The notes beneath the pieces were generated by a model. That model saw only the letters and a list, made by a program, of their open reading frames with translations, made no database searches and was not told the origin of the DNA. Source: Rhodocyclaceae bacterium (GTDB lineage Bacteria; Pseudomonadota; Gammaproteobacteria; Burkholderiales; CAIKXV01). From it: DNA of 64,000 nt. The stretch is taken from NCBI GenBank assembly GCA_020248265.1, contig JADCHX010000015.1, positions 1 through 64,000 of the forward strand. Reading direction: 5' to 3'. Both the position numbers and the translations under genes were made by a program. Below, piece after piece: positions 1 through 64,000 of the stretch; position 1 is the stretch's first letter; every line of letters begins with the position of its first letter.

Positions 1-1
1 C

Positions 2-772
<771 letters not shown>

Positions 773-841
773 TCGAAGGCGGGCGCGGATGTTCGGGCTT
801 CGTCGTCCACCAGGATCACGTTCGGAACGGCCCCCTTTCCG

Positions 842-858
842 GCTTGTGGGGGACAAGC
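842..858 (+). terminator. Small hairpin downstream of clpB, possible weak terminator
   Basis: GCTTGT and ACAAGC pair perfectly over six bases around a G5 loop, 70 bases after the clpB stop. No T-run follows, so it could only act as a pause or 3' stabiliser. Nothing else is clear between clpB and the channel gene. Confidence 0.25.
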
Positions 859-886
859 AGGGGCACTTGCAAAAGTCGTGTGTCGG

Positions 887-915
887 CTTTCACCTTCGCC
901 CGGACCCGGTATATT
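887..915 (+). promoter_or_regulatory. Candidate sigma-70 promoter of the ion-channel gene
   Basis: TATATT at 910-915 is a good -10 element. CTTTCA at 887-892 is a weak -35 at 17-base spacing. It would leave a leader of roughly 80 bases before the ATG at 1004. Confidence 0.3.
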
Positions 916-1003
916 CCGAGGCGGTGCATGTCCGTTGCGGTGCCTGTCGTCGAGCGGTGCATGGCGCCTTCAGGCCCGACCCGACAAGGAAGCTTTCCTC
1001 CCG

Positions 1004-1816
1004 ATGAATCTTATGGCCCGCCGCATCGTCGGCGACCGGCGCTTCGAGCGCCTGATCATTGCGCTGATCGTGCTCAACGGAGTACTGGTCGGCCTCGAGA
1101 CCTCGGCGACCGTCGTGGCGCACGCCGGCCGCATGATCGAATGGGTGCACCACCTGATCCTCGCTGCATTCGTCGCGGAGGTCGGCTTGAAGCTCGCTGC
1201 CGTCGCGCCTGCATGGCGCCGCTACTTTGGCGACGGCTGGAACCTGTTCGACTTCACCATCGTGGTGTTGTCCCTGCTGCCCTTCTCCGGCGAACTCGCG
1301 ATGGTCGCGCGGATGGTGCGGCTGCTGCGCGTGCTGCGGCTGATTTCGGCGGTGCCCAAGCTGCGGCTGGTGGTCGCCACGCTGGTCCATGCACTGCCGG
1401 GCATGGGGCATGTGCTGATGCTGGTGGCGCTGCTGTTCTACATCTATGCAGTGGCCGGCTACCATCTGTTCCACGCAACGGATCCGGAACGATGGGGCAA
1501 CCTCGGAGCTGCGCTGCTCACCCTGTTCCAGGTCGCGACGCTGGAGGGCTGGGCCGAAGTGATGTATGCCGCGATGGAGGCGACGCCCTGGGCGTGGCTC
1601 TTCTTCATCTCGTTCGTGATCGTCGGCACGTTCGTGATGATCAACCTGTTCGTGGCGGTCGTGATCAACAGCCTGGAGGAGAGCAAGGCGATCGAGGCGG
1701 CCGACGCGGGTCGCGAGGCCGCAGCTGACGGAGACGCGCGATTGCTCGACGAGTTGCGCGCGGCGCGCGCGGCACTGGCGCGCGTCGAGGCCGCGCTGTC
1801 TACGAGGAAACCGTGA
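1004..1816 (+). CDS. Voltage-gated cation channel, one-repeat BacNav/BacCav family
   Basis: This is a 270-residue single-repeat channel expected to form a homotetramer in the inner membrane. S1 lies near residues 17-35, S2 near 45-66, S3 near 79-95. S4 has arginines at 103, 106, 109, 112 and 121, the voltage-sensor spacing. S5 (134-156), a pore helix, the filter TLEGWAE (179-185) and S6 (196-222) follow. The C-terminal tail 225-265 is charged and heptad-like, as in the coiled-coil bundle of this family. NaChBac has TLESWAS; here the fourth filter position is Gly and the seventh is acidic, a pattern linked to calcium permeability. An open frame extends upstream to 878, but the ATG at 1004 has AAGGA 13 bases before it and fits the family N-terminus. 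Confidence 0.9.
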   Translation: MNLMARRIVGDRRFERLIIALIVLNGVLVGLETSATVVAHAGRMIEWVHHLILAAFVAEVGLKLAAVAPAWRRYFGDGWNLFDFTIVVLSLLPFSGELAMVARMVRLLRVLRLISAVPKLRLVVATLVHALPGMGHVLMLVALLFYIYAVAGYHLFHATDPERWGNLGAALLTLFQVATLEGWAEVMYAAMEATPWAWLFFISFVIVGTFVMINLFVAVVINSLEESKAIEAADAGREAAADGDARLLDELRAARAALARVEAALSTRKP

Positions 1817-1844
1817 AGCGCCCGCGCCGCGCCGGTGATCGGGC

Positions 1845-2774
1845 ATGAATCCGCCCGCGCTGCCGGCGCTTCCGGCACGGGGATCGGTCGTGGTCACAGG
1901 TGCCGCGAGCCAGATCGGTTTCTTTCTGCTGCCACGCCTGGCGGCAGCCGGCTTCCGCGTGATCGCGGTCTCGCGCCGACCGGAGACTCAGGCGGTGGCT
2001 TCTTTCGGCGAGCGCTGGACGGGGCATGGCGTGGCGCGATGGATACAGGCCGACCTGGAGCACCCGCTCGATACGAACTGGGTCGACGGATGCGACTACT
2101 GGATAAACCTGGGTCCCCTGCAGCTGGTGCCCAGGCTGCTCGAATCCGCTCGTGTGCCTGCCCTCCGCCGGGTCATCGCATTCGGCTCGACCAGCCGTTT
2201 CACGAAGGCTGGCTCGACCCATCCGCGGGAGCAGCGCATCGTCGCGGACCTCGAAGCCGGTGAGGCCGGGCTGGCGCGCAGCTGCGCGGCGGCCGGTATC
2301 GGCTGGACGCTGTTCCGGCCGACCCTGATCTACGGGGCCGGTCTCGACCGTAACGTGATGGTGATCGCCGCGGCGATCCGGCGCTTCGGGGTCTTCCCGC
2401 TGGTAGGCGGAGGCGCAGGCCTGCGGCAGCCGGTACACGCGGACGACCTTGCCGCGGCGTGTGTCTCGGCGCTGGCCGGCACGGGCAGTGAAGGACGCGC
2501 CTACGACCTGTCCGGCAGCGAGGTGCTGTCCTACCGCGAGCTGGTGCTCAGGATCTTCCGGGCCGTGGGCCGTCCGCCGCGCTGGCTGCCGGTGCCAGTA
2601 GCCGCTGTCGGCCTCGCGCTCTGGGGCCTGTCGTGCGTCCCGCGCTACCGTGACTTCAACATCGAGATGGCACGGCGGATGGCCAAGGACATGGTGTTCG
2701 ACCATGGCGATGCGCAGCGCGACTTTGGCTATCGGCCGAGGTCGTTCGAGCCAGTAGTCGAGCGACCTGTCTGA
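1845..2774 (+). CDS. Atypical SDR, NAD(P)-dependent epimerase/dehydratase-like
   Basis: This is a 309-residue extended-SDR-type Rossmann protein. The dinucleotide motif near residues 18-25 is VTGAASQIG, followed by a basic SRRPE stretch that could bind the 2'-phosphate of NADP. The middle segment (FRPTLIYGAG, then QPVHADDLA) is typical of NAD(P)H-binding epimerase and NDUFA9-like families. The usual YxxxK pair is not in its standard place, which points to an atypical SDR, possibly structural or a reductase of unknown substrate. It starts 28 bases after the channel gene on the same strand and may be co-transcribed. I cannot name a substrate. Confidence 0.78.
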   Translation: MNPPALPALPARGSVVVTGAASQIGFFLLPRLAAAGFRVIAVSRRPETQAVASFGERWTGHGVARWIQADLEHPLDTNWVDGCDYWINLGPLQLVPRLLESARVPALRRVIAFGSTSRFTKAGSTHPREQRIVADLEAGEAGLARSCAAAGIGWTLFRPTLIYGAGLDRNVMVIAAAIRRFGVFPLVGGGAGLRQPVHADDLAAACVSALAGTGSEGRAYDLSGSEVLSYRELVLRIFRAVGRPPRWLPVPVAAVGLALWGLSCVPRYRDFNIEMARRMAKDMVFDHGDAQRDFGYRPRSFEPVVERPV

Positions 2775-2811
2775 GGGGAGACGGCTGCGGCCTCCCGCTT
2801 GCCGGGTCAGG

Positions 2812-4101
2812 TCATCCCGGGGGCGCCGGACGTGCGGCTGGTGCGCCAGCATCTCCCTCCAGTTCGCGCGGTCGGATGATCCGGAAAGCCGTGAGCGCAG
2901 CAAGCATGAGGACCGCGATCGAAGCGAACGCGGCGCTCCAGCCTGAAGCGGACATGCCGCCGGACAGGTCGAGGATGAAGCCGACCAGCAGGGGACCGAC
3001 GAAGCCGCCGGCGTAGCCGAGCATGGAATGCACCGCCAGCGTTGCGCCGCGCCGTGCCGGATCCGCGGTGCCGGCGCTACCCGCGGTGAGCGAGGACGAA
3101 TCGAGCCAGGCCACCAACCCCCACAGGAACACCAGGCCCACCGCGAGCCCATAGCTGGCGCTGCCGAGCCAGCCGATGCTGGCGGCCAGCACGGTCGAAG
3201 CGGCCATTGCCAGCGTCACCAGCCGACGGCGGCCCAGCCGGATCGACGCTTCGTTGCCGGCGACGCTCGCCATCGTGCCGGCGAGCGCCAGCAGTGTCAG
3301 GACGGTGGTCGGTGCCAGCGCGGCAGGCGCGCCGCCGCTGGTCAGCCCGACGTAGCCGAGGAAGGCCACGCCCCAGCCGCGGATCGCGTTCATCTCGAGC
3401 GTATGCACGCAGTAGGCGAGCGCATAGGCCATCGCCGAGCGGTTCGCCAGCACGGGCCGGAAGTCGTACAGCGAGCCGCCGTCCGCGGGCTTCGGTCGCG
3501 CCGCGTGCGCTGCCTGCGCCGGTACCCGCCAGGCCACCAGCAGCCATGCGAGCGCGGCCGTGGCGGCGACGATGCCGAAGGCGGCGCGCCATCCGAACAG
3601 CCCGTCCAGCAGGTCGGCACAGGCAAACGAGGCGGCGCCCGATACGCCGATCGATGCCGCATGCCCGGTGACCGCACGCGACATCAGCTGGCGATCGACC
3701 CGGTCGGCGAGCAGCTTCAGCCCTGTCATGTAGGTGCCAGCCCAGCCTATGCCGGTCAGCGCACGCAGCGCGAGCGCGGACCAGAAGTCGTCGGCGAAAA
3801 GCCCGAACAGCAGGTGCCCGGCGACGGTGCAGCCTACGCCGAACAGGTACACGCGCTTCGGATCAACGCGATCGGTGAGAGTCACCAGCACCGGCACCGA
3901 GAGCATGTAGGCACCGTAGAACGCTGCGGTGATCCAGCCGGCTTCGCTGTTGGTGAGCGACCAGCGCTGCATCATGCCGGGCAGCAGCGCCGGCCAGAAG
4001 AATGCACCGATCTGCACCAGCACCTGTGCGGCGCAGACCAGCGCGACCAGTCGTGCCAGCGACCGCTGGTGCGCAGTTGCGGCGGGGCTCACCGGCACCA
4101 C
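2812..4101 (-). CDS. Major facilitator superfamily transporter
   Basis: This 429-residue inner-membrane protein has the usual twelve hydrophobic segments in two halves with a central hydrophilic loop around residues 190-215. The first half contains FYGAYMLSVPVLVTLTDRVD, matching the loop 2-3 signature region (G/D/R pattern) of MFS carriers. No residues identify a substrate. The GTG start at 4101 follows the first open position and gives a short N-terminal tail of normal length. The gene is divergent from the amidase across a 337-base gap and convergent with the SDR, so it is probably transcribed alone. Confidence 0.85.
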   Translation of the reverse strand: MVPVSPAATAHQRSLARLVALVCAAQVLVQIGAFFWPALLPGMMQRWSLTNSEAGWITAAFYGAYMLSVPVLVTLTDRVDPKRVYLFGVGCTVAGHLLFGLFADDFWSALALRALTGIGWAGTYMTGLKLLADRVDRQLMSRAVTGHAASIGVSGAASFACADLLDGLFGWRAAFGIVAATAALAWLLVAWRVPAQAAHAARPKPADGGSLYDFRPVLANRSAMAYALAYCVHTLEMNAIRGWGVAFLGYVGLTSGGAPAALAPTTVLTLLALAGTMASVAGNEASIRLGRRRLVTLAMAASTVLAASIGWLGSASYGLAVGLVFLWGLVAWLDSSSLTAGSAGTADPARRGATLAVHSMLGYAGGFVGPLLVGFILDLSGGMSASGWSAAFASIAVLMLAALTAFRIIRPRELEGDAGAPAARPAPPG

Positions 4102-4211
4102 GCGCAGGCCAGGCGCACCGGCGCGAGGGCTTGACGGTGATCGAACAACTGAGCTTGCCGGCCTTCTTCCGATACCAAGGAATGGCTCCCATGCTGCCGT
4201 CGCGCGCTGAA

Positions 4212-4231
4212 CCTGCCTGCCTGCCTGCCTG
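4212..4231. repeat. CCTG tetranucleotide repeat, five copies
   Basis: Five perfect head-to-tail CCTG units lie in the divergent MFS/amidase spacer, outside any coding frame. Tetranucleotide tracts can vary in length by slippage, but five units is short. Confidence 0.7.
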
Positions 4232-4388
4232 GCGACGCGCTGTCGTACCGATCTGGCCAGCCCGCGCGCGGCGGCTTCCTGGCGGATTGTAGAACGTCAC
4301 GATGCAACTGGCGGTGTCCTGTCGCGCCTGGCCGCGCCGTGCCTGGCAGGCGTGCTTGACAGGGATCCGCAGGCAGGCCCGGTTTTTC

Positions 4389-4397
4389 TGGTATAGC
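4389..4397 (+). promoter_or_regulatory. Candidate extended -10 promoter for the amidase
   Basis: The sequence TGGTATAGC matches the TGn-TATAAT extended -10 form. Transcription would begin near 4404, leaving about 35 bases before the ATG at 4439 and arguing against the more upstream TTG/ATG starts. Confidence 0.35.
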
Positions 4398-4438
4398 GAT
4401 TGTTGATGATGTTCCAACCGGATGAGGAAGCGAAGACG

Positions 4439-5803
4439 ATGGATGGCCTGCAATGGATACGTGCGACCGACGCAGCGAAGGCGATCCGGGAGGGTGAGCT
4501 GGCCGCGGAGGATCTGATGAAGGCCTGTCTCGCCCAGATCGAATCGCGCGAGGGCGACGTCGGCGCCTGGGCGTTCATCGATCGCGACCATGCACTCGAC
4601 CAGGCGCGACGGGCCGACGAGGAACGGCGCAGCGGACGCAGCCTGGGCCCACTCCACGGCGTGCCCGTCGGCATCAAGGACATCATCGACACCGTCGACC
4701 TGCCCACGGAAAACGGCACGGTGCTGCATGCCGGACGGCGGTCCGATGGCGACGCTGCGGTCGTGGCGATGCTTCGTCGCAGTGGCGCGCTGATCGCGGG
4801 CAAGACGGTCACGACCGAACTCGCTTCACTCGCGCCCGGCAAGACACGCAACCCGCACGATCTCGCGCGTACACCCGGCGGCTCCTCGAGCGGCTCGGCC
4901 GCTGCCGTGGCCGCCGGCATGGTGCCTGTCGCGATCGGGACGCAGAGCAACGGATCGGCGATCCGGGCGGCGGCGTTCTGCGGTGTCTACGGCTTCAAGC
5001 CCAGCTTCGGACTGGTGCCGCGTACCGGCATCCTGAAGCGCTCGCCCGCGCTCGACACCGTCAGCGTCTTTGCCCGCCACCTCGAAGACATCGCGTTGTG
5101 CATGGAGGCCCTCGCCGGGTTCGACGCCGGCGACCCGGCGACCCATCCAGTCGCGTCGCCCGCGTTTCGCGCCATCCTCGATCAGTCGCCCCCGTTGAGG
5201 CCGCGGCTGGCCTTCGTGCGTACGCCGATGTGGGAGCGGGCCGAGGCCGGGACCACGCTGGCCTTCGAGGAACTGGTCGAGATGCTGGGACCCTGCGTCG
5301 GCGTGCAGGACCTCGGCGAGCCGATGCGCCAGGCCTGGCAATGGCACAGGACGATCATGGAAGCAGACATCGCCGCCAGCTTCGCCCTCGAATACGAGCT
5401 GGGGCGCGACCGGTTGTCCGCAGCCCTGCGCGCACAGATCGAGCGCGGGCAGGGCGTCACTGCGGTCGATTACATCCAGGCGCGCGACCGCAGCGCGATA
5501 CTGCACGAGGTGTTCGACGACCTCTTCGATCGCTACGATGCGATCGTCACGCCCGCTGCCGCGGGGCCCGCGCCGGCGAACCTGGCCGACACGGGCGACC
5601 CCGCGTTCTGCACCTTGTGGACCCTGTGCGGCATGCCGGCCCTGAGCCTGCCGCTGATGCGCTCGGAGGACGGCCTGCCGATGGGCGTACAGCTCGTCGG
5701 CAAGCGTGGCGACGATGCGCGCCTGCTGCGCACGGCCCGATGGCTCGTCGAAAGCCTGCAGGCTGGCGTCGACGCCGACGCTGCCACCGACGACGCGCCG
5801 TGA
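4439..5803 (+). CDS. Amidase-signature family hydrolase
   Basis: This is a 454-residue cytosolic hydrolase of the Ser-cisSer-Lys amidase family. Lys80 in VGIKDIID, the glycine/serine loop TPGGSSSGSAAA (146-156) and the nucleophile Ser173 in SNGSAIRAA form the expected triad. The C-terminal half carries the usual CTLWTLCGMPALSLPL substrate-pocket segment. The nucleophile loop reads QSNGSAIR rather than the DTGGSIR of GatA, and no gatB or gatC is adjacent, so it is a catabolic amidase and not the tRNA amidotransferase. The ATG at 4439 has GAGGAAG 8 bases upstream; in-frame starts at 4400-4409 lack such a site. It is convergent with the TRAP genes, whose cargo could be related. Confidence 0.88.
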   Translation: MDGLQWIRATDAAKAIREGELAAEDLMKACLAQIESREGDVGAWAFIDRDHALDQARRADEERRSGRSLGPLHGVPVGIKDIIDTVDLPTENGTVLHAGRRSDGDAAVVAMLRRSGALIAGKTVTTELASLAPGKTRNPHDLARTPGGSSSGSAAAVAAGMVPVAIGTQSNGSAIRAAAFCGVYGFKPSFGLVPRTGILKRSPALDTVSVFARHLEDIALCMEALAGFDAGDPATHPVASPAFRAILDQSPPLRPRLAFVRTPMWERAEAGTTLAFEELVEMLGPCVGVQDLGEPMRQAWQWHRTIMEADIAASFALEYELGRDRLSAALRAQIERGQGVTAVDYIQARDRSAILHEVFDDLFDRYDAIVTPAAAGPAPANLADTGDPAFCTLWTLCGMPALSLPLMRSEDGLPMGVQLVGKRGDDARLLRTARWLVESLQAGVDADAATDDAP

Positions 5804-5823
5804 TACTGGGCCGCGTCGCCGGT

Positions 5824-5843
5824 GCGCGGGGTTGCTCCCGCGC
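5824..5843. terminator. Hairpin between convergent amidase and dctM genes
   Basis: GCGCGGG and CCCGCGC form a perfect seven-base stem with a six-base loop exactly between the two convergent stop codons. There is no T-run on either side, so bidirectional terminator function is only suggested by position. Confidence 0.35.
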
Positions 5844-7840
5844 TACTTGTACAGCTCGTTAGGCAGCCACAGGCCGATCTGCGGGAACATGTAGAGCAGG
5901 GCCAGGGCGATGATCTGGATCACCATGAACGGCATCATTCCGGCGAAGATCTGGTTCAGCGTCACGTGCGGTGGTGACACGCCCTTCAGGTAGAAGGCTG
6001 CCATCGCAACAGGTGGCGACAGGAACGCAGTCTGCAGATTCAGCGCCACCAGCAGCCCGAAGAACAGCGGGTCGATGTTGAAGTGGCTCAGCAGTGGAAT
6101 GAAGATGGGCATGAAGATCACGATGATCTCGGTCCACTCCAGCGGCCAGCCGAGCAGGAAGATGATCGCCTGGGCGAGCAGCATGAACTGGATGGGCGAC
6201 AGGTCCATCGACAGCACCCACTGCTCGATGAGCGCCTGGCCGCCGAGCAGCGCGAAGGAGGCCGAGAAGATGCTGGAGCCGACGAACAACCAGCAGACCA
6301 TGGCAGTCGTACGCGCGGTCAGGAACACCGACTCCTTCAGCCTCGGCCAGGTGAGTTGCCGGTAGAGCAGGGCGAGCACGACGCCGCCGAGCGAACCGAT
6401 CGCCGCGGCTTCGGTTGGTGTCGCCAGGCCGAACACGATCGACCCGAGCACCATAAGGATCAGCATCGTCAGCGGGAAGAATGATTTCAGCAGCAGTTGC
6501 AGCACATGGAGGCGCTTGTAATCGGTGCGCCAGTAGAACCATGCCGACACCCCGCCGAGGATCACGGTGAACCCGATCAGGAGCTTGCCCCAGTCGAACC
6601 CCTGGGGACTGTCGGTGGCCGCGGCATCCGGCGGGGGCGCTTGCGCCGACAGCGGGCGCTCCTGGGGCGACGCCGGTTCCGCCACGTTGCCCAGCGGCTG
6701 AAGTTGCTCCGTCGAGGCTGCGGGTGGCGGTTCGGAAAGGCCGGTCGCGGAGGGCTCGGGCGTTTCGCTCGGCGGCGGCTCGGCCAGGCCGGTGACTGAG
6801 AGCTGGGTGCCGGCACCCGGGCTGGACGAGATTCCCATTTCAATCGGCGCTGCCCCTTCCAGCGGCGCATCGGCACGCGATCTCGCGTCGTAATAGGCCA
6901 GGATCACGACCACCATACTCAGTACCGCGAGAGCCGGTGCCGCGCTGACCAGCGCCTTCACCGCTACCTCCCGGCGCTCCGGGGCCACACCGGCCGCCGC
7001 CCTGGCCGCCTGGAAGCGGCGTGGCGCGAGCAACGCCGCCCAGATCGAACCCAGGAGGCCGCGACCATAGGTCGCCACTGCAGCCTCGGCCCAGGGCGGC
7101 GCCGGGATGCGCTGGTCTTCCTCGGACAGGCGTGGCGCGAGATGCGGCTTCCACCAGCCCACCAGCATCACGTAGCCGATGTAGAGTGTTGCCAGCATCA
7201 ATCCCGGCAGGAAGGCGCCCGCATAGAGCTTGACCACCGATACGCCGGCGGTCGCACCGTAGACGATCAGCATGATGGACGGCGGGATCAGGATGCCGAG
7301 ACAGCCGCCCGCGGTGATGGCCCCTGCGGCCAGGCGCACGTCATAGCCGTGGCGCAGCATCGCCGGGAAGGCCAGCAGCCCCATCAGCGTGACGACGGCA
7401 CCCACGATCCCCGTCGCCGTCGCAAAGACGGCGCAGGTGATGAGGGTAGCCACGGCCAGCGATGCGGGCAGCCGCGACAGGGACAGGTGCAGGCTGCGGA
7501 ACAGCATGTCGATGATGTTGGCCCGCTCGACGACGTACCCCATGAACACGAACAGCGGGATGGCGATGAGTACATCGTTGGTCATCACCCAGTAGGCCCG
7601 CTGCACCATGAGGTCGAGTACCTTGGCGGTATCGAAATCGAAGGCCAGCCAGCCGAAGAACATGCCCATGCCCATCAGCGTGAACGCCGTGGGAAACCCG
7701 AGCATGATCGCCACGACGATCAGCGCGAGCATCAGCAGGCCGAGGTGGCCGTTCGTCATGTCGCCGGGCGAGGGGAACAGTACCGCGCAAGCCATCACGA
7801 TGATGGCCATCAGCGTCAACCCGAATTTCATGCCTGTCAT
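5843..7840 (-). CDS. dctM: TRAP transporter large permease DctM with long internal insertion
   Basis: This is the membrane channel subunit of a TRAP transporter that uses an ion gradient to import carboxylate-like solutes delivered by the periplasmic protein. At 665 residues it is much longer than the usual 425-450. Residues 1-235 and 445-665 are two normal DctM halves (for example AGGCLGILIPPSIMLIVYGA and FGLATPTEAAAIGSLGG). Between them is about 210 residues holding a basic segment, a hydrophobic helix near 295-315, a Pro/Ser/Ala/Glu linker 320-415 with GLAEPPP and GLSEPPP repeats, and another helix near 418-436. The reading frame is intact across it. The start overlaps the dctQ stop in an ATGA, showing translational coupling. 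Confidence 0.92.
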   Translation of the reverse strand: MTGMKFGLTLMAIIVMACAVLFPSPGDMTNGHLGLLMLALIVVAIMLGFPTAFTLMGMGMFFGWLAFDFDTAKVLDLMVQRAYWVMTNDVLIAIPLFVFMGYVVERANIIDMLFRSLHLSLSRLPASLAVATLITCAVFATATGIVGAVVTLMGLLAFPAMLRHGYDVRLAAGAITAGGCLGILIPPSIMLIVYGATAGVSVVKLYAGAFLPGLMLATLYIGYVMLVGWWKPHLAPRLSEEDQRIPAPPWAEAAVATYGRGLLGSIWAALLAPRRFQAARAAAGVAPERREVAVKALVSAAPALAVLSMVVVILAYYDARSRADAPLEGAAPIEMGISSSPGAGTQLSVTGLAEPPPSETPEPSATGLSEPPPAASTEQLQPLGNVAEPASPQERPLSAQAPPPDAAATDSPQGFDWGKLLIGFTVILGGVSAWFYWRTDYKRLHVLQLLLKSFFPLTMLILMVLGSIVFGLATPTEAAAIGSLGGVVLALLYRQLTWPRLKESVFLTARTTAMVCWLFVGSSIFSASFALLGGQALIEQWVLSMDLSPIQFMLLAQAIIFLLGWPLEWTEIIVIFMPIFIPLLSHFNIDPLFFGLLVALNLQTAFLSPPVAMAAFYLKGVSPPHVTLNQIFAGMMPFMVIQIIALALLYMFPQIGLWLPNELYK

Positions 7841-8439
7841 CGCACGCTCCCGTGCGCGGGCACGGCGGGAACATCCACGCCGACCATCTTCTTCAGTTTA
7901 TCCACATCCACTTCCTCGACGTCGTGCAGGCGCGCCGGCCAGGCACCGTCGCTCAGTGCGATCACGCAGCGCACCACTTCGGCGATGCCCTGCAGCAGGA
8001 GCAGCGCGCCCGCGACGGGAATGAAGGTCTTGAAGTGGTACACGGGAGGCCCCGAGGCCGTCACCGACGAATGTTCGCGGATCGCCCAACTCGTTTCCGC
8101 GAACGTGGTGCCAGCCCAGACCAGCGCCACCACGCCAGGGAAGAAGAAGACGAAGTAGAGCAGGAGATCGAGCCCGGCCTGCACACGCACCGGAAAGAAT
8201 CCGTACAGCACGTCACCACGGACGTGTCCGTTGCGGGAAAGCGTGTAGGCCCCCGCCATCATGAACAGGATGCCGTACAGGATGTAAGTCGTGTCCCAGA
8301 CCCAGTCGTTCGGCGAGTTCAGGACATAGCGACAGAACACCTCGAAGCTGATCAGCAGCGTCAAGCCGACGATCAGCCAGGCGAAAGCCTTGCCGAAGAA
8401 CGCGCTGATCCGGTCGACCGCCAACAGCCACCCCTGCAT
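7837..8439 (-). CDS. dctQ: TRAP transporter small permease DctQ
   Basis: This 200-residue inner-membrane protein has four hydrophobic helices and is the partner of DctM. The N-terminal DRISAFFGKAFAWLIVGLTL followed by SFEVFCRYVLNSPNDWVWD is the hallmark of the DctQ family. I prefer the ATG at 8439, which has GGAAGGA six bases upstream, over an in-frame TTG at 8454 that has no site. The stop overlaps the dctM start by four bases. A terminator-like hairpin separates it from dctP upstream, so the permeases are probably made at a lower level than the binding protein. Confidence 0.9.
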   Translation of the reverse strand: MQGWLLAVDRISAFFGKAFAWLIVGLTLLISFEVFCRYVLNSPNDWVWDTTYILYGILFMMAGAYTLSRNGHVRGDVLYGFFPVRVQAGLDLLLYFVFFFPGVVALVWAGTTFAETSWAIREHSSVTASGPPVYHFKTFIPVAGALLLLQGIAEVVRCVIALSDGAWPARLHDVEEVDVDKLKKMVGVDVPAVPAHGSVR

Positions 8440-8451
8440 GGTGCATCCTTC

Positions 8452-8488
8452 CAAAAAGAAATCACCCTCCGTTGCGGCGGAGGGTGAT
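8452..8488 (-). terminator. Hairpin plus T-tract between dctP and dctQ (partial terminator)
   Basis: Read on the minus strand, ATCACCCTCCG and CGGAGGGTGAT pair perfectly over 11 bases around a six-base loop and are followed by TTCTTTTT. The hairpin sits between dctP and the permease genes of the same operon. A partial terminator or mRNA-protecting hairpin here would favour dctP transcript. Confidence 0.7.
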
Positions 8489-8523
8489 TGTCTAGGGCAA
8501 CGTCAATGCTGCGCGGCGTGCGT

Positions 8524-9681
8524 TTACGACTTGGCCGGCGCTGCGGGTGCAGGTTTCGGGCCGAACCAGTGGTTGTACGCGATGCGCGGATCGACCAGCG
8601 TGTCCATCGACCAGGTCACCGTGCGGCGCGCCCAAGCCATCTGCGAATCGAGCACCTTCGCGAAGAAGGGATTCTCTTTGCGTTTCTCGTCGACGACCGT
8701 CGTCCAGGCCCGCATCTGCGCGCGCAGGATGTCGTCCGGCGTCTTGAAGAAGCGCACGCCCTGCTTCTCGCGCATCTCGATGTAGTCCTGTGAATAGCGG
8801 TGGATCGCCTTCCACGACATGTCCGCGCTGGCCGCCTCTGCCGCGATCTTCAGGATCGACTTCATGTCGGTGGGCAGCGCGTCGTACCGCTTGCGGTTGA
8901 ACAGGATCTCGAAGGCCTCGGCCGGCTGGTGGTAGCTCTGCAGCATGCAGACCTTGGACACGTCCGGGAATCCCAGCAAGCGGTCCGAACTGGCATTGTT
9001 GAACTCGGCAGCGTCGAGCAGACCACGATCCATCGCCGGCACGATTTCGCCGCCCGGCAGCGCATTCACCGAAGCGCCCATCGCCTTGAAGACGTCGATA
9101 GAGAGGCCGACTGTGCGGTACTTGAGCCCCTTGAGCTGGCCGGCATTCTGCACCGGCTTCTTGAACCAGCCCAGCGGCTGGGTAGGCATCGGTCCGTACA
9201 CGAACCCGACCACGTCGAGGTTGAGCACGTTCTGCACCAGTTCGTCGTACAGGGCCTGGCCACCGCCGTACGCCATCCAGGCGAGGAAGTTGTTGGCATC
9301 CATGCCGACCGCGGGGCCGGTGCCGAACAGGGAAAAGGCACTGTTTTTGCCGTACCAGTAGGCAGAGACCCCGTGACCACCGTCAAGCGTGCCCTTGGCG
9401 ACCGCATCGATGAGATCGAACGCCCTGACGACGGCACCTGCCGGCAGCACGTCGATCCTGAGCCGGCCGCCCGACATTTCGTTGACCTTCTTCGCGTAGT
9501 CGAGCGCGTACTCGTGGAAGATATCCTTCGCCGGCCACGTGCTCTGCCAGCGCAGGGTGATCGGCTGCTGCGCCCTGGCGATCATGGGAAAGCCGGCGGC
9601 TACGCTTGTCCCCAGTGCCGCACCTGCCAGAAACTTGCGCCGGGGCGGATTGGACTTCGTCGAGACTGCGTGTTCTCCCAC
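8524..9681 (-). CDS. dctP: TRAP transporter periplasmic substrate-binding protein DctP
   Basis: This is the extracytoplasmic solute receptor of the TRAP system, 385 residues. The N-terminus has a twin-arginine signal (PRRKFLAGAALG near residues 13-24, hydrophobic core, then ARAQ), so it is likely exported folded through Tat. The mature part begins ITLRWQSTWPAKDIFHEYA and contains GLKYRTVGLSIDVFKAMGA, the ligand-contact region of the DctP/TakP family, whose members bind keto-acids and other carboxylates. The GTG start at 9681 has GGAGGAG at ideal spacing; an earlier in-frame start at 9732 would add an unlikely Arg/Trp-rich head. It leads the operon dctP-dctQ-dctM. Confidence 0.92.
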   Translation of the reverse strand: MGEHAVSTKSNPPRRKFLAGAALGTSVAAGFPMIARAQQPITLRWQSTWPAKDIFHEYALDYAKKVNEMSGGRLRIDVLPAGAVVRAFDLIDAVAKGTLDGGHGVSAYWYGKNSAFSLFGTGPAVGMDANNFLAWMAYGGGQALYDELVQNVLNLDVVGFVYGPMPTQPLGWFKKPVQNAGQLKGLKYRTVGLSIDVFKAMGASVNALPGGEIVPAMDRGLLDAAEFNNASSDRLLGFPDVSKVCMLQSYHQPAEAFEILFNRKRYDALPTDMKSILKIAAEAASADMSWKAIHRYSQDYIEMREKQGVRFFKTPDDILRAQMRAWTTVVDEKRKENPFFAKVLDSQMAWARRTVTWSMDTLVDPRIAYNHWFGPKPAPAAPAKS

Positions 9682-9871
9682 GGTGGTTCTCCTCCAGTTG
9701 TGAATGGACCGGCGCCATTGGGCGGCGCGCAATTATTTGGCAACAACTCTGAAACATCAGCACTCTATCGGCCGTTGGCGGCGCGCGCAAGCAGCGTCGG
9801 GCGTGACGATGCCGTCGTCATGCAGTCGCGCCTGGCGACAGTTGCCGTGGGGGTCAGCCAGGAGCCCATGG

Positions 9872-9897
9872 CAAAAAGCCCCGCTTGGTGCGGGGCT
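9872..9897 (-). terminator. Rho-independent terminator of the tRNA-Ser gene
   Basis: On the minus strand AGCCCCGC, a short loop and GCGGGGCT are followed by a run of five T, about 45 bases past the tRNA 3' end. It is a textbook intrinsic terminator. Confidence 0.85.
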
Positions 9898-9942
9898 CCG
9901 GGCGCCTTGCAACCCGACTGAGCGGGTTGGAAGGAATGTTCC

Positions 9943-10035
9943 TGGCGGAGAGAGAGGGATTCGAACCCTCGATACGGCTTTTGACCGTATACCCGCTTTC
10001 CAGGCGAGCGCCTTCAACCACTCGGCCATCTCTCC
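9943..10035 (-). tRNA. tRNA-Ser, anticodon GGA
   Basis: The minus strand gives GGAGAGATGGCCGAGTGG at the 5' end, a seven-base acceptor stem pairing with TCTCTCC, discriminator G, and an encoded CCA at 9945-9943. The anticodon GGA lies at 10001-9999, flanked by CT and AA as in serine tRNAs. A long variable arm (TACGG/CCGTA) and the T-loop GTTCGAATC complete a class II serine tRNA of 93 bases. It reads UCC and UCU codons. A terminator follows. The open frame running through it from the plus strand is not a gene. Confidence 0.97.
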
Positions 10036-10121
10036 GCTGTCTGTCGTACAGCACACGGCCGGAACCTGCCGCGACCGGGGATGATACGCCAGCCAGGCCC
10101 GTCCTTGCTAACATCGCCGGC

Positions 10122-11114
10122 ATGAACGCGATCGATGTGCACACCCATATCGTCCCGGAGAAGTTCCCGGCCTACATCGGACGCAACCTGGACGTGCCGT
10201 GGCCGTCGATGGCACCTGCCCATGCGTGCCACTGCCACGTGATGATCCGCGGCAAGGTCTATCGCACGGTCCACCAGAGCACCTTCACCCTGGAAGACCG
10301 GCTGGCGGACATGGACCGTACCGGCGTACAGCTGCAATGCCTCTCGCCGATGCCGGAACTGCTGTCCTACTGGCTGCCCGCAGAAGACGCGCAGGTGCTG
10401 TGCCGTTACCTGAACGAAGAGATCGCCGGCATGGTGTCGCGCCATCCGGCGCGCTTCGCCGGTCTCGGCTGCGTGCCGCTGCAGGACCTCGACCTCGCGC
10501 TGGCAGAACTCGACCACCTCGTCGATACGCTGGGTTTTCCGGGCGTCGAGATCGCCAGCCACGTGAACGGCGTGTCGATCGGCGATGCGCGCTTCGAGCC
10601 GTTCTTCGCGGCGGTCGAGGCGAAGGGTGCCTGCGTGTTCGTGCACGCGCTGCGGCCGGCCGGCAAGGATCGGATCGTCGGCAGCTTCTCGGAGCAGGCA
10701 GTGTGCTTCCCGGCGGATGTCGCGCTGGCCGCGGCCTCGATGGTGACCGGGGGCATCGCGGAGCGGCATCCCGGCCTGCGCCTGTGCTTCAGCCATGGCG
10801 GTGGCGCCTTCGTCGGGATGGTGCCGCGCCTGTCGCGCGCCTGGCACCTGAACAAGCCGGCCCGAGAGTCCCTGCCGCGCGACCCGCTCGAGTACGCAAG
10901 GCGTTTCTGGTACGACAGCATCATGTTCGACACCGGATTGATCGAACTGGTCGCCGCGCGCTTCGGCCCGACCCAGGTGGTGGCCGGCAGCGACTATCCG
11001 TTCACGCTCGGCGATCCGGATCCGGTGAAGACGCTGAGCGGCACGCAGGTGGACGCGAGCACGCTGCAGGGGTTCTTCCGGGACAATGCGCTGCGCTTCC
11101 TGGGAAGGGCCTGA
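10122..11114 (+). CDS. ACMSD-like amidohydrolase (TIM-barrel metal-dependent)
   Basis: This 330-residue protein belongs to the amidohydrolase_2 group that includes aminocarboxymuconate-semialdehyde decarboxylase and related hydro-lyases. His7 and His9 (DVHTHI) form the first metal ligand pair. A later His in LCFSHGGGAF and the Asp of GSDYPF are the remaining catalytic positions. The length matches ACMSD (about 330). Cytosolic decarboxylation or hydrolysis of an aromatic ring-cleavage product is likely, but the substrate cannot be set. The open frame extends back through the tRNA; the ATG at 10122 is the first start that places the HxH motif at the N-terminus. It ends 23 bases before the convergent exonuclease gene. 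Confidence 0.85.
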   Translation: MNAIDVHTHIVPEKFPAYIGRNLDVPWPSMAPAHACHCHVMIRGKVYRTVHQSTFTLEDRLADMDRTGVQLQCLSPMPELLSYWLPAEDAQVLCRYLNEEIAGMVSRHPARFAGLGCVPLQDLDLALAELDHLVDTLGFPGVEIASHVNGVSIGDARFEPFFAAVEAKGACVFVHALRPAGKDRIVGSFSEQAVCFPADVALAAASMVTGGIAERHPGLRLCFSHGGGAFVGMVPRLSRAWHLNKPARESLPRDPLEYARRFWYDSIMFDTGLIELVAARFGPTQVVAGSDYPFTLGDPDPVKTLSGTQVDASTLQGFFRDNALRFLGRA

Positions 11115-11137
11115 GAGCGCCTCGCGGTGGGCACCGC

Positions 11138-11797
11138 TCAGCGCATCGACCTGAGCTTCAGCGCGGCTTCGCTCTCTGCGCACAGCGCCGCCGGATCCGC
11201 CAGTCCGCGCGCCTGCGCGGCATGCAGCACGGGCAGCAGCAACTGGGCGGTGGCCTGGGCGTCGCCCAGCGCATGGTGGCGCTCGCAGTCGTCGATACCG
11301 AAGCTTGCCAGCCAGTCGTCTAGCGACACCGGCGTCTTGCCGCCGGAAGACTGCCGCGAGGGCAGCAGCAGGGGCGCCATGACCGCGAGGTCGATCCATC
11401 CGCGCAGCGGCGGCGCTGCGTGCCCATGCGCACGCAAGGTGCGCTCGATCATCCGGCGGTCGAAGCCGGCATGGAAGCCGACCGCCCAGCGGCCGTCGCA
11501 CCAGCGTTCGAACGCGTCCAGTGCCGTATCCGGATCCTCGCCGTCGGCCTGCTCGCCGGTACCGACGCGGTGGATCAGGATGTCCTCGCCGACGGTTGGT
11601 TCCGGCTGGCGCAGCACCGCATAGAACGCGTCCGCAGTCTCGACCCGGCCGTCGCTCACCCCGACCGCGCCGATCGAGAGCAGCCGGTCGCGGGCGACGT
11701 CCAGTCCCGAGGTCTCGGTGTCAATTACTGCATAGCGTGCCGGCGTGCCGGCGCCGGCGGGCGGCGTGCGGCGAAGGAGGCGGTCGAGCCAGCGCAT
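11138..11797 (-). CDS. DnaQ-like 3'-5' exonuclease (DEDDh family)
   Basis: This 219-residue protein has the DnaQ/epsilon exonuclease fold. Exo I is VIDTETSGLD (Asp26, Glu28). Exo II lies in VGFHAGFDRRMIE. Exo III is HHALGDAQATAQLL with the His and Asp of the DEDDh type. It lacks the C-terminal polymerase-binding tail of the replicative epsilon subunit. It follows the cNMP/CBS/DUF294 gene after 8 bases on the same strand, a pair often found beside acetate-utilisation genes, so the role may be RNA or nucleotide turnover rather than proofreading. Confidence 0.85.
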   Translation of the reverse strand: MRWLDRLLRRTPPAGAGTPARYAVIDTETSGLDVARDRLLSIGAVGVSDGRVETADAFYAVLRQPEPTVGEDILIHRVGTGEQADGEDPDTALDAFERWCDGRWAVGFHAGFDRRMIERTLRAHGHAAPPLRGWIDLAVMAPLLLPSRQSSGGKTPVSLDDWLASFGIDDCERHHALGDAQATAQLLLPVLHAAQARGLADPAALCAESEAALKLRSMR

Positions 11798-11805
11798 CGC
11801 GCCAC

Positions 11806-13716
11806 TCAGATCTGGTAGTCGGCCGCCAGCCGCTGCTGCAGCTGGCGCGCCTGGACCAGCGCCTCCTTCAGCACGCGGCGGTCGAACGTGTTCAGCGCGT
11901 CCGGCAGTACCGCGTTCGGGTTGCCAGCCACGCCGGCCGGGTCGCCGAACTGCAGCCGCAGGCGCAACTGCTGCAGGATGTGGAAGGCATCGATCGCGGC
12001 TTCGGCCTCGTCTCCCGGCAGCACGCCACGCTCGCCCAGCGCGTGCAGGCGGGCGGCGGTGCCGGTGTCGGCGATGCCGTGGGCGAGCGCAAGGATGCGT
12101 GCCGCGTCGACGAAGATGCGCGCGCCATGCAGCTTTAGGTCGATTGCGTCCGGCCGCTCGCCGCGGCCGCTGCCAGTGAGGCCGCCGAACCAGCCCAGAG
12201 GGGGACGGGTCTCCAGTGCGTTACGCGCCATCGCCTGCAGGAAGGCCTTGCGCGCGGGCGCGGCCTCAACGAGCCCGTCGCGCAGCGCGATGACCGGGGG
12301 CGGCGCGGTACCGATCGGCCGCAGGTCGAAGAAGATGCTGGCCGACAGCAGCGCCTGCGGCACCGGGTTGCGCAGCCAGTCGTCGAACAGCGCACGCCAT
12401 TCATCGACCGACAGGCACCAGCGCGGATTGCCGGCCATGATCCCGCCGCGGCACAGCGGGAAGCCGCAGCGGTCGAGCGCTGTGTTCGCAGCCTGTGCGA
12501 ACGTGATGAGCCGCGTTCGCAGTGGCTCGAAGTCCGTTATGCCCTCGGGCGGCACGAATGCGATGCCGTTGTCCTGGTCGGTGGCGATCGTCTGCTCGCG
12601 TCGGCCTTCGCTGCCGAGCGCGATCCAGGCGAACGAGATGTCGTCGATGGCATGCGCGGCCGAGATCAGTGCCAGTACCCGCAGCACGACACGATCGTTC
12701 AGCTCCGACACGAAGCGGGTCAGCGGTTCAGCGGCGACGCCCTGCGCCAGAAGGTTGCGCGCAAGCATGCGGATGTCGCCGGTGGCGGCGGCCAGCGCAT
12801 CGATATCGCCTGCGCCGTCGATGCGCTGTGCGACGCGGAAGAACGACAGCCGCTGCAGCGCGAACACGTCGCGTTGCGACACCACGCCGGCGAAGCGCCC
12901 GTCGCGCACGACGACTGCATGGCGCACCGAATGGCGCACCATGCACAGAACGGCATCGCCGACCGTGGCATCGTGCGGCAGTGCGTGCACGCCGTGGGTC
13001 ATCAGCGCCGAGATCGGCGCCGCGCGGTCGAGGCGATCGGATGCCGCACGGTCGACCACGTCGCGCTCGGTGAAGATGCCGACCGGATGCGCGTCCTGGT
13101 CCACCACCACCATGCAGCCGATGCGCTCGCGACGCATCGTGTCGAGCACGGTGGCGACCGGCGTGTCGGGCGTGCAGCCGAGCGGCGCGCGGCCGAGCAG
13201 ATGTGACAGCGGCGTGGTCATCGACTGCTCGCTGCTGGAGGCCTCGCTGTAGCGTGCCTGCAGCGCCGCGCGCGACTGCTCCAGCATCGTGCGCAGCCGT
13301 TGCGAGCAAAAGGCCTGCAGCGACGGGCTCTCCGCCACCACGGTGCGGAACGTGTCGCCATCGATCTCGTGGCAGAACACATCGCCTATCGCGCGGTAGG
13401 TGCATGCGACCGGGCGGCGGTCGAGCACCGCGGTGACCGGGAACAGCTCACCGGCCTGCAGCGACTCGTCCGCATCGCCCGGGTTCACCCAGGCGGAGGG
13501 CACCTGCCGCTCGACCCGGCCGCGCTGCACGACCATCACGTGCGAGGGCGGGCCGTCGTCCGGGGAGAGCAGGGTCTCGCCGGGCGGGCAATAGCGGATG
13601 CGGGCAGCCGCGGCGAGGCGGGCGACGTGGGTGGCCTGCATCCGGTCGAACGGGGGATGGAGGCGCAGGAAAGCGGCGACGGCAAAGGCGGGGGTAGCGT
13701 CGGATGCGATGGACAT
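11806..13716 (-). CDS. cNMP-binding / CBS-pair / DUF294 nucleotidyltransferase-like protein
   Basis: This is a 636-residue cytosolic sensor-like protein. Residues 20-150 resemble a cyclic-nucleotide-binding domain and 168-290 hold two CBS motifs (GIFTERDVVDRA, GVVSQRDVFALQ). Residues 340-460 form a GlnD/GlnE-like nucleotidyltransferase (DUF294) with GSEGRREQ at 368-375 and the metal-binding DQD at 380-382. The rest is the DUF294 substrate-binding helical domain. Family members probably nucleotidylate a partner in response to adenylate or cyclic-nucleotide levels; the target is unknown. I chose ATG 13716; an upstream extension to 13839 would add a Cys-rich head unlike the family. Confidence 0.85.
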   Translation of the reverse strand: MSIASDATPAFAVAAFLRLHPPFDRMQATHVARLAAAARIRYCPPGETLLSPDDGPPSHVMVVQRGRVERQVPSAWVNPGDADESLQAGELFPVTAVLDRRPVACTYRAIGDVFCHEIDGDTFRTVVAESPSLQAFCSQRLRTMLEQSRAALQARYSEASSSEQSMTTPLSHLLGRAPLGCTPDTPVATVLDTMRRERIGCMVVVDQDAHPVGIFTERDVVDRAASDRLDRAAPISALMTHGVHALPHDATVGDAVLCMVRHSVRHAVVVRDGRFAGVVSQRDVFALQRLSFFRVAQRIDGAGDIDALAAATGDIRMLARNLLAQGVAAEPLTRFVSELNDRVVLRVLALISAAHAIDDISFAWIALGSEGRREQTIATDQDNGIAFVPPEGITDFEPLRTRLITFAQAANTALDRCGFPLCRGGIMAGNPRWCLSVDEWRALFDDWLRNPVPQALLSASIFFDLRPIGTAPPPVIALRDGLVEAAPARKAFLQAMARNALETRPPLGWFGGLTGSGRGERPDAIDLKLHGARIFVDAARILALAHGIADTGTAARLHALGERGVLPGDEAEAAIDAFHILQQLRLRLQFGDPAGVAGNPNAVLPDALNTFDRRVLKEALVQARQLQQRLAADYQI

Positions 13717-13798
13717 GGCAGTGCTCGACGGATGGATGTCATACCTTGGCACAATCCGCCGGCGGCTGCAGCCGGGCTTGCAGAGGCAGGCCGGTCCG

Positions 13799-14758
13799 TC
13801 AGAGGTCCAGCAACACCCGTCCGCGGGCGCGCGACACACACGGCGTCATGCGGTGCACGCGTGCCGTGTCGTCGATCGCGACGTCGCGGTGGATCACTGT
13901 GCTGCCGTCCGCCACCCGATAGCCGCACTCGCAGGCACCGCAGACGCCGATCCCGCAGGACGACGGGTGCATGAACCCGTGCTCGCGCAGCACGTCGAGC
14001 GCGCTGCGCCCGGCGGGCACCTCGAGCGTGGCACCGGTGGAGGCGATGCCGAGCTGGAACGCCTCGGGCACGAAGCCGGCGTCGTACAGCGGGGCGAAGT
14101 GCTCGACATGCACGCTGCCGGCCGGCCAGCCCGCGCTTGCGGCGAGCACCGCATCCACCAGCCTGTGCGGGCCGCAGCAGTACAGGTGCGTGCCGGGTTG
14201 CGGCAGGGGCGAGAGCCTGTGCGGGTCGAAGCGGGAGGGCACATCGCCGCCCGAGCGCCACAGGTGCAGCCGGGTGCCGCAGGCAGCCCGCAGTTCGGGC
14301 AGCAGCGGTGCGCTGGCCTCATCGCGCACGCAGTAGTGCAGCTCGAAGGCTTCGCCGCAGCGCGCAAGGTGCCGGGCCATCGCCGCGATCGGCGTGATGC
14401 CGATGCCGCCGGCGACCAGCACGTGCTGGCGTGCCCCCTCGGCCAGCCGGAAGTTGTTGCGCGGTGCGCTGACCGGAACCACGGCGCCGGGCTGCAGTTG
14501 CTGATGCACCCAGCGCGAGCCGCCACGGCCCTCGGGTTCGAGCTTCACCGCGATCGTGTAGCGGGTCGCGTCGGCGGGATCGCCACACAGCGAATACTGG
14601 CGTACCCGTCCGTCGGGCAGGTGCAGGTCGACATGGGCGCCGGGCTCGGGTTTCGGCAGTGTCGGCCGCAGGCGGTGTCGGAAGGTCAGTACGCGCACGC
14701 CGGGGGCGGCGTCCGCCACTGCGGACACCTCGAGCTTCATGATCAGGCGTGGGGTCAT
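13799..14758 (-). CDS. PDR/VanB-type ferredoxin oxidoreductase with C-terminal 2Fe-2S domain
   Basis: This 319-residue single-chain electron-transfer enzyme has the phthalate dioxygenase reductase layout. An FMN-binding barrel has RQYSLCGDP near residue 53, an NAD-binding domain has VLVAGGIGITPIAAMARHL near 112 and YCCGPHRLVDAV, and a C-terminal plant-type ferredoxin has the cysteine pattern CX4CX2C in SSCGIGVCGACECGY plus a last Cys in MTPCVS. It moves electrons from NAD(P)H to a partner oxygenase or reductase. No Rieske oxygenase gene is adjacent. Instead the gene begins 15 bases after a MOSC-domain gene, suggesting that protein as the electron acceptor. Confidence 0.92.
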   Translation of the reverse strand: MTPRLIMKLEVSAVADAAPGVRVLTFRHRLRPTLPKPEPGAHVDLHLPDGRVRQYSLCGDPADATRYTIAVKLEPEGRGGSRWVHQQLQPGAVVPVSAPRNNFRLAEGARQHVLVAGGIGITPIAAMARHLARCGEAFELHYCVRDEASAPLLPELRAACGTRLHLWRSGGDVPSRFDPHRLSPLPQPGTHLYCCGPHRLVDAVLAASAGWPAGSVHVEHFAPLYDAGFVPEAFQLGIASTGATLEVPAGRSALDVLREHGFMHPSSCGIGVCGACECGYRVADGSTVIHRDVAIDDTARVHRMTPCVSRARGRVLLDL

Positions 14759-14773
14759 GCGGCGCGCGTCGGT

Positions 14774-15277
14774 TCAGAGCGGCTCGATCCGGTCGCCGAC
14801 GCGGATGCGTCCACCCTGCTCGATCGCGCAGTTGATGCCGGAGCGGTTGTACAGCGGTTGGTAGACCGGGCGGCCGAGCAGTTGCTCAAGGTAGCGGCAG
14901 GGAAAACTCAGGCGCGCGCCGCGCAGCACCGCCTCGCCGATGCGGAAGCGCACCCCGACCAGGTGCGCAAGCGGCACGCCGCGCACCGTGAGGTTGCGGC
15001 GGTGCTGCCCGGGGTCTATGAGCAGTGGAGCGTCCTGCAGCGGCGGGTCGTTGCGAGCGAGCGCCTCCAGCACCTCGATCTCGATCAGCGTCACGTCGCG
15101 CACCGCTGGCAGCTTCGAGTAGGTGCCGGTGCCCAGGCAGTAGCGGTCGCCCTCGATGCCACGCCCGGCGATCAGCGTGGCCTCGTCGAGCGGCTCCATC
15201 TCGTAGGAGGCCGCTTGCGCGACGTGGATGTGCAGCAGCGTGCCGCGCCAGTGCGGCGTGCCGTCGTCGCCTGGCAT
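14774..15277 (-). CDS. MOSC domain protein
   Basis: This 167-residue protein is a single MOSC domain (molybdenum cofactor sulfurase C-terminal-like). Recognisable elements are GRGIEGDRYCLGTGTYS, the RRNLTVRGVPL segment, and the cysteine of RLSFPCRYLEQLLG, which in the family binds sulfur or the cofactor. The family handles Moco-sulfur chemistry, and larger relatives such as YcbX and mARC reduce N-hydroxylated compounds. The start ATG shares a base with the stop of the upstream Bug gene. The downstream gene is a ferredoxin reductase, so a two-component Moco reductase is plausible. Confidence 0.85.
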   Translation of the reverse strand: MPGDDGTPHWRGTLLHIHVAQAASYEMEPLDEATLIAGRGIEGDRYCLGTGTYSKLPAVRDVTLIEIEVLEALARNDPPLQDAPLLIDPGQHRRNLTVRGVPLAHLVGVRFRIGEAVLRGARLSFPCRYLEQLLGRPVYQPLYNRSGINCAIEQGGRIRVGDRIEPL

Positions 15278-16272
15278 CAGTCGAGCTTGATGCCAGCTTC
15301 GGCCACCACCTTCGCGTAGATCGGGTACTCGCGCGCCATCATCTCGCCCAGCAGCTTCGCGCCGCCGCTGTCCGGATCGATGCTCATGCCGGCGAGCTTC
15401 TCGACCACCGCCGGTGACTTCATAGCCGCCGCCACCTGCTGGTCGAGGAACCCGACCTGCGGCGCGGGCAGCTTCGCTGGCCCGAAGTAGCCAAACCAGA
15501 GGCCGAGGTGCACCGCCGGATAGCCGGCCTCGACGAAGGTGGGTGTGTCCGGGATGTCGGGGTGGCGCTTCGCGCCGGTCCAGGCGAGCGGCACCAGACG
15601 GCCCGCGCGGATGTGCGGCAGCGCTGTCGAGATACCCATGATGTTCACCGGGATGCGGCCGCTCAGCGTGTCCGAGGTGCCCTGGGTGGAATCCTTGTAG
15701 GCGACATGGTTCAGCGGGATCTTCGCGCTGGTGCGGAACAACTCAACGGTCAGGTGCGCCGCCGAGCCGATCAGCGGCGAGGTGTAGTCGATAGGGTTGG
15801 CCGAGGCCCTGGCGCGGGTGACCAGGTCCTTGACCGACTTGATGCCGGCCGCACCCGAGGCCACCAGCAGGTTGTCGCCGCGGCCGACCAGCGCGATCGG
15901 GGTGAAGTCCTCCAGCACCCGGTAGGGCACCTTGCTGAACAGGCTGGGAGTGATCACCAGGTTGTTTGCCGAGAACAGCAGCGTATAGCCGTCGGGCACC
16001 GCGCGCGCGACCGCTTCCGATCCGATCATGCCACCGGCACCGGGCCGGTTTTCGATTACCCAGGACTGCCCGGTGCGCCGGCCGAGCTCCTCGCTCACGA
16101 TCCGCGCCACCGGGTCGGTGAGGCTGCCGGAGGCTGCCGGCACCACCACGCGGACGGACTTCGCCGGGAAGCCGCCCGGGCCGGTTAGCGGCTGCGCGAG
16201 TGCGACGCTGGGGGCGACCGCGGCGAACGCGAACGCAAACGGGAGGCCAATGACGAGGCAGCGTCGGTGCAT
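15277..16272 (-). CDS. Bug-family tripartite tricarboxylate transporter receptor
   Basis: This is a 331-residue periplasmic binding protein with a signal peptide (basic start, hydrophobic residues 5-22, cleavage after ALA). The mature protein opens GGFPAKSVRVVVPAASGS and contains NRPGAGGMIGSEAVARAVPDGYTLL, the Bug/TctC signature. No TctA/TctB membrane genes are nearby, so it is an orphan receptor, as is common in Burkholderiales. The ATG at 16272 has GGAG ten bases upstream; the frame continues to 16380 without signal-peptide character. It overlaps the MOSC gene by one base, so transport or sensing is linked to that oxidoreductase operon. Confidence 0.92.
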   Translation of the reverse strand: MHRRCLVIGLPFAFAFAAVAPSVALAQPLTGPGGFPAKSVRVVVPAASGSLTDPVARIVSEELGRRTGQSWVIENRPGAGGMIGSEAVARAVPDGYTLLFSANNLVITPSLFSKVPYRVLEDFTPIALVGRGDNLLVASGAAGIKSVKDLVTRARASANPIDYTSPLIGSAAHLTVELFRTSAKIPLNHVAYKDSTQGTSDTLSGRIPVNIMGISTALPHIRAGRLVPLAWTGAKRHPDIPDTPTFVEAGYPAVHLGLWFGYFGPAKLPAPQVGFLDQQVAAAMKSPAVVEKLAGMSIDPDSGGAKLLGEMMAREYPIYAKVVAEAGIKLD

Positions 16273-16428
16273 GCGGGCGATCTCCAGGGGCAGGGCGAGT
16301 GATTGCAGTGTAGGAACGCCCCGCCGTGACGGGTAGCACCGTTTCCGGGACGGGGCGATACCGTTTCGGCAGCAGGTCACTTCCCCGCGCCGCCTCGCCC
16401 GGCGCTGGACGGTCCAGGCTGACCTGCT

Positions 16429-17409
16429 TCAGGCCGACGCCGCGCGCGCTTCGAGCGCGGCGGCCACCACCTGCGCGAACGCGTCCACCGCCGGCGGCAG
16501 CACCCGCCCAGCGCGCACGTAGGTACCGAGGTCCGACGGCGGCGCCCCGCGTAGCGGCAGGTGGCGCAACTGTCCCGCACGCAGTTCCCGCTCGATGCCG
16601 AAGCCGTTCACGAAGGCCACGCCCACCCCGCGCCGCGCGAGTTCCTTCATCAGCTCGAGCGACTCGGTGTTCACCACCACCTGCAGCGGTCGCTTGCAGG
16701 CAGCCACCAGCGGCGCGAGTTCCCAGTGCAGCGACAGCGCCGGCCCCGGCATCACCAGCGGATGGCGGGTGCAGTCGGCAAAGGCAACGGTCGAGTCGGC
16801 CACCAGCGGATGCGAGGGGTGTACGAGCGCGCCCAGCGCGAAGCGGCCCACCGCCACCTGGCGCAGCTCTGCCGAACGGCGCAGCACGAAGCCCAGTGCC
16901 ACGTCGGCCTCTCCCGACACTACCATCGCTGCAGCGGCCGCCGAGCCGGCGATGCGAACCCCGATGCGCACGCCGGGGTAGCGCGCCGCCATGGTCTCGA
17001 TCACCCCGGGCAGGAAGTCCGCGGTCAATGCCTCGACGCAGACCACCTCCACCGCGCCGCGGCGCACGCCTTCGAGGGCATCGAGGTCGGCGCTCAGGCG
17101 CTGGGCATCCTGCAGAACGGTGATCACGTGCCGCGAAAGCGCCTCTCCGGCCGCGCTGAGCCGAAGGCCTGCCTGCAGGCGCTCGAACAGCGGCATGCCT
17201 ATTTCGGCTTCCAGTTGCAACAGCTGCCGGTTGACGGCCGAAGACGATACATGCAGCCGGCGCGCCGCCTCGCGGATCGAACCGCAGCGGCGGATCATGT
17301 CGAAGTAGCGCAGCGCCCGAGCGTGCAGGTGGAGGGCGGTGGGCGGGCGGGGGGACGGCAGCGCCGTGGCCGCGGGCTTGCGGACGGCTGGCTTCAGCGA
17401 TCGGCTCAA
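16429..17409 (-). CDS. LysR-family transcriptional regulator
   Basis: This is a 326-residue LysR regulator. The winged helix-turn-helix is at about residues 28-88, with CGSIREAARRLHVSSSAVNR as the recognition region. The effector-binding domain runs from about 115 to the end. A 25-residue Pro/Ala-rich head precedes the helix-turn-helix. It lies upstream of, and on the same strand as, the Bug-MOSC-reductase genes, 156 bases away, and is the likely regulator of that set. The effector cannot be predicted. Confidence 0.88.
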   Translation of the reverse strand: MSRSLKPAVRKPAATALPSPRPPTALHLHARALRYFDMIRRCGSIREAARRLHVSSSAVNRQLLQLEAEIGMPLFERLQAGLRLSAAGEALSRHVITVLQDAQRLSADLDALEGVRRGAVEVVCVEALTADFLPGVIETMAARYPGVRIGVRIAGSAAAAAMVVSGEADVALGFVLRRSAELRQVAVGRFALGALVHPSHPLVADSTVAFADCTRHPLVMPGPALSLHWELAPLVAACKRPLQVVVNTESLELMKELARRGVGVAFVNGFGIERELRAGQLRHLPLRGAPPSDLGTYVRAGRVLPPAVDAFAQVVAAALEARAASA

Positions 17410-17499
17410 GGGCGGGAGCAGGGCTGGACGCTGGTTGCGGGCAGGACGAAGTCGGTGCCCCGCTCCAGCGTCAGCAAGGGCGTGCCTCCGATGCCCGCC

Positions 17500-19464
<1,965 letters not shown>

Positions 19465-19563
19465 GGGGTTCCTCCGGGACGGGTGGCACGAGCCACCGAC
19501 TATGCGTTACCAAGTGTTGTTATGGCGAAGATGGAATCATTATTCGTCCGGGCTGTAAAGCGG

Positions 19564-19569
19564 TACACT
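19564..19569 (+). promoter_or_regulatory. Candidate -10 element of the 4.5S RNA gene
   Basis: TACACT ends 11 bases before the first base of the RNA. No good -35 is visible 17 bases upstream (TATTCG), so the call rests on position. Confidence 0.3.
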
Positions 19570-19580
19570 TGCGGCTCAAT

Positions 19581-19676
19581 GGCGGGCCTCCCCGCATTGC
19601 AGCGTGGTGAATCTGGTCAGGTCCGGAAGGAAGCAGCCACAGCTACTCACTGCAAGTGCCGGGGGTCAGGCTCGCC
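19581..19676 (+). ncRNA. ffs: Signal recognition particle 4.5S RNA
   Basis: This is the small bacterial SRP RNA that binds Ffh and guides ribosomes making membrane proteins to FtsY. The conserved apical core GTCAGGTCCGGAAGGAAGCA is present with its symmetric and asymmetric loops. The ends GGCGGGCCT and AGGCTCGCC pair over nine positions (one G-T), closing a single long hairpin of 96 bases. Its place directly upstream of dnaX is the usual one in proteobacteria. Confidence 0.96.
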
Positions 19677-19838
19677 ACCCTCATTCGTGCCCCGGGCGCC
19701 GAGCGGCCGACGGCGCCAGCAGCCGGTCTCCAGCGCATCGATGCAGCGGGTTCCCAGCGATGCGGCGGTGGTCCGTCCGGAGGCTAAGGCGACAGGGCTT
19801 GGCCCGGTGGCACCCACCGATCTGAACGCGGGCGATCG

Positions 19839-21584
19839 ATGAGCGGCATGACACAGGCGCTGGCGCGCAAATGGAGGCCGAGGAGCTTCCCGGAACTGAC
19901 CGGACAGGAGCATGTCGTGCGCGCGCTCGCCAACGCGCTCGACCGCGGCCGGCTGCACCATGCGTGGCTGTTCACCGGCACGCGCGGCGTCGGCAAGACC
20001 ACCCTCGCGCGCATCCTGGCCAAGGCGCTGAACTGTGGGCAGGGGGTGTCCAGCACGCCGTGCGGGGCCTGCGATGCCTGCCTGCAGATCGATGCCGGCC
20101 GCTTCGTCGACCTGATCGAACTCGATGCCGCGTCGAACACGCAGGTCGACAGCATGCGCGAACTGCTCGAGAACGCGATGTACGCGCCGACGACGGGACG
20201 CTACAAGGTCTACATCATCGACGAAGTGCACATGCTGTCGAAGTCCGCCTTCAACGCGATGCTGAAGACGCTGGAAGAGCCGCCCGAGCATGTGAAGTTC
20301 ATCCTGGCCACCACCGATCCGCAGAAGATCCCGGTGACGGTCCTCTCGCGCTGCCTCCAGTTCAACCTCAAGAACATCCCGCCGCAGCTCATCGCATCGC
20401 GGCTCGCGTTCGTTCTGGGCGAAGAATCGGTCGGATTCGACATCGCTGCGCTCAACCTGATCGCGCGAGCCGCACAGGGCAGCCTTCGCGATGCGCTGTC
20501 GCTGACCGATCAGGCGATCGCCCATGGCAGCGGACGGGTCGACGAAGCTTCGACGCGCGAGATGCTCGGCGTGATCGACCAGCGCTATCTGTTCGAACTG
20601 CTCGCGGCGGTCGCGCAGGCCGATGGCCCCGGCCTCGTCGCGGGTATAGAAAGCCTGGCTGAACGCGGCGTGGGCTTCGAGGCCGCGCTGCGCGAACTGG
20701 CCGGCGTGCTGCACCGACTGGCGGTGATCCAGCTGGTTCCGGACGCCCTGCGCGACGATGACCCGGATGTTGCCCTGTGGCGTGACCTCGCGGCGCGGTT
20801 CAGTCCGCAGGAGGTCCAGCTCTGTTATCAGATCGCGGTCCAGGGGGTGGACGAGATCGGTCTTGCGCCCGACGAGCATGCCGGCTTCTCCATGTCGATG
20901 CTGCGGATGCTTGCGTTCGCGCCGGAACGCGAAAGCAGCGCCGAGGCGCGACCGGCGCCGGCGCGCGCACCGGAACGTCCACAGGCTGCGCCGGCCCGGG
21001 CATCGCCGGTCGCTGCGGCGGCCGTGCCGGCGGCGGTACAACCACCGGTGCAAACACCGTCGCCACCACCGGCGCGGCCCGCAGGGCAGGCCGCGGCGGC
21101 GCTGGCGGCTGCCAGGGCCGCCGCCGAAAAAAAAAAGCTGACCCGGGACGACTGGGCTGAGTTCATCGCTTCGGCACGCGTATCCGGCATGGCACGCATG
21201 CTCGCCCAGCACTGCGCGCTCGGCTCGCACGAGAATGACGGCGGCGTCGACCGGATCGAACTGGTGCTGCCCGAAGCGCATCGCCACCTGCTCGAGAACG
21301 CGTATCGGGATAAGCTCCAGCAACACCTGTCGCGCGAGTTGGGCAACGATGTGCAACTGCGCGTGCGCATCGGTGCGCCGGAAAATGAAACCCCGGTCGA
21401 AATCGATCGCCAGGCACGACGACGGCAGCAGGTCGAGGCGGTTGCTGCGATCGAATCCGACCCGTTCGTGCGCACGCTGATCGAGCAGTTCGACGCCCGC
21501 CTCGACGAGGCGGCCATCACTCCGAAATCACCCGATACCCCCGCAGCCTCCCCCGCTGCAAACACTGGACGAGACCCGAGATGA
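19839..21584 (+). CDS. dnaX: DNA polymerase III subunits tau and gamma
   Basis: This 581-residue clamp-loader ATPase is part of the replication machinery. Walker A is GTRGVGKTT (residues 46-54), the four zinc cysteines lie in [16 protein letters not shown], Walker B is VYIIDEVHM, and LSRC is the sensor motif carrying the arginine finger. Residues 365-430 are a Pro/Ala linker and 435-581 the tau-specific region that contacts DnaB and the polymerase. An A10 tract covering codons 430-433 lies just where E. coli makes gamma: a -1 shift stops after 440 residues, and a +1 shift stops at once. The stop overlaps the ybaB start (ATGA). Confidence 0.96.
21127..21160 (+). promoter_or_regulatory. dnaX slippery A10 tract with hairpin and early stops in both other frames
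   Basis: Ten consecutive A (21127-21136) plus G read GAA AAA AAA AAG in frame 0. In the -1 frame seven sense codons then TGA (21158-21160) follow; in the +1 frame TGA is immediate (21139-21141). A five-base stem CCCGG/CTGGG (one G-T pair) starts five bases after the tract. This is the arrangement used to make gamma by ribosomal frameshifting or by polymerase slippage. Confidence 0.7.
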
Positions 21585-21904
21585 AAGGTGCCATCGGCAA
21601 CTTGATGAAGCAGGCGCAGCAGATGCAGGAAAACATGCGCCGCATGCAGGAACAGCTGGCCACCCAGGAGGTCGAAGGGCAGGCCGGTGCAGGACTGGTC
21701 AAGGTCACGATGACCTGCCGGCACGACGTGAAGCGCGTCTCGATCGATCCCAGCGTGGTTGGCGACGATCGCGAACTGCTTGAGGATCTCGTGGCGGCTG
21801 CGGTCAACGACGCCGTGCGCAAGGTGGAGGCGACGGTCCAGGAGAAGATGGGCGCGATGAGCGCGGGCATGGGCCTGCCGCCCGGCCTGAAGCTCCCGTT
21901 CTGA
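21581..21904 (+). CDS. ybaB: YbaB/EbfC nucleoid-associated protein
   Basis: This is a 107-residue DNA-binding dimer with the family pattern: an N-terminal helix rich in Met/Gln ([20 protein letters not shown]), then [20 protein letters not shown] and a C-terminal helical segment. It binds DNA in the cytosol and is thought to help organise the nucleoid. The order dnaX-ybaB-recR is conserved across many bacteria. The start codon overlaps the dnaX stop, so its translation is coupled to that of full-length tau. Confidence 0.95.
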
Positions 21905-21938
21905 GCCGCTCGTCCAGTCCCGTCGCACAGCCGACCGC

Positions 21939-22538
21939 ATGTCGAACCCGCCGAGCGCGCTGGCGGCGCTGATGGAGGCCCTGCGCTGCCTGCCCGGTGT
22001 CGGCCCGAAAAGTGCGCAGCGGATGGCCTATCACCTGCTGCAGCACGACCGTGACGGTGCCAGGCGGCTCGGGGCCGGGCTCGAACGTGCGCTGTCGGAC
22101 GTCCACCACTGCGAACTGTGCAACGACTTCAGCGACACGTCGCTGTGCCCGCTGTGCGCGTCGCCGCGGCGCGACGAGACCAAGCTGTGCATCGTCGAGA
22201 TGCCTGCCGATGTCCTGATGGTCGAACAGGCACGCTGCTTTGCCGGACGCTATTTCGTGCTGATGGGCCGGCTGTCGCCGCTCGACGGGATGGGGCCTGC
22301 AGAACTCGACCTCGACCGCCTGGCGGCGCGTGCGCTCGACGGCAAGGTCAGCGAGGTCATACTGGCGATGAATTACACCGTCGAGGGCGAGGCCACGGCC
22401 CACTACCTCGGTGAACTGCTCGGCGCGCGTGGCCTTTCCTGCACGCGGATCGCACGCGGCATCCCGGTCGGCGGCGAACTCGAGCATGTCGACAGCGGCA
22501 CACTGGCACAGGCGATACATGAGCGCAAAAGGGTCTAG
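21939..22538 (+). CDS. recR: Recombination protein RecR
   Basis: This 199-residue protein acts with RecF and RecO to load RecA at gaps. The helix-hairpin-helix is at the N-terminus ([20 protein letters not shown]). The zinc-finger cysteines follow ([18 protein letters not shown]) and then a Toprim domain ([13 protein letters not shown], then [17 protein letters not shown]). Length and motifs are complete. The next gene, rluB, begins inside its last 20 bases. Confidence 0.97.
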
Positions 22539-24054
22539 GTCACGCAATACACGCGGCGCAAGCGGGCCGCGGCCCGGTCCGCGCAGCGGCGGCCCGAAGA
22601 AGCCGGGCAGTCGGGGTGGGCCGTCGCGCATCCCCGGCCGAAGTGCGCGGGCGGGTTTCCGTGCGGCACCCACGATCGGTCCGGGCGGTGGGCGGCGTCC
22701 CCGGCCAGTCGGAGTCGCCGAGGGGCGCGACGCAGGTCCGGGCGCGCAGGATGCCCGTGAAGGCCGGCAGGGTGCCGGAGCCGGGCGGTCGGGCATGGCG
22801 GGGCCCGGCAAGCGGCGGCCCGCGCGTTCCGGCGGCAAGGCGCGCACGCCGTTCCGGCCGCCCCAGAAGAAGTCGGGCAGGCATGCCGACGAGGCGGGCG
22901 CACGCGGGGTCGGAGCCCCTGCTGCGGGCGGTTTCCGGCGGGCGCTGGCGGGTGATGACTGGCCGGACGCAGGCGCTGGCGCCGGCGCATATCCGCCCGC
23001 GTTCATCCCGCCCGACTTCGACCGGCCGGAGCGGGTGCCGGCGGGGCCCACGCAGAAGCTGCAGAAAGTGCTCGCCGATGCAGGTATCGGGTCGCGCCGC
23101 GCCATGGAAACCCTGATCGGGCGCGGGGCGGTGACGGTCAACGGCCGGCCGGCGACGATCGGCACGCGCGTGGCCATCGGCGATGGCAGCCACCCGGGCG
23201 ACGTGATCGCCATCGACGGCCGGCGCATCCGCGCTCGCGCCGGCGAACTGCCGAAGGTGCTGCTCTACCACAAGCCCGAGGGCGAGATCGTTTCGCACGA
23301 CGATCCGGCGGGGCGTGCGTCGGTGTTCGATGCGCTGCCGCGCCTGCGCAGCGGCAAGTGGCTGTCGGTCGGTCGCCTCGACTTCAATACCAGCGGCCTG
23401 CTGATCTTCACCGACTCGGGCGATTTCGCGAATGCGCTGATGCATCCGCGCTTCGGCAACGACCGCGAGTACGCGGTGCGCGTCCTCGGCGCGTTGACGC
23501 CGGAGCAACTGGGGCAGTTGACCGCGGGCGTCGAACTGGCGGACGGCCTGGCACGGTTCGAATCGATCCATGACGGCGGCGGCGATGGCGCGAACCGCTG
23601 GTACCGCGTGGTCGTGACCGAAGGACGTAACCGGCTGGTGCGCCGGCTGTTCGAAGCCAGTCGGTTGACGGTGAGCAGGCTGATGCGGGTGCGCTTCGGT
23701 CCGATCGAACTGCCGTCGAAGCTCAAGCGCGGCCAGTTCCTGTCCCTGACCGACGAGGAAGTGGCGGCGATCCAGGCGCGCCTCGAGCGCGATGCGGACA
23801 ACGAAGCTGCGACACCGGCGGCCCCGGCGCGTCCGCAGGGCCGGGCGCGCATGCGCGCCAGCGACGACAGCCTGCCGCGGCTGGCCGTGCCCGAGGGCCG
23901 GCCGGGTCGCAAACGCCTCGATCGACGCATTCCGCGTACGGGTGCATCGACCGGGTCGGGGCCTGCTAACCGCCGGGAAGCGTCGGCGCCCCGAGGTCCT
24001 CGCGCGCCAGCAGGCAGACCGAAGACACCTGGGCGGTCGTCTCGATCCAGATGA
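22519..24054 (+). CDS. rluB: 23S rRNA pseudouridine synthase RluB-like with long disordered N-terminal extension
   Basis: This protein converts a uridine of helix 89-type 23S rRNA (2605 in E. coli) to pseudouridine. The 511-residue protein has a 175-residue Gly/Arg/Pro/Ala-rich N-terminal extension, an S4 RNA-binding domain from about 178 ([17 protein letters not shown]), then the RsuA/RluB catalytic domain with the aspartate of [14 protein letters not shown] and the motif [13 protein letters not shown] basic tail ends it. I chose ATG 22519, overlapping the recR end; earlier starts would lie deep inside recR. The last 89 bases overlap the 3' end of convergent prmB. Confidence 0.88.
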
Positions 24055-24928
24055 ACGGCAGTTGCGGAAACGCTGCCTCCAGCGCAACCCGGCTGTGGCC
24101 GACTTCCATCACCAGCCTGCCACCTGGTGCCAGGTGGCGCGCCGCCTCGGCGAGGATCGTGCGCACCAGGTCGAGACCATCCGTACCGCCCGCCAGCGCG
24201 CCGACCGGCTCGTGTCGATACTCGACGGGCAGCGCTGCCATGGCCGCTGCATCGACATAAGGCGGGTTGGTGAGTATCAGATCGTAGGTCCTGTCACCGA
24301 GCGGCCGGTACAGGTCGCCTTCGAACAGGGACAGGCGCTCCGCCAGTCCGTAGTCGTCGACGTTCATCCGGGCCACGGCCAGTGCATCCGGGCTCAGTTC
24401 GACCGCATCGACCTCGGCCTCGGGAAAGCGAAGCGCCGCCGCAATAGCGAGGCAGGCCGAGCCAGTGCACAGGTCGAGCACGCGCCGGACGCGGTCGTCG
24501 TCGATGCCCACGGGGGCCAGGTCTTCCCGCAGTACCTCGGCGATGTACGAGCGGGGCACGATCACCCGTGTATCCACCCGGAAGCGGAGCTCGCCGAGCC
24601 AGGCCTCGCCAGTCAGGTAGGCGGCCGGTATCCGCTCATCGATGCGACGGCGCAGGATGTCGGCGAGCGCCTGTCGTTCTTCCTGTAGCAGGCGGGCGTC
24701 GAGGAAGGGCTCGAGCAGGTCGAGCGGCAGGCCGAGCGTGCGCTGGCACAGATAGACGGCTTCGTCCCAGGCGTTCGCGCTGCCATGGCCAAAGAAGACG
24801 TTCGCCTTTTCGAAGCGGGTGACCGCGAAACGGATGAAGTCGCGCAGCGTCGACAGTTGCAGCACTGCTGCGGCGAACGGATCCGCCGTGGTGTCGCCGG
24901 TTCCGGGGGGCGTGGCCTTGGGTGGCAT
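23966..24928 (-). CDS. prmB: Ribosomal protein L3 glutamine N5-methyltransferase
   Basis: This 320-residue SAM-dependent enzyme methylates a glutamine of ribosomal protein uL3. The SAM-binding motif is VLDLCTGSACLAIAAALRFP and the glutamine-binding signature is LTNPPYVDAAAM. The N-terminal part (LRDFIRFAVTRFEKANVFFGHG) distinguishes PrmB from PrmC, which methylates release factors. The ATG at 24928 lies just 8 bases after the PPOX gene stop and gives the usual N-terminus. It is the last gene of the dap operon, and its 3' end overlaps rluB on the other strand. Confidence 0.93.
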   Translation of the reverse strand: MPPKATPPGTGDTTADPFAAAVLQLSTLRDFIRFAVTRFEKANVFFGHGSANAWDEAVYLCQRTLGLPLDLLEPFLDARLLQEERQALADILRRRIDERIPAAYLTGEAWLGELRFRVDTRVIVPRSYIAEVLREDLAPVGIDDDRVRRVLDLCTGSACLAIAAALRFPEAEVDAVELSPDALAVARMNVDDYGLAERLSLFEGDLYRPLGDRTYDLILTNPPYVDAAAMAALPVEYRHEPVGALAGGTDGLDLVRTILAEAARHLAPGGRLVMEVGHSRVALEAAFPQLPFIWIETTAQVSSVCLLAREDLGAPTLPGG

Positions 24929-24936
24929 TCGCGGCT

Positions 24937-25593
24937 TCAGTACAGTTGCGCCTGGATCCGCGCCGGCAGTTCGCGATCGTAGGCGGCTGCGTCGATGGTG
25001 CCCCGGCTGATGTCGCCGATCATCGTACCGGTGCTGGGCAGGGCGGAACGCTCGATGCGCGCGGCGGGGTCCCACAGCTTCGACCGTACCAGCGCTTTCG
25101 AGCACTGGTAGTAGACAGTGTCGACTGCGACCACCAGCACCGAACGCGGTACCTTGCCGTCTACCGCGAACGTGTCGAGCAGCGCCGGATCCACCGAGAT
25201 CACCGCCCGTCCGTTGACCCGTAGCGTCTCGCCGACGCCGGGGATAAGGAACAGCAGGGCGATACGCGGGTCGGCGAGGAGGTTGCGCAGCGTGTCCAGC
25301 CTGTTGTTGCCCCTGCGGTCGGGCAGCATCAGGGTACGGTCGTCGACCACGCGCACGAAGCCCGGTGCGTCGCCGCGCGGGGAGTTGTCCAGCCCGCCCG
25401 GTCCGCTGGTCGCGACCGATACGAATGGCGCGGCCTCGATGAATCGCCGGTAATGCGGGTGGATGTACGGCAGTTCTTTCGCCACGGCCGCACCGACCGG
25501 CTCGCCGTAGCAGGCGAGCAGGGTGTCGAGGTCACGGATCAGGTGCGGGGTGTCTGCCATCGCTGGCACCGGCGCGGCTGTGTCGGACGTCAT
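24937..25593 (-). CDS. Pyridoxamine 5'-phosphate oxidase-like flavoprotein (MSMEG_1061-type)
   Basis: This 218-residue protein has the split-barrel flavin/F420-binding fold. The segment [20 protein letters not shown] and then [20 protein letters not shown], with [19 protein letters not shown], follow the MSMEG_1061 subfamily of PPOX proteins. It is likely a cytosolic FMN-dependent oxidoreductase of unknown substrate and not the PLP-synthesis enzyme PdxH. The start overlaps the dapE stop by four bases. Confidence 0.85.
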
Positions 25594-26738
25594 GGTGCGA
25601 GCAACCGATCGAGCATGCCTTCGTAGATTGCGGCGAGCAGCGCGGGCGTCTCTACCGAGACCCGCTCGTCGACCGCATGGGCGGTGGCGTTACGCGCCCC
25701 GAATTCGATCAGTTCTCCGCAGATGTCCTTGATGAAGCGCCCGTCCGACGTGCCGCCTGTGGTCGATACTTCCGGCTGGCGGCCGGTCACCGCCTGGATG
25801 GACTTCACCGCCACATCGACGAGCCGGCCCCGACCCGTATGGAAGGGTTCGCCGCCGAGGGTCCAGTGCAGGTCGAACGCCAGTCCATGACGGTGCAGGA
25901 TCGACTCCAGGCGTTCGCGCAGCGAGGCTGCGGTGCTGGTGGGCGCGAACCTGAAATTGAACTGTATCTCGACGCTCCCCGGGATGATGTTGCCGGCGCC
26001 AGTGCCGGCGTGGATGTTCGAGACCTGCCAGGCGGTCGGCTGGAAATCCTCGTTGCCCTCGTCCCAGCGGGTGGCGGTGAGTTCGGCCAGGGCCGGTGCC
26101 ATCAGGTGCACCGGGTTCGCGGCCAGGTGCGGATAGGCGATATGCCCCTGTTTGCCCTTGATCACCAGCTTGCCGGACAGCGAGCCGCGGCGACCGTTCT
26201 TCAGCATGTCGCCCACGGCGTCGACGGAAGTCGGTTCGCCGATCACGCAGAAATCGAGGTGTTCGCCGCGGGCACGCAGGTGCTCGACGACGCGTACGGA
26301 GCCATCAACCGCCGGCCCCTCCTCGTCGGAAGTCAGCAGGAAGGCAATCGAGCCCGCAGGCTCGGGATGGCGGGCGAGGAATCGCTCGCAGGCCACGACC
26401 ATCGCTGCGATCGCGCACTTCATGTCGCAGGCGCCGCGACCGACCAGTTCGCCGTCGACCACCGACGGTTCGAACGGGGGCGTACGCCATGCCCCGAGAG
26501 GACCGGTGGGTACCACGTCGGTGTGCCCTGCAAAGCAGAACAGCGGACCGGTAGTGCCGCGCCGAGCCCAGAGGTTATTCACATCTCCCCAGGCCAGGGG
26601 TTCGACGCTGAACCCGGCGGCTGCAAGGCGACCGGCCAGCAGCGACTGGCAGCCGGCATCGTCAGGAGTGACCGAGGCGCGGGCGATCAGTTCGCGCGAC
26701 AGTTCGAAGGCGGGGTGTGCAAGGGATGCCGCGCTCAT
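25590..26738 (-). CDS. dapE: Succinyl-diaminopimelate desuccinylase
   Basis: This is a 382-residue zinc-dependent M20 peptidase-family enzyme that removes succinate from N-succinyl-LL-DAP in lysine and peptidoglycan-precursor synthesis. Visible elements are [12 protein letters not shown] with the first metal His, [15 protein letters not shown], the catalytic glutamate pair in [11 protein letters not shown], and the C-terminal GGTSDGRFI. Length equals the family norm of about 375. It begins on the last base of the pilU stop codon, so the two are translationally coupled. Confidence 0.96.
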
Positions 26739-27937
26739 CAGACGCCGTCCATGTTGAACTTGAAGCTGCCGAGGTCGGTGCCTTCGGTACGCACTGGCAC
26801 CTTCGACCGCGTAGCTGGCGTCCAGCCGGGTGCCGGCGCGGCCGGCTGGACGCCGTCACGCCCCGGCGCGGCGGCTTTCTCTCGCGCATTGTTGATAAGC
26901 CATGACAGATTGGTCGGGGAATCGGAGTGGGCGAGCGCCTCTTCCTGGGTGACAAGGCCGGACGAGAAGTGCTCGAACAGCGATCGCTCGAAGGTCTGTG
27001 ATCCGGGCGTCATGCTCTGTTCCATCATGTCGCGGACCTGGTCGAAGTCGCCCTTGCGGATCAGTTCCTGGATCGACAACGTGTTCATCAGCACCTCGAT
27101 CGCCGGCACCAGCGAGCCGTCCCCGGTCTTCAGCAGCCGCTGCGAGATCACCGCACGCAGCGTCATCGACAGATCCATGAGGAGCGAGGCACGCGTCTCG
27201 TGCGAGAAGAACGTCACGATCCGGTTGAGCGCATGGTAGCTGTTGTTGGCGTGCAGCGTCGCGATGCAGAGATGGCCGGTCTGGGCATAGGCAATCGCGT
27301 GCTGGAGGGTGTCCCGGTCGCGGATCTCGCCGATCACCAGCACGTCCGGGGCCTCGCGCATGGCACTGACCAGTGCATGGCCGTACGACAGGGTGTCCAC
27401 CCCAACTTCGCGCTGGTTGATGATGCTCTTCTTGTGACTGAAGTTGAACTCGATCGGATCCTCGATGGTGAGGATATGCCCGCCGCGCGACTGGTTCCGG
27501 TAGTCGATCATCGCCGCGAGCGTACTCGACTTGCCCGCGCCGGTCGCCCCGACGATCAGCACCAGGCCGCGCTTCTCCAGGGCCAGTTCGCCGAGCGACG
27601 CCGGCAGTCGCAGGTCGGTGAGCGAAGGGATCTGGTTCTTCACATGCCGGATCACCATGCCGACCATGCTGCGCTGCTTGAACACGTTCACCCGGAAGCT
27701 GCCCACGTCCTTCAGGGCGTAGGAGAAGTTCATCTCGAGGGTTTCCTCGAAGGTCTTCGCCTGCGCCTCGGACATGATCTCCCAGGCGATCCGGCGCACG
27801 GTTTCCGCGTCCAGCACCTGACCGTTGATCGGCATCACGTTGCCGCGGATCTTGATGTAGATGGGCGCTTCGGCCGTGAAGAACAGGTCGGAGGCCTGTT
27901 TCTCTGCCATCAGGTGGAGCAGGGGGGTCAGGAACAT
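26738..27937 (-). CDS. pilU: Type IV pilus retraction ATPase PilU
   Basis: This 399-residue cytosolic hexameric ATPase assists PilT in pilus retraction. The N-terminal PAS-like part begins with [20 protein letters not shown], typical of PilU. Walker A is [10 protein letters not shown] (130-139), the Asp box and Walker B follow ([18 protein letters not shown]), and the His box is [11 protein letters not shown]. About 45 Pro/Arg-rich residues are added at the C-terminus. Its usual partner pilT is not in the window. It lies between a gene of unknown function and dapE, an unusual place for a pilus gene. Confidence 0.93.
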
Positions 27938-28013
27938 GGGAGCATCGCCGCGGGCGCCTCGGGTTCATGGCCGCCGCATGGGGCGGCGGAATCGGAACAG
28001 ACGTCGCGGCAGG

Positions 28014-28811
28014 TCAGTCCGCCTTGCGCCTGAGCAGCGACCGGAGGCTTCCGAAGATCGATTTCGGCGGATTGTCCTCGGGGGGATCGTCGACGACCGG
28101 CGGTTCGGGCTCCGGCGCTTCCCAGGCCGGCTGGATCCGCGGCGGACTGCGCATCGGCTGCTGGTGCTTGCCCATCGAGCGGAACCGGTTCGGCTTGCCG
28201 ATCAGCAGCTTCACGAGTTCCTCGATGAGCGCGCTGTCGATCTCGTCCAGCTCGTATGTGTACGACACCTCGCCGAGCTTCTCGAGGTTGCGCGTGACGA
28301 TCAGCAGGTGCCCGCGGTCCGCCAGGCCAGAGATCGTGATGGATATCGGCACTTCCGGTTCGACGACGAATATCCCGGTCTGCACATAGCCACGTTCGCT
28401 GCGGGTTTCGCTCAGGTCGAACTTCAGCGAGTTGCCCCAGAGAAACTCGCGCATCCGCGTGACCAGCGCGTCGGAGTCCTTCTCGAACTTCAGCTTTCCG
28501 GTGCCGACGCAACGCGTGCGGAGGATGACTTCCTCGAAGAAATCGGCGTGGTCGATCGACTTGCGCTTCGCGAAGACAGCGTAATCGCCCTGGCGCAGGT
28601 CTTCGAGGACGTTGGACGGCTCGACGTAGTAGTACCGGATCACCTCCGGTCGAAGGGTGTTCAGCGAGGTCGCGAGCTCGGTGAGTTGCGCATAGATCAC
28701 CTTCAGCCGTTCGTGGATCTCGCGGAAGTAATGATCGTGCAGCGCCGAACCTGACTGCTGCCGCTTGCGCAGTACTTCAGCCTGATTCTTGAGGTCGTCG
28801 AGCAGCGACAT
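28014..28811 (-). CDS. Conserved hypothetical protein upstream of pilU
   Basis: This 265-residue protein belongs to no family I recognise. It starts with a charged helical, coiled-coil-like region (DDLKNQAEVLRKRQQ), then a mixed alpha/beta core to about residue 205. A Pro/Glu-rich linker (220-248) leads to a short basic tail (SLRSLLRRKAD). There is no signal peptide and no membrane helix. It lies 76 bases before pilU and three bases after a possible 38-codon reading frame. The region before its ATG has no clear ribosome-binding site, suggesting coupling to upstream translation. A cytosolic accessory role is all that can be said. Confidence 0.75.
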   Translation of the reverse strand: MSLLDDLKNQAEVLRKRQQSGSALHDHYFREIHERLKVIYAQLTELATSLNTLRPEVIRYYYVEPSNVLEDLRQGDYAVFAKRKSIDHADFFEEVILRTRCVGTGKLKFEKDSDALVTRMREFLWGNSLKFDLSETRSERGYVQTGIFVVEPEVPISITISGLADRGHLLIVTRNLEKLGEVSYTYELDEIDSALIEELVKLLIGKPNRFRSMGKHQQPMRSPPRIQPAWEAPEPEPPVVDDPPEDNPPKSIFGSLRSLLRRKAD

Positions 28812-28812
28812 G

Positions 28813-28929
28813 TCAGTGAGGAGACCGAACGAAGATTGCGATCAACAGGATTGTGCCAACCCCGGTCAGGTTTGCAAAGCGGATTGCAAGGTCCATGCCG
28901 GGGCGGTGCGGCACCCCGGCACCGGGCAT
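28813..28929 (-). CDS. Possible small membrane protein, 38 residues, in the dap operon
   Basis: This ATG lies six bases after the dapD stop, and the stop lies one base before the ATG of the next gene. Read-through of 38 codons gives a soluble start (MPGAGVPHRPGMDL) and one hydrophobic helix near residues 21-33 (LTGVGTILLIAIFV). No ribosome-binding site is visible, so it would depend on translational coupling. Codon composition is less GC-biased than its neighbours. It fills the whole gap, which is the main argument that it is real. It could also be noncoding. Confidence 0.35.
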   Translation of the reverse strand: MPGAGVPHRPGMDLAIRFANLTGVGTILLIAIFVRSPH

Positions 28930-28934
28930 GACGT

Positions 28935-29759
28935 TCAGACGCCGCGCAACAGTTCGTTGATGCTGGTCTTGGCCCTGGTCTGAGCGTCGACGCGTTTCAC
29001 GATGACCGCGCAGTAAAGGCTGTGGCTGCCATCGGGAGCCGGCAGCGAGCCCGGCACGACGACCGAACCTGCCGGAATCCGGCCATAGGTGACGGTTTTC
29101 GTCTCCCGGTCGAAGATCCGGGTACTCTGGCTGACGAAGACGCCCATCGACAGCACCGACCCTTCCTCGACGATCACGCCCTCGACCACCTCCGAGCGTG
29201 CGCCGATGAAACAGTTGTCTTCGATGATCGTCGGATTCGCCTGGAGCGGTTCCAGTACGCCGCCGATGCCTACCCCGCCTGACAGATGGACGTTACGGCC
29301 GATCTGCGCGCAGGACCCGACGGTGGCCCAGGTATCGACCATCGTGCCGTCGCCGACATGGGCTCCGATGTTCACGAACGAAGGCATCACAACCACGTTC
29401 TTCCCCAGGTAGGCACCGCGCCGCACGGTCGCCGCCGGAACCACCCGGAAGCCACCGTCGGCGAAGGCCTTCGCATCGTAGCCAGCGAACTTCGAGTCGA
29501 CCTTGTCGTAGAACTTCATCGCCCCGGCGTCCATCACCACGTTGTCCTGCAGCCGGAAGGACAGCAGCACAGCCTTCTTCACCCACTGGTGTACGACCCA
29601 TTCGGATCCGGTCTTTTCGGCTACGCGCAACGTACCGTCGTCCAGGCCTGCGAGCACCTGGTCGACCGCATCGGCGACCTTCCGGTCGGAGCCGGGAGAC
29701 AACTCCGTCCGGCGCTCCCAGGCGGTTTCGATCAGGCTTTGAAGTTCGGCGTTCGACAT
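28935..29759 (-). CDS. dapD: Tetrahydrodipicolinate N-succinyltransferase
   Basis: This 274-residue trimeric enzyme carries out the succinyl-CoA-dependent step of the DAP/lysine pathway. The left-handed beta-helix repeats are visible from about residue 100 ([20 protein letters not shown], then [20 protein letters not shown]). The C-terminus SVVVPGSLP is typical. Length is exactly the family norm. ATG 29759 has CGGAG seven bases upstream; the open frame before it has no family similarity. It follows dapC by 65 bases. Confidence 0.97.
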
Positions 29760-29824
29760 CGTGGCTCCGGAAATCTCTCGGTGGATGGAAGGGCAGTGGC
29801 GGTCGGGGGAAGGGCGGCCGGACG

Positions 29825-31018
29825 TCAGCGGTTTCGTACGAATGCGGCCAGCCGGGTGGCGGCCTCGACGCATTCGGCTACCGGTGCGACAAGCGCGGCC
29901 CGGACACGGCCGAGGCCTGGATTGATGCCGTGCGCTTCGCGCGCGAGGTAGCTGCCGGGCAGCACGGTGACGGCCTGGTCAAGGTAGAGATCGCGTGCGA
30001 AATCGGTATCGGCGCCCGGCGTCTCGAGCCACAGGTAGAAGCCGCCGTCCGGGCGCTGTACCGGCATCGCCGGGGCCAGCACCTCGATCACGGCATCGAA
30101 TTTCTCGCGGTACATGCGTCGGTTCTCGACCACGTGCGACTCGTCGTTCCACGCGGCGATGCTGGCAGCCTGCACGGTCGGGCTCATGGCGCAGCCATGA
30201 TAGGTGCGGTACAGCAGGAAGCGCTCGATGATCGTGGCATCGCCGGCGATCAGACCCGAGCGCATGCCGGGACAGTTGGAGCGCTTCGACAGGCTGCCGA
30301 GCACGACCAGCCGCGGGAAGTCGGTGCGCCCGAGCGCCACCGCCGCGCCCAGCCCGCCGAGCGGCGGCGCTGCGTCATCGAAGAAGATCTCTGAATAGCA
30401 CTCGTCGGACACGATCACGAAACCGTGGCGGTCGGACAGCGCGAACAACGCGCGCCAGTCGTCCAGCGTCAGCACTGCCCCGGCCGGATTGCCGGGCGAG
30501 CAGACGAAGAGCAGTTGAGTCCGGCTCCAGGTGTCCTCCGACAGTTGTCCGAGGTCGAGACGGAAGCCGTTGTCCTGCGTCTGATTGAGGAAGGCCGCGC
30601 GGGCACCGGCCAGCAGCGTGGCACCTTCGTAGATCTGGTAGAACGGATTCGGCGACACCACCAGTGGCGAAGCCCGCGTCCGGTCGACGATCGTCTGGGC
30701 GATCGCGAACAGTGCCTCCCGCGAGCCGTTGACCGGCAGCACCTGTGTCTTCCAGTCCAGCCCGGGCAGCCCGTGGCGCATCACGAGCCAGTCGGCCATC
30801 GAGCGACGCAGCGCCTCCGAGCCGGCCGTGGCCGGGTAGGTCGCCAGGCCGTCCAGGTTCGCGGTGATGGCTGCGCGGATGCGCTCCGGTGTCGGATGCT
30901 TCGGTTCGCCGATGCCCAGACTGATCGGGCGCAGGGCCGGGTTCGGCACGACGCTGCCGAACAGACTGGCGAGGCGCTGGAATGGATACGGTTGGAGCAG
31001 ATCCAGATCGGGATTCAA
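29825..31018 (-). CDS. dapC: Succinyldiaminopimelate transaminase
   Basis: This 397-residue fold-type I, PLP-dependent aminotransferase converts N-succinyl-2-amino-6-ketopimelate with glutamate. The PLP lysine is in [24 protein letters not shown] and [16 protein letters not shown] are the other cofactor-contact segments. Together with dapD and dapE on the same strand this completes the succinylase branch of the pathway. It is the first gene of the dap operon. Confidence 0.95.
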
Positions 31019-31129
31019 GTCGGGCGGTGGCCGGGCGGCCGGCAGGCGGTCGCCCGGCCCTTGGAAGGGCGAGGCGCGAGTATATCGCCGGGGCGGCCGG
31101 CGGCTGCTGCCGATGCGCTCAGGTACGGT

Positions 31130-31711
31130 TCACGCCGCGCCGAAATCTCCGTGCGCGCGGCGGATTGCCCTGCGATGCAGGATGAACACACAGCGTTCAT
31201 AGGCATCGCGCGTCGCCTCCGGCATCGGGGCCAGCGTCGCAAGCACGCGGACCGCAGCCGCGCCGGGCGCTGCCACCGGCGCATCCGGATGACGGGCTAG
31301 CGTGGCCGGCAGGCACGCGGTGACCGGGTGCCCGGTGGCCACCCGCACCTCGACCACCACCACCGTACCGTCGGGGGGCGGCACGGGTTCGTCCCATTCG
31401 ACAGAGCCGGCGGTGAAGCGGGCATCGCAGTACAGAAATTCACTGCGTCCGCCGTCGGACGCGGCCGGATCGATCGCGGCCGACAGGCGGTCGAGGGTCA
31501 CCAGCAGCAGGTCGATCTTCGCTTCGACACGGTCCGGCGGCAGCCCGTCAGGCGCCGCACCCTCCGCGTCCAGGCAGGCGGCCAGTGCCCGGACGCTCGC
31601 GGCACATTCGGCGTGCAGCTGCGCCGCGCCCGCGCGCCCGCCGATGCGCCAGCGCAGGGCCACCGCAGCGGTGGCCGACAGCGATGCGTGCTCAGGTGCG
31701 TCCTCGCGCAT
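31130..31711 (-). CDS. Atypical PilZ-like domain protein (candidate c-di-GMP-related)
   Basis: This is a 193-residue soluble protein. The layout AKIDLLLVTLDRL, then a beta-rich part (GTVVVVEVRVAT), and a C-terminal YERCVFILHRRAIRRAHG, resembles the tPilZ family, in which a PilZ-like barrel is joined to a dimerising helix. The classical c-di-GMP motif RxxxR/DxSxxG is not obvious, so ligand binding is open. I chose ATG 31711, 14 bases after the queF stop; an alternative at 31789 would overlap queF by 64 bases. No ribosome-binding site is strong. It lies between queF and the dap operon on the same strand. Confidence 0.6.
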   Translation of the reverse strand: MREDAPEHASLSATAAVALRWRIGGRAGAAQLHAECAASVRALAACLDAEGAAPDGLPPDRVEAKIDLLLVTLDRLSAAIDPAASDGGRSEFLYCDARFTAGSVEWDEPVPPPDGTVVVVEVRVATGHPVTACLPATLARHPDAPVAAPGAAAVRVLATLAPMPEATRDAYERCVFILHRRAIRRAHGDFGAA

Positions 31712-31725
31712 CGTCGACTGCGGCG

Positions 31726-32199
31726 TCAGCCGCGCACGCTCTGCTGCGAGTCGAGCGCTTCGAGCACGACCGGCACCGGCGGTTTCCACCCGGCCTTGCG
31801 ATGTTCGGCGACCACCGTCGTGAAGACCCCGCCGCGGACGAAGAATTTCGCCTTGAGCCGCATGAAGCGCGGGCGGGTCGCGCGCACGAGGTCGTCGAGG
31901 ATACGGTGCGTCACCGCTTCATGGAACGCGCCCTGGTCACGGTACGACCAGACATAGAGCTTGAGGCTCTTGAGTTCGACGCACAGCCGGTCCGGGACGT
32001 AGTCGAGTACCAGCGTCGCGAAGTCGGGCTGGCCGGTCTTCGGGCACAGGCAGGTGAACTCCGGGATTTCCATGTGTACGCGCAGGTCGCGCGAGGGCGC
32101 CGGGTTCGGGAAGGTCTCGAGGTCGCGGGACGGTCCCGCGACAGGGGCGGGACGGGCATCGGCGGCAGGGCCGCCGGCACTCTTGGATCGTGCGGGCAT
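31726..32199 (-). CDS. queF: NADPH-dependent 7-cyano-7-deazaguanine reductase
   Basis: This enzyme reduces preQ0 to preQ1 in queuosine synthesis for tRNA wobble positions. At 157 residues it is the short, type I QueF. The catalytic cysteine is Cys52 in [16 protein letters not shown], with Asp59 as the proton donor. The NADPH/QueF signature ELKSLKLY is at 75-82, and His93/Glu94 bind the substrate. The Arg/Pro-rich first 25 residues are extra. It is divergent from the Bug gene at 32415 and upstream of the PilZ-like gene. Confidence 0.95.
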
Positions 32200-32414
32200 G
32201 AGGGATTCTGCGGGAGTGGCGGGATGGGCGGCGGGCGTCGGCCTGCGGTAGTTGAGTATAGCGGCGGGCGCTCCGGGTGCCCGCGCGGGGGCGGCTGGCC
32301 AATCCGGAAGGCGGGGCTGGAGCCAGCGCTGCCGAGGCGGTATTCTGACGGCCCGCGCGCGAAGGGCCGGCTGCAGATCGGACGGCGCACCGGGATTCCA
32401 TGGAGGAGTGCCAC

Positions 32415-33389
32415 ATGAATCGGTTTCGCCTGTCCGTACTAACCGTCGCGGCCTGCCTGCCGCTGTCAGCCTGGGGCGCGGATGACCCGTTCCCGGTACG
32501 GCCGGTGACCATCGTCAACCCGAACGCGCCGGGCGGCTTCGTCGATATCGTCGCGCGCGGCCTGGCGGCCTCGATGCAACGGCAATGGCGCCAGCCGGTG
32601 CTGGTGGTGAACCGGCCGGGTGCCGCCTCGGCGGTGGGCACGATGGCGGTAGCCAACGCCACCCCGGACGGATACACCCTGCTGCTGCAGTCGCCCGCGT
32701 TCGCGGCGATCCCGGCGATCGACGAGGTGTTCCAGCGCGCGCCGGGCTACCAGTTGTCGCAGTTCGTACCACTGGCGCAGATCACCGCCGACCCGGCGAT
32801 GCTGCTGGTTAATCCGTCGTTGCCGGTACGCACCGTGAAGGAGTTCGTGGCACTGGCCAAGGCCAGGCCGGCGGACTTCCTTGTCTCCTCGTCGGGCACC
32901 TACGGCACCACGCACCTGCCGATCGCGATCCTCGAGCAGGCCGCCGGTATCAAGCTGCGCCACGTTCCGTATACCGGCGGTGCGCCTGCAATCGCGGCGG
33001 TGGTCGGTGGCCATGCGACCGCGGTCGCCTCGGCGCCGAGCGTGGCCATGCCGCAGGTGAAGGGCGGCCGGGTGCGCGCGATCGCCCAGTGGGGCGGGGC
33101 GCGGATCCCTGCCTTCCCGGACGTGCCGACCTTCCGCGAAAGCGGCATCGACATCGAGTTCACCCTCTGGACCGCGCTGTTCGCGCCGGCGAAGACGCCG
33201 CCCTCGACCCTCAAGATCCTGCAGGACGCGGTACGTGCGTCGGCGCAGGACGAAGAGTTCCGCAATGCGATGGCCCGCTCGCTGTCGACGGTTGCCTACA
33301 TGGAGGGCGCCGAGTACGCGGCTGCGTGGCAGCGCGAGGTGAAGCGGATCCAGGCTTCGGTACGGTTCATCGGCCGCACCGACGAGTGA
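32415..33389 (+). CDS. Bug-family solute-binding protein (second, orphan)
   Basis: This 324-residue periplasmic receptor has a signal peptide ([20 protein letters not shown], cleavage before ADDPFP). The mature part contains [28 protein letters not shown], the Bug/TctC core, and NVGGxP-type central features ([19 protein letters not shown]). The ATG at 32415 has GGAGG nine bases upstream; a second ATG five codons earlier is less well placed. No permease gene is adjacent. It faces a VOC gene convergently, and may bind an aromatic or carboxylic compound for another system or a sensor. Confidence 0.9.
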
Positions 33390-33400
33390 ACGGCCGCGGG

Positions 33401-33829
33401 TCAGGTGCTGCGGCCGCTGGTGGCATCGACCGCGACGCCGCCGGCGATGTCGGTGGCCGCCTCGTCGCCGGAGAAGATCAGCTCGATCTCGGCGCCGTCG
33501 GGATCGCGGAAGAACACTTGAACCAGATTGCGGTCGGGCACCGCGAAGGACTGGTTGCGGATGCCCAGCCGGTCGAGCGTCGCGCGAGTGGCCGCGAGGC
33601 CCGAGGCGCGGAACGCCACGTGATCGTAGGCGTCGCGCTTGCTCGAATCGGGCACCCGGGCGGTGGAGATGTGCAGGATCGCGTGGTCGCCGAGGTACAT
33701 CCAGGCGCCCGGCCGGCCGAAGGGCGGGCGGGCGCCGTCGCGCAGGCCGACCACCTCGGCGTAGAACCGCCGCGCCCGATCGAGATCGGCGGTACAGATA
33801 TTGTAGTGGTCCAGTGCTTCGATCGGCAT
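33401..33829 (-). CDS. VOC-family (glyoxalase/dioxygenase-like) metalloprotein
   Basis: This 142-residue vicinal-oxygen-chelate fold protein starts PIEALDHYNICTADLDRARRFYAEVVGLRDG, with the metal-binding His at position 8. The second module has DHVAFRASGL and the C-terminal metal Glu in GAEIELIF. It could be a glyoxalase-, bleomycin-resistance- or ring-cleavage-type protein. Neighbours give no substrate. The gene is divergent from smc. Confidence 0.85.
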   Translation of the reverse strand: MPIEALDHYNICTADLDRARRFYAEVVGLRDGARPPFGRPGAWMYLGDHAILHISTARVPDSSKRDAYDHVAFRASGLAATRATLDRLGIRNQSFAVPDRNLVQVFFRDPDGAEIELIFSGDEAATDIAGGVAVDATSGRST

Positions 33830-33954
33830 GTCGCTGATCCTCGAAAGGCGAGCAACGCAGTGTCCGACGATCGATCCCGACGGTCAAGCCGCCTGCCGGG
33901 TTGCCTTCGGCTAAACTCACGGGTTACTCCCATCAGACCGTCGAAGCTACCTAA

Positions 33955-36900
33955 GTGCGCCTGACCGAAATACGCCTGTCCGGATTCAAGTCGTTCGTCG
34001 ATCCCACGCAGATCCGCCTGCCCGGGCAGATCGTCGGCGTGGTCGGCCCGAACGGCTGCGGCAAGTCGAACGTGATCGACGCAACCCGCTGGGTGCTCGG
34101 CGAATCTTCCGCGCGCCACCTGCGCGGCGAGACCATGCAGGACGTGATCTTCGCCGGCTCGGCCACCCGCAAGCCGGCGAACCGTGCGAGCGTCGAACTC
34201 GTGTTCGACAACAGCCTCGGCAAGGCCGGCGGGCAGTGGGCGAGCTATGCCGAATTGTCGATCAAGCGGGTGCTCGAGCGGGACGGCGACTCGGCCTACT
34301 ACATCAACAACCAGCATGTGCGTCGGCGCGATGTTGCCGACGTTTTCCTCGGCACCGGTCTCGGCGGCCGCGGCTACGCGATCATCGAGCAAGGCACCAT
34401 TTCGCGCATCATCGATGCCAAGCCGGAGGAACTGCGCGTCTTCCTTGAAGAGGCTGCCGGGGTGTCGCGCTATCGGGAGCGCCGCCGCGAGACCGAGAAC
34501 CGGCTTTCCGACGCGCGCCAGAACCTGGCGCGCGTGGATGACATCCGGCTCGAGCTGGAGCGGCAGATCGAGCGGCTCACCTCGCAGGCCGCAGTCGCCG
34601 CACAGTTCCAGCAGCTTACGACCGAACTCACGTCGGCGCAGGACCTGCTCTGGTACCTGCGCCGCAGCGAGGCGAGCGCTTTGCGCGAGCGCCAGCAGCG
34701 CGAAGTCGAGCGGCTGTCGATCGAACTCGAGACCGAGACCGCGCGACTGCGCGAGGTCGAGAAGCGTCTCGCCGCGACGCGCGACGAGCAGCAGCTCGCC
34801 AACGATGCCACGCGCGTGGCGCAGGGCGAACTGTACGAGTCGAACGCGGAAGTGGCCCGCCTCGAACAGCAGCTCGCCCACCTGCGCGATACGCGCTCGC
34901 GCGTCGAGAGCCAACTGGTGCAGGCGCGCGCGCGCCTCGAGCAGACTGGCGAGCGCCGCGATGGTCTGATTGCCAGTCTCGCCCAATGGCAGGGCGATGC
35001 GAAGTCGCTCGAGGCTCAGGCGGACACTGCGCGCGCCAACGCCGAGCACGAATCCGCACTGCTGCCGCAGTCGGAGGCGGCGGCACGCGATGCCCATGCA
35101 CGCGTGCGCGAGGCAGAGCGCGCGCTGGCGCAGGCCGAGCAGCTCTGGCAGGTCGAAGAGACCCGCCGCGGTTCGTCCCAGCGGCTGGCCGAACAGCTTG
35201 GCCAGCGGGCTCAGCGGCTGGCGGCCGAGCGCGCCGGGCTGCAGCCGCCCGATCGCGAGGCACTGGCGGCGATGCAGGAAGCCGTGGCGGCGCTCGGTGC
35301 CCAGCTCGCCGAGATGCGGGCCGGCGCTTCGTCGGCCGAGCAGACGCTGGCGCAGGGCGAGATCGCCGCGCGCGAGGCGCAGTCGGCCGTCGACGGGGCG
35401 AACCGCGAACTTACCAGGGTGCAGGCGCGGCGCGATGCCCTGGAGCAATTGCAGAGTCGGTTGGCCAATGCACAGGCCACGCGCGACTGGGCGGCCCGGC
35501 ACGGGCTGGCCAATGCGCGTCGCCTCTGGCAGGGGCTGCGCATAGAGGAGGGCTGGGAAAATGCGCTCGAAGCGGTGCTGCGTGAGCGTCTGAATGCATT
35601 CGCGGTCGAGCGCATCGATGCCGGTGCGGGCTGGCTGGGCGACATGCCGGGCGCCAAGGTCGCGGTGTACGAGCTTTCCGCTGGCGCTGCCACTACCGGG
35701 TCACTTGGCGTGCTCGGCCGTCCGCTGCGCGAACTGGTGAGCTGCGAGGATGCGCGTACCGAGCCGGTGCTGGGCGACTGGCTGAGCCAGGTCTTTATCG
35801 CGGCGACCCTCGACGAGGGCATGCGGCTGCGCGAGCGGTTGCCCGCCGGCGCGATGATGGTTACCCGCGAAGGTCATCTGCTCAGCCGCTCCAGTGTCGT
35901 GTTCTACGCCCCCGATTCCGAAGTGCATGGCGTGCTGGCCCGCCAGCGCGAGATCGAGGCGCTGGCGGCGCAGATCGAGACGATGTCCGGTCAGTTGTCG
36001 GATGCGCGTGGCCGCCACATCGAGGCCACCGAAGGGGTGGCGCGTGCGCGCCGTGACCTCGCCGACAAGCGCCGGCTGGCCGATGAACTGCGGCAGAACC
36101 AGCACGCTTCGCAGATGCATCTGGTGCGCCAGACCGAACAGGCCGACCGCGTCGAGCAGCGCATCGCGCAGATCGACCGCGAGTCGACCGAGATCGAGAC
36201 CGAGCGCGCGGCCGAGGTCACTCGCCTGGCCGAAACCGACCAGAACCTGCAACGCTTTGCCGAGCAGCTGCAGTCGATCGGCGCCCAACTCGCTACCACG
36301 CGCTCGGACGCAGGCCGGGCGCAGGGGCAGCTGTCGCGGGCGCGCGACTCTGCGCAGCAGGCGACCCAGGCGGTGCAGCAGCTGCGCTACCGCATGGAGT
36401 CCGCGCAGTCGAGGATCCGGGACGGCGAGAACGCGGTGGCCGTCAGCGAACGCGAACTGGCCGGGCTCGTCGCTGAAGTCGATCGGCTGGCGGCCGAGGC
36501 GCAGCAGTTCGAAGAAGCACCGATCGTCGAAGCCTTGCAGGCCGCCCTCTCGGCCCGTGAAGTGCGCGAGGCCGCGATGTCGGCTGCGCGCAACACCTTG
36601 TCAGGGCTCGAATCGCAGCTGCGCAGCATCGACGAGGAGCGCCTGACTTCCGAGCAGAAGCACGAGCCGCTGCGCAATGCGATCGGCGAGGCGAAGCTGA
36701 AGGAGCAGGAGGCGCGGCTTACCGAGGAACAGTTCGCCGCCAAGCTGGTCGAGTCGGGCGCCGACGAGGCCGCGCTGGCGGCGCGGGCCGAGGACGGGCC
36801 GCGCCCGCGGACGCTGGCCGGCGAGATCAATCGCCTGCAGGCCGAGATCAACGCGCTCGGTGCGGTGAACCTGGCAGCGCTCGAGGAACTCGGTGGGGCG

Positions 36901-37479
36901 ACCGAGAAGAAGAACGCCCTCGACGCGCAGGCAGCCGACCTGAACGAGGCGATCGGCACGCTCGAGACCGCGATCCGGCGCATCGACAAGGAAACCCGCG
37001 AGCGCCTGATGGCGACCTTCGCCGAGGCCAATGGTCACCTCGCCAGGATGTTCCCGGCGCTGTTCGGTGGCGGCCATGCCGAACTGGTGCTCACCGGCGA
37101 AGAGATCCTCGACAGTGGCGTCCAGATCTTCGCCCGCCCACCGGGCAAGAAGAATGCGTCGATCCAGCTCCTGTCCGGCGGTGAGAAGGCGCTGACCGCG
37201 ATGTCGCTGGTTTTTTCGCTGTTCCAGCTCAATCCCGCCCCGTTCTGCCTGCTCGACGAGGTCGATGCGCCGCTCGACGACACGAACACCGAACGCTTCC
37301 GCAACCTGCTCACCAAGATGTCCGAGCACACCCAGTTCCTGTTCATCTCGCACAACAAGATCACGATGGAAGGTGCACACCAGCTCGTCGGGGTGACGAT
37401 GCAGGAGCAGGGCGTATCGCGGGTGGTGACCGTCGACATGGAGCAGGCGATGCGTCTCACCGAAGATCAGGCAGCGTGA
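33955..37479 (+). CDS. smc: Chromosome partition protein SMC
   Basis: This 1174-residue SMC ATPase condenses and segregates the chromosome. The N-terminal Walker A is GPNGCGKSN (31-39). Two long coiled coils flank a hinge near residues 510-650, and the C-terminal signature LLSGGEKALTAMSLVFSLFQ with LLDEVDAPLDDTN closes the ATP site. The GTG start puts the motif at the standard distance. It heads an smc-zipA-ligA operon, with only 9 bases to zipA. Confidence 0.96.
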   Translation: MRLTEIRLSGFKSFVDPTQIRLPGQIVGVVGPNGCGKSNVIDATRWVLGESSARHLRGETMQDVIFAGSATRKPANRASVELVFDNSLGKAGGQWASYAELSIKRVLERDGDSAYYINNQHVRRRDVADVFLGTGLGGRGYAIIEQGTISRIIDAKPEELRVFLEEAAGVSRYRERRRETENRLSDARQNLARVDDIRLELERQIERLTSQAAVAAQFQQLTTELTSAQDLLWYLRRSEASALRERQQREVERLSIELETETARLREVEKRLAATRDEQQLANDATRVAQGELYESNAEVARLEQQLAHLRDTRSRVESQLVQARARLEQTGERRDGLIASLAQWQGDAKSLEAQADTARANAEHESALLPQSEAAARDAHARVREAERALAQAEQLWQVEETRRGSSQRLAEQLGQRAQRLAAERAGLQPPDREALAAMQEAVAALGAQLAEMRAGASSAEQTLAQGEIAAREAQSAVDGANRELTRVQARRDALEQLQSRLANAQATRDWAARHGLANARRLWQGLRIEEGWENALEAVLRERLNAFAVERIDAGAGWLGDMPGAKVAVYELSAGAATTGSLGVLGRPLRELVSCEDARTEPVLGDWLSQVFIAATLDEGMRLRERLPAGAMMVTREGHLLSRSSVVFYAPDSEVHGVLARQREIEALAAQIETMSGQLSDARGRHIEATEGVARARRDLADKRRLADELRQNQHASQMHLVRQTEQADRVEQRIAQIDRESTEIETERAAEVTRLAETDQNLQRFAEQLQSIGAQLATTRSDAGRAQGQLSRARDSAQQATQAVQQLRYRMESAQSRIRDGENAVAVSERELAGLVAEVDRLAAEAQQFEEAPIVEALQAALSAREVREAAMSAARNTLSGLESQLRSIDEERLTSEQKHEPLRNAIGEAKLKEQEARLTEEQFAAKLVESGADEAALAARAEDGPRPRTLAGEINRLQAEINALGAVNLAALEELGGATEKKNALDAQAADLNEAIGTLETAIRRIDKETRERLMATFAEANGHLARMFPALFGGGHAELVLTGEEILDSGVQIFARPPGKKNASIQLLSGGEKALTAMSLVFSLFQLNPAPFCLLDEVDAPLDDTNTERFRNLLTKMSEHTQFLFISHNKITMEGAHQLVGVTMQEQGVSRVVTVDMEQAMRLTEDQAA

Positions 37480-37488
37480 CCGATACCG

Positions 37489-40861
<3,373 letters not shown>

Positions 40862-40907
40862 GTCGCCGTGGCCGATCGAATAGACTGGAAACGACCATGA
40901 GCAAGCG

Positions 40908-41459
40908 ATGATCGACCGAACGCAGGCCTGGAACATCCTCGAAGCCGCCGAGCTGCTTCATGGCGAGGCCGAGATCGCGCAGGCGATCGACCGTGTGGCT
41001 GTGCAGATCGTCGCGCGGCTCCGCGATACCGAACCGCTGGTACTGGCGGTGATGGGTGGTGGCGTCGTTTTCGCGGGGCAACTGCTGCCGCGCCTGCGCT
41101 TCCCGCTGGAGTTCGACTTCATCCACGTGACGCGCTATCGCGGCGGTACCACCGGCGGCGAGGTCCGCTGGCCAGTCGCACCGCACGTACCGCTGAAGGA
41201 CCGCACGGTCCTGGTGGTCGACGACATCCTGGACGAAGGGCGCACGCTGGCGGCGGTGCGCGAGCGGTTCCTGTCCGAGGGCGTGCGCGCGTTCCACAGT
41301 GCCGTGCTCTGCGAGAAGCTGCTGCAGCAGGAGAAGCCCGTGCGCGCCGACTATGTCGGCGTGACGGTTCCCGACCGTTATGTGTTCGGCTGCGGCATGG
41401 ACGTCAACGGCGCCTGGCGCAACCTGCCGGGGATCTACGCGGTCGGCCGGCAGCCTTGA
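40908..41459 (+). CDS. hpt: Hypoxanthine-guanine phosphoribosyltransferase
   Basis: This 183-residue enzyme salvages hypoxanthine or guanine to IMP or GMP with PRPP. The PRPP-binding motif is VLVVDDILDEGRTL, and the substrate loop regions FIHVTRYRGG and YVFGCGMDVNGAWRNLPGIY are of the hypoxanthine type. It overlaps the next gene by four bases (TTGA). Its product fits the MTIP gene two positions downstream, which releases hypoxanthine. Confidence 0.94.
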   Translation: MIDRTQAWNILEAAELLHGEAEIAQAIDRVAVQIVARLRDTEPLVLAVMGGGVVFAGQLLPRLRFPLEFDFIHVTRYRGGTTGGEVRWPVAPHVPLKDRTVLVVDDILDEGRTLAAVRERFLSEGVRAFHSAVLCEKLLQQEKPVRADYVGVTVPDRYVFGCGMDVNGAWRNLPGIYAVGRQP

Positions 41460-42190
41460 AGACGATCGGCCTTCTCGGCGGGACCAGCTGGCCCTCAACC
41501 GTGATCTACTACCGACTCCTGAACGAACTCGCCCAGGAACGGTTCGGCGGCCACCACTCCGCGCGGCTGCTCGTGCACAGCATCGATTACCACGATATCC
41601 GCAGCCGTTATCCGGGTGACGGCGTTCCGCCCGAGGCATTCGACGGCATCGCACCGTTGCTCGAGGCCGAACTGCGCGCACTGGCGGCCTGCCGGCCCGG
41701 CTGCATCATCCTCGGCAACAACACGCTTCACAAGTCGCTGGATACCTTTGTCGACCGGCTGGCGCTGCCGATGCCGCTGTTCCACATCGTCGACGAGACG
41801 GCCCACGTGGCCCGGGCTGCGGGGTATCGCCGGGTGCTCCTGCTCGCCACCCGCTTCACGATGGAAGACGGCTTCTTCGCGCGGCGCCTGGCGGCGCACG
41901 GCATCGAGGCGGTGGTTCCGGATGTTCCCGACCGTGCCGAGGTGCAGGCGATCCAGGCACCGCTTGCGCGCGGCGAATGGCTGGACGAGTACCAGGACCG
42001 CCTGCTGCGCGTCGTCGATCGCCATGCTTCGCTCGATGCGGTGGTACTTGGATGCACCGAACTGCCACTGGCCATGAAGCCGGAGGCTTCCGCGCTGCCG
42101 GTGCTCGATACCGTGCGCATACAGTGCGAGCGCGCGTTCGACTGGGCGGTCGAAGGGCGTGCGCCGTCCACCCCCGCTTCTGCGTACTGA
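41456..42190 (+). CDS. Aspartate/glutamate racemase-family protein with one catalytic cysteine replaced
   Basis: This 244-residue protein has the Asp/Glu/hydantoin racemase fold. The family N-terminus is visible (GLLGGTSWPSTVIYYRLLNE) and the second catalytic cysteine is Cys200 in VVLGCTELPL. The first motif, normally CTNTMH, reads LGNNTLHK, so the usual first catalytic cysteine is Gly87. A two-base racemisation would be impaired; single-sided or other chemistry is possible. The start is TTG, overlapping the hpt stop. It sits between hpt and MTIP. Confidence 0.85.
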   Translation: MKTIGLLGGTSWPSTVIYYRLLNELAQERFGGHHSARLLVHSIDYHDIRSRYPGDGVPPEAFDGIAPLLEAELRALAACRPGCIILGNNTLHKSLDTFVDRLALPMPLFHIVDETAHVARAAGYRRVLLLATRFTMEDGFFARRLAAHGIEAVVPDVPDRAEVQAIQAPLARGEWLDEYQDRLLRVVDRHASLDAVVLGCTELPLAMKPEASALPVLDTVRIQCERAFDWAVEGRAPSTPASAY

Positions 42191-42214
42191 CACGCTCCGG
42201 AACAAAGGACTCAC

Positions 42215-42961
42215 ATGCTCGCGATCATCGGAGGCTCCGGCCTCGGGAAGCTTGCCACGATCGAGGCGCCGCACCGGCGCGTGGTGCGCACACCCTATGG
42301 CGAACCCTCGGGCGCACTGACGTTCGGGCGCCTGTGCGGGCGCGACGTGGTGTTCCTGCCGCGCCACGGACATGGCCACACGATCGCGCCGCACGAGGTC
42401 AACTACCGCGCGAACATCTGGGCACTGCGCGAGGAGAACGTAGACGCGATCATTTCCGTTGCATCCGTCGGTGGCATCCGCGCAGACCTGGCGCCAGGCG
42501 TGCTCGCGGTACCGCACCAGATCATCGACTACACGCACGGCCGCCGCGGAACCTTCTTCGAGGGACCCGATCAGCCCGTCACGCATGTCGACTTCACCGA
42601 GCCCTACTGCCCGCAGCTGCGGGCGAGCCTGCTGGCAGCAGCGGCAGCCGCAGGCGAAGCGATGATTGCGGACGGTGTCTATGCGGTAACGCAGGGGCCG
42701 CGGCTGGAGACCGCTGCCGAGATCGACCGGCTCGAGCGCGACGGCGCCGACATGGTCGGCATGACCGGAATGCCCGAGGCCGCGCTGGCGCGCGAGCTCG
42801 GGCTTTCCTATGCGGCTCTCGCCGTGGTGGCCAACTTCGCCGCCGGCCGCGGCAACAGTGCGCATGCGATCGACTTGCACATCATCGGTGGCGTGCTTTC
42901 GGTGGCCATGCAGCGGGTCCAGCATATCCTCGACCGATGCGTGGAATGCCATGGTTCGTGA
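42215..42961 (+). CDS. S-methyl-5'-thioinosine phosphorylase
   Basis: This 248-residue trimeric nucleoside phosphorylase splits S-methyl-5'-thioinosine into hypoxanthine and 5-methylthioribose-1-phosphate. The phosphate-binding start IIGGSGL and [20 protein letters not shown], and [10 protein letters not shown], are shared with MTAP. The purine-binding loop reads [15 protein letters not shown] has Asp where the 6-amino group is bound, so Asn here suggests a 6-oxopurine substrate. With hpt it forms an MTA-derived hypoxanthine-to-IMP route. The def start lies within its last 11 bases. Confidence 0.88.
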
Positions 42962-43481
42962 CGTCCTGCGGATGGGAAACCCCGTGCTGCTGCAGGTCGC
43001 GCGGCCGGTCGATGCATTCGGTACGCCCGAGCTCGCGGCCCTGCTGCAGGACATGCGTGACACGATGGCCGCCCTCGATGGCGCAGGGCTTGCCGCGCCG
43101 CAGATCGGTATCTCGCTGCAGGTGGTGATCTTCGGCGTCGCGTCCAATCCGCGCTATCCCGACGCGGACGATGTGCCGTACACCGAACTGCTCAATCCGG
43201 TCCTGGAGCCTGCAGGCGAGGAAATCGAGGACGGATGGGAGGGCTGTCTGTCGGTGCCCGGCATGCGTGGCGTGGTGCCGCGCTGGAAGCATCTGCGCTA
43301 CCGCGGCCTGACCCCGTCGGGTGAGCCGGTCGATCGTACGGTGTCGGGCTTCCATGCGCGGGTGGTGCAGCACGAATGCGACCACCTGATGGGCATCCTC
43401 TATCCGATGCGCATCCGCGACCTGCGTCAGTTCGGGTTCAGCGAAGCCCTGTTCCCCGGCGAGGCCCTGGCGGACGACTAG
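42951..43481 (+). CDS. def: Peptide deformylase
   Basis: This 176-residue metallohydrolase removes the N-formyl group from new proteins. The three motifs are [10 protein letters not shown] (44-53), EGCLSVPG with the metal ligand Cys99, and QHECDH with His141, Glu142 and His145. A divergent tail follows motif 3. The ATG at 42951 overlaps the end of the MTIP gene; earlier starts lie inside that gene. No fmt gene adjoins it, so this may be an additional deformylase. Confidence 0.94.
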
Positions 43482-43501
43482 CATCGTCGTCCCGCGGCGG
43501 G

Positions 43502-43524
43502 CCAGGCACTGGCCTGGTGCCAGG
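43502..43524 (+). other. Overlapping palindromes upstream of the sigma-54-type promoter
   Basis: CCAGGC/GCCTGG (43502-43517, loop ACTG) and CCTGG/CCAGG (43513-43524) overlap. They lie about 70-90 bases before the predicted start of transcription, where activators of sigma-54 often bind. They could also be a weak 3' hairpin of def. Confidence 0.3.
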
Positions 43525-43566
43525 CAGCGTCGCCGCGCGCCGCACAGGATGCCTGTGTCGGTGCGG

Positions 43567-43582
43567 TGGCACGCTTTCTGCA
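43567..43582 (+). promoter_or_regulatory. Sigma-54 type -24/-12 promoter upstream of the glycan island
   Basis: TGGCACG (43567-43573), a four-base spacer and CTGCA (43578-43582) match the TGGCACG-N4-TTGCA consensus with one mismatch. The GG/GC pairs are at correct spacing. Transcription would start near 43593, about 97 bases before the first gene. Confidence 0.6.
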
Positions 43583-43689
43583 CTCGTCGTGTGCATGAAC
43601 TGCCATCTCGACATTTCCTGCCGACATCGCGCCACGCGTGGCAAGCCTTGCCGGTCCGGGCGGCAGCATGACGTCGCCGGAGCCGCGTC

Positions 43690-46188
43690 ATGAGCGCCGG
43701 GCCAACCCTGGCTGAAGCGGCCCTGCTGCACGATTCCGGCCAGTTCGACGCAGCGCGCCGCGCCTACCGTTCGATCCTCGACGCGCAGCCCGACAGCGCG
43801 CGGGTGCTGTACCTGCTCGGCCTGCTCGAGAAGGCCAGCGGTGACCGGGAACAATCCATGTCCTGCCTGCAGCAGGCGATCGCAGCGGATCCTATGCAGG
43901 CCGACGTGTGGATGGCGATCGGCGACCTGCATGCGGAGACCGGCGCCGATGCACTTGCGACCGAGGCATTCGAGCGTTGCGTCGCGCGTGCCCGCGGCAG
44001 CGCGCTCGGCTGGTTCAAGCTGGGCTTCGCGCAGCAGAAGCTCGAGCGCCATGCGGACGCCGAGAAGGCCTATCGCCGGGCGGTGAAACTGCAGCCGGTG
44101 TTCCCCGAGGCATGGTGCAATCTGGGCAACGAACTCGGTGCGCTGATGCGCAAAGACGACGCGATCGCCGCGCTGCGCCGCGCGGTTGCCCAGCGCCCTG
44201 CGTTCCCCGAAGCCTGGCGAAACCTCGGCGTCATCCTCGAAGCCGTCGGCCGGCGAGCGGAGGCACTCGACTGCTTCGAGCGAGCCTGCGAACAGCGGCC
44301 CGACGATGCCGATGCCCACTTCTGCCGGGCCGCTGCGCTCGCTGCGCTCGGTCGCGGCGTCGATGCGGTGGCCGCCTACGAGCGCGTGTTCGAACTGGCG
44401 CCTGCGCACGCTGGCGCCTACAACAACCTGGGCATCCTGTTCCTGGACGAGCATCTGCTCGACGATGCGCGCGCATGCTTCCTGTGCGCGCTCGATGCCG
44501 ACCCCGCCCACGCCGAAGCATTGAACAACCTCGGCAACGTGGACTTGCGCGAGCAGCGTTTCCCGGAGGCCGCCGAAGACTTCCGACGTGCCCTGGAGCT
44601 CTCACCGTCGTTCGTCGAGGCGCTCAATGGCGCCGGCCTCGCAGCGCAGGAACTCGGTCGAGCGCGGGACGCGGCATCGTCCTTCAGGAGCGCGATCGCG
44701 CTGCGCCCCGGTTTCGCGGAGGCGCATGCAAACCTGGCGATGACCTTAGTACAACTCGGCGATACAGCTGCGGCGCGGCAGACCTTCCTGCATGCGGCGG
44801 CGCTGTCGGACGACGCCACGCTGCGCCTGCGGGCAGCGACGCTGCTGCCCGCGATCATGGGCACGAAGGCCTCGATCGAGGCCGACCGCCAGCGCATCCG
44901 CGCCGACATGCAGTCGCTGGCCGCCGCGCCGCAAAGCGCGACCGAGGCCCGGGTGATGAAGTACCTCGATCCGCCGTTCTACTTCGCCTATCGTGGGTGG
45001 AACAATCGCCAGACGCTGTCCGACCTGGCCGCCCTCTACCTGAAGATGGCGCCCGAGCTCGGCTGCGAATCGCCGCATGTCGGGGCACCGCGTACCCGCT
45101 CTCGCGTGCGGGTCGGATTCGTGTCGCAGTATTTCTTCCGGCATTCGGTCGGTATGTCGTTCACGCGGCTGATCGCCGGTCTGGCTGCCGATCCAAGGCT
45201 GGAGATCGTCGGCATCTCGCTCGGGCACAAGGACGACGAGGTGACGACGAGCATCCGGTCGAATTGCGCCGGCTGGATCTCGCCACGCGGCAACCTGTCC
45301 TCGATACGCGCGGCGATCGCCTCGCTCGACCTGGATGTCCTGTTCTACACCGACATCGGCATGGATCGGATCACCTATCCGCTCTCGTTGTCGCGCCTTG
45401 CCCGGGTGCAGTGCCTCAGCGGTGGCCATCCCGAGACCAGCGGTAGCCCGAACATCGACTACCTGCTGTCCAGCCGCTGGCTGGAGACGCCAGCCGCACA
45501 GGCCTTCTACAGCGAGCAACTGGTGCTGCTGGACGCCTACAACAGCGTGCTCACCCGGCCGGCCGTCATGCCCGACCTGGCGAGCCGGGCCCAGCTGGGG
45601 CTAGCCGGCGAGCATGTGTACCTGTGCCCGGTAAAGTTGCACAAGCTGCACCCGGATTTCGACGTGGCCCTGGCTGCCCTGATCGAGCGCGACCCGAAGG
45701 CCTGCGTGGTGCTGTTCGAGGACGAGCGACAGGCGCACTGGCGTGTGCTGACCGAGGCGCGCCAGCGCGAGACCATGGGTGCCGCCGCAGGCCGGGTACG
45801 GTTCGAGCCCTGGGCGGATGCGCGGACCTTCCAGTCCTGGCTGCAGGCAGCCGATGCGGTCCTCGACTGCTGGCCTTTCGGAATGGGCACGACCGCCATC
45901 AACGCGCTCGGGCAGGCGATACCGGTGCTGACCCTGCCGTCCGAACGCCTGTCGGGGCGCGGTACCCAGGCGTTGCTGCGCATGATGGAAATCGACTGGC
46001 TGGTGGCCGCCGACGTCGACGATTTCGTTTCGCGCGCGGTGACGCTGGCCGCGGAACCGTCGCTGCGCCAGCAGCTCGCTCAAGATTTGCGGGCCCGGTC
46101 CGATGTTCTGTTCCGACAGGCGGACTGCGCAGCGGAAATGGCCGGATTCCTGGTCGAAAGCGTGGCCCGAAAGGAGGCAGCAGCATGA
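43690..46188 (+). CDS. TPR protein with GT41 (SPINDLY/OGT-like) glycosyltransferase domain
   Basis: This 832-residue cytosolic protein has about ten tetratricopeptide repeats in residues 1-385, where proteins bind. A bi-lobed GT41 domain runs from about 470 (RVRVGFVSQYFF) to the end. The first-lobe loop reads GGHPETSGSPNIDYLLSS (about 577) and the nucleotide-sugar region is DCWPFGMGTTAINALGQ (about 729). GT41 enzymes attach sugars from UDP- or GDP-donors to Ser/Thr; this branch has a His-Pro in place of the Tyr-Pro of OGT. It is the first gene of the island. Its stop overlaps the DegT start, and it lies 11 kb before fliC, so flagellin is a likely target. Confidence 0.82.
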   Translation: MSAGPTLAEAALLHDSGQFDAARRAYRSILDAQPDSARVLYLLGLLEKASGDREQSMSCLQQAIAADPMQADVWMAIGDLHAETGADALATEAFERCVARARGSALGWFKLGFAQQKLERHADAEKAYRRAVKLQPVFPEAWCNLGNELGALMRKDDAIAALRRAVAQRPAFPEAWRNLGVILEAVGRRAEALDCFERACEQRPDDADAHFCRAAALAALGRGVDAVAAYERVFELAPAHAGAYNNLGILFLDEHLLDDARACFLCALDADPAHAEALNNLGNVDLREQRFPEAAEDFRRALELSPSFVEALNGAGLAAQELGRARDAASSFRSAIALRPGFAEAHANLAMTLVQLGDTAAARQTFLHAAALSDDATLRLRAATLLPAIMGTKASIEADRQRIRADMQSLAAAPQSATEARVMKYLDPPFYFAYRGWNNRQTLSDLAALYLKMAPELGCESPHVGAPRTRSRVRVGFVSQYFFRHSVGMSFTRLIAGLAADPRLEIVGISLGHKDDEVTTSIRSNCAGWISPRGNLSSIRAAIASLDLDVLFYTDIGMDRITYPLSLSRLARVQCLSGGHPETSGSPNIDYLLSSRWLETPAAQAFYSEQLVLLDAYNSVLTRPAVMPDLASRAQLGLAGEHVYLCPVKLHKLHPDFDVALAALIERDPKACVVLFEDERQAHWRVLTEARQRETMGAAAGRVRFEPWADARTFQSWLQAADAVLDCWPFGMGTTAINALGQAIPVLTLPSERLSGRGTQALLRMMEIDWLVAADVDDFVSRAVTLAAEPSLRQQLAQDLRARSDVLFRQADCAAEMAGFLVESVARKEAAA

Positions 46189-47375
46189 ACCCCATCCCGG
46201 TGCTCAAGCCCGACATGCCGTCGGTGGACGACCTGTTGCCCTACCTGCGGCGGATCGACGAGGCGCAGCAGTACGCCAACTTCGGGCCCCTGTGCCTGGA
46301 GCTCGAGAAACGGCTGTCTGCCGACTGCGCCGCACTGAGCGAGCAGCCGGTGGCCCTGACCACCGTCGCCAACTGCACCGTCGGCCTGCAACTCGCGCTG
46401 ATGGCGAGCGTCGACCGTCCGCGGGTGAAGGTGCTCGTGCCTTCGCTGACGTTTCCCGGCACGGTATCCGGCATCCTCCAGGCCGGGTTCGAGCCGGTTC
46501 TCGCCGACGTCGACCCGGCGCGCTGGGTGCTGACACCGGAGATCGCGCGCGCTGCGATGAACCGGGTGCGCGGCATCCGGGCGATCATGCCGGTGGCCGC
46601 GTTCGGCGGTGCACTCGACGCAGACGCCTGGGATCAGCTGACCGAGGAGACCGGCGTCCCTGTCGTGATCGATGCCGCAGGAGCCTTCGGCAACCAGCGC
46701 ATCGGCCGCCATACCGTGGTCGCCTACAGCATGCATGCGACCAAGGCGCTGGGTGCCGGGGAGGGCGGCTTCGTGGTCGCGCGCGATGCCGAGATCGTCG
46801 CGCGGGTGCGACGCCTGTCCAATTTCGGCTACATGTCTGCGGGTGGCCTGATCTCGGATATCGGGGTCAACGGCAAGATGAGCGAGTATGCCGCCGCCGT
46901 CGGGCTGGCCGCCCTCGATCGCTGGCCCGCGATCAGCGCGGCGCGGCGCCGGCTGATGGCGACCTACCGGCAGGCGCTGACGGATACCTGCCCGGAGATC
47001 GTGCTGCAGGAGCGTCCGGCCGGCGGCGTCTATTCGCTGGGCGTGGTGCGCTTGCCAGACCGGCTGCGCGCGGAAACCGTGGCGGAGTTCCTTGCATCGC
47101 GCGGTATCGGCTCGCGCCGCTGGTACTGCCCGGGCATTTATGCTCACCCCGCATTCCTGTCGCTGACGCAGGCCGATGACCATGTGCTCGTCAAGCACCT
47201 GGACCAGCATCTGCTCGGGTTGCCGTTCCACCTCGAGATGAGCCTGGCCGACATCGAGCGGGTGACCGGTGCGCTGCAGGCCATACTCTCGCTGGGCGGG
47301 CGTGGCCGTACCGGTGTCGCCAAGGCTACGCGCAGCAGCAGTTCGCGCGGCGCGCACCTGCGCGCGGTGGGCTAG
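46185..47375 (+). CDS. DegT/DnrJ/EryC1-family sugar aminotransferase
   Basis: This 396-residue PLP enzyme transfers an amino group to a keto-sugar nucleotide. The cofactor-binding aspartate is Asp163 (VIDAAGAFG) and the PLP lysine is Lys187 in SMHATKALGAGEGG, the DegT pattern. The length is typical. AAGGAGG lies 8 bases before the ATG, which overlaps the GT41 stop. It probably makes an amino sugar for the glycan. The keto-sugar substrate and its dehydratase are not encoded in the window. Confidence 0.88.
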   Translation: MNPIPVLKPDMPSVDDLLPYLRRIDEAQQYANFGPLCLELEKRLSADCAALSEQPVALTTVANCTVGLQLALMASVDRPRVKVLVPSLTFPGTVSGILQAGFEPVLADVDPARWVLTPEIARAAMNRVRGIRAIMPVAAFGGALDADAWDQLTEETGVPVVIDAAGAFGNQRIGRHTVVAYSMHATKALGAGEGGFVVARDAEIVARVRRLSNFGYMSAGGLISDIGVNGKMSEYAAAVGLAALDRWPAISAARRRLMATYRQALTDTCPEIVLQERPAGGVYSLGVVRLPDRLRAETVAEFLASRGIGSRRWYCPGIYAHPAFLSLTQADDHVLVKHLDQHLLGLPFHLEMSLADIERVTGALQAILSLGGRGRTGVAKATRSSSSRGAHLRAVG

Positions 47376-47377
47376 CG

Positions 47378-48049
47378 ATGGCCTCGCGTCAGCCGCTGGT
47401 GGTGTTCGGCGCCGGCCAGATCGCGGAGGTGGCATGGCACTGCTTCGCGCACGATTCGGACTACGAGGTGGTCGGATTCACGGTCGACCCGGAGTATCTC
47501 GCTGCCGACACCCTGCTCGGCCTGCCGGTGCTGCCGTATGCGCAGGCGATGGCGTGCTGGCCAGCCGCGACCCATGCGATGTTCGTGGCGATCGCCTACG
47601 GGCGTCTGAACCAGGCACGCGCCGGCACGGTGGCAAGGGTGCAGGCCGATGGCTACCGCTGCGCGAACTACATCAGCTCGCGTGCGCGGGTCGCTGGCGA
47701 AGTGGTGCCGGACAGCAATACCTTCGTGATGGAACTGAACAACGTGCAGGCGTTCTCGCGCCTCGGACGCGATGTATGGCTGTGGGCGGGCAACCATATC
47801 GGACACCACTCGACGATCGGCGACCACTGCTTCCTCGCCTCGCATGTGGTCGTGTCCGGATCGGTCGAGGTCGGCGAGTCGAGCTTCATCGGCGTCAACG
47901 CGACGATTCGTGACAATGTCCGGATCGGCGCGCGCAACGTGATCGGTGCCGGCGTGGTGATCCTCGCCGACACGAAGGACGCCGAGGTGTACGTCGGCCC
48001 GAAGACCGAAGCCTCGCGCGTGCCCAGCCACCGGCTGCGCGGCATCTGA
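47378..48049 (+). CDS. NeuD/PglD-like acyltransferase with left-handed beta-helix
   Basis: This 223-residue protein has an N-terminal Rossmann-like part (VVFGAGQIAEVAWHCF, the PglD_N domain) and hexapeptide repeats in residues 125-205 (HIGHHSTIGDHCFLASHVVV; GANVxIG-like units). PglD-type proteins N-acetylate amino sugars; its position 3 bases after the aminotransferase gene suggests it acts on that product. The catalytic His lies in the GNHIGHHSTIGDH segment. Acyl donor and sugar are unproven. Confidence 0.86.
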   Translation: MASRQPLVVFGAGQIAEVAWHCFAHDSDYEVVGFTVDPEYLAADTLLGLPVLPYAQAMACWPAATHAMFVAIAYGRLNQARAGTVARVQADGYRCANYISSRARVAGEVVPDSNTFVMELNNVQAFSRLGRDVWLWAGNHIGHHSTIGDHCFLASHVVVSGSVEVGESSFIGVNATIRDNVRIGARNVIGAGVVILADTKDAEVYVGPKTEASRVPSHRLRGI

Positions 48050-48072
48050 GTGGAGCGACCCTGGATACCCTG

Positions 48073-49146
48073 ATGCCATCCCCGATCACGCTCGCGTCGG
48101 ACAGCCCTGTTGCAGCCGAGGCCACGGCCACCGGCTGGCACTGGCGCAAACTCGGGCAGGTGTTCGACCCGCGTGCCCATCCCGAGTGGGCCGGCAGCCA
48201 TGCTCAGGTTCCGACGGTGCTCGTGATGACGGACCGCCTGCGCGTGTACTACGCCGGCCGCGGCGCGGACGGCCGAAGCTTCCCGACCTTCATCGACGTC
48301 GACCGCGACGATCCGACACGGTTGCTCGACTGCCACCGCTCGCCCGTGCTCGGGCTCGGCGCGCCGGGCACCTTCGACGACGAGGGCGTGATGCCGGCCT
48401 GGGTGCATCAGCGGGAAGGCCGGGTGTGGATGTACTACAGCGGCTGGAACCGGCGGCTGACCGTGCCGTACCACAACGCGACCGGGCTCGCGGTCAGCGA
48501 CGATGGTGGGCTTACGTTCCAGCGCGCCTACCAGGGTCCGGTGCTCGACCGTACGCCGGAAGAGCCGTACCTCGCCGTCACCCCCTGGATCGAATGCGAG
48601 CCGGCGGGGCAGGACGCCGACGCACGGCCAGCCTGCGGTGCGCGCTGGCAGGCGTGGTACATCTCCGGCGAACGCTGGGTGGAAGTCGGCGGCCGCTACG
48701 AGCCGGTCTACGTGATCCGGCACGCGCGCTCCGACGACGGCGTGCACTGGCAGCGCAGGGCGGTCACTTGCGTCGAGCAGGCCCATCCGCTGGAGGCGTT
48801 CTCGCATCCGACCGTGCTGCGCGAGGGCGGGCGCTACCACCTCTGGTACTGCCATCGGCACAGCCTCGACTACCGGGACGGCAGCGGAGCCTACCGGATC
48901 GGCTACGCATGGTCCGACGACGGCGAACGCTTCGTGCGCAGCGATGCGCAGTCGGGCATCTCGCCCTCGACCGACGGCTGGGACTCGACCATGACCTGCT
49001 ACCCGTCGACGGTGCGCGTCGACACCCGCACATATCTTTTCTACAACGGCAACGGCTTCGGGCAGAGCGGCATCGGCGTCGCGATCCTCGAAGGCCGGCT
49101 GCCCGGGCGGCCCTGGGCCGGCACCGGGCCGACAGCGGAAGGCTGA
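48073..49146 (+). CDS. Cytosolic beta-propeller, GH43/GH32-like protein
   Basis: This 357-residue protein is rich in Trp/Tyr blades of the five-bladed propeller type. Recurrent elements are LRVYYAGRG, VWMYYSGWN, WQAWYISGE, YHLWYCHRH and TYLFYNGNG, each closing a blade, with acidic residues in TFDDEGVMP. No signal peptide is present, which is odd for a secreted glycosidase. It may be an intracellular trimming or transfer enzyme acting on the activated glycan, or a scaffold. It lies between the acetyltransferase and a methyltransferase and shares their direction. Confidence 0.75.
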   Translation: MPSPITLASDSPVAAEATATGWHWRKLGQVFDPRAHPEWAGSHAQVPTVLVMTDRLRVYYAGRGADGRSFPTFIDVDRDDPTRLLDCHRSPVLGLGAPGTFDDEGVMPAWVHQREGRVWMYYSGWNRRLTVPYHNATGLAVSDDGGLTFQRAYQGPVLDRTPEEPYLAVTPWIECEPAGQDADARPACGARWQAWYISGERWVEVGGRYEPVYVIRHARSDDGVHWQRRAVTCVEQAHPLEAFSHPTVLREGGRYHLWYCHRHSLDYRDGSGAYRIGYAWSDDGERFVRSDAQSGISPSTDGWDSTMTCYPSTVRVDTRTYLFYNGNGFGQSGIGVAILEGRLPGRPWAGTGPTAEG

Positions 49147-49151
49147 ACCAG

Positions 49152-49925
49152 ATGACGCTCCACGGAAGCACGCGCACCAGCAGCGAAGGCACCTCGGCGG
49201 ACGAACAGCAGCTCGGCCAGCGGCAGCAGCTCGAACGGATGTTCCGGGAGTCGCCGCTGCCGCCCGAGCACCTGATGTTCAACCTCGGCATGTACACCCG
49301 CAGCTCGGTGCTGGTGAAGTTCCTGTTCATGAACGACATCTACCAGCGCATCCGGCACCTGCCCGGGGTGCTGATCGAACTGGGCGTCTGGTGGGGCCAG
49401 AACCTGGTGCTGCTGGAAAACCTGCGGGCTATCCATGAACCCTTCAACAAGCAGCGCATGATCGTCGGTTTCGATACGTTCTCCGGTTATCGCACGTTCA
49501 CCGACAAGGACATCCGCGGCGACGTGATGAGCGACGGTACCTATGCGACGCCTCCGGGATACCGCCACTACCTCGCAATGCTGCTCGAGGCCCACGAGGG
49601 CGCGAACGCGTTCGGCCACCAGCGCGGCAACCACCGGCTGGTGGAGGGCGATGCCACCCAGACCGTCCCGAACTATTTCGCCGAGCATCCGGAAACGCTG
49701 GTCGCGATGGCGTTCTTCGACATCGGTACCTACCTGCCGACGGTCGAGGCGCTCAAGGCGATGAAGTCGTCGTTGATGCCCGGCAGTGTGCTGGTGTTCG
49801 ACGAACTGACCTGGGCCGGCGCGCCCGGCGAGGCGATTGCCTTCAAGGAAGTGTTCCGGGACATCGACTACACGATCGAGAAGGCGGCTCTGTATCCGTC
49901 CAAGGCGATCGTCACCGTAAAGTGA
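49152..49925 (+). CDS. TylF/macrocin-O-methyltransferase-like SAM enzyme
   Basis: This 257-residue protein has the class I methyltransferase-like region VLIELGVWWGQNLVLLENL near residue 75, where the glycine of the usual E/DxGxxxG motif is partly kept, and GFDTFSGYRTF nearby. The end has VLVFDELTWAGAPGEAIAF, the metal-binding Asp region of the TylF and CmcI type of O-methyltransferases. These act on sugar hydroxyls of natural products. The start ATG lies 5 bases after the stop of the previous gene. Sugar O-methylation is the most likely role; the family also includes hydroxylase-like members. Confidence 0.78.
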   Translation: MTLHGSTRTSSEGTSADEQQLGQRQQLERMFRESPLPPEHLMFNLGMYTRSSVLVKFLFMNDIYQRIRHLPGVLIELGVWWGQNLVLLENLRAIHEPFNKQRMIVGFDTFSGYRTFTDKDIRGDVMSDGTYATPPGYRHYLAMLLEAHEGANAFGHQRGNHRLVEGDATQTVPNYFAEHPETLVAMAFFDIGTYLPTVEALKAMKSSLMPGSVLVFDELTWAGAPGEAIAFKEVFRDIDYTIEKAALYPSKAIVTVK

Positions 49926-49935
49926 GGAACAGAGC

Positions 49936-50769
49936 ATGCCCGACATGACCGAACCCGTGGTCGTTGCGCAGCACTGCCTGCGCGCAGGGCTGACCGTCGA
50001 CCGCTTCTGCGCAGCGATGGCAACGCGCGGATGGCTGGTCATCGATCGCTTCGTCGACGACGACCTCGTATGCCGGATGCGCGCCGACCTCGACCGGGCC
50101 TACGCCACGTGCCGTCGTCTGCAGGTGGCCAACGGCATCGCGCTCGACACGGAAGGCACGCTGCACCATCTCGTCGGCCAGGGCGAGTCGTTCCTCGAGT
50201 TCATCGACCGGCTGGCACCGATCGTCCCGCACCTCGAGACCCACTTCGGCGGGCCGTTCATCCTGAACTCGTTCGGGGGCAACATCCTGCGCGCGAGCCC
50301 GTCCTACGCGAGTGCCATCCACCGCGACGTGCGCACGTGTTCGCGCGAACTGCCGCTGCTGCTCAACACACTGCTGATGCTCGACGACTTCACCGTGCAC
50401 AACGGCGCGACGCTGATGATGACCGGCAGCCACCTCGATTGCCCGGACCGGCCGTCCGACCAGGCATTCGCCGCGCGCGCCGAGGCCGCGACCGGCCGTG
50501 CCGGCAGCCTGCTCGTGTTCGATTCGAACCTATGGCACGCCGCTGGCGTGAACAACACGGCCGCCGCGCGTCGCTCGGTCACGCCGATGTTCAGCCGTCC
50601 GCTGGTAAAGCCGCAGTTCGACCACCCGCGCGCGCTCGGCTACGAGCGCATGGACACCCTGTCCGAACTGCAGCGCCAGGTGCTCGGGTACTACTCGCGC
50701 ATTCCCGCGACGCTCGAGGAGTGGTACCAACCGCCGCAGCGCCGCATGTACCGCCCCGGGCAGGGATGA
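49936..50769 (+). CDS. Phytanoyl-CoA dioxygenase (PhyH)-family oxygenase, copy 1
   Basis: This is a 277-residue non-heme Fe(II)/2-oxoglutarate oxygenase. The iron triad is visible as HRD in SAIHRDVRTC (near residue 127) and the distal His in NLWHAAGVN (near 200). The 2-oxoglutarate Arg follows (AARRSVTP). PhyH proteins hydroxylate fatty-acyl, sugar or other metabolites. In a glycan island the target may be a sugar or its acyl group. It lies 10 bases after the methyltransferase gene and 4 before the next one. Confidence 0.84.
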   Translation: MPDMTEPVVVAQHCLRAGLTVDRFCAAMATRGWLVIDRFVDDDLVCRMRADLDRAYATCRRLQVANGIALDTEGTLHHLVGQGESFLEFIDRLAPIVPHLETHFGGPFILNSFGGNILRASPSYASAIHRDVRTCSRELPLLLNTLLMLDDFTVHNGATLMMTGSHLDCPDRPSDQAFAARAEAATGRAGSLLVFDSNLWHAAGVNNTAAARRSVTPMFSRPLVKPQFDHPRALGYERMDTLSELQRQVLGYYSRIPATLEEWYQPPQRRMYRPGQG

Positions 50770-50773
50770 GACG

Positions 50774-51568
50774 ATGAAACGCGACCTCCGGCTCGAGCAC
50801 CAGGACACCGGCGCACGCAAGTACGCGTATGCCTTCGACTACATCCACCGGGAGTACATGTGGCGTGCGTTCCAGCCGTTCCTGCCGCGCCATGCCGGCG
50901 CGCGGGCGCTGGAGATGGGCTGCTACCGCGGCGAGTTCACGCGCACGCTGGCTGGGGCCTTCGACGACCTCACCGTGCTGGAAGGGGCTGGGGACCTGGT
51001 CGAGGCGGCACGCCGGGCCGTGCCCGCCCATGTGCGGTTCGTGCACTCCCGCTTCGAGGACTGGAACCCGCCCGCCGACGCCGGGTTCGATGCGGTGTTC
51101 CTGATGCACACGCTCGAGCATGTCGACGAGCCGGTGCCCTTGCTCGAGCGCATAGGCCGCTGGCTCGCCCCTGGGGGGCGATTGTTCCTGGTGGTACCCA
51201 ATGCCAATGCGCCGTCGCGCCAGATCGCCGTCAAGATGGGGCTGATCTCGCACAACACCGCGGTGACCGCCGGCGAGTACGAGCACGGTCACCGGCGCAC
51301 CTACGCGTTCGATACGCTGGAGCACGAGGTGCGGCTGGCCGGGCTCGACGTGACGCACCGTGCGGGCGTGCTGTTCAAGCCACTGGCGAACTTCCAGATG
51401 GATCGTGCGCTCGAGGCAGGGATCATCGATCGCGCCTACCTGGAGGGCTGCTACCAGCTCGGCATGGTCCATCCGGACCTCTGCGCGAGCATCTTCCTGC
51501 TTTGCAGTCCGGGCTCCGGTGGCCTGGGCGAACCGGTCGGCCCTGTCGGCAAGGGCAACCTGTCCTGA
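50774..51568 (+). CDS. Class I SAM-dependent methyltransferase
   Basis: This 264-residue methyltransferase has the SAM-binding glycine loop in ALEMGCYRGEFTRTL (near residue 40), the acidic ribose contact in LTVLEGAG, and the post-motif segment DAVFLMHTLEHV with the methyltransf_11-type HTLEH. It contains PGGRLFLVVPNANAPSRQ. It is likely an O- or C-methyltransferase for a glycan precursor. It lies between the two PhyH oxygenases and is co-directional. Confidence 0.86.
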   Translation: MKRDLRLEHQDTGARKYAYAFDYIHREYMWRAFQPFLPRHAGARALEMGCYRGEFTRTLAGAFDDLTVLEGAGDLVEAARRAVPAHVRFVHSRFEDWNPPADAGFDAVFLMHTLEHVDEPVPLLERIGRWLAPGGRLFLVVPNANAPSRQIAVKMGLISHNTAVTAGEYEHGHRRTYAFDTLEHEVRLAGLDVTHRAGVLFKPLANFQMDRALEAGIIDRAYLEGCYQLGMVHPDLCASIFLLCSPGSGGLGEPVGPVGKGNLS

Positions 51569-51578
51569 GGATTCGACG

Positions 51579-52451
51579 ATGACACCCGCTCTCCACGCCG
51601 AAAGCCCATGCGCAGCCGACGCCGGTTCCGACTGGGTTGCCTCCTATCGCGCCAGCGGGCTGGCCGTGATTCCGGGTGCGCTGCCGGTGGATCGCCTAGA
51701 CCGCATCGCGCGCGACATGCACTGCGCCTACGCACGGCAGCTCGAGCGGCTGGGCCGGCCGGCCGCGGCCTGGAGCGGGCGTGCCTCGCTGCTGCAGAAC
51801 ATGGAGCAACTGCTGCAAGCCGACGTGAAGGCATACCTCGCAACGACCCGGCACAGCGCGCGGCTCGCTTCCCTGCAGCAACTGGTCGTATCGGATGCCG
51901 TGCTGTCGATCGGCTCGGCGCTCGGGCTGCAGGCGGCTTCGTTGCCCACCTCGCCGGTGCTGCACGTGATGGGCGACACGCTGCGCATCCCCGGCGGCTA
52001 TCACGGCGTCGCCACGCACCAGGATTGGCCCGTTGTCCAGGGCTCGCTCGACGCGGTCACGATGTGGTTTTCGCTGTTCGACGTGACGCCGCGCACTTAC
52101 CCGCTGCAGTTGATCCCGGGCAGCCACCGGCGCGGCGTCTGGCCCTCGCGGATCACCGAACACACCAGTGAGGTGGATCCGTCCTGCTACAGCGAGGACG
52201 ACTTCATCACGGCGACCGTATCGCGCGGCGACCTGCTGGTGTTCACCGGTTTCACCGTGCATCGCACCGCATTGAAGGATTGTGCCGGCTTGCGCATTGC
52301 CGCCAGCATGCGCTACGAGAACACCGCCGAGGCTACCTTCGTCGAGCGCAGCTATCCGTGTGCCTACCAGCGGACGGTCATCCGCGAGGCGCCATTACCC
52401 GGGTTTCCGTCGATCGCTCAGGTCGACCGCGCGATCGGTCTGACCGACTGA
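51579..52451 (+). CDS. Phytanoyl-CoA dioxygenase (PhyH)-family oxygenase, copy 2
   Basis: This 290-residue protein shares the Fe(II)/2-oxoglutarate oxygenase fold with copy 1 but is not a recent duplicate. The HxD motif is in GVATHQDWPVV (near residue 147), the distal His is in FTVHRTALKD (near 227), and LRIAASMRYEN follows with the 2-oxoglutarate Arg. The ATG at 51579 begins 10 bases after the methyltransferase stop. Two oxygenases suggest two separate hydroxylation or oxidative steps on the same product. Confidence 0.84.
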   Translation: MTPALHAESPCAADAGSDWVASYRASGLAVIPGALPVDRLDRIARDMHCAYARQLERLGRPAAAWSGRASLLQNMEQLLQADVKAYLATTRHSARLASLQQLVVSDAVLSIGSALGLQAASLPTSPVLHVMGDTLRIPGGYHGVATHQDWPVVQGSLDAVTMWFSLFDVTPRTYPLQLIPGSHRRGVWPSRITEHTSEVDPSCYSEDDFITATVSRGDLLVFTGFTVHRTALKDCAGLRIAASMRYENTAEATFVERSYPCAYQRTVIREAPLPGFPSIAQVDRAIGLTD

Positions 52452-52462
52452 CGCCCCGGTGA

Positions 52463-54484
52463 TCACCGCGCGGCTGCCAGCCAGTCGCGCCAGATCGCAC
52501 GCAGGCGCGCTTCGAAGTTGACCGCAAAGGCGGCGGTGTCCCATTGCGGCGTCGCAGCCAGGTGGCTGGCAAGGGTTGCGCGCTGGCGGCGCAGGTAGTC
52601 GACGTCGCTGGCCATCGCTTCCGCGCGCGCGATGTAGTCGTCGACATCGCGGGCGATGGAGTCGTTAAGCCCCGCACCGACCAGGATCGAGGCGGTGTTC
52701 CGGCTGCGCCACTCGTCGCCGCCGATCGCGACCACCGGCACGCCCTGCCAGAGGGCGTTGATGGAGGTGGAGCCGCTGCTGTAGGGGAAGGTATCGATCG
52801 CGACATCGACCTGCGCATACAGTCGCTTCATCGCGTCGTAAGGGGATGGCCCTTCGAGGATCAGGCGGTCGCCGCCGATGCCAAGCGCGCGGAACGCTGC
52901 GGCGACCCGTTCGCGTTCGGCGGGCATGCGCAGGTTCGCGCTCTTGAGGTACAGCTTCGCATGCCTCACCCGATGCAGCAGGCGCGCCCACGCGTGCATC
53001 ACTTCGGGATTGACCTTGAAGAAGTCCCCGAAGCAGGAAAACGTCGGATAGCCGTTGCGCTCGACCGGCGGCGCCGTGGTGGCCGGTGGATCGCCCATGT
53101 CCCAGGCCGAGATGGTGCCGTTGGGCATGTTGAAGATCTTCTCGACGTACAGGCTGGCATCCTCGGGCGGTACGCTGTAGTCGTCGGCGATCAGGTAGTT
53201 GTAGGCCTTCGCCCCGACCGTCGCGGTCAGGTTGAACCAGTTGACCTGCACCGGCGCGGGCTGCCGCAGCATCGCGCCGAAGAAGTTGGGCGTGCGCAGC
53301 CGGCCGTTGATGTCGAGCAGGATGTCGATCCGGTCGGCCCGGACCCGGTCGAAGAAGGCGGTGTCGCCGATGCCGTGCACGTCCCGGTACTGGTCGACCA
53401 GCGCTCGCAGCACCGGCCCGCCATTGCCGAAGTTGTAGCAGTACAGCTCGATGCGCTGACGGTCGTACTGGCGGAAGAACGGATACAGGGTCTGCCGGCC
53501 GATCATGCTGTCGATGTAGTCGCCGACCAGCCCGACGCGCAGGCGCCGCTCGGGGTCACGGTCATTAGGAAACGAGGCTGGGTCGGGCAGTCGCTCCTCC
53601 ACAGCGTGCGCCGAGGCCCATGCGCGGCTTTCCGCGAAGTAGTCATGCGCCGAATGCCGGGGACTCGCCAGGTAGCACTTGAGCAGGAAATTGTGGTGGT
53701 CCACCGTGTTTGCGCGCGCGAGGTCTGCCCTGGCCATCGCCTCGGCGTCGTCGATCAGCCCACCGTGATAGAGGCGGTCGCGTTCAAGCGCATCGGGTTG
53801 CATGCGGGACAGGGCCACGCGCTGCAGTTCCGCGACGGCCTGCCCGCTGGCACCGTTGCGCGCCGCGCGTTCGAGCAGAGGCAGCGCAGCGTCGGACAGA
53901 CCGCGGTCCATCACCGCCAGCGACAGGTTCAGCAGCAGTTCTGCGTTGTCGGGGTTTGCGACGAGCCCATGTGCGAGCGTGTCCTGGGCGGCAGCCAGGT
54001 CGTGCGCACGATAGTGGATCCGTCCGAGCCCGCTCGCGGCCTGGAAGCACCCGGGGGACAGCCGCTCGGCTTCCGCATAGCAGGCGCGAGCTTCGTCCTC
54101 ACGCTCGAGCGAAAGCAACACGTTGCCGAGGTTTCCGAATGCCTCGGGATAGGACGGCCGATGGTGCACGGCCGCGAGGTACGACTGCAGGGCACCTTCG
54201 AGGTCGCCCTCGGTCATGCGCACGCTGCCCAGGTTGTTGTGTGCTTCGGCGGATGCGGGGCGCAGCGCGAGGGCTGCTTCGATCAGACGCCGCGCGAGCG
54301 CGGCTTCGCCAAGATTCAGCGCAGCGACGCCCATCAGGTGCACGGCGTCGAAGTCGCGCGGATCGGCCTCGTACAACTGCTGGTAGACCTTGATCGCGTC
54401 CCGGAAATGGCCTTCACCGTGCAGCTGCATCGCACGGGCGAGCAGGCTTCGATCGGCATCGCCGGGTGAACGCGGATCGCTCAT
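52463..54484 (-). CDS. TPR protein with GT41 (O-GlcNAc-transferase-like) domain, second type
   Basis: This 673-residue protein has about six TPRs in residues 1-235 and a GT41 catalytic domain from about 315 (RRLRVGLVGDYIDS) to the end. Its motifs are closer to canonical OGT than those of the first copy: FSCFGDFFKVNPEVMHAW, then IDTFPYSSGSTSINALWQG (near 565) and GDEWRSRNTASIL. It is on the opposite strand to the rest of the island and convergent with the second PhyH gene. It may add a different sugar or modify another protein. ATG 54484 is chosen; the open frame above it has no TPR pattern. Confidence 0.86.
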   Translation of the reverse strand: MSDPRSPGDADRSLLARAMQLHGEGHFRDAIKVYQQLYEADPRDFDAVHLMGVAALNLGEAALARRLIEAALALRPASAEAHNNLGSVRMTEGDLEGALQSYLAAVHHRPSYPEAFGNLGNVLLSLEREDEARACYAEAERLSPGCFQAASGLGRIHYRAHDLAAAQDTLAHGLVANPDNAELLLNLSLAVMDRGLSDAALPLLERAARNGASGQAVAELQRVALSRMQPDALERDRLYHGGLIDDAEAMARADLARANTVDHHNFLLKCYLASPRHSAHDYFAESRAWASAHAVEERLPDPASFPNDRDPERRLRVGLVGDYIDSMIGRQTLYPFFRQYDRQRIELYCYNFGNGGPVLRALVDQYRDVHGIGDTAFFDRVRADRIDILLDINGRLRTPNFFGAMLRQPAPVQVNWFNLTATVGAKAYNYLIADDYSVPPEDASLYVEKIFNMPNGTISAWDMGDPPATTAPPVERNGYPTFSCFGDFFKVNPEVMHAWARLLHRVRHAKLYLKSANLRMPAERERVAAAFRALGIGGDRLILEGPSPYDAMKRLYAQVDVAIDTFPYSSGSTSINALWQGVPVVAIGGDEWRSRNTASILVGAGLNDSIARDVDDYIARAEAMASDVDYLRRQRATLASHLAATPQWDTAAFAVNFEARLRAIWRDWLAAAR

Positions 54485-54642
54485 GCAGGCTCGGGATACG
54501 CTTTGGTGGGGTGCGCCGGTTCCGGAGTGAAACCCGCAGCGCGAACAGGCATTATCGAGCATCGCGCGGACGTTGCGAAGCCTGCGTCTGCAGCGCGTTG
54601 CATAGCCGGACAGCGGTTGTACGGCTTCCAGAGGGCAGGGCA

Positions 54643-55290
54643 ATGACCACTGTTGCGATCATGCAGCCGTACTTCTACCCGTACGCCGGGTACTTCCGGC
54701 TGTTCTCGCGCGCGGATCTGTTCGTGGTTTACGACTGCGTGCAGTTCCCGCGCCGCGGCTGGGTGCACCGGAATCGTCTGACGGGGGCCGGCGGGCAACT
54801 GCAGTGGCTGACCCTCCGGCTCGCGCATGCTGCGCAGGACACGGCCATCCGCGACATGCGTCTCGAACCCTTCGCGATGGAGCAGCTCGCCGCCGACCTG
54901 CGGCGCTTTCCTGCGTTCGATCGGGCGGAGCCTGAGCTGCGCGCCCGGCTGCCGCTGCTCGAAGGCGGGGCGACGCTCGTCGACTATCTCGAACGCAACC
55001 TGCAGGCAGTGCTCGACTGTCTCGGGATTGCCTGCCGGATGGTCCGCTCATCGAGCCTCGACATCGATCCGAGCCTGCGCGGGCAGCAGCGGATCCTCGC
55101 CATCGCGCGCCGGCTCGGTGCCGATCGATACCTGAATGCGCCGGGGGGGCGCGACCTGTACGAGTCCGACGCTTTCGCACGCGACGGGATCCGGCTCGAA
55201 TTCCTGGAGCCGGCGGCCGGCAGCCAGGCGAGCCTGCTGGAGCGCCTGTGCAGCGAGGAGCCCGAGTCGATCCGCGCCGACGTGCGCTGA
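54643..55290 (+). CDS. WbqC-family protein
   Basis: This 215-residue protein has the WbqC signature at its start (VAIMQPYFYPYAGYFRLFSR, then FVVYDCVQFPRRGWVHRNR). WbqC homologues occur in O-antigen and other glycan clusters, and some have been linked to amide or lactam formation on amino sugars; the activity here is uncertain. It is divergent from the second GT41 gene across 158 bases and ends 263 bases before the flagellin gene. It is the last member of the island. Confidence 0.86.
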   Translation: MTTVAIMQPYFYPYAGYFRLFSRADLFVVYDCVQFPRRGWVHRNRLTGAGGQLQWLTLRLAHAAQDTAIRDMRLEPFAMEQLAADLRRFPAFDRAEPELRARLPLLEGGATLVDYLERNLQAVLDCLGIACRMVRSSSLDIDPSLRGQQRILAIARRLGADRYLNAPGGRDLYESDAFARDGIRLEFLEPAAGSQASLLERLCSEEPESIRADVR

Positions 55291-55420
55291 AGGCTCTTGC
55301 AGGATGTCCAGCCGTCCACCCGCGCGGCGTTCGCTCAAGTTTCGCCGTCCTGTGCCGTTACCAGCGACGACAAAGAACTGTTCCGTCCTGTTCCCGGCCC
55401 ACCTCAAGCGACTGATTCGC

Positions 55421-55447
55421 TAAAGAATTTCGAGGTCTGGCCGTTAA
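55421..55447 (+). promoter_or_regulatory. Sigma-28 (FliA) promoter of fliC
   Basis: TAAA (55421-55424), 15 bases, then GCCGTTAA (55440-55447) match the TAAA-N15-GCCGATAA flagellar consensus with one mismatch. The start would fall near 55455, about 100 bases before the flagellin ATG. Confidence 0.85.
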
Positions 55448-55553
55448 TGACTGGGACAGCGGCTCGCAAGGCCTTAAGTGGCGAGGGATGAGCGATGTCA
55501 AACAGTAACGACCCGTTTGACTGACACGACCACGAACACTTCAGGAGACTTTC

Positions 55554-57032
55554 ATGTCCCAGGTAATCAACACCAACATCGCTTCGCTGAACGCACAGCG
55601 AAACCTCACGACGTCCCAGAGCAATCTGGCGACCGCGCTGCAGCGCCTGTCCTCGGGTCTGCGCATCAACTCGGCAAAGGATGATGCCGCCGGTCTCGCG
55701 ATCTCCGACCGCATGACCTCGCAGATCCGCGGCCTCGACCAGGCCCGCCGCAACGCGAATGACGGCATCTCGCTGTCGCAGACGGCCGAGGGCGCGCTGG
55801 CGCAGTCCGGCGAGATCCTGCAGCGTATCCGCGAGCTGGCGATCCAGTCGGCGAACGCGACGAACTCGGCCAGCGATCGCCAGTCGCTGAACTCGGAGGT
55901 GAGCCAGCTGGTGACCGAGGTCACCCGGATCGCCAATGCGACCACCTTCAACGGCCTGAAGATCCTCGACGGGAGTTACCAGGGCCAGCAGTTCCAGGTC
56001 GGCGCCGATGCCAACCAGACGATCGGCGTATCGATCCAGGGCGCGGCAGCCAAGGACCTGGCCAACAATTCCGTGGCCGGTCAGGGTACCGGCGCGACCG
56101 GCCTGGGCGGCGCCTCCGCGGGTGCCAATGCGGCGCCGGCGGGCAACGGCGTCGCGGCGCAGACCGTGACCGTGTCGGGCTCGAACGGTTCGGCGAACGT
56201 CAGCGTTGCCGCCGACGACCAGGCGTCGACCATCGCCGCAGCGGTCAATGCGCAGTCCGGTGCGACCGGCGTCAGCGCCCGTGCGTCGACTTCCGCGACC
56301 CTGGCGGTCGCCAACGTGGGCAACGTGTCGTTCAGCCTGAACGGTGGCGGTACCGCGACCACGATCAACGCGACGATCCCGGCCGGCGGTAACCTCGGCG
56401 CGGTTGTCACCGCAGTCAACCAGGTGTCGGGCCGTACCGGTGTCACCGCGACCCTCAATGCTGCAGGCAATGCGCTGACCTTCAGCCAGGCCGACGGCAA
56501 GGACATCGTGGTCGAGAACTTCCTCAATTCGGCTGGTGGTACCGCGACCTTCACCGGATCGAACACGACTGCGGCGACGCTGACCAGCGGCGGTACCGAC
56601 TCGAGCCGTGCCTCGGGTACGGTCAGCTTCACCTCGGATGCCGGCTTCACCGTAGCGTCTGACGCGGCCAACGGCGTGGTTGCCGCTGCCGCGAACACTG
56701 CAGTGGGATCGACCGCGGCCGATCTGACCAGCGTCGACATCTCGACGGCGACTGGCGCCAACACCGCCATCGGCATCGTCGATGCGGCGCTGAACCAGAT
56801 CAACAAGTCGCGTGCGCAACTCGGCGCGGTGCAGAACCGGTTCGGAAACACCATCGCCAACCTGCAGACAACCTCGGAGAACCTGAGTTCCGCGCGCAGC
56901 CGGATCCGCGACGCGGACTTCGCATCGGAGACGGCGTCACTGACCCGCGGCCAGATCCTGCAGCAGGCCGGCACCGCGATCCTGGCCCAGGCCAACTCGC
57001 TGCCGAACAACGTGCTGTCGCTGCTGAGGTAA
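55554..57032 (+). CDS. fliC: Flagellin
   Basis: This 492-residue protein is the filament subunit, exported through the flagellar type III system. The N-terminal D0/D1 region ([18 protein letters not shown] ... [12 protein letters not shown], residues 1-165) and the C-terminal D1/D0 region (residues 405-492, ending [16 protein letters not shown]) are conserved. The middle (175-400) is Ala/Thr/Ser/Gly/Val-rich, with two flagellin_IN-like units near 210-330. It is surface exposed and rich in possible O-glycosylation sites. AGGAG lies 8 bases before the ATG and a sigma-28 promoter precedes it. Confidence 0.98.
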
Positions 57033-57078
57033 TCGTCCCGGAAAGGAGTGCAGTGAAGCCGTTGCAGTAGAAAGAGAC

Positions 57079-57106
57079 GTCCGGCCGGGCAGGTGCCCGG
57101 CCGGAC
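57079..57106 (+). terminator. Perfect 13-bp hairpin after fliC
   Basis: GTCCGGCCGGGCA and TGCCCGGCCGGAC pair completely, leaving just two bases between them. No T-run follows, so it may act as a 3' stabiliser of the abundant flagellin mRNA, or as a leaky terminator before flaG. Confidence 0.65.
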
Positions 57107-57132
57107 ACCCTCGTTAGCAAGGAGACAGTGCC

Positions 57133-57480
57133 ATGCTGATCCAGCCGACATCGGCCGCCTTGAATACAGGCAAGCCGGAGCTTCAGCCGCGCCAGGTGGC
57201 GCGCGATGCTCCCGCCGCACCGGCGACGCAGGAAAAGGCAGCACCCGTCGAAACGAATACCCAGGCGGTCAAGGCCGCAGTGGAAGCATCGAACCGTGTG
57301 GTGCAGTCGTTGCAGAGCAAGATCGAATTCGTCACCGACGAATCGTCTGGCCAGATGCTGGTCAAGGTGATCGATCCGTCGAACAATGAACTGATCCGTC
57401 AGATTCCTTCCGAGGAGATGCTGGCGATTTCGCGTGCGCTCGATCGCATGCAGGGGTTGCTGGTGAAGAGCCAGGCCTGA
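57133..57480 (+). CDS. flaG: FlaG family protein
   Basis: This 115-residue cytosolic protein of the FlaG family is often found beside fliC and fliD and affects filament length. The C-terminal core FVTDESSGQMLVKVIDPSNNELIRQIPSEEML is diagnostic. The N-terminal third is variable. AAGGAGA lies 9 bases before the ATG. It is 100 bases after the flagellin stop, beyond the hairpin. Confidence 0.93.
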   Translation: MLIQPTSAALNTGKPELQPRQVARDAPAAPATQEKAAPVETNTQAVKAAVEASNRVVQSLQSKIEFVTDESSGQMLVKVIDPSNNELIRQIPSEEMLAISRALDRMQGLLVKSQA

Positions 57481-57533
57481 CGGACTCGCGCCGGCCGGAC
57501 AGCGCCGGAATCCAAGATGTCCTCACCTTCCGC

Positions 57534-57560
57534 TCAAGCTCCCGGCCTGGCGGCCGTTAT
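57534..57560 (+). promoter_or_regulatory. Putative sigma-28 promoter of the fliD operon
   Basis: TCAA (57534-57537), 15 bases, then GCCGTTAT (57553-57560) follow the same pattern as the fliC promoter with three mismatches from TAAA-N15-GCCGATAA. It lies 26 bases before the fliD ATG. Confidence 0.55.
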
Positions 57561-57585
57561 CCATTGCAGGCACCGGGAGGGTTGA

Positions 57586-59568
57586 ATGGCCATTTCGTCA
57601 CCAGGAATCGGCTCCAAGCTGGATGTGAACAACATCGTCACCCAGCTGATGGGCATCGAGAGCCGTCCGCTGGCTCAGCTCAACACGCGAGAAGTCAGCT
57701 ACCAGGCCAAACTCTCGGCCTTCGGTTCGATCCGTGGCGCGTTGTCCCAGTTCCAGGGCGCGATGAGCAGTCTTTCGTTCGCGAGCCGGTTCGAGGGCGC
57801 CACGGCGACCAGCAGCGATACGACGGTGGTATCCGCGTCGGCGACGGCGCGCGCGCCCGCCGGGAACTACTCGGTGGCGGTGAGCGCCCTTGCGCAAAGC
57901 CAGCGGCTGGTGGCGGCCGGGCAGGCCACCACCACTGCGACGATCGGCACAGGTACCCTGAGCTTCGATTTCGGCACCATCAGTGGTGGCAGTTTCGACG
58001 CTCAGACCGGCCAGTACACCGGGGCGGCGTTCGCCAGCGCGGGCAGCGGTGTGCGCACCGTGACCATCGCGTCGGGTTCAGGTTCGCTCGCCGGTATCCG
58101 CGACGCCATCAATGCGGCTGGCATCGGGGTGACCGCCAGCATCGTCAACGACGGTGCCGCCTCGCCGTTTCGCCTGGTGCTGTCTTCGGACAAGACCGGT
58201 GCGGCTAATGCGATGAAGATCACGGTCAACGGCGACGCGGCGCTGGACAACCTGCTGGGCCAGAACCCGGCTTCGACCCAGAACCTGGTGCAGACCGCTG
58301 CCGCGCGCAACGCCGAACTCACGATCAACGGGGTCGCGGTGACCAAGCCGACCAACATCGTGTCCGACGCGCTCGAAGGGGTGACACTCACCCTGTCGAA
58401 GACGAACGTCGGCGCGCCGGCCACCGTGTCGGTTGCGCGCGACAGCGCCAGGGCCACGTCCGCTGCGGAAACGTTCGTCAAGGCCTACAACGACCTCAAC
58501 AAGACGCTCGAGGATCTCTCGTCCTACAACGCCGACACGAAAACCGGGGCCGTGCTCAACGGAGACCCGGTCGTACGCTCGCTGCAGAACCAGTTGCGCG
58601 CGGTGTTCAGCCAGCCGCTCGGTGGGACTGGCTCCGATCTGCGGACATTGAGCGACGTCGGCATCGCATTCCAGCGCGATGGCACCCTTGCCCTCGACGC
58701 CACGAAGATGAACCGCGTGATGGCTGCCAATCCGGGCCGCATCGCAGGCCTGTTCGCCCCGGTCGGGAGGAGCACCGACTCGCTGGTCGAGTTCGCATCG
58801 GCGAAGTCCGGCGTCGTGCCAGGCAGCTATGCGCTGGACGTGACGCAGCTCGCTACCCGCGGCACCGGTAACGGCATCGTTCCGGCCGGCCTGACGATCA
58901 GCGCGGGCATCAACGACACGCTGGACCTGACGGTCGACGGTACCGCGTTCAGCGTCACGCTCGGGGCCGGCACATACGCCAGCGCCGGTGCGCTCGCGGC
59001 GGAACTCCAGGGGCGAATCAACGGCGTCTCCGCGCTCGGCGCGGCCGGGGGTGGGGTGGAAGTGTCCGAGTCGGGCGGGCAGCTCACCGTCACCTCGAAT
59101 ACCTACGGGACGGCGTCCAAGGTGATTCTTGCCGGCGGCAACGGTCTCGCCGGGCTGTTCGGTGCAAGTCCCGTTCGTGCGGATGGCATCGACGTCGCCG
59201 GCACGATCGATGGCGTGGTCGCCACGGGCTCCGGCCAGACGCTCACCTCCGCCGCCGGGCTGTCCGTGCGTGTACTGGGCGGTGCACTGGGTGCCCGCGC
59301 CACGATCGACTACACCGTGGGTTATGCGTCCCAGCTGTCGGGCTTCGCGAGTGCCCAGCTCGGCGCGGAAGGCAGCGTTGCCGGCCGGACCCAGGGCATC
59401 AATCGCTCGGTGTCGCTGATCGCCGACCAGCGCACGGCGCTGCAGCGCCGGCTCGACGGCATAGAGACGCGCTACCGCAGCCAGTTCGGCGCACTCGACG
59501 TGCTGATCAGCAATCTGTCGCAGACCAGCGACTTCCTGTCGCGGCAGCTTGCCGCACTGAACAGATAG
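57586..59568 (+). CDS. fliD: Flagellar hook-associated protein 2 (filament cap)
   Basis: This 660-residue cap protein sits at the filament tip and helps flagellin fold into place. The N-terminal FliD_N is seen (SSPGIGSKLDVNNIVTQLMG; PLAQLNTREVSYQAKLSAFG). A flagellin_IN segment lies in the middle, and the C-terminal FliD_C ends with the coiled helices QRTALQRRLDGIETRYRSQF. It is longer than the 470 residues of enteric FliD, which is common in betaproteobacteria and reflects extra outer domains. GGGAGGG lies 5 bases before the ATG. Confidence 0.95.
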   Translation: MAISSPGIGSKLDVNNIVTQLMGIESRPLAQLNTREVSYQAKLSAFGSIRGALSQFQGAMSSLSFASRFEGATATSSDTTVVSASATARAPAGNYSVAVSALAQSQRLVAAGQATTTATIGTGTLSFDFGTISGGSFDAQTGQYTGAAFASAGSGVRTVTIASGSGSLAGIRDAINAAGIGVTASIVNDGAASPFRLVLSSDKTGAANAMKITVNGDAALDNLLGQNPASTQNLVQTAAARNAELTINGVAVTKPTNIVSDALEGVTLTLSKTNVGAPATVSVARDSARATSAAETFVKAYNDLNKTLEDLSSYNADTKTGAVLNGDPVVRSLQNQLRAVFSQPLGGTGSDLRTLSDVGIAFQRDGTLALDATKMNRVMAANPGRIAGLFAPVGRSTDSLVEFASAKSGVVPGSYALDVTQLATRGTGNGIVPAGLTISAGINDTLDLTVDGTAFSVTLGAGTYASAGALAAELQGRINGVSALGAAGGGVEVSESGGQLTVTSNTYGTASKVILAGGNGLAGLFGASPVRADGIDVAGTIDGVVATGSGQTLTSAAGLSVRVLGGALGARATIDYTVGYASQLSGFASAQLGAEGSVAGRTQGINRSVSLIADQRTALQRRLDGIETRYRSQFGALDVLISNLSQTSDFLSRQLAALNR

Positions 59569-59667
59569 CCGCCGGGCTGCATAAAGCGGTCGTTGCCGCT
59601 CTTCATTTCCGGTCAATCGTGCCGATGGTTGAAGCCATAGATCCAACACTCACGGGGACACCCTTCG

Positions 59668-60141
59668 ATGCCAGCCAATCCTTTCCTCGCAAGCCGTGCC
59701 TATGCCGCCACCGGACTCGAAACCACGATCGCCGATGCGTCGCCGGAGCAACTGATCCTGATGCTCCACGACGGCCTGCTCGAATCACTGCACCGCGCGA
59801 GGCTGGCGATGGCGGACGGGCGCGTCGCGGAAAAGGGCGAGGCGATCTCGAAGGCGCTCGCGATACTGACCGAAGGCCTGATGCCGGCGCTCGATCTCGA
59901 GCGAGGCGGCGACATCGCCGGCAACCTGGCTGCACTGTATGAGTACATGATCACGCGACTGATGCTGGGTAACCTGCAGAACGACGCAGTGCCGTTCGAA
60001 GAGGTCGCGAAGCTGGTGCGGGAACTCAGGGGCGCGTGGCAGCAGCTGTCGGCCAAGCCGGTCGCGCGCGCGGCGCCGCTGCCGGCGCATGAGCCGCTGC
60101 CGTCGGCTGCGCGCGCTGGCCTGTCGTTCGGCGTCGCCTGA
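59668..60141 (+). CDS. fliS: Flagellar export chaperone FliS
   Basis: This 157-residue helical chaperone binds the C-terminus of flagellin and keeps it from polymerising in the cytosol. The family start is clear (NPFLASRAYAATGLETTIAD, then QLILMLHDGLL). A Pro/Ala-rich tail of about 30 residues is added. A GCCGATGG at 59621-59628 resembles a sigma-28 -10 but lacks its -35, so I do not call a promoter. Confidence 0.95.
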   Translation: MPANPFLASRAYAATGLETTIADASPEQLILMLHDGLLESLHRARLAMADGRVAEKGEAISKALAILTEGLMPALDLERGGDIAGNLAALYEYMITRLMLGNLQNDAVPFEEVAKLVRELRGAWQQLSAKPVARAAPLPAHEPLPSAARAGLSFGVA

Positions 60142-60167
60142 CCGGCCTCCCCCCGCTCAAGGCGTTC

Positions 60168-60485
60168 ATGTCCGCGCTTCAGGCCTACGAGGCAGCCCTC
60201 GAGCTGACCGAGCGCATGCTTGCGTGCGCTCGGTCGGCGCAATGGGACCGTCTGGTCGAACTCGAGAACGAGCGTGGCAGCCTGCTTGAAGCGATCGGCC
60301 GGGACGACCGGGATCCGGCTCGCGACGGTGCCGCGCGCGACGGTAAACGCAGGATCCTGGAACGCATGATCGCCTGCGACGCGGAGGTCGCGACACTGAC
60401 CCAGGACTGGATGGCGGAGCTGCGGCAGATCCTTAATTCGGTCGATACCAGTCAGAAGCTGGAGCGTACCTACTCGGCACGCTGA
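60168..60485 (+). CDS. fliT: Flagellar export chaperone FliT
   Basis: This small 105-residue helical protein comes right after fliS in its usual place. The start LQAYEAALELTERMLACARSAQ and the C-terminal helix ATLTQDWMAELRQILNS fit FliT, which chaperones FliD and affects flagellar gene control in enterics. The identity rests partly on position, because the family is weakly conserved. Confidence 0.85.
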   Translation: MSALQAYEAALELTERMLACARSAQWDRLVELENERGSLLEAIGRDDRDPARDGAARDGKRRILERMIACDAEVATLTQDWMAELRQILNSVDTSQKLERTYSAR

Positions 60486-60568
60486 GCGCGGACGCGCGCG
60501 GTGGCCGTTGACGGCGTCGGATCGGGGTAGCAAGATGATTCGTCTGGAACCTTGCAGGACAGCTGGGG

Positions 60569-61054
60569 ATGGACTCGATCATCATTACGTGGCGCGAGCT
60601 GCTGCTGGTACTGGCGGCTGTGCTCGCGGTCTATGTCGCCGAGATGCTCCTGCTGTTGCGCCGGGGCGGCAATGCGGGCTGGCGCCTCTGGCAGCGTGGC
60701 GCCCAGGCCCATGCCCAGGCGCAGGCGTTGGGCGAGCTGCGTGCGCAGATCGAAGCCCTGCGGCTGGAAGCAGCCCAGATGCGCGCCCGGCTCGACAGAC
60801 AGGAAGCGCAGGGCATCGTCGGTGGTCTGCCGGGTGGCGACGGCGCTGGCGGCCGTTTCGCCGCCCTCCACGCGCTGCAGCGGGGAGCATTCCCTCCCCC
60901 GGGTGGACCCGAGGCGGCAGATACGCCGTACGGCCACGCAATCGGTATGGCACGCGAAGGACGCGCGGTCGCCGAAGTAGCCAGCGACTGCGGCATATCG
61001 CGCGGGGAAGCGGAGTTGATCGTCGCGCTTTACCGATCGTCATCGCCGCACTGA
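60569..61054 (+). CDS. DUF2802 protein
   Basis: This 161-residue protein is anchored by an N-terminal helix (residues 10-30, ELLLVLAAVLAVYVAEMLLLL). It has a central coiled-coil-like region (QAQALGELRAQIEALRLEA) and the C-terminal DUF2802 motif HAIGMAREGRAVAEVASDCGISRGEAELI, which resembles a helix-turn-helix. It is found in late flagellar clusters; its function is unknown. The end is likely cytosolic. Confidence 0.8.
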   Translation: MDSIIITWRELLLVLAAVLAVYVAEMLLLLRRGGNAGWRLWQRGAQAHAQAQALGELRAQIEALRLEAAQMRARLDRQEAQGIVGGLPGGDGAGGRFAALHALQRGAFPPPGGPEAADTPYGHAIGMAREGRAVAEVASDCGISRGEAELIVALYRSSSPH

Positions 61055-61148
61055 TCCTGCGCCGCGAGATGGTGCCGTGGTGCCGCGGGCGCGAGAACGG
61101 GCCGTCTCTCCACGACCAGGCTGCCGTGCCGGCTGAGGCGGCCTGAGC

Positions 61149-62390
61149 ATGGGCCCGATGGATCCACCTATCCGCGTCGGCCCTTTGGCGGCGCCGTCGG
61201 CACCGGCGAGTTCCACGCTCGCGTTCGACGCGCGGATCGCGGCGGGTTCACTCACGGTCGGACAGCAGGTCGGTGCAAGGCTGCTCTCGGACCGGGCCAG
61301 CGGGCGCTTTCTCGCGATGATCGACGGCCGGCAGGTAGAGGTGGTGCTGCCGCCCGGCGCGAAGGCGGGCGATACGCTGCGCCTCACAGTCATCGCGGAC
61401 CAGCCCCGGCTGGTACTGTCCGGCCAGGGCGAGCGGCGTGCCGGTCCCAGCGCCGGTACATTCACGGCCGTCGGCTCGCAGGCGGTAGCCACCGCAGCGG
61501 CCGGGTCCGAGGCGGCATCCCCATCCGCGGGTGTCGCGTCCGACGTTTCGTTGAGTGCCGGCGGGCGCGCGCTTGCGCGTCTGGTCGCTGACATCTCGGC
61601 GGCGGCCGCCGGCGCGCGTGGCACCGGGACGCATGTCATCGACGATCAGGCTGCACGGGCGGCACCGCTGGTGGCTCTGCCCGCAGCCGGGCGCTCCGAA
61701 CTGGCTGGCCAGCTCGCCGGCGCGCTTGCCCGCACGTTCTCCGGCAGCGGTCTGTTCTACGAGTCGCACCAGGCGCAGTGGGTGGCAGGCGAACGGTCCC
61801 TCGACTCGCTGCGCCAGGAGCCGCAGGGAAAGCTGCCGCCGCTGCCCCCGGCAGCCGCCGGCAGGGATTTGCCAGGCCCGCAGGCTGGCCAGCCGGCAGG
61901 CGCAGGTATGGCAGACGCCGGGCGAATGCCGCCAGCCGGGCTGCGCGAGCCTGCGGCGGCATTCCAGTCATCGGGCGCGTTGCCGCAGGGCGCAGCGAGT
62001 CCGCTCGCCGGCGTGGTCGATCCAGCCTCCGCAAGCCTCGTGCAGCAACAGCTTGCGACGCTCGACGCGGGCAGCGCCGGCTGGATCGGACTCGCGCTGC
62101 CTGGCATGCCGGCTCGCATCGCGGTCCAGGAGCGGCCCGGGCCGTCCGGCGAAGACGAGGAGGCTGGCCGCGAGGCGGCAGGCGACTGGTCGACCACGGT
62201 ATCGGTGACCCTGCCCCGGCTGGGCGCGATCGACGCGCGGCTGCTGCTGCGCGGCGACCGCTTGATGCTGTCCGTGGCGGCCGGAGCGGCCACCGGTGCG
62301 GACGAGCTGGCGGCGGCACGCCAGCAGCTGCTCGATGCGCTCGCCGCAGCCGGCCTCAAGGTCGATGCGCTGCAGGTCGAGGGACCATGA
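61149..62390 (+). CDS. fliK: FliK-like flagellar hook-length control protein
   Basis: This 413-residue protein has an Ala/Gly/Pro-rich, poorly conserved body (residues 90-300) and a FliK C-terminal type domain near 310-413, with WSTTVSVTLPRLGAIDARLLLRG and DALAAAGLKVDALQVEG. FliK is the ruler that stops hook growth and switches the export gate. A standard fliK may exist elsewhere, so this could be a paralogue. Its stop overlaps the FlhB-like start (ATGA), so the two are coupled. Confidence 0.75.
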   Translation: MGPMDPPIRVGPLAAPSAPASSTLAFDARIAAGSLTVGQQVGARLLSDRASGRFLAMIDGRQVEVVLPPGAKAGDTLRLTVIADQPRLVLSGQGERRAGPSAGTFTAVGSQAVATAAAGSEAASPSAGVASDVSLSAGGRALARLVADISAAAAGARGTGTHVIDDQAARAAPLVALPAAGRSELAGQLAGALARTFSGSGLFYESHQAQWVAGERSLDSLRQEPQGKLPPLPPAAAGRDLPGPQAGQPAGAGMADAGRMPPAGLREPAAAFQSSGALPQGAASPLAGVVDPASASLVQQQLATLDAGSAGWIGLALPGMPARIAVQERPGPSGEDEEAGREAAGDWSTTVSVTLPRLGAIDARLLLRGDRLMLSVAAGAATGADELAAARQQLLDALAAAGLKVDALQVEGP

Positions 62391-62770
62391 GCGACTCTGC
62401 GCGACCGCGAACGCCGCTCGCCGTCGCGCTCGCCTACCGTACCGGCGATGCCGCACCGAAGGTAGTGGCGCGCGGCAGCGGGGCGATCGCGGAGACGATC
62501 ATCGAACGGGCACGCGAGGCGGGCGTCTACGTGCACGAGTCGACGGAACTGGTCGCGCTCCTGATGAAGGTGGACCTCGACCAGCGCATCCCGGCGCAGC
62601 TCTATGTCGCGGTGGCCGAACTGCTCGCCTGGCTCTACCAGATCGAGGCTGGCGGCGGTAAACCCGGAGCGCTGCCGCCCGAGGGCCTGCCTACTGCACC
62701 GCCAGTGCCGACAGCAGGTCCGCCTCCAGCCGCAGTACCGCCCGCTCGTTCGACAGGACCAGCCCGCTGA
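62387..62770 (+). CDS. FlhB C-terminal-like export switch protein (FhlB type)
   Basis: This 127-residue protein equals the cytosolic domain of FlhB/YscU that follows the autocleaved NPTH site. It starts RTPLAVALAYRTGDAAPKVV, continues RGSGAIAETIIERAREAG and has the IPAQLYVAVAELLAWLYQ end. The NPTH sequence and all membrane helices are absent, so it is a soluble stand-alone version. It may work with the FliK-like protein encoded just before it. The last 80 bases overlap glnD on the other strand. Confidence 0.85.
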   Translation: MSDSARPRTPLAVALAYRTGDAAPKVVARGSGAIAETIIERAREAGVYVHESTELVALLMKVDLDQRIPAQLYVAVAELLAWLYQIEAGGGKPGALPPEGLPTAPPVPTAGPPPAAVPPARSTGPAR

Positions 62771-64000
62771 TCAGCAGGGTGTCTTCCGCCCGTTCGCCGA
62801 GCGTGTTGATCAGCGCTGTTTGGACGCTGATGTCGTACTCGACCAGCACGCGTGCGATCGCGTAAAGCAGTCCGGGGCGGTCCCCGGCGACGATCGACAG
62901 GACGTGGTGCGTGCCGCGCTCGTCGGGCCGGATCCCGACCTCGGGTGCGATCGGGAAGTGGCGGAGCTGCCGGCTGAGCCGCCCGCGGATCGGCGGCGGC
63001 AGCGGTGCTGGCGAGGTCAGGGCAGCTGCAAGCTCATGTTCGATGAAGGTGATCACGTTGCGGTATTCGCGTCCTGCATCCTCCGCGTCGAGCACCGTGA
63101 ACGAGTCGAGCGCGTACTGATGGCGGGTGGTGTTGATCTTCGCGTCGACGATCGAGAAGCCGATGCGTTCGAAGAAGCCGCACATTCGCGCGAACAGCTC
63201 TTTCTGCTCGGGTACGTACACAAGCACCTGCACCCCGCCGCCCCCGGGCGCCGGACGCGCGCGTACCACAGGCTCTGGCGTGGTCACCCGGTTCACCAGC
63301 GCGCGCGCATGCCAGGCCACTTCCTGCGGATCATGACGCAGGAAATAGGGTGTCTCGAGCTTCTCCCACAGCGGGCACTGCGCATCGGGCGGCAGCCCGT
63401 AGAGCGCGAGCTTGGCGAGCGCCTCGCGCTGGCGCAGTTGCAGGCTGTTGTCGGTGTCGATCGCGCCGCCGTCCAGGTAGCGTCGGGTGGCCAGGAAAAG
63501 GTCTTCCAGCAGCTTCGCCTTCCAGCCGTTCCATACCTTCGGACTGGTGCCGCGGACGTCCGCTACGGTGAGGATGTAGAGCGCGACCAGCCGACGCGGA
63601 TCGCCCACGCGCCGGCCGAAGGCGGCGACCACGTCCGGATCGGAGATATCCTGCTTCTGTGCGGTCGCCGACATCGCAAGGTGCGCCTGCACCAGCCATG
63701 CTACGAGCTCCGTGTCCTCGCGCGATATCGAGTGGCTGCGGCAGAAGCGGCGCGCGTCCACCACGCCCAGCTCGGAATGGTCGCCCCCGCGGCCCTTGGC
63801 GATGTCGTGGAAGATCGCGGCGACATAGAGCAGTTCCGGCTTGTCGAAGTCCGCGATCAGGCGGCTGCAAAGCGGGTACTCGTGCGCGAATTCGGGAACC
63901 GCGAACCGGCGCACGTTGCGCACGACGCGCAGGATGTGCTCGTCGACCGTGTACACGTGGAACAGGTCGTGCTGCATCTGGCCGAAGATCCGGCCGAACG
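62691..64000 (-). CDS. glnD: [Protein-PII] uridylyltransferase / uridylyl-removing enzyme, C-terminal part (5' end outside window)
   Basis: GlnD senses glutamine and adds or removes UMP on PII proteins to control nitrogen metabolism. The frame is open to the right edge, so the catalytic nucleotidyltransferase start is missing and about 436 codons are seen. Visible are the end of the central domain (QMQHDLFHVYTVDEH), the HD hydrolase motif HDIAKGRGGDHS with its metal ligands, and two ACT domains at the C-terminus (VQVLVYVPEQKELFARMCGF and HHVLSIVAGDRPGLLYAIAR). Its last 80 bases overlap the FlhB-like gene. Confidence 0.95.
   Translation of the reverse strand, partial: FGRIFGQMQHDLFHVYTVDEHILRVVRNVRRFAVPEFAHEYPLCSRLIADFDKPELLYVAAIFHDIAKGRGGDHSELGVVDARRFCRSHSISREDTELVAWLVQAHLAMSATAQKQDISDPDVVAAFGRRVGDPRRLVALYILTVADVRGTSPKVWNGWKAKLLEDLFLATRRYLDGGAIDTDNSLQLRQREALAKLALYGLPPDAQCPLWEKLETPYFLRHDPQEVAWHARALVNRVTTPEPVVRARPAPGGGGVQVLVYVPEQKELFARMCGFFERIGFSIVDAKINTTRHQYALDSFTVLDAEDAGREYRNVITFIEHELAAALTSPAPLPPPIRGRLSRQLRHFPIAPEVGIRPDERGTHHVLSIVAGDRPGLLYAIARVLVEYDISVQTALINTLGERAEDTLLISGLVLSNERAVLRLEADLLSALAVQ

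Follow-up and report, generated by a model that had tools for sequence, protein, structure and literature searches.

A probable flagellin glycosylation island with an apparently undescribed eight-gene, two-oxygenase sugar module

Background

Enterobacterial flagellin islands, in the part of the account by De Maayer and Cowan (2016, PMC4875605) drawn on here, combine GT41 glycosyltransferases with DegT, NeuD and methyltransferase genes, mostly without sialic-acid genes; the same part of that paper also reports flagellin methylation islands that carry methyltransferases only. In Pseudomonas syringae the flagellin bears a modified viosamine, which caps two rhamnoses (mVio-Rha-Rha; PMC3927599). 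FlmG of Caulobacter is a soluble flagellin O-glycosyltransferase composed of TPR and GT-B domains, of which the TPR domain binds flagellin (PMC7591256). In Dickeya zeae WH1, an insert between fliA and fliC with genes for a SAM methyltransferase, a glycosylase, a WbqC protein, a DegT protein and a protein with a methyltransferase-regulatory domain has been listed without interpretation (PMC9650423).

Here we analyze a related locus in a 64,000-nucleotide stretch of DNA from a Rhodocyclaceae bacterium (contig JADCHX010000015.1; hereafter the window). An earlier note, made from the sequence letters alone, had proposed that the genes between def and fliC encode a new tailored glycan on flagellin.

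Results and Discussion

Gene content of the island

Between def and fliC there are ten intact ORFs (43690–55290; Table 1), and our Pfam and NCBIfam profile searches confirmed the families that the earlier note had assigned to them. The first eight genes are spaced by about −4 to +24 bp, in agreement with the tight packing described before, but the ATGA overlaps, which had been reported in the plural, are limited to the gt41a/DegT pair. The strand of gt41b is opposite to that of the other island genes. Among the ten island proteins, profile searches revealed no exporter, polymerase, Wzx/Wzy or undecaprenyl-phosphate sugar transferase, and no members of the vioS, vioR or acp-type acyl-supply families.

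Table 1. Features in and around the def-fliC interval (positions in the window)
Feature	Position	Strand	Remark
def (peptide deformylase)	42954..43481	+	left boundary gene; adjoins fliC in the island-less congener G004
whole island, present/absent unit	43480..55395 (about)	.	from comparison with the G004 empty site
candidate sigma-54 promoter GTGGCACGCTTTCTGCA	43566..43582	+	upstream of gt41a
gt41a, TPR-GT41 transferase, XcOGT-like	43690..46188	+	likely flagellin transferase
DegT/DesI-type sugar aminotransferase	46185..47375	+	PLP lysine motif SMHATKALGAGEGG present
NeuD/PglB/VioB-family N-acyltransferase	47378..48049	+	TIGR03570 above cut-off; perosamine N-acetyltransferase-like
cytosolic five-bladed beta-propeller, GH130/GH43-like	48073..49146	+	no match in Pfam
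mtA, CalS11-like sugar O-methyltransferase (TylF family)	49152..49925	+	E 2.6e-51 to CalS11
phyA, PhyH Fe/2OG oxygenase	49936..50769	+	HRD...H triad present
mtB, SAM methyltransferase (class I)	50774..51568	+	hallmark gene of wider module; E 2.1e-78 to PDB 2p7h
phyB, second PhyH Fe/2OG oxygenase	51579..52451	+	HQD...H triad present
gt41b, SPINDLY/OGT-like TPR-GT41, accessory	52463..54484	-	remnants only in G003 and G010
WbqC-family protein	54643..55290	+	PF08889
fliC sigma-28 promoter, CTAAAG-N14-GCCGTTAA	55420..55447	+	one mismatch
fliC flagellin, predicted acceptor	55554..57032	+	then flaG 57133, fliD 57586, fliS 59668

Both transferases match PF13844 above the cut-off and exhibit the TPR + GT41 GT-B architecture, with matches in the PDB. 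The closest resemblance of gt41a is to XcOGT, with which both the active-site His and Lys align, while gt41b resembles SPINDLY and the bacterial TPR protein 5djs and retains the Lys of XcOGT, with the His not aligned. No island copy whose assembly reaches gt41a lacks this gene. In two congeners (G003 and G010) gt41b is reduced to remnants and the assembled sugar genes persist; we therefore regard gt41a as the core transferase and gt41b as an accessory one. The number of transferases within the genus ranges from at least one to three, the third being a GT41-like gene that precedes gt41a in G009 (L020 1261-2961) and is 26% identical to gt41b. The window genome also encodes a third GT41 elsewhere (G000:C4:403330-404370, L032; 724 aa frame), at a distance of about 40 kb from rmlBDAC and surrounded by numerous genes for nucleotide-sugar enzymes.

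The middle part of FliC is indeed rich in Ser and Thr, as noted before (62 in residues 151–400, about 25%), but this cannot be used as evidence of glycosylation, since the proportion is no different in G004, which lacks the island (64 of 250). The sigma-28 promoter of fliC is near-perfect and is kept in the congeners, including the island-less one. Upstream of gt41a, the sigma-54 candidate (TGGCACG-N4-[CG]TGC) is conserved in five congeners within a region that has otherwise diverged, and RpoN is encoded in the window genome; however, the genome-wide count of this motif is at the control level (17 and 17), and hence we rank the promoter as a candidate only.

A present/absent unit within the genus

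In our data the genus is represented by MAGs alone. All congeneric genomes assembled across either junction contain the island between def and fliC, with the sole exception of G004. In G007, G010, G009, G008 and G005 the gene order is the same as in the window, the proteins are 55–98% identical, and the island adjoins def, the fliC operon, or both, depending on where the contigs end; in G003 and G002 it is seen as far as their contigs reach. Conservation of content and order at this level of protein identity indicates that the grouping of the island genes is not due to chance.

The genome of G004 (100% complete) has the order hpt-mtnP-def-fliC-flaG-fliD-fliS, with about 280 bp from def to fliC and no island, and orthologues of degT and mtB were found nowhere in it. 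When the joined flanks were compared with G004, homology extended up to about position 43479 and resumed from about 55396, so that the unit amounts to about 11.9 kb; the position beside fliC given in the earlier note holds, but the extent given there (43690–55290) is too small. The locus displays two characteristic features of flagellin glycosylation islands: it is an insert at the flagellin locus that carries glycosyltransferases and sugar enzymes, and its presence at a fixed site varies among relatives, as the empty junction of G004 reveals.

In the host-gene tree G004 falls among the island bearers, although its exact position is only partly resolved. No supported fork sets the trees of island and host genes in conflict, in keeping with vertical inheritance of the island within the genus, and this distribution favours an old acquisition in the genus followed by loss in G004, to the extent that the partly resolved position of G004 allows. 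A recent foreign import was considered on the basis of base composition and set aside, as there is no such signal (67.9% GC in the island vs 68–69% in the flanks). In G037, a member of another family of the same order, a smaller version of the island occupies the equivalent site, with def on one side and fliS-fliD on the other. A record titled as a Bordetella parapertussis MAG (L035) contains island proteins 88–96% identical to those of the window genus, and its name looks wrong.

The predicted sugar pathway

The DegT protein has its nearest relatives among DesI-type 4-aminotransferases, with the PLP lysine motif intact, and the NeuD/VioB protein (TIGR03570, 172 bits vs a cut-off of 161) resembles perosamine N-acetyltransferase. 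A DesI/VioA-type aminotransferase together with a VioB-family acyltransferase is the pair that characterizes viosamine pathways. mtA resembles CalS11 (E 2.6e-51), which is a TDP-rhamnose 3'-O-methyltransferase. In genomes sampled from the class there are mtA-like paralogues (about 33–44% identical) with no phyA or mtB within about 1.5 kb, and thus mtA alone is not a marker of the gene set. The solved relative of mtB (2p7h, E 2.1e-78) is annotated only as a "hypothetical protein". The HxD...H motif is kept in both PhyH proteins; a sequence search of the PDB with phyB returned no informative relative. The structure model of the propeller exhibits a five-bladed GH130/GH43-like fold. The WbqC protein yielded a confident model (pLDDT 92), which has no match in the PDB at E<=0.001 and weakly resembles nucleotidyltransferase and tRNA-synthetase folds. 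Its conserved motif MQPYFxPYxGY loosely recalls the HxGH sites of nucleotidyltransferases.

The window genome encodes rmlB-rmlD-rmlA-rmlC elsewhere (C4:360–364 kb). A genome-wide search with PF03102 (98% complete genome) revealed no NeuB-family synthase, which bears out the earlier statement that pse/leg sialic-acid genes are absent and led us to reject a Pse/Leg pathway of the FlmG/Maf type. Taken together, the gene set points to a dTDP-4-amino-4,6-dideoxyhexose that would be acylated, methylated and oxygenated, with the donor and the order of steps predicted from the enzyme families.

We consider it likely that the locus is a flagellin glycosylation island whose GT41 enzyme adds a modified amino sugar. 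RmlA and RmlB would make dTDP-4-keto-6-deoxyhexose, which DegT would aminate, and the NeuD/VioB-type enzyme would N-acylate the resulting amine. mtA and mtB could methylate the sugar or the acyl group, and the two PhyH oxygenases could hydroxylate the sugar, perhaps creating hydroxyls that are methylated later; the GH130-like propeller and WbqC may catalyze additional reactions of this pathway. The TPR domain of gt41a would bind cytosolic FliC, and the enzyme would add the activated sugar to its Ser/Thr residues before export through the flagellum, with the dispensable gt41b possibly extending or supplementing the glycan. This reading builds on the genes and their families, their conservation, the present/absent unit, the obligate eight-gene module (see below), the absence of NeuB and the presence of rmlBDAC, from which we infer the donor, the step order and the attachment to FliC. 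More tentatively, the eight sugar genes may represent an undescribed nucleotide-sugar pathway acting on a 4-amino-6-deoxy sugar, which two Fe/2OG oxygenases would oxidise and two methyltransferases would cap, the propeller and WbqC catalyzing new steps; the product would be passed to flagellin by a dTDP-using GT41 or to polysaccharides by a GT2. The GT41 donors known to us are UDP- or GDP-sugars.

It is also conceivable, though less likely, that the flagellin glycan is based on rhamnose or a hexosamine and that the DegT product is only a terminal decoration, like the viosamine of P. syringae. The similarity of mtA to a TDP-rhamnose O-methyltransferase, the presence of rmlD and rmlC, and the possibility that two GT41s add two sugars, for which mVio-Rha-Rha is a precedent (PMC3927599), fit such a structure. 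However, the island contains no rhamnosyltransferase of a known family, and the degeneration of gt41b in two congeners that keep all assembled sugar genes suggests that the pathway can be retained without a second transferase.

An obligate module beyond the genus

A profile search with mtB over 84,980 species genomes yielded 80 loci, whose neighbours we examined; 56 were usable, i.e. they either contained flagellar genes or had flanks of 7 kb or more in each direction. The module, neuD-propeller-mtA-phyA-mtB-phyB-wbqC-degT, emerged at the 16 loci outside the window genus that possess its mtA: neuD, the propeller, phyA, mtB, phyB and wbqC accompany it in 16/16, and DegT is in view at 15/16. The eight genes form an obligate module, which is common to alpha-, beta- and gammaproteobacteria and, with both oxygenases included, is apparently undescribed.

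In 20/56 usable loci, mtB has flagellar genes at a distance of about 10 kb or less. Outside the window genus the figure is 15/51, against a rough chance expectation of under 1% (20 kb in a total of about 4 Mb per genome), and supported tree branches force at least 7 changes between the flagellar and non-flagellar labels. A GT41 is present at 18/20 flagellar loci vs 6/36 others (Fisher P about 9e-8); after relatedness was removed, the link was not significant (5 independent pairs, sign test median p 0.25). The most informative counterpart is L101, from a distant gammaproteobacterial MAG, with motA-motB-cheY, degT, wbqC, neuD, phyB, propeller, mtA, phyA, mtB, two GT41s, two fliC, fliD and fliS; it matches the whole gene list of the window in a different order, with about 33–61% identity per sugar gene. 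Smaller versions adjoin flagellin genes in several other lineages.

The module is also found away from flagella. In Herbaspirillum the neighbours of all eight genes include RmlC, an NTP-transferase and a C-methyltransferase as well as GT2 and GT4 genes; in Pseudomonas the set has a GT2 at its side, and flagellin genes are absent from the vicinity. A simpler cassette (DegT-WbqC-propeller-propeller-GNAT-mtB) has a wide distribution, which includes plasmids of Rhizobium and Tateyamaria and Bacteroidota genomes, and the wider cassette also occurs in Nostoc records, where mtB and phyA accompany DegT and WbqC with no flagellin in view; to our knowledge, Bacteroidota and Nostoc are groups without flagella. 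Between versions of the module, both the DegT lineage and the type of N-acyltransferase (NeuD or GNAT) have been swapped. In Phenylobacterium (L048 4544-17788) the module lies between PseG and PseI genes together with a GT41, i.e. two flagellin-type sugar pathways share one locus. In Betaproteobacterium UKL13-2 (L041 339-17659) ffh and rimM/trmD flank the module and three GT41-like genes, and the visible neighbourhood contains no flagellar genes.

The module appears to make a general sugar, of which flagellin would be one recipient, and the recipient is probably set by the partner transferase, GT41 or GT2. Since the same module occurs with GT2 away from flagella, the sugar genes alone are no proof of a flagellin target. 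The Herbaspirillum and Pseudomonas loci, together with the wider cassette on Rhizobium plasmids and in Bacteroidota and Nostoc records, could even suggest that in the window, too, the sugar is destined for a polysaccharide of the cell surface, such as O-antigen or EPS, or for a surface protein other than flagellin, the adjacency of fliC being incidental. We regard this as improbable: at these loci no GT41 adjoins the module, in contrast to the island of the window, which encodes two TPR-GT41s but neither an exporter nor a polymerase, and the flagellin-side position recurs in many lineages, far more often than the chance estimate given above. Direct action of the methyltransferases and oxygenases on flagellin amino acids rather than on a glycan is less probable by far. 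Islands devoted to flagellin methylation provide a parallel in the consulted part of PMC4875605, but mtA falls together with a nucleotide-sugar methyltransferase, and mtB and phyA accompany DegT and WbqC even where no flagellin is in view, including in Nostoc.

A flagellin glycan added by GT41 remains our preferred reading, and the proposal of the earlier note is strengthened by the conserved fliC-side position, the empty site in G004, the independent full copy in L101 and the GT41-flagellar link, but the module cannot be called flagellin-specific. The note had suggested a search for the same set in other genomes, to be found near fliC, and had named clusters far from flagellar genes and next to O-antigen or capsule export genes as counter-evidence; L101 provides the former, and the loci in Herbaspirillum, among polysaccharide-type genes, and in Pseudomonas are in part examples of the latter.

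These results delimit a distinct set of genes for a highly decorated sugar, which would go to flagellin or to polysaccharides according to the partner transferase, and they place WbqC and GH130-like propellers, two poorly understood families, in a concrete pathway. The chemistry is open to experiment, given the pair of island-bearing and island-less congeners and the existence of culturable bacteria with the non-flagellar module, namely Herbaspirillum robiniae HZ10 and Pseudomonas japonica DSM 22348.

Comparison with described systems

The earlier note could not match the combination of activities in this island to a known system. This was overstated, because islands with GT41, DegT, NeuD and methyltransferases (in the part of PMC4875605 consulted) and a modified viosamine (PMC3927599) have been published; for the double oxygenation and the propeller it still holds. 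Among open-licence papers we found none that joins flagellin, glycosylation and phytanoyl-CoA dioxygenase, and oxygenase-tailored flagellin glycans seem unreported in that literature.

Caulobacter FlmG uses pseudaminic acid (PMC7591256), unlike the window genome, which lacks a NeuB-family synthase. The viosamine island of P. syringae shares with the window a DegT aminotransferase, a VioB-family acyltransferase and an O-methyltransferase, and its product is a modified 4-amino-4,6-dideoxyhexose on flagellin; in contrast to the window, it is located away from fliC, encodes an ACP, a ketoacyl synthase and a reductase for the hydroxybutyryl group, has a transferase, VioT, of 1,173 aa, and is listed with no oxygenases (PMC3927599). 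The Dickeya zeae WH1 insert, with its "glycosylase" taken as the propeller, corresponds to the DegT-WbqC-propeller-methyltransferase variant found in our survey, and it too is beside fliC, but neither PhyH nor a CalS11-like methyltransferase is mentioned for it (PMC9650423). The enterobacterial GT41 islands, as far as the consulted part of PMC4875605 describes them, are likewise variable inserts at the flagellin locus with a SPINDLY-type GT41, DegT, NeuD and SAM methyltransferases, and rmlB is in many cases encoded at another place in the genome, as it is for the window. PhyH oxygenases, a propeller and WbqC are not described in that part of the paper, and the window differs further by its two separate GT41s and by insertion between def and fliC. 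We conclude that the locus is probably a flagellin glycosylation island, of a type already known, and that its eight-gene sugar module, which includes two oxygenases, is apparently undescribed, the structure of the glycan being predicted from its genes.
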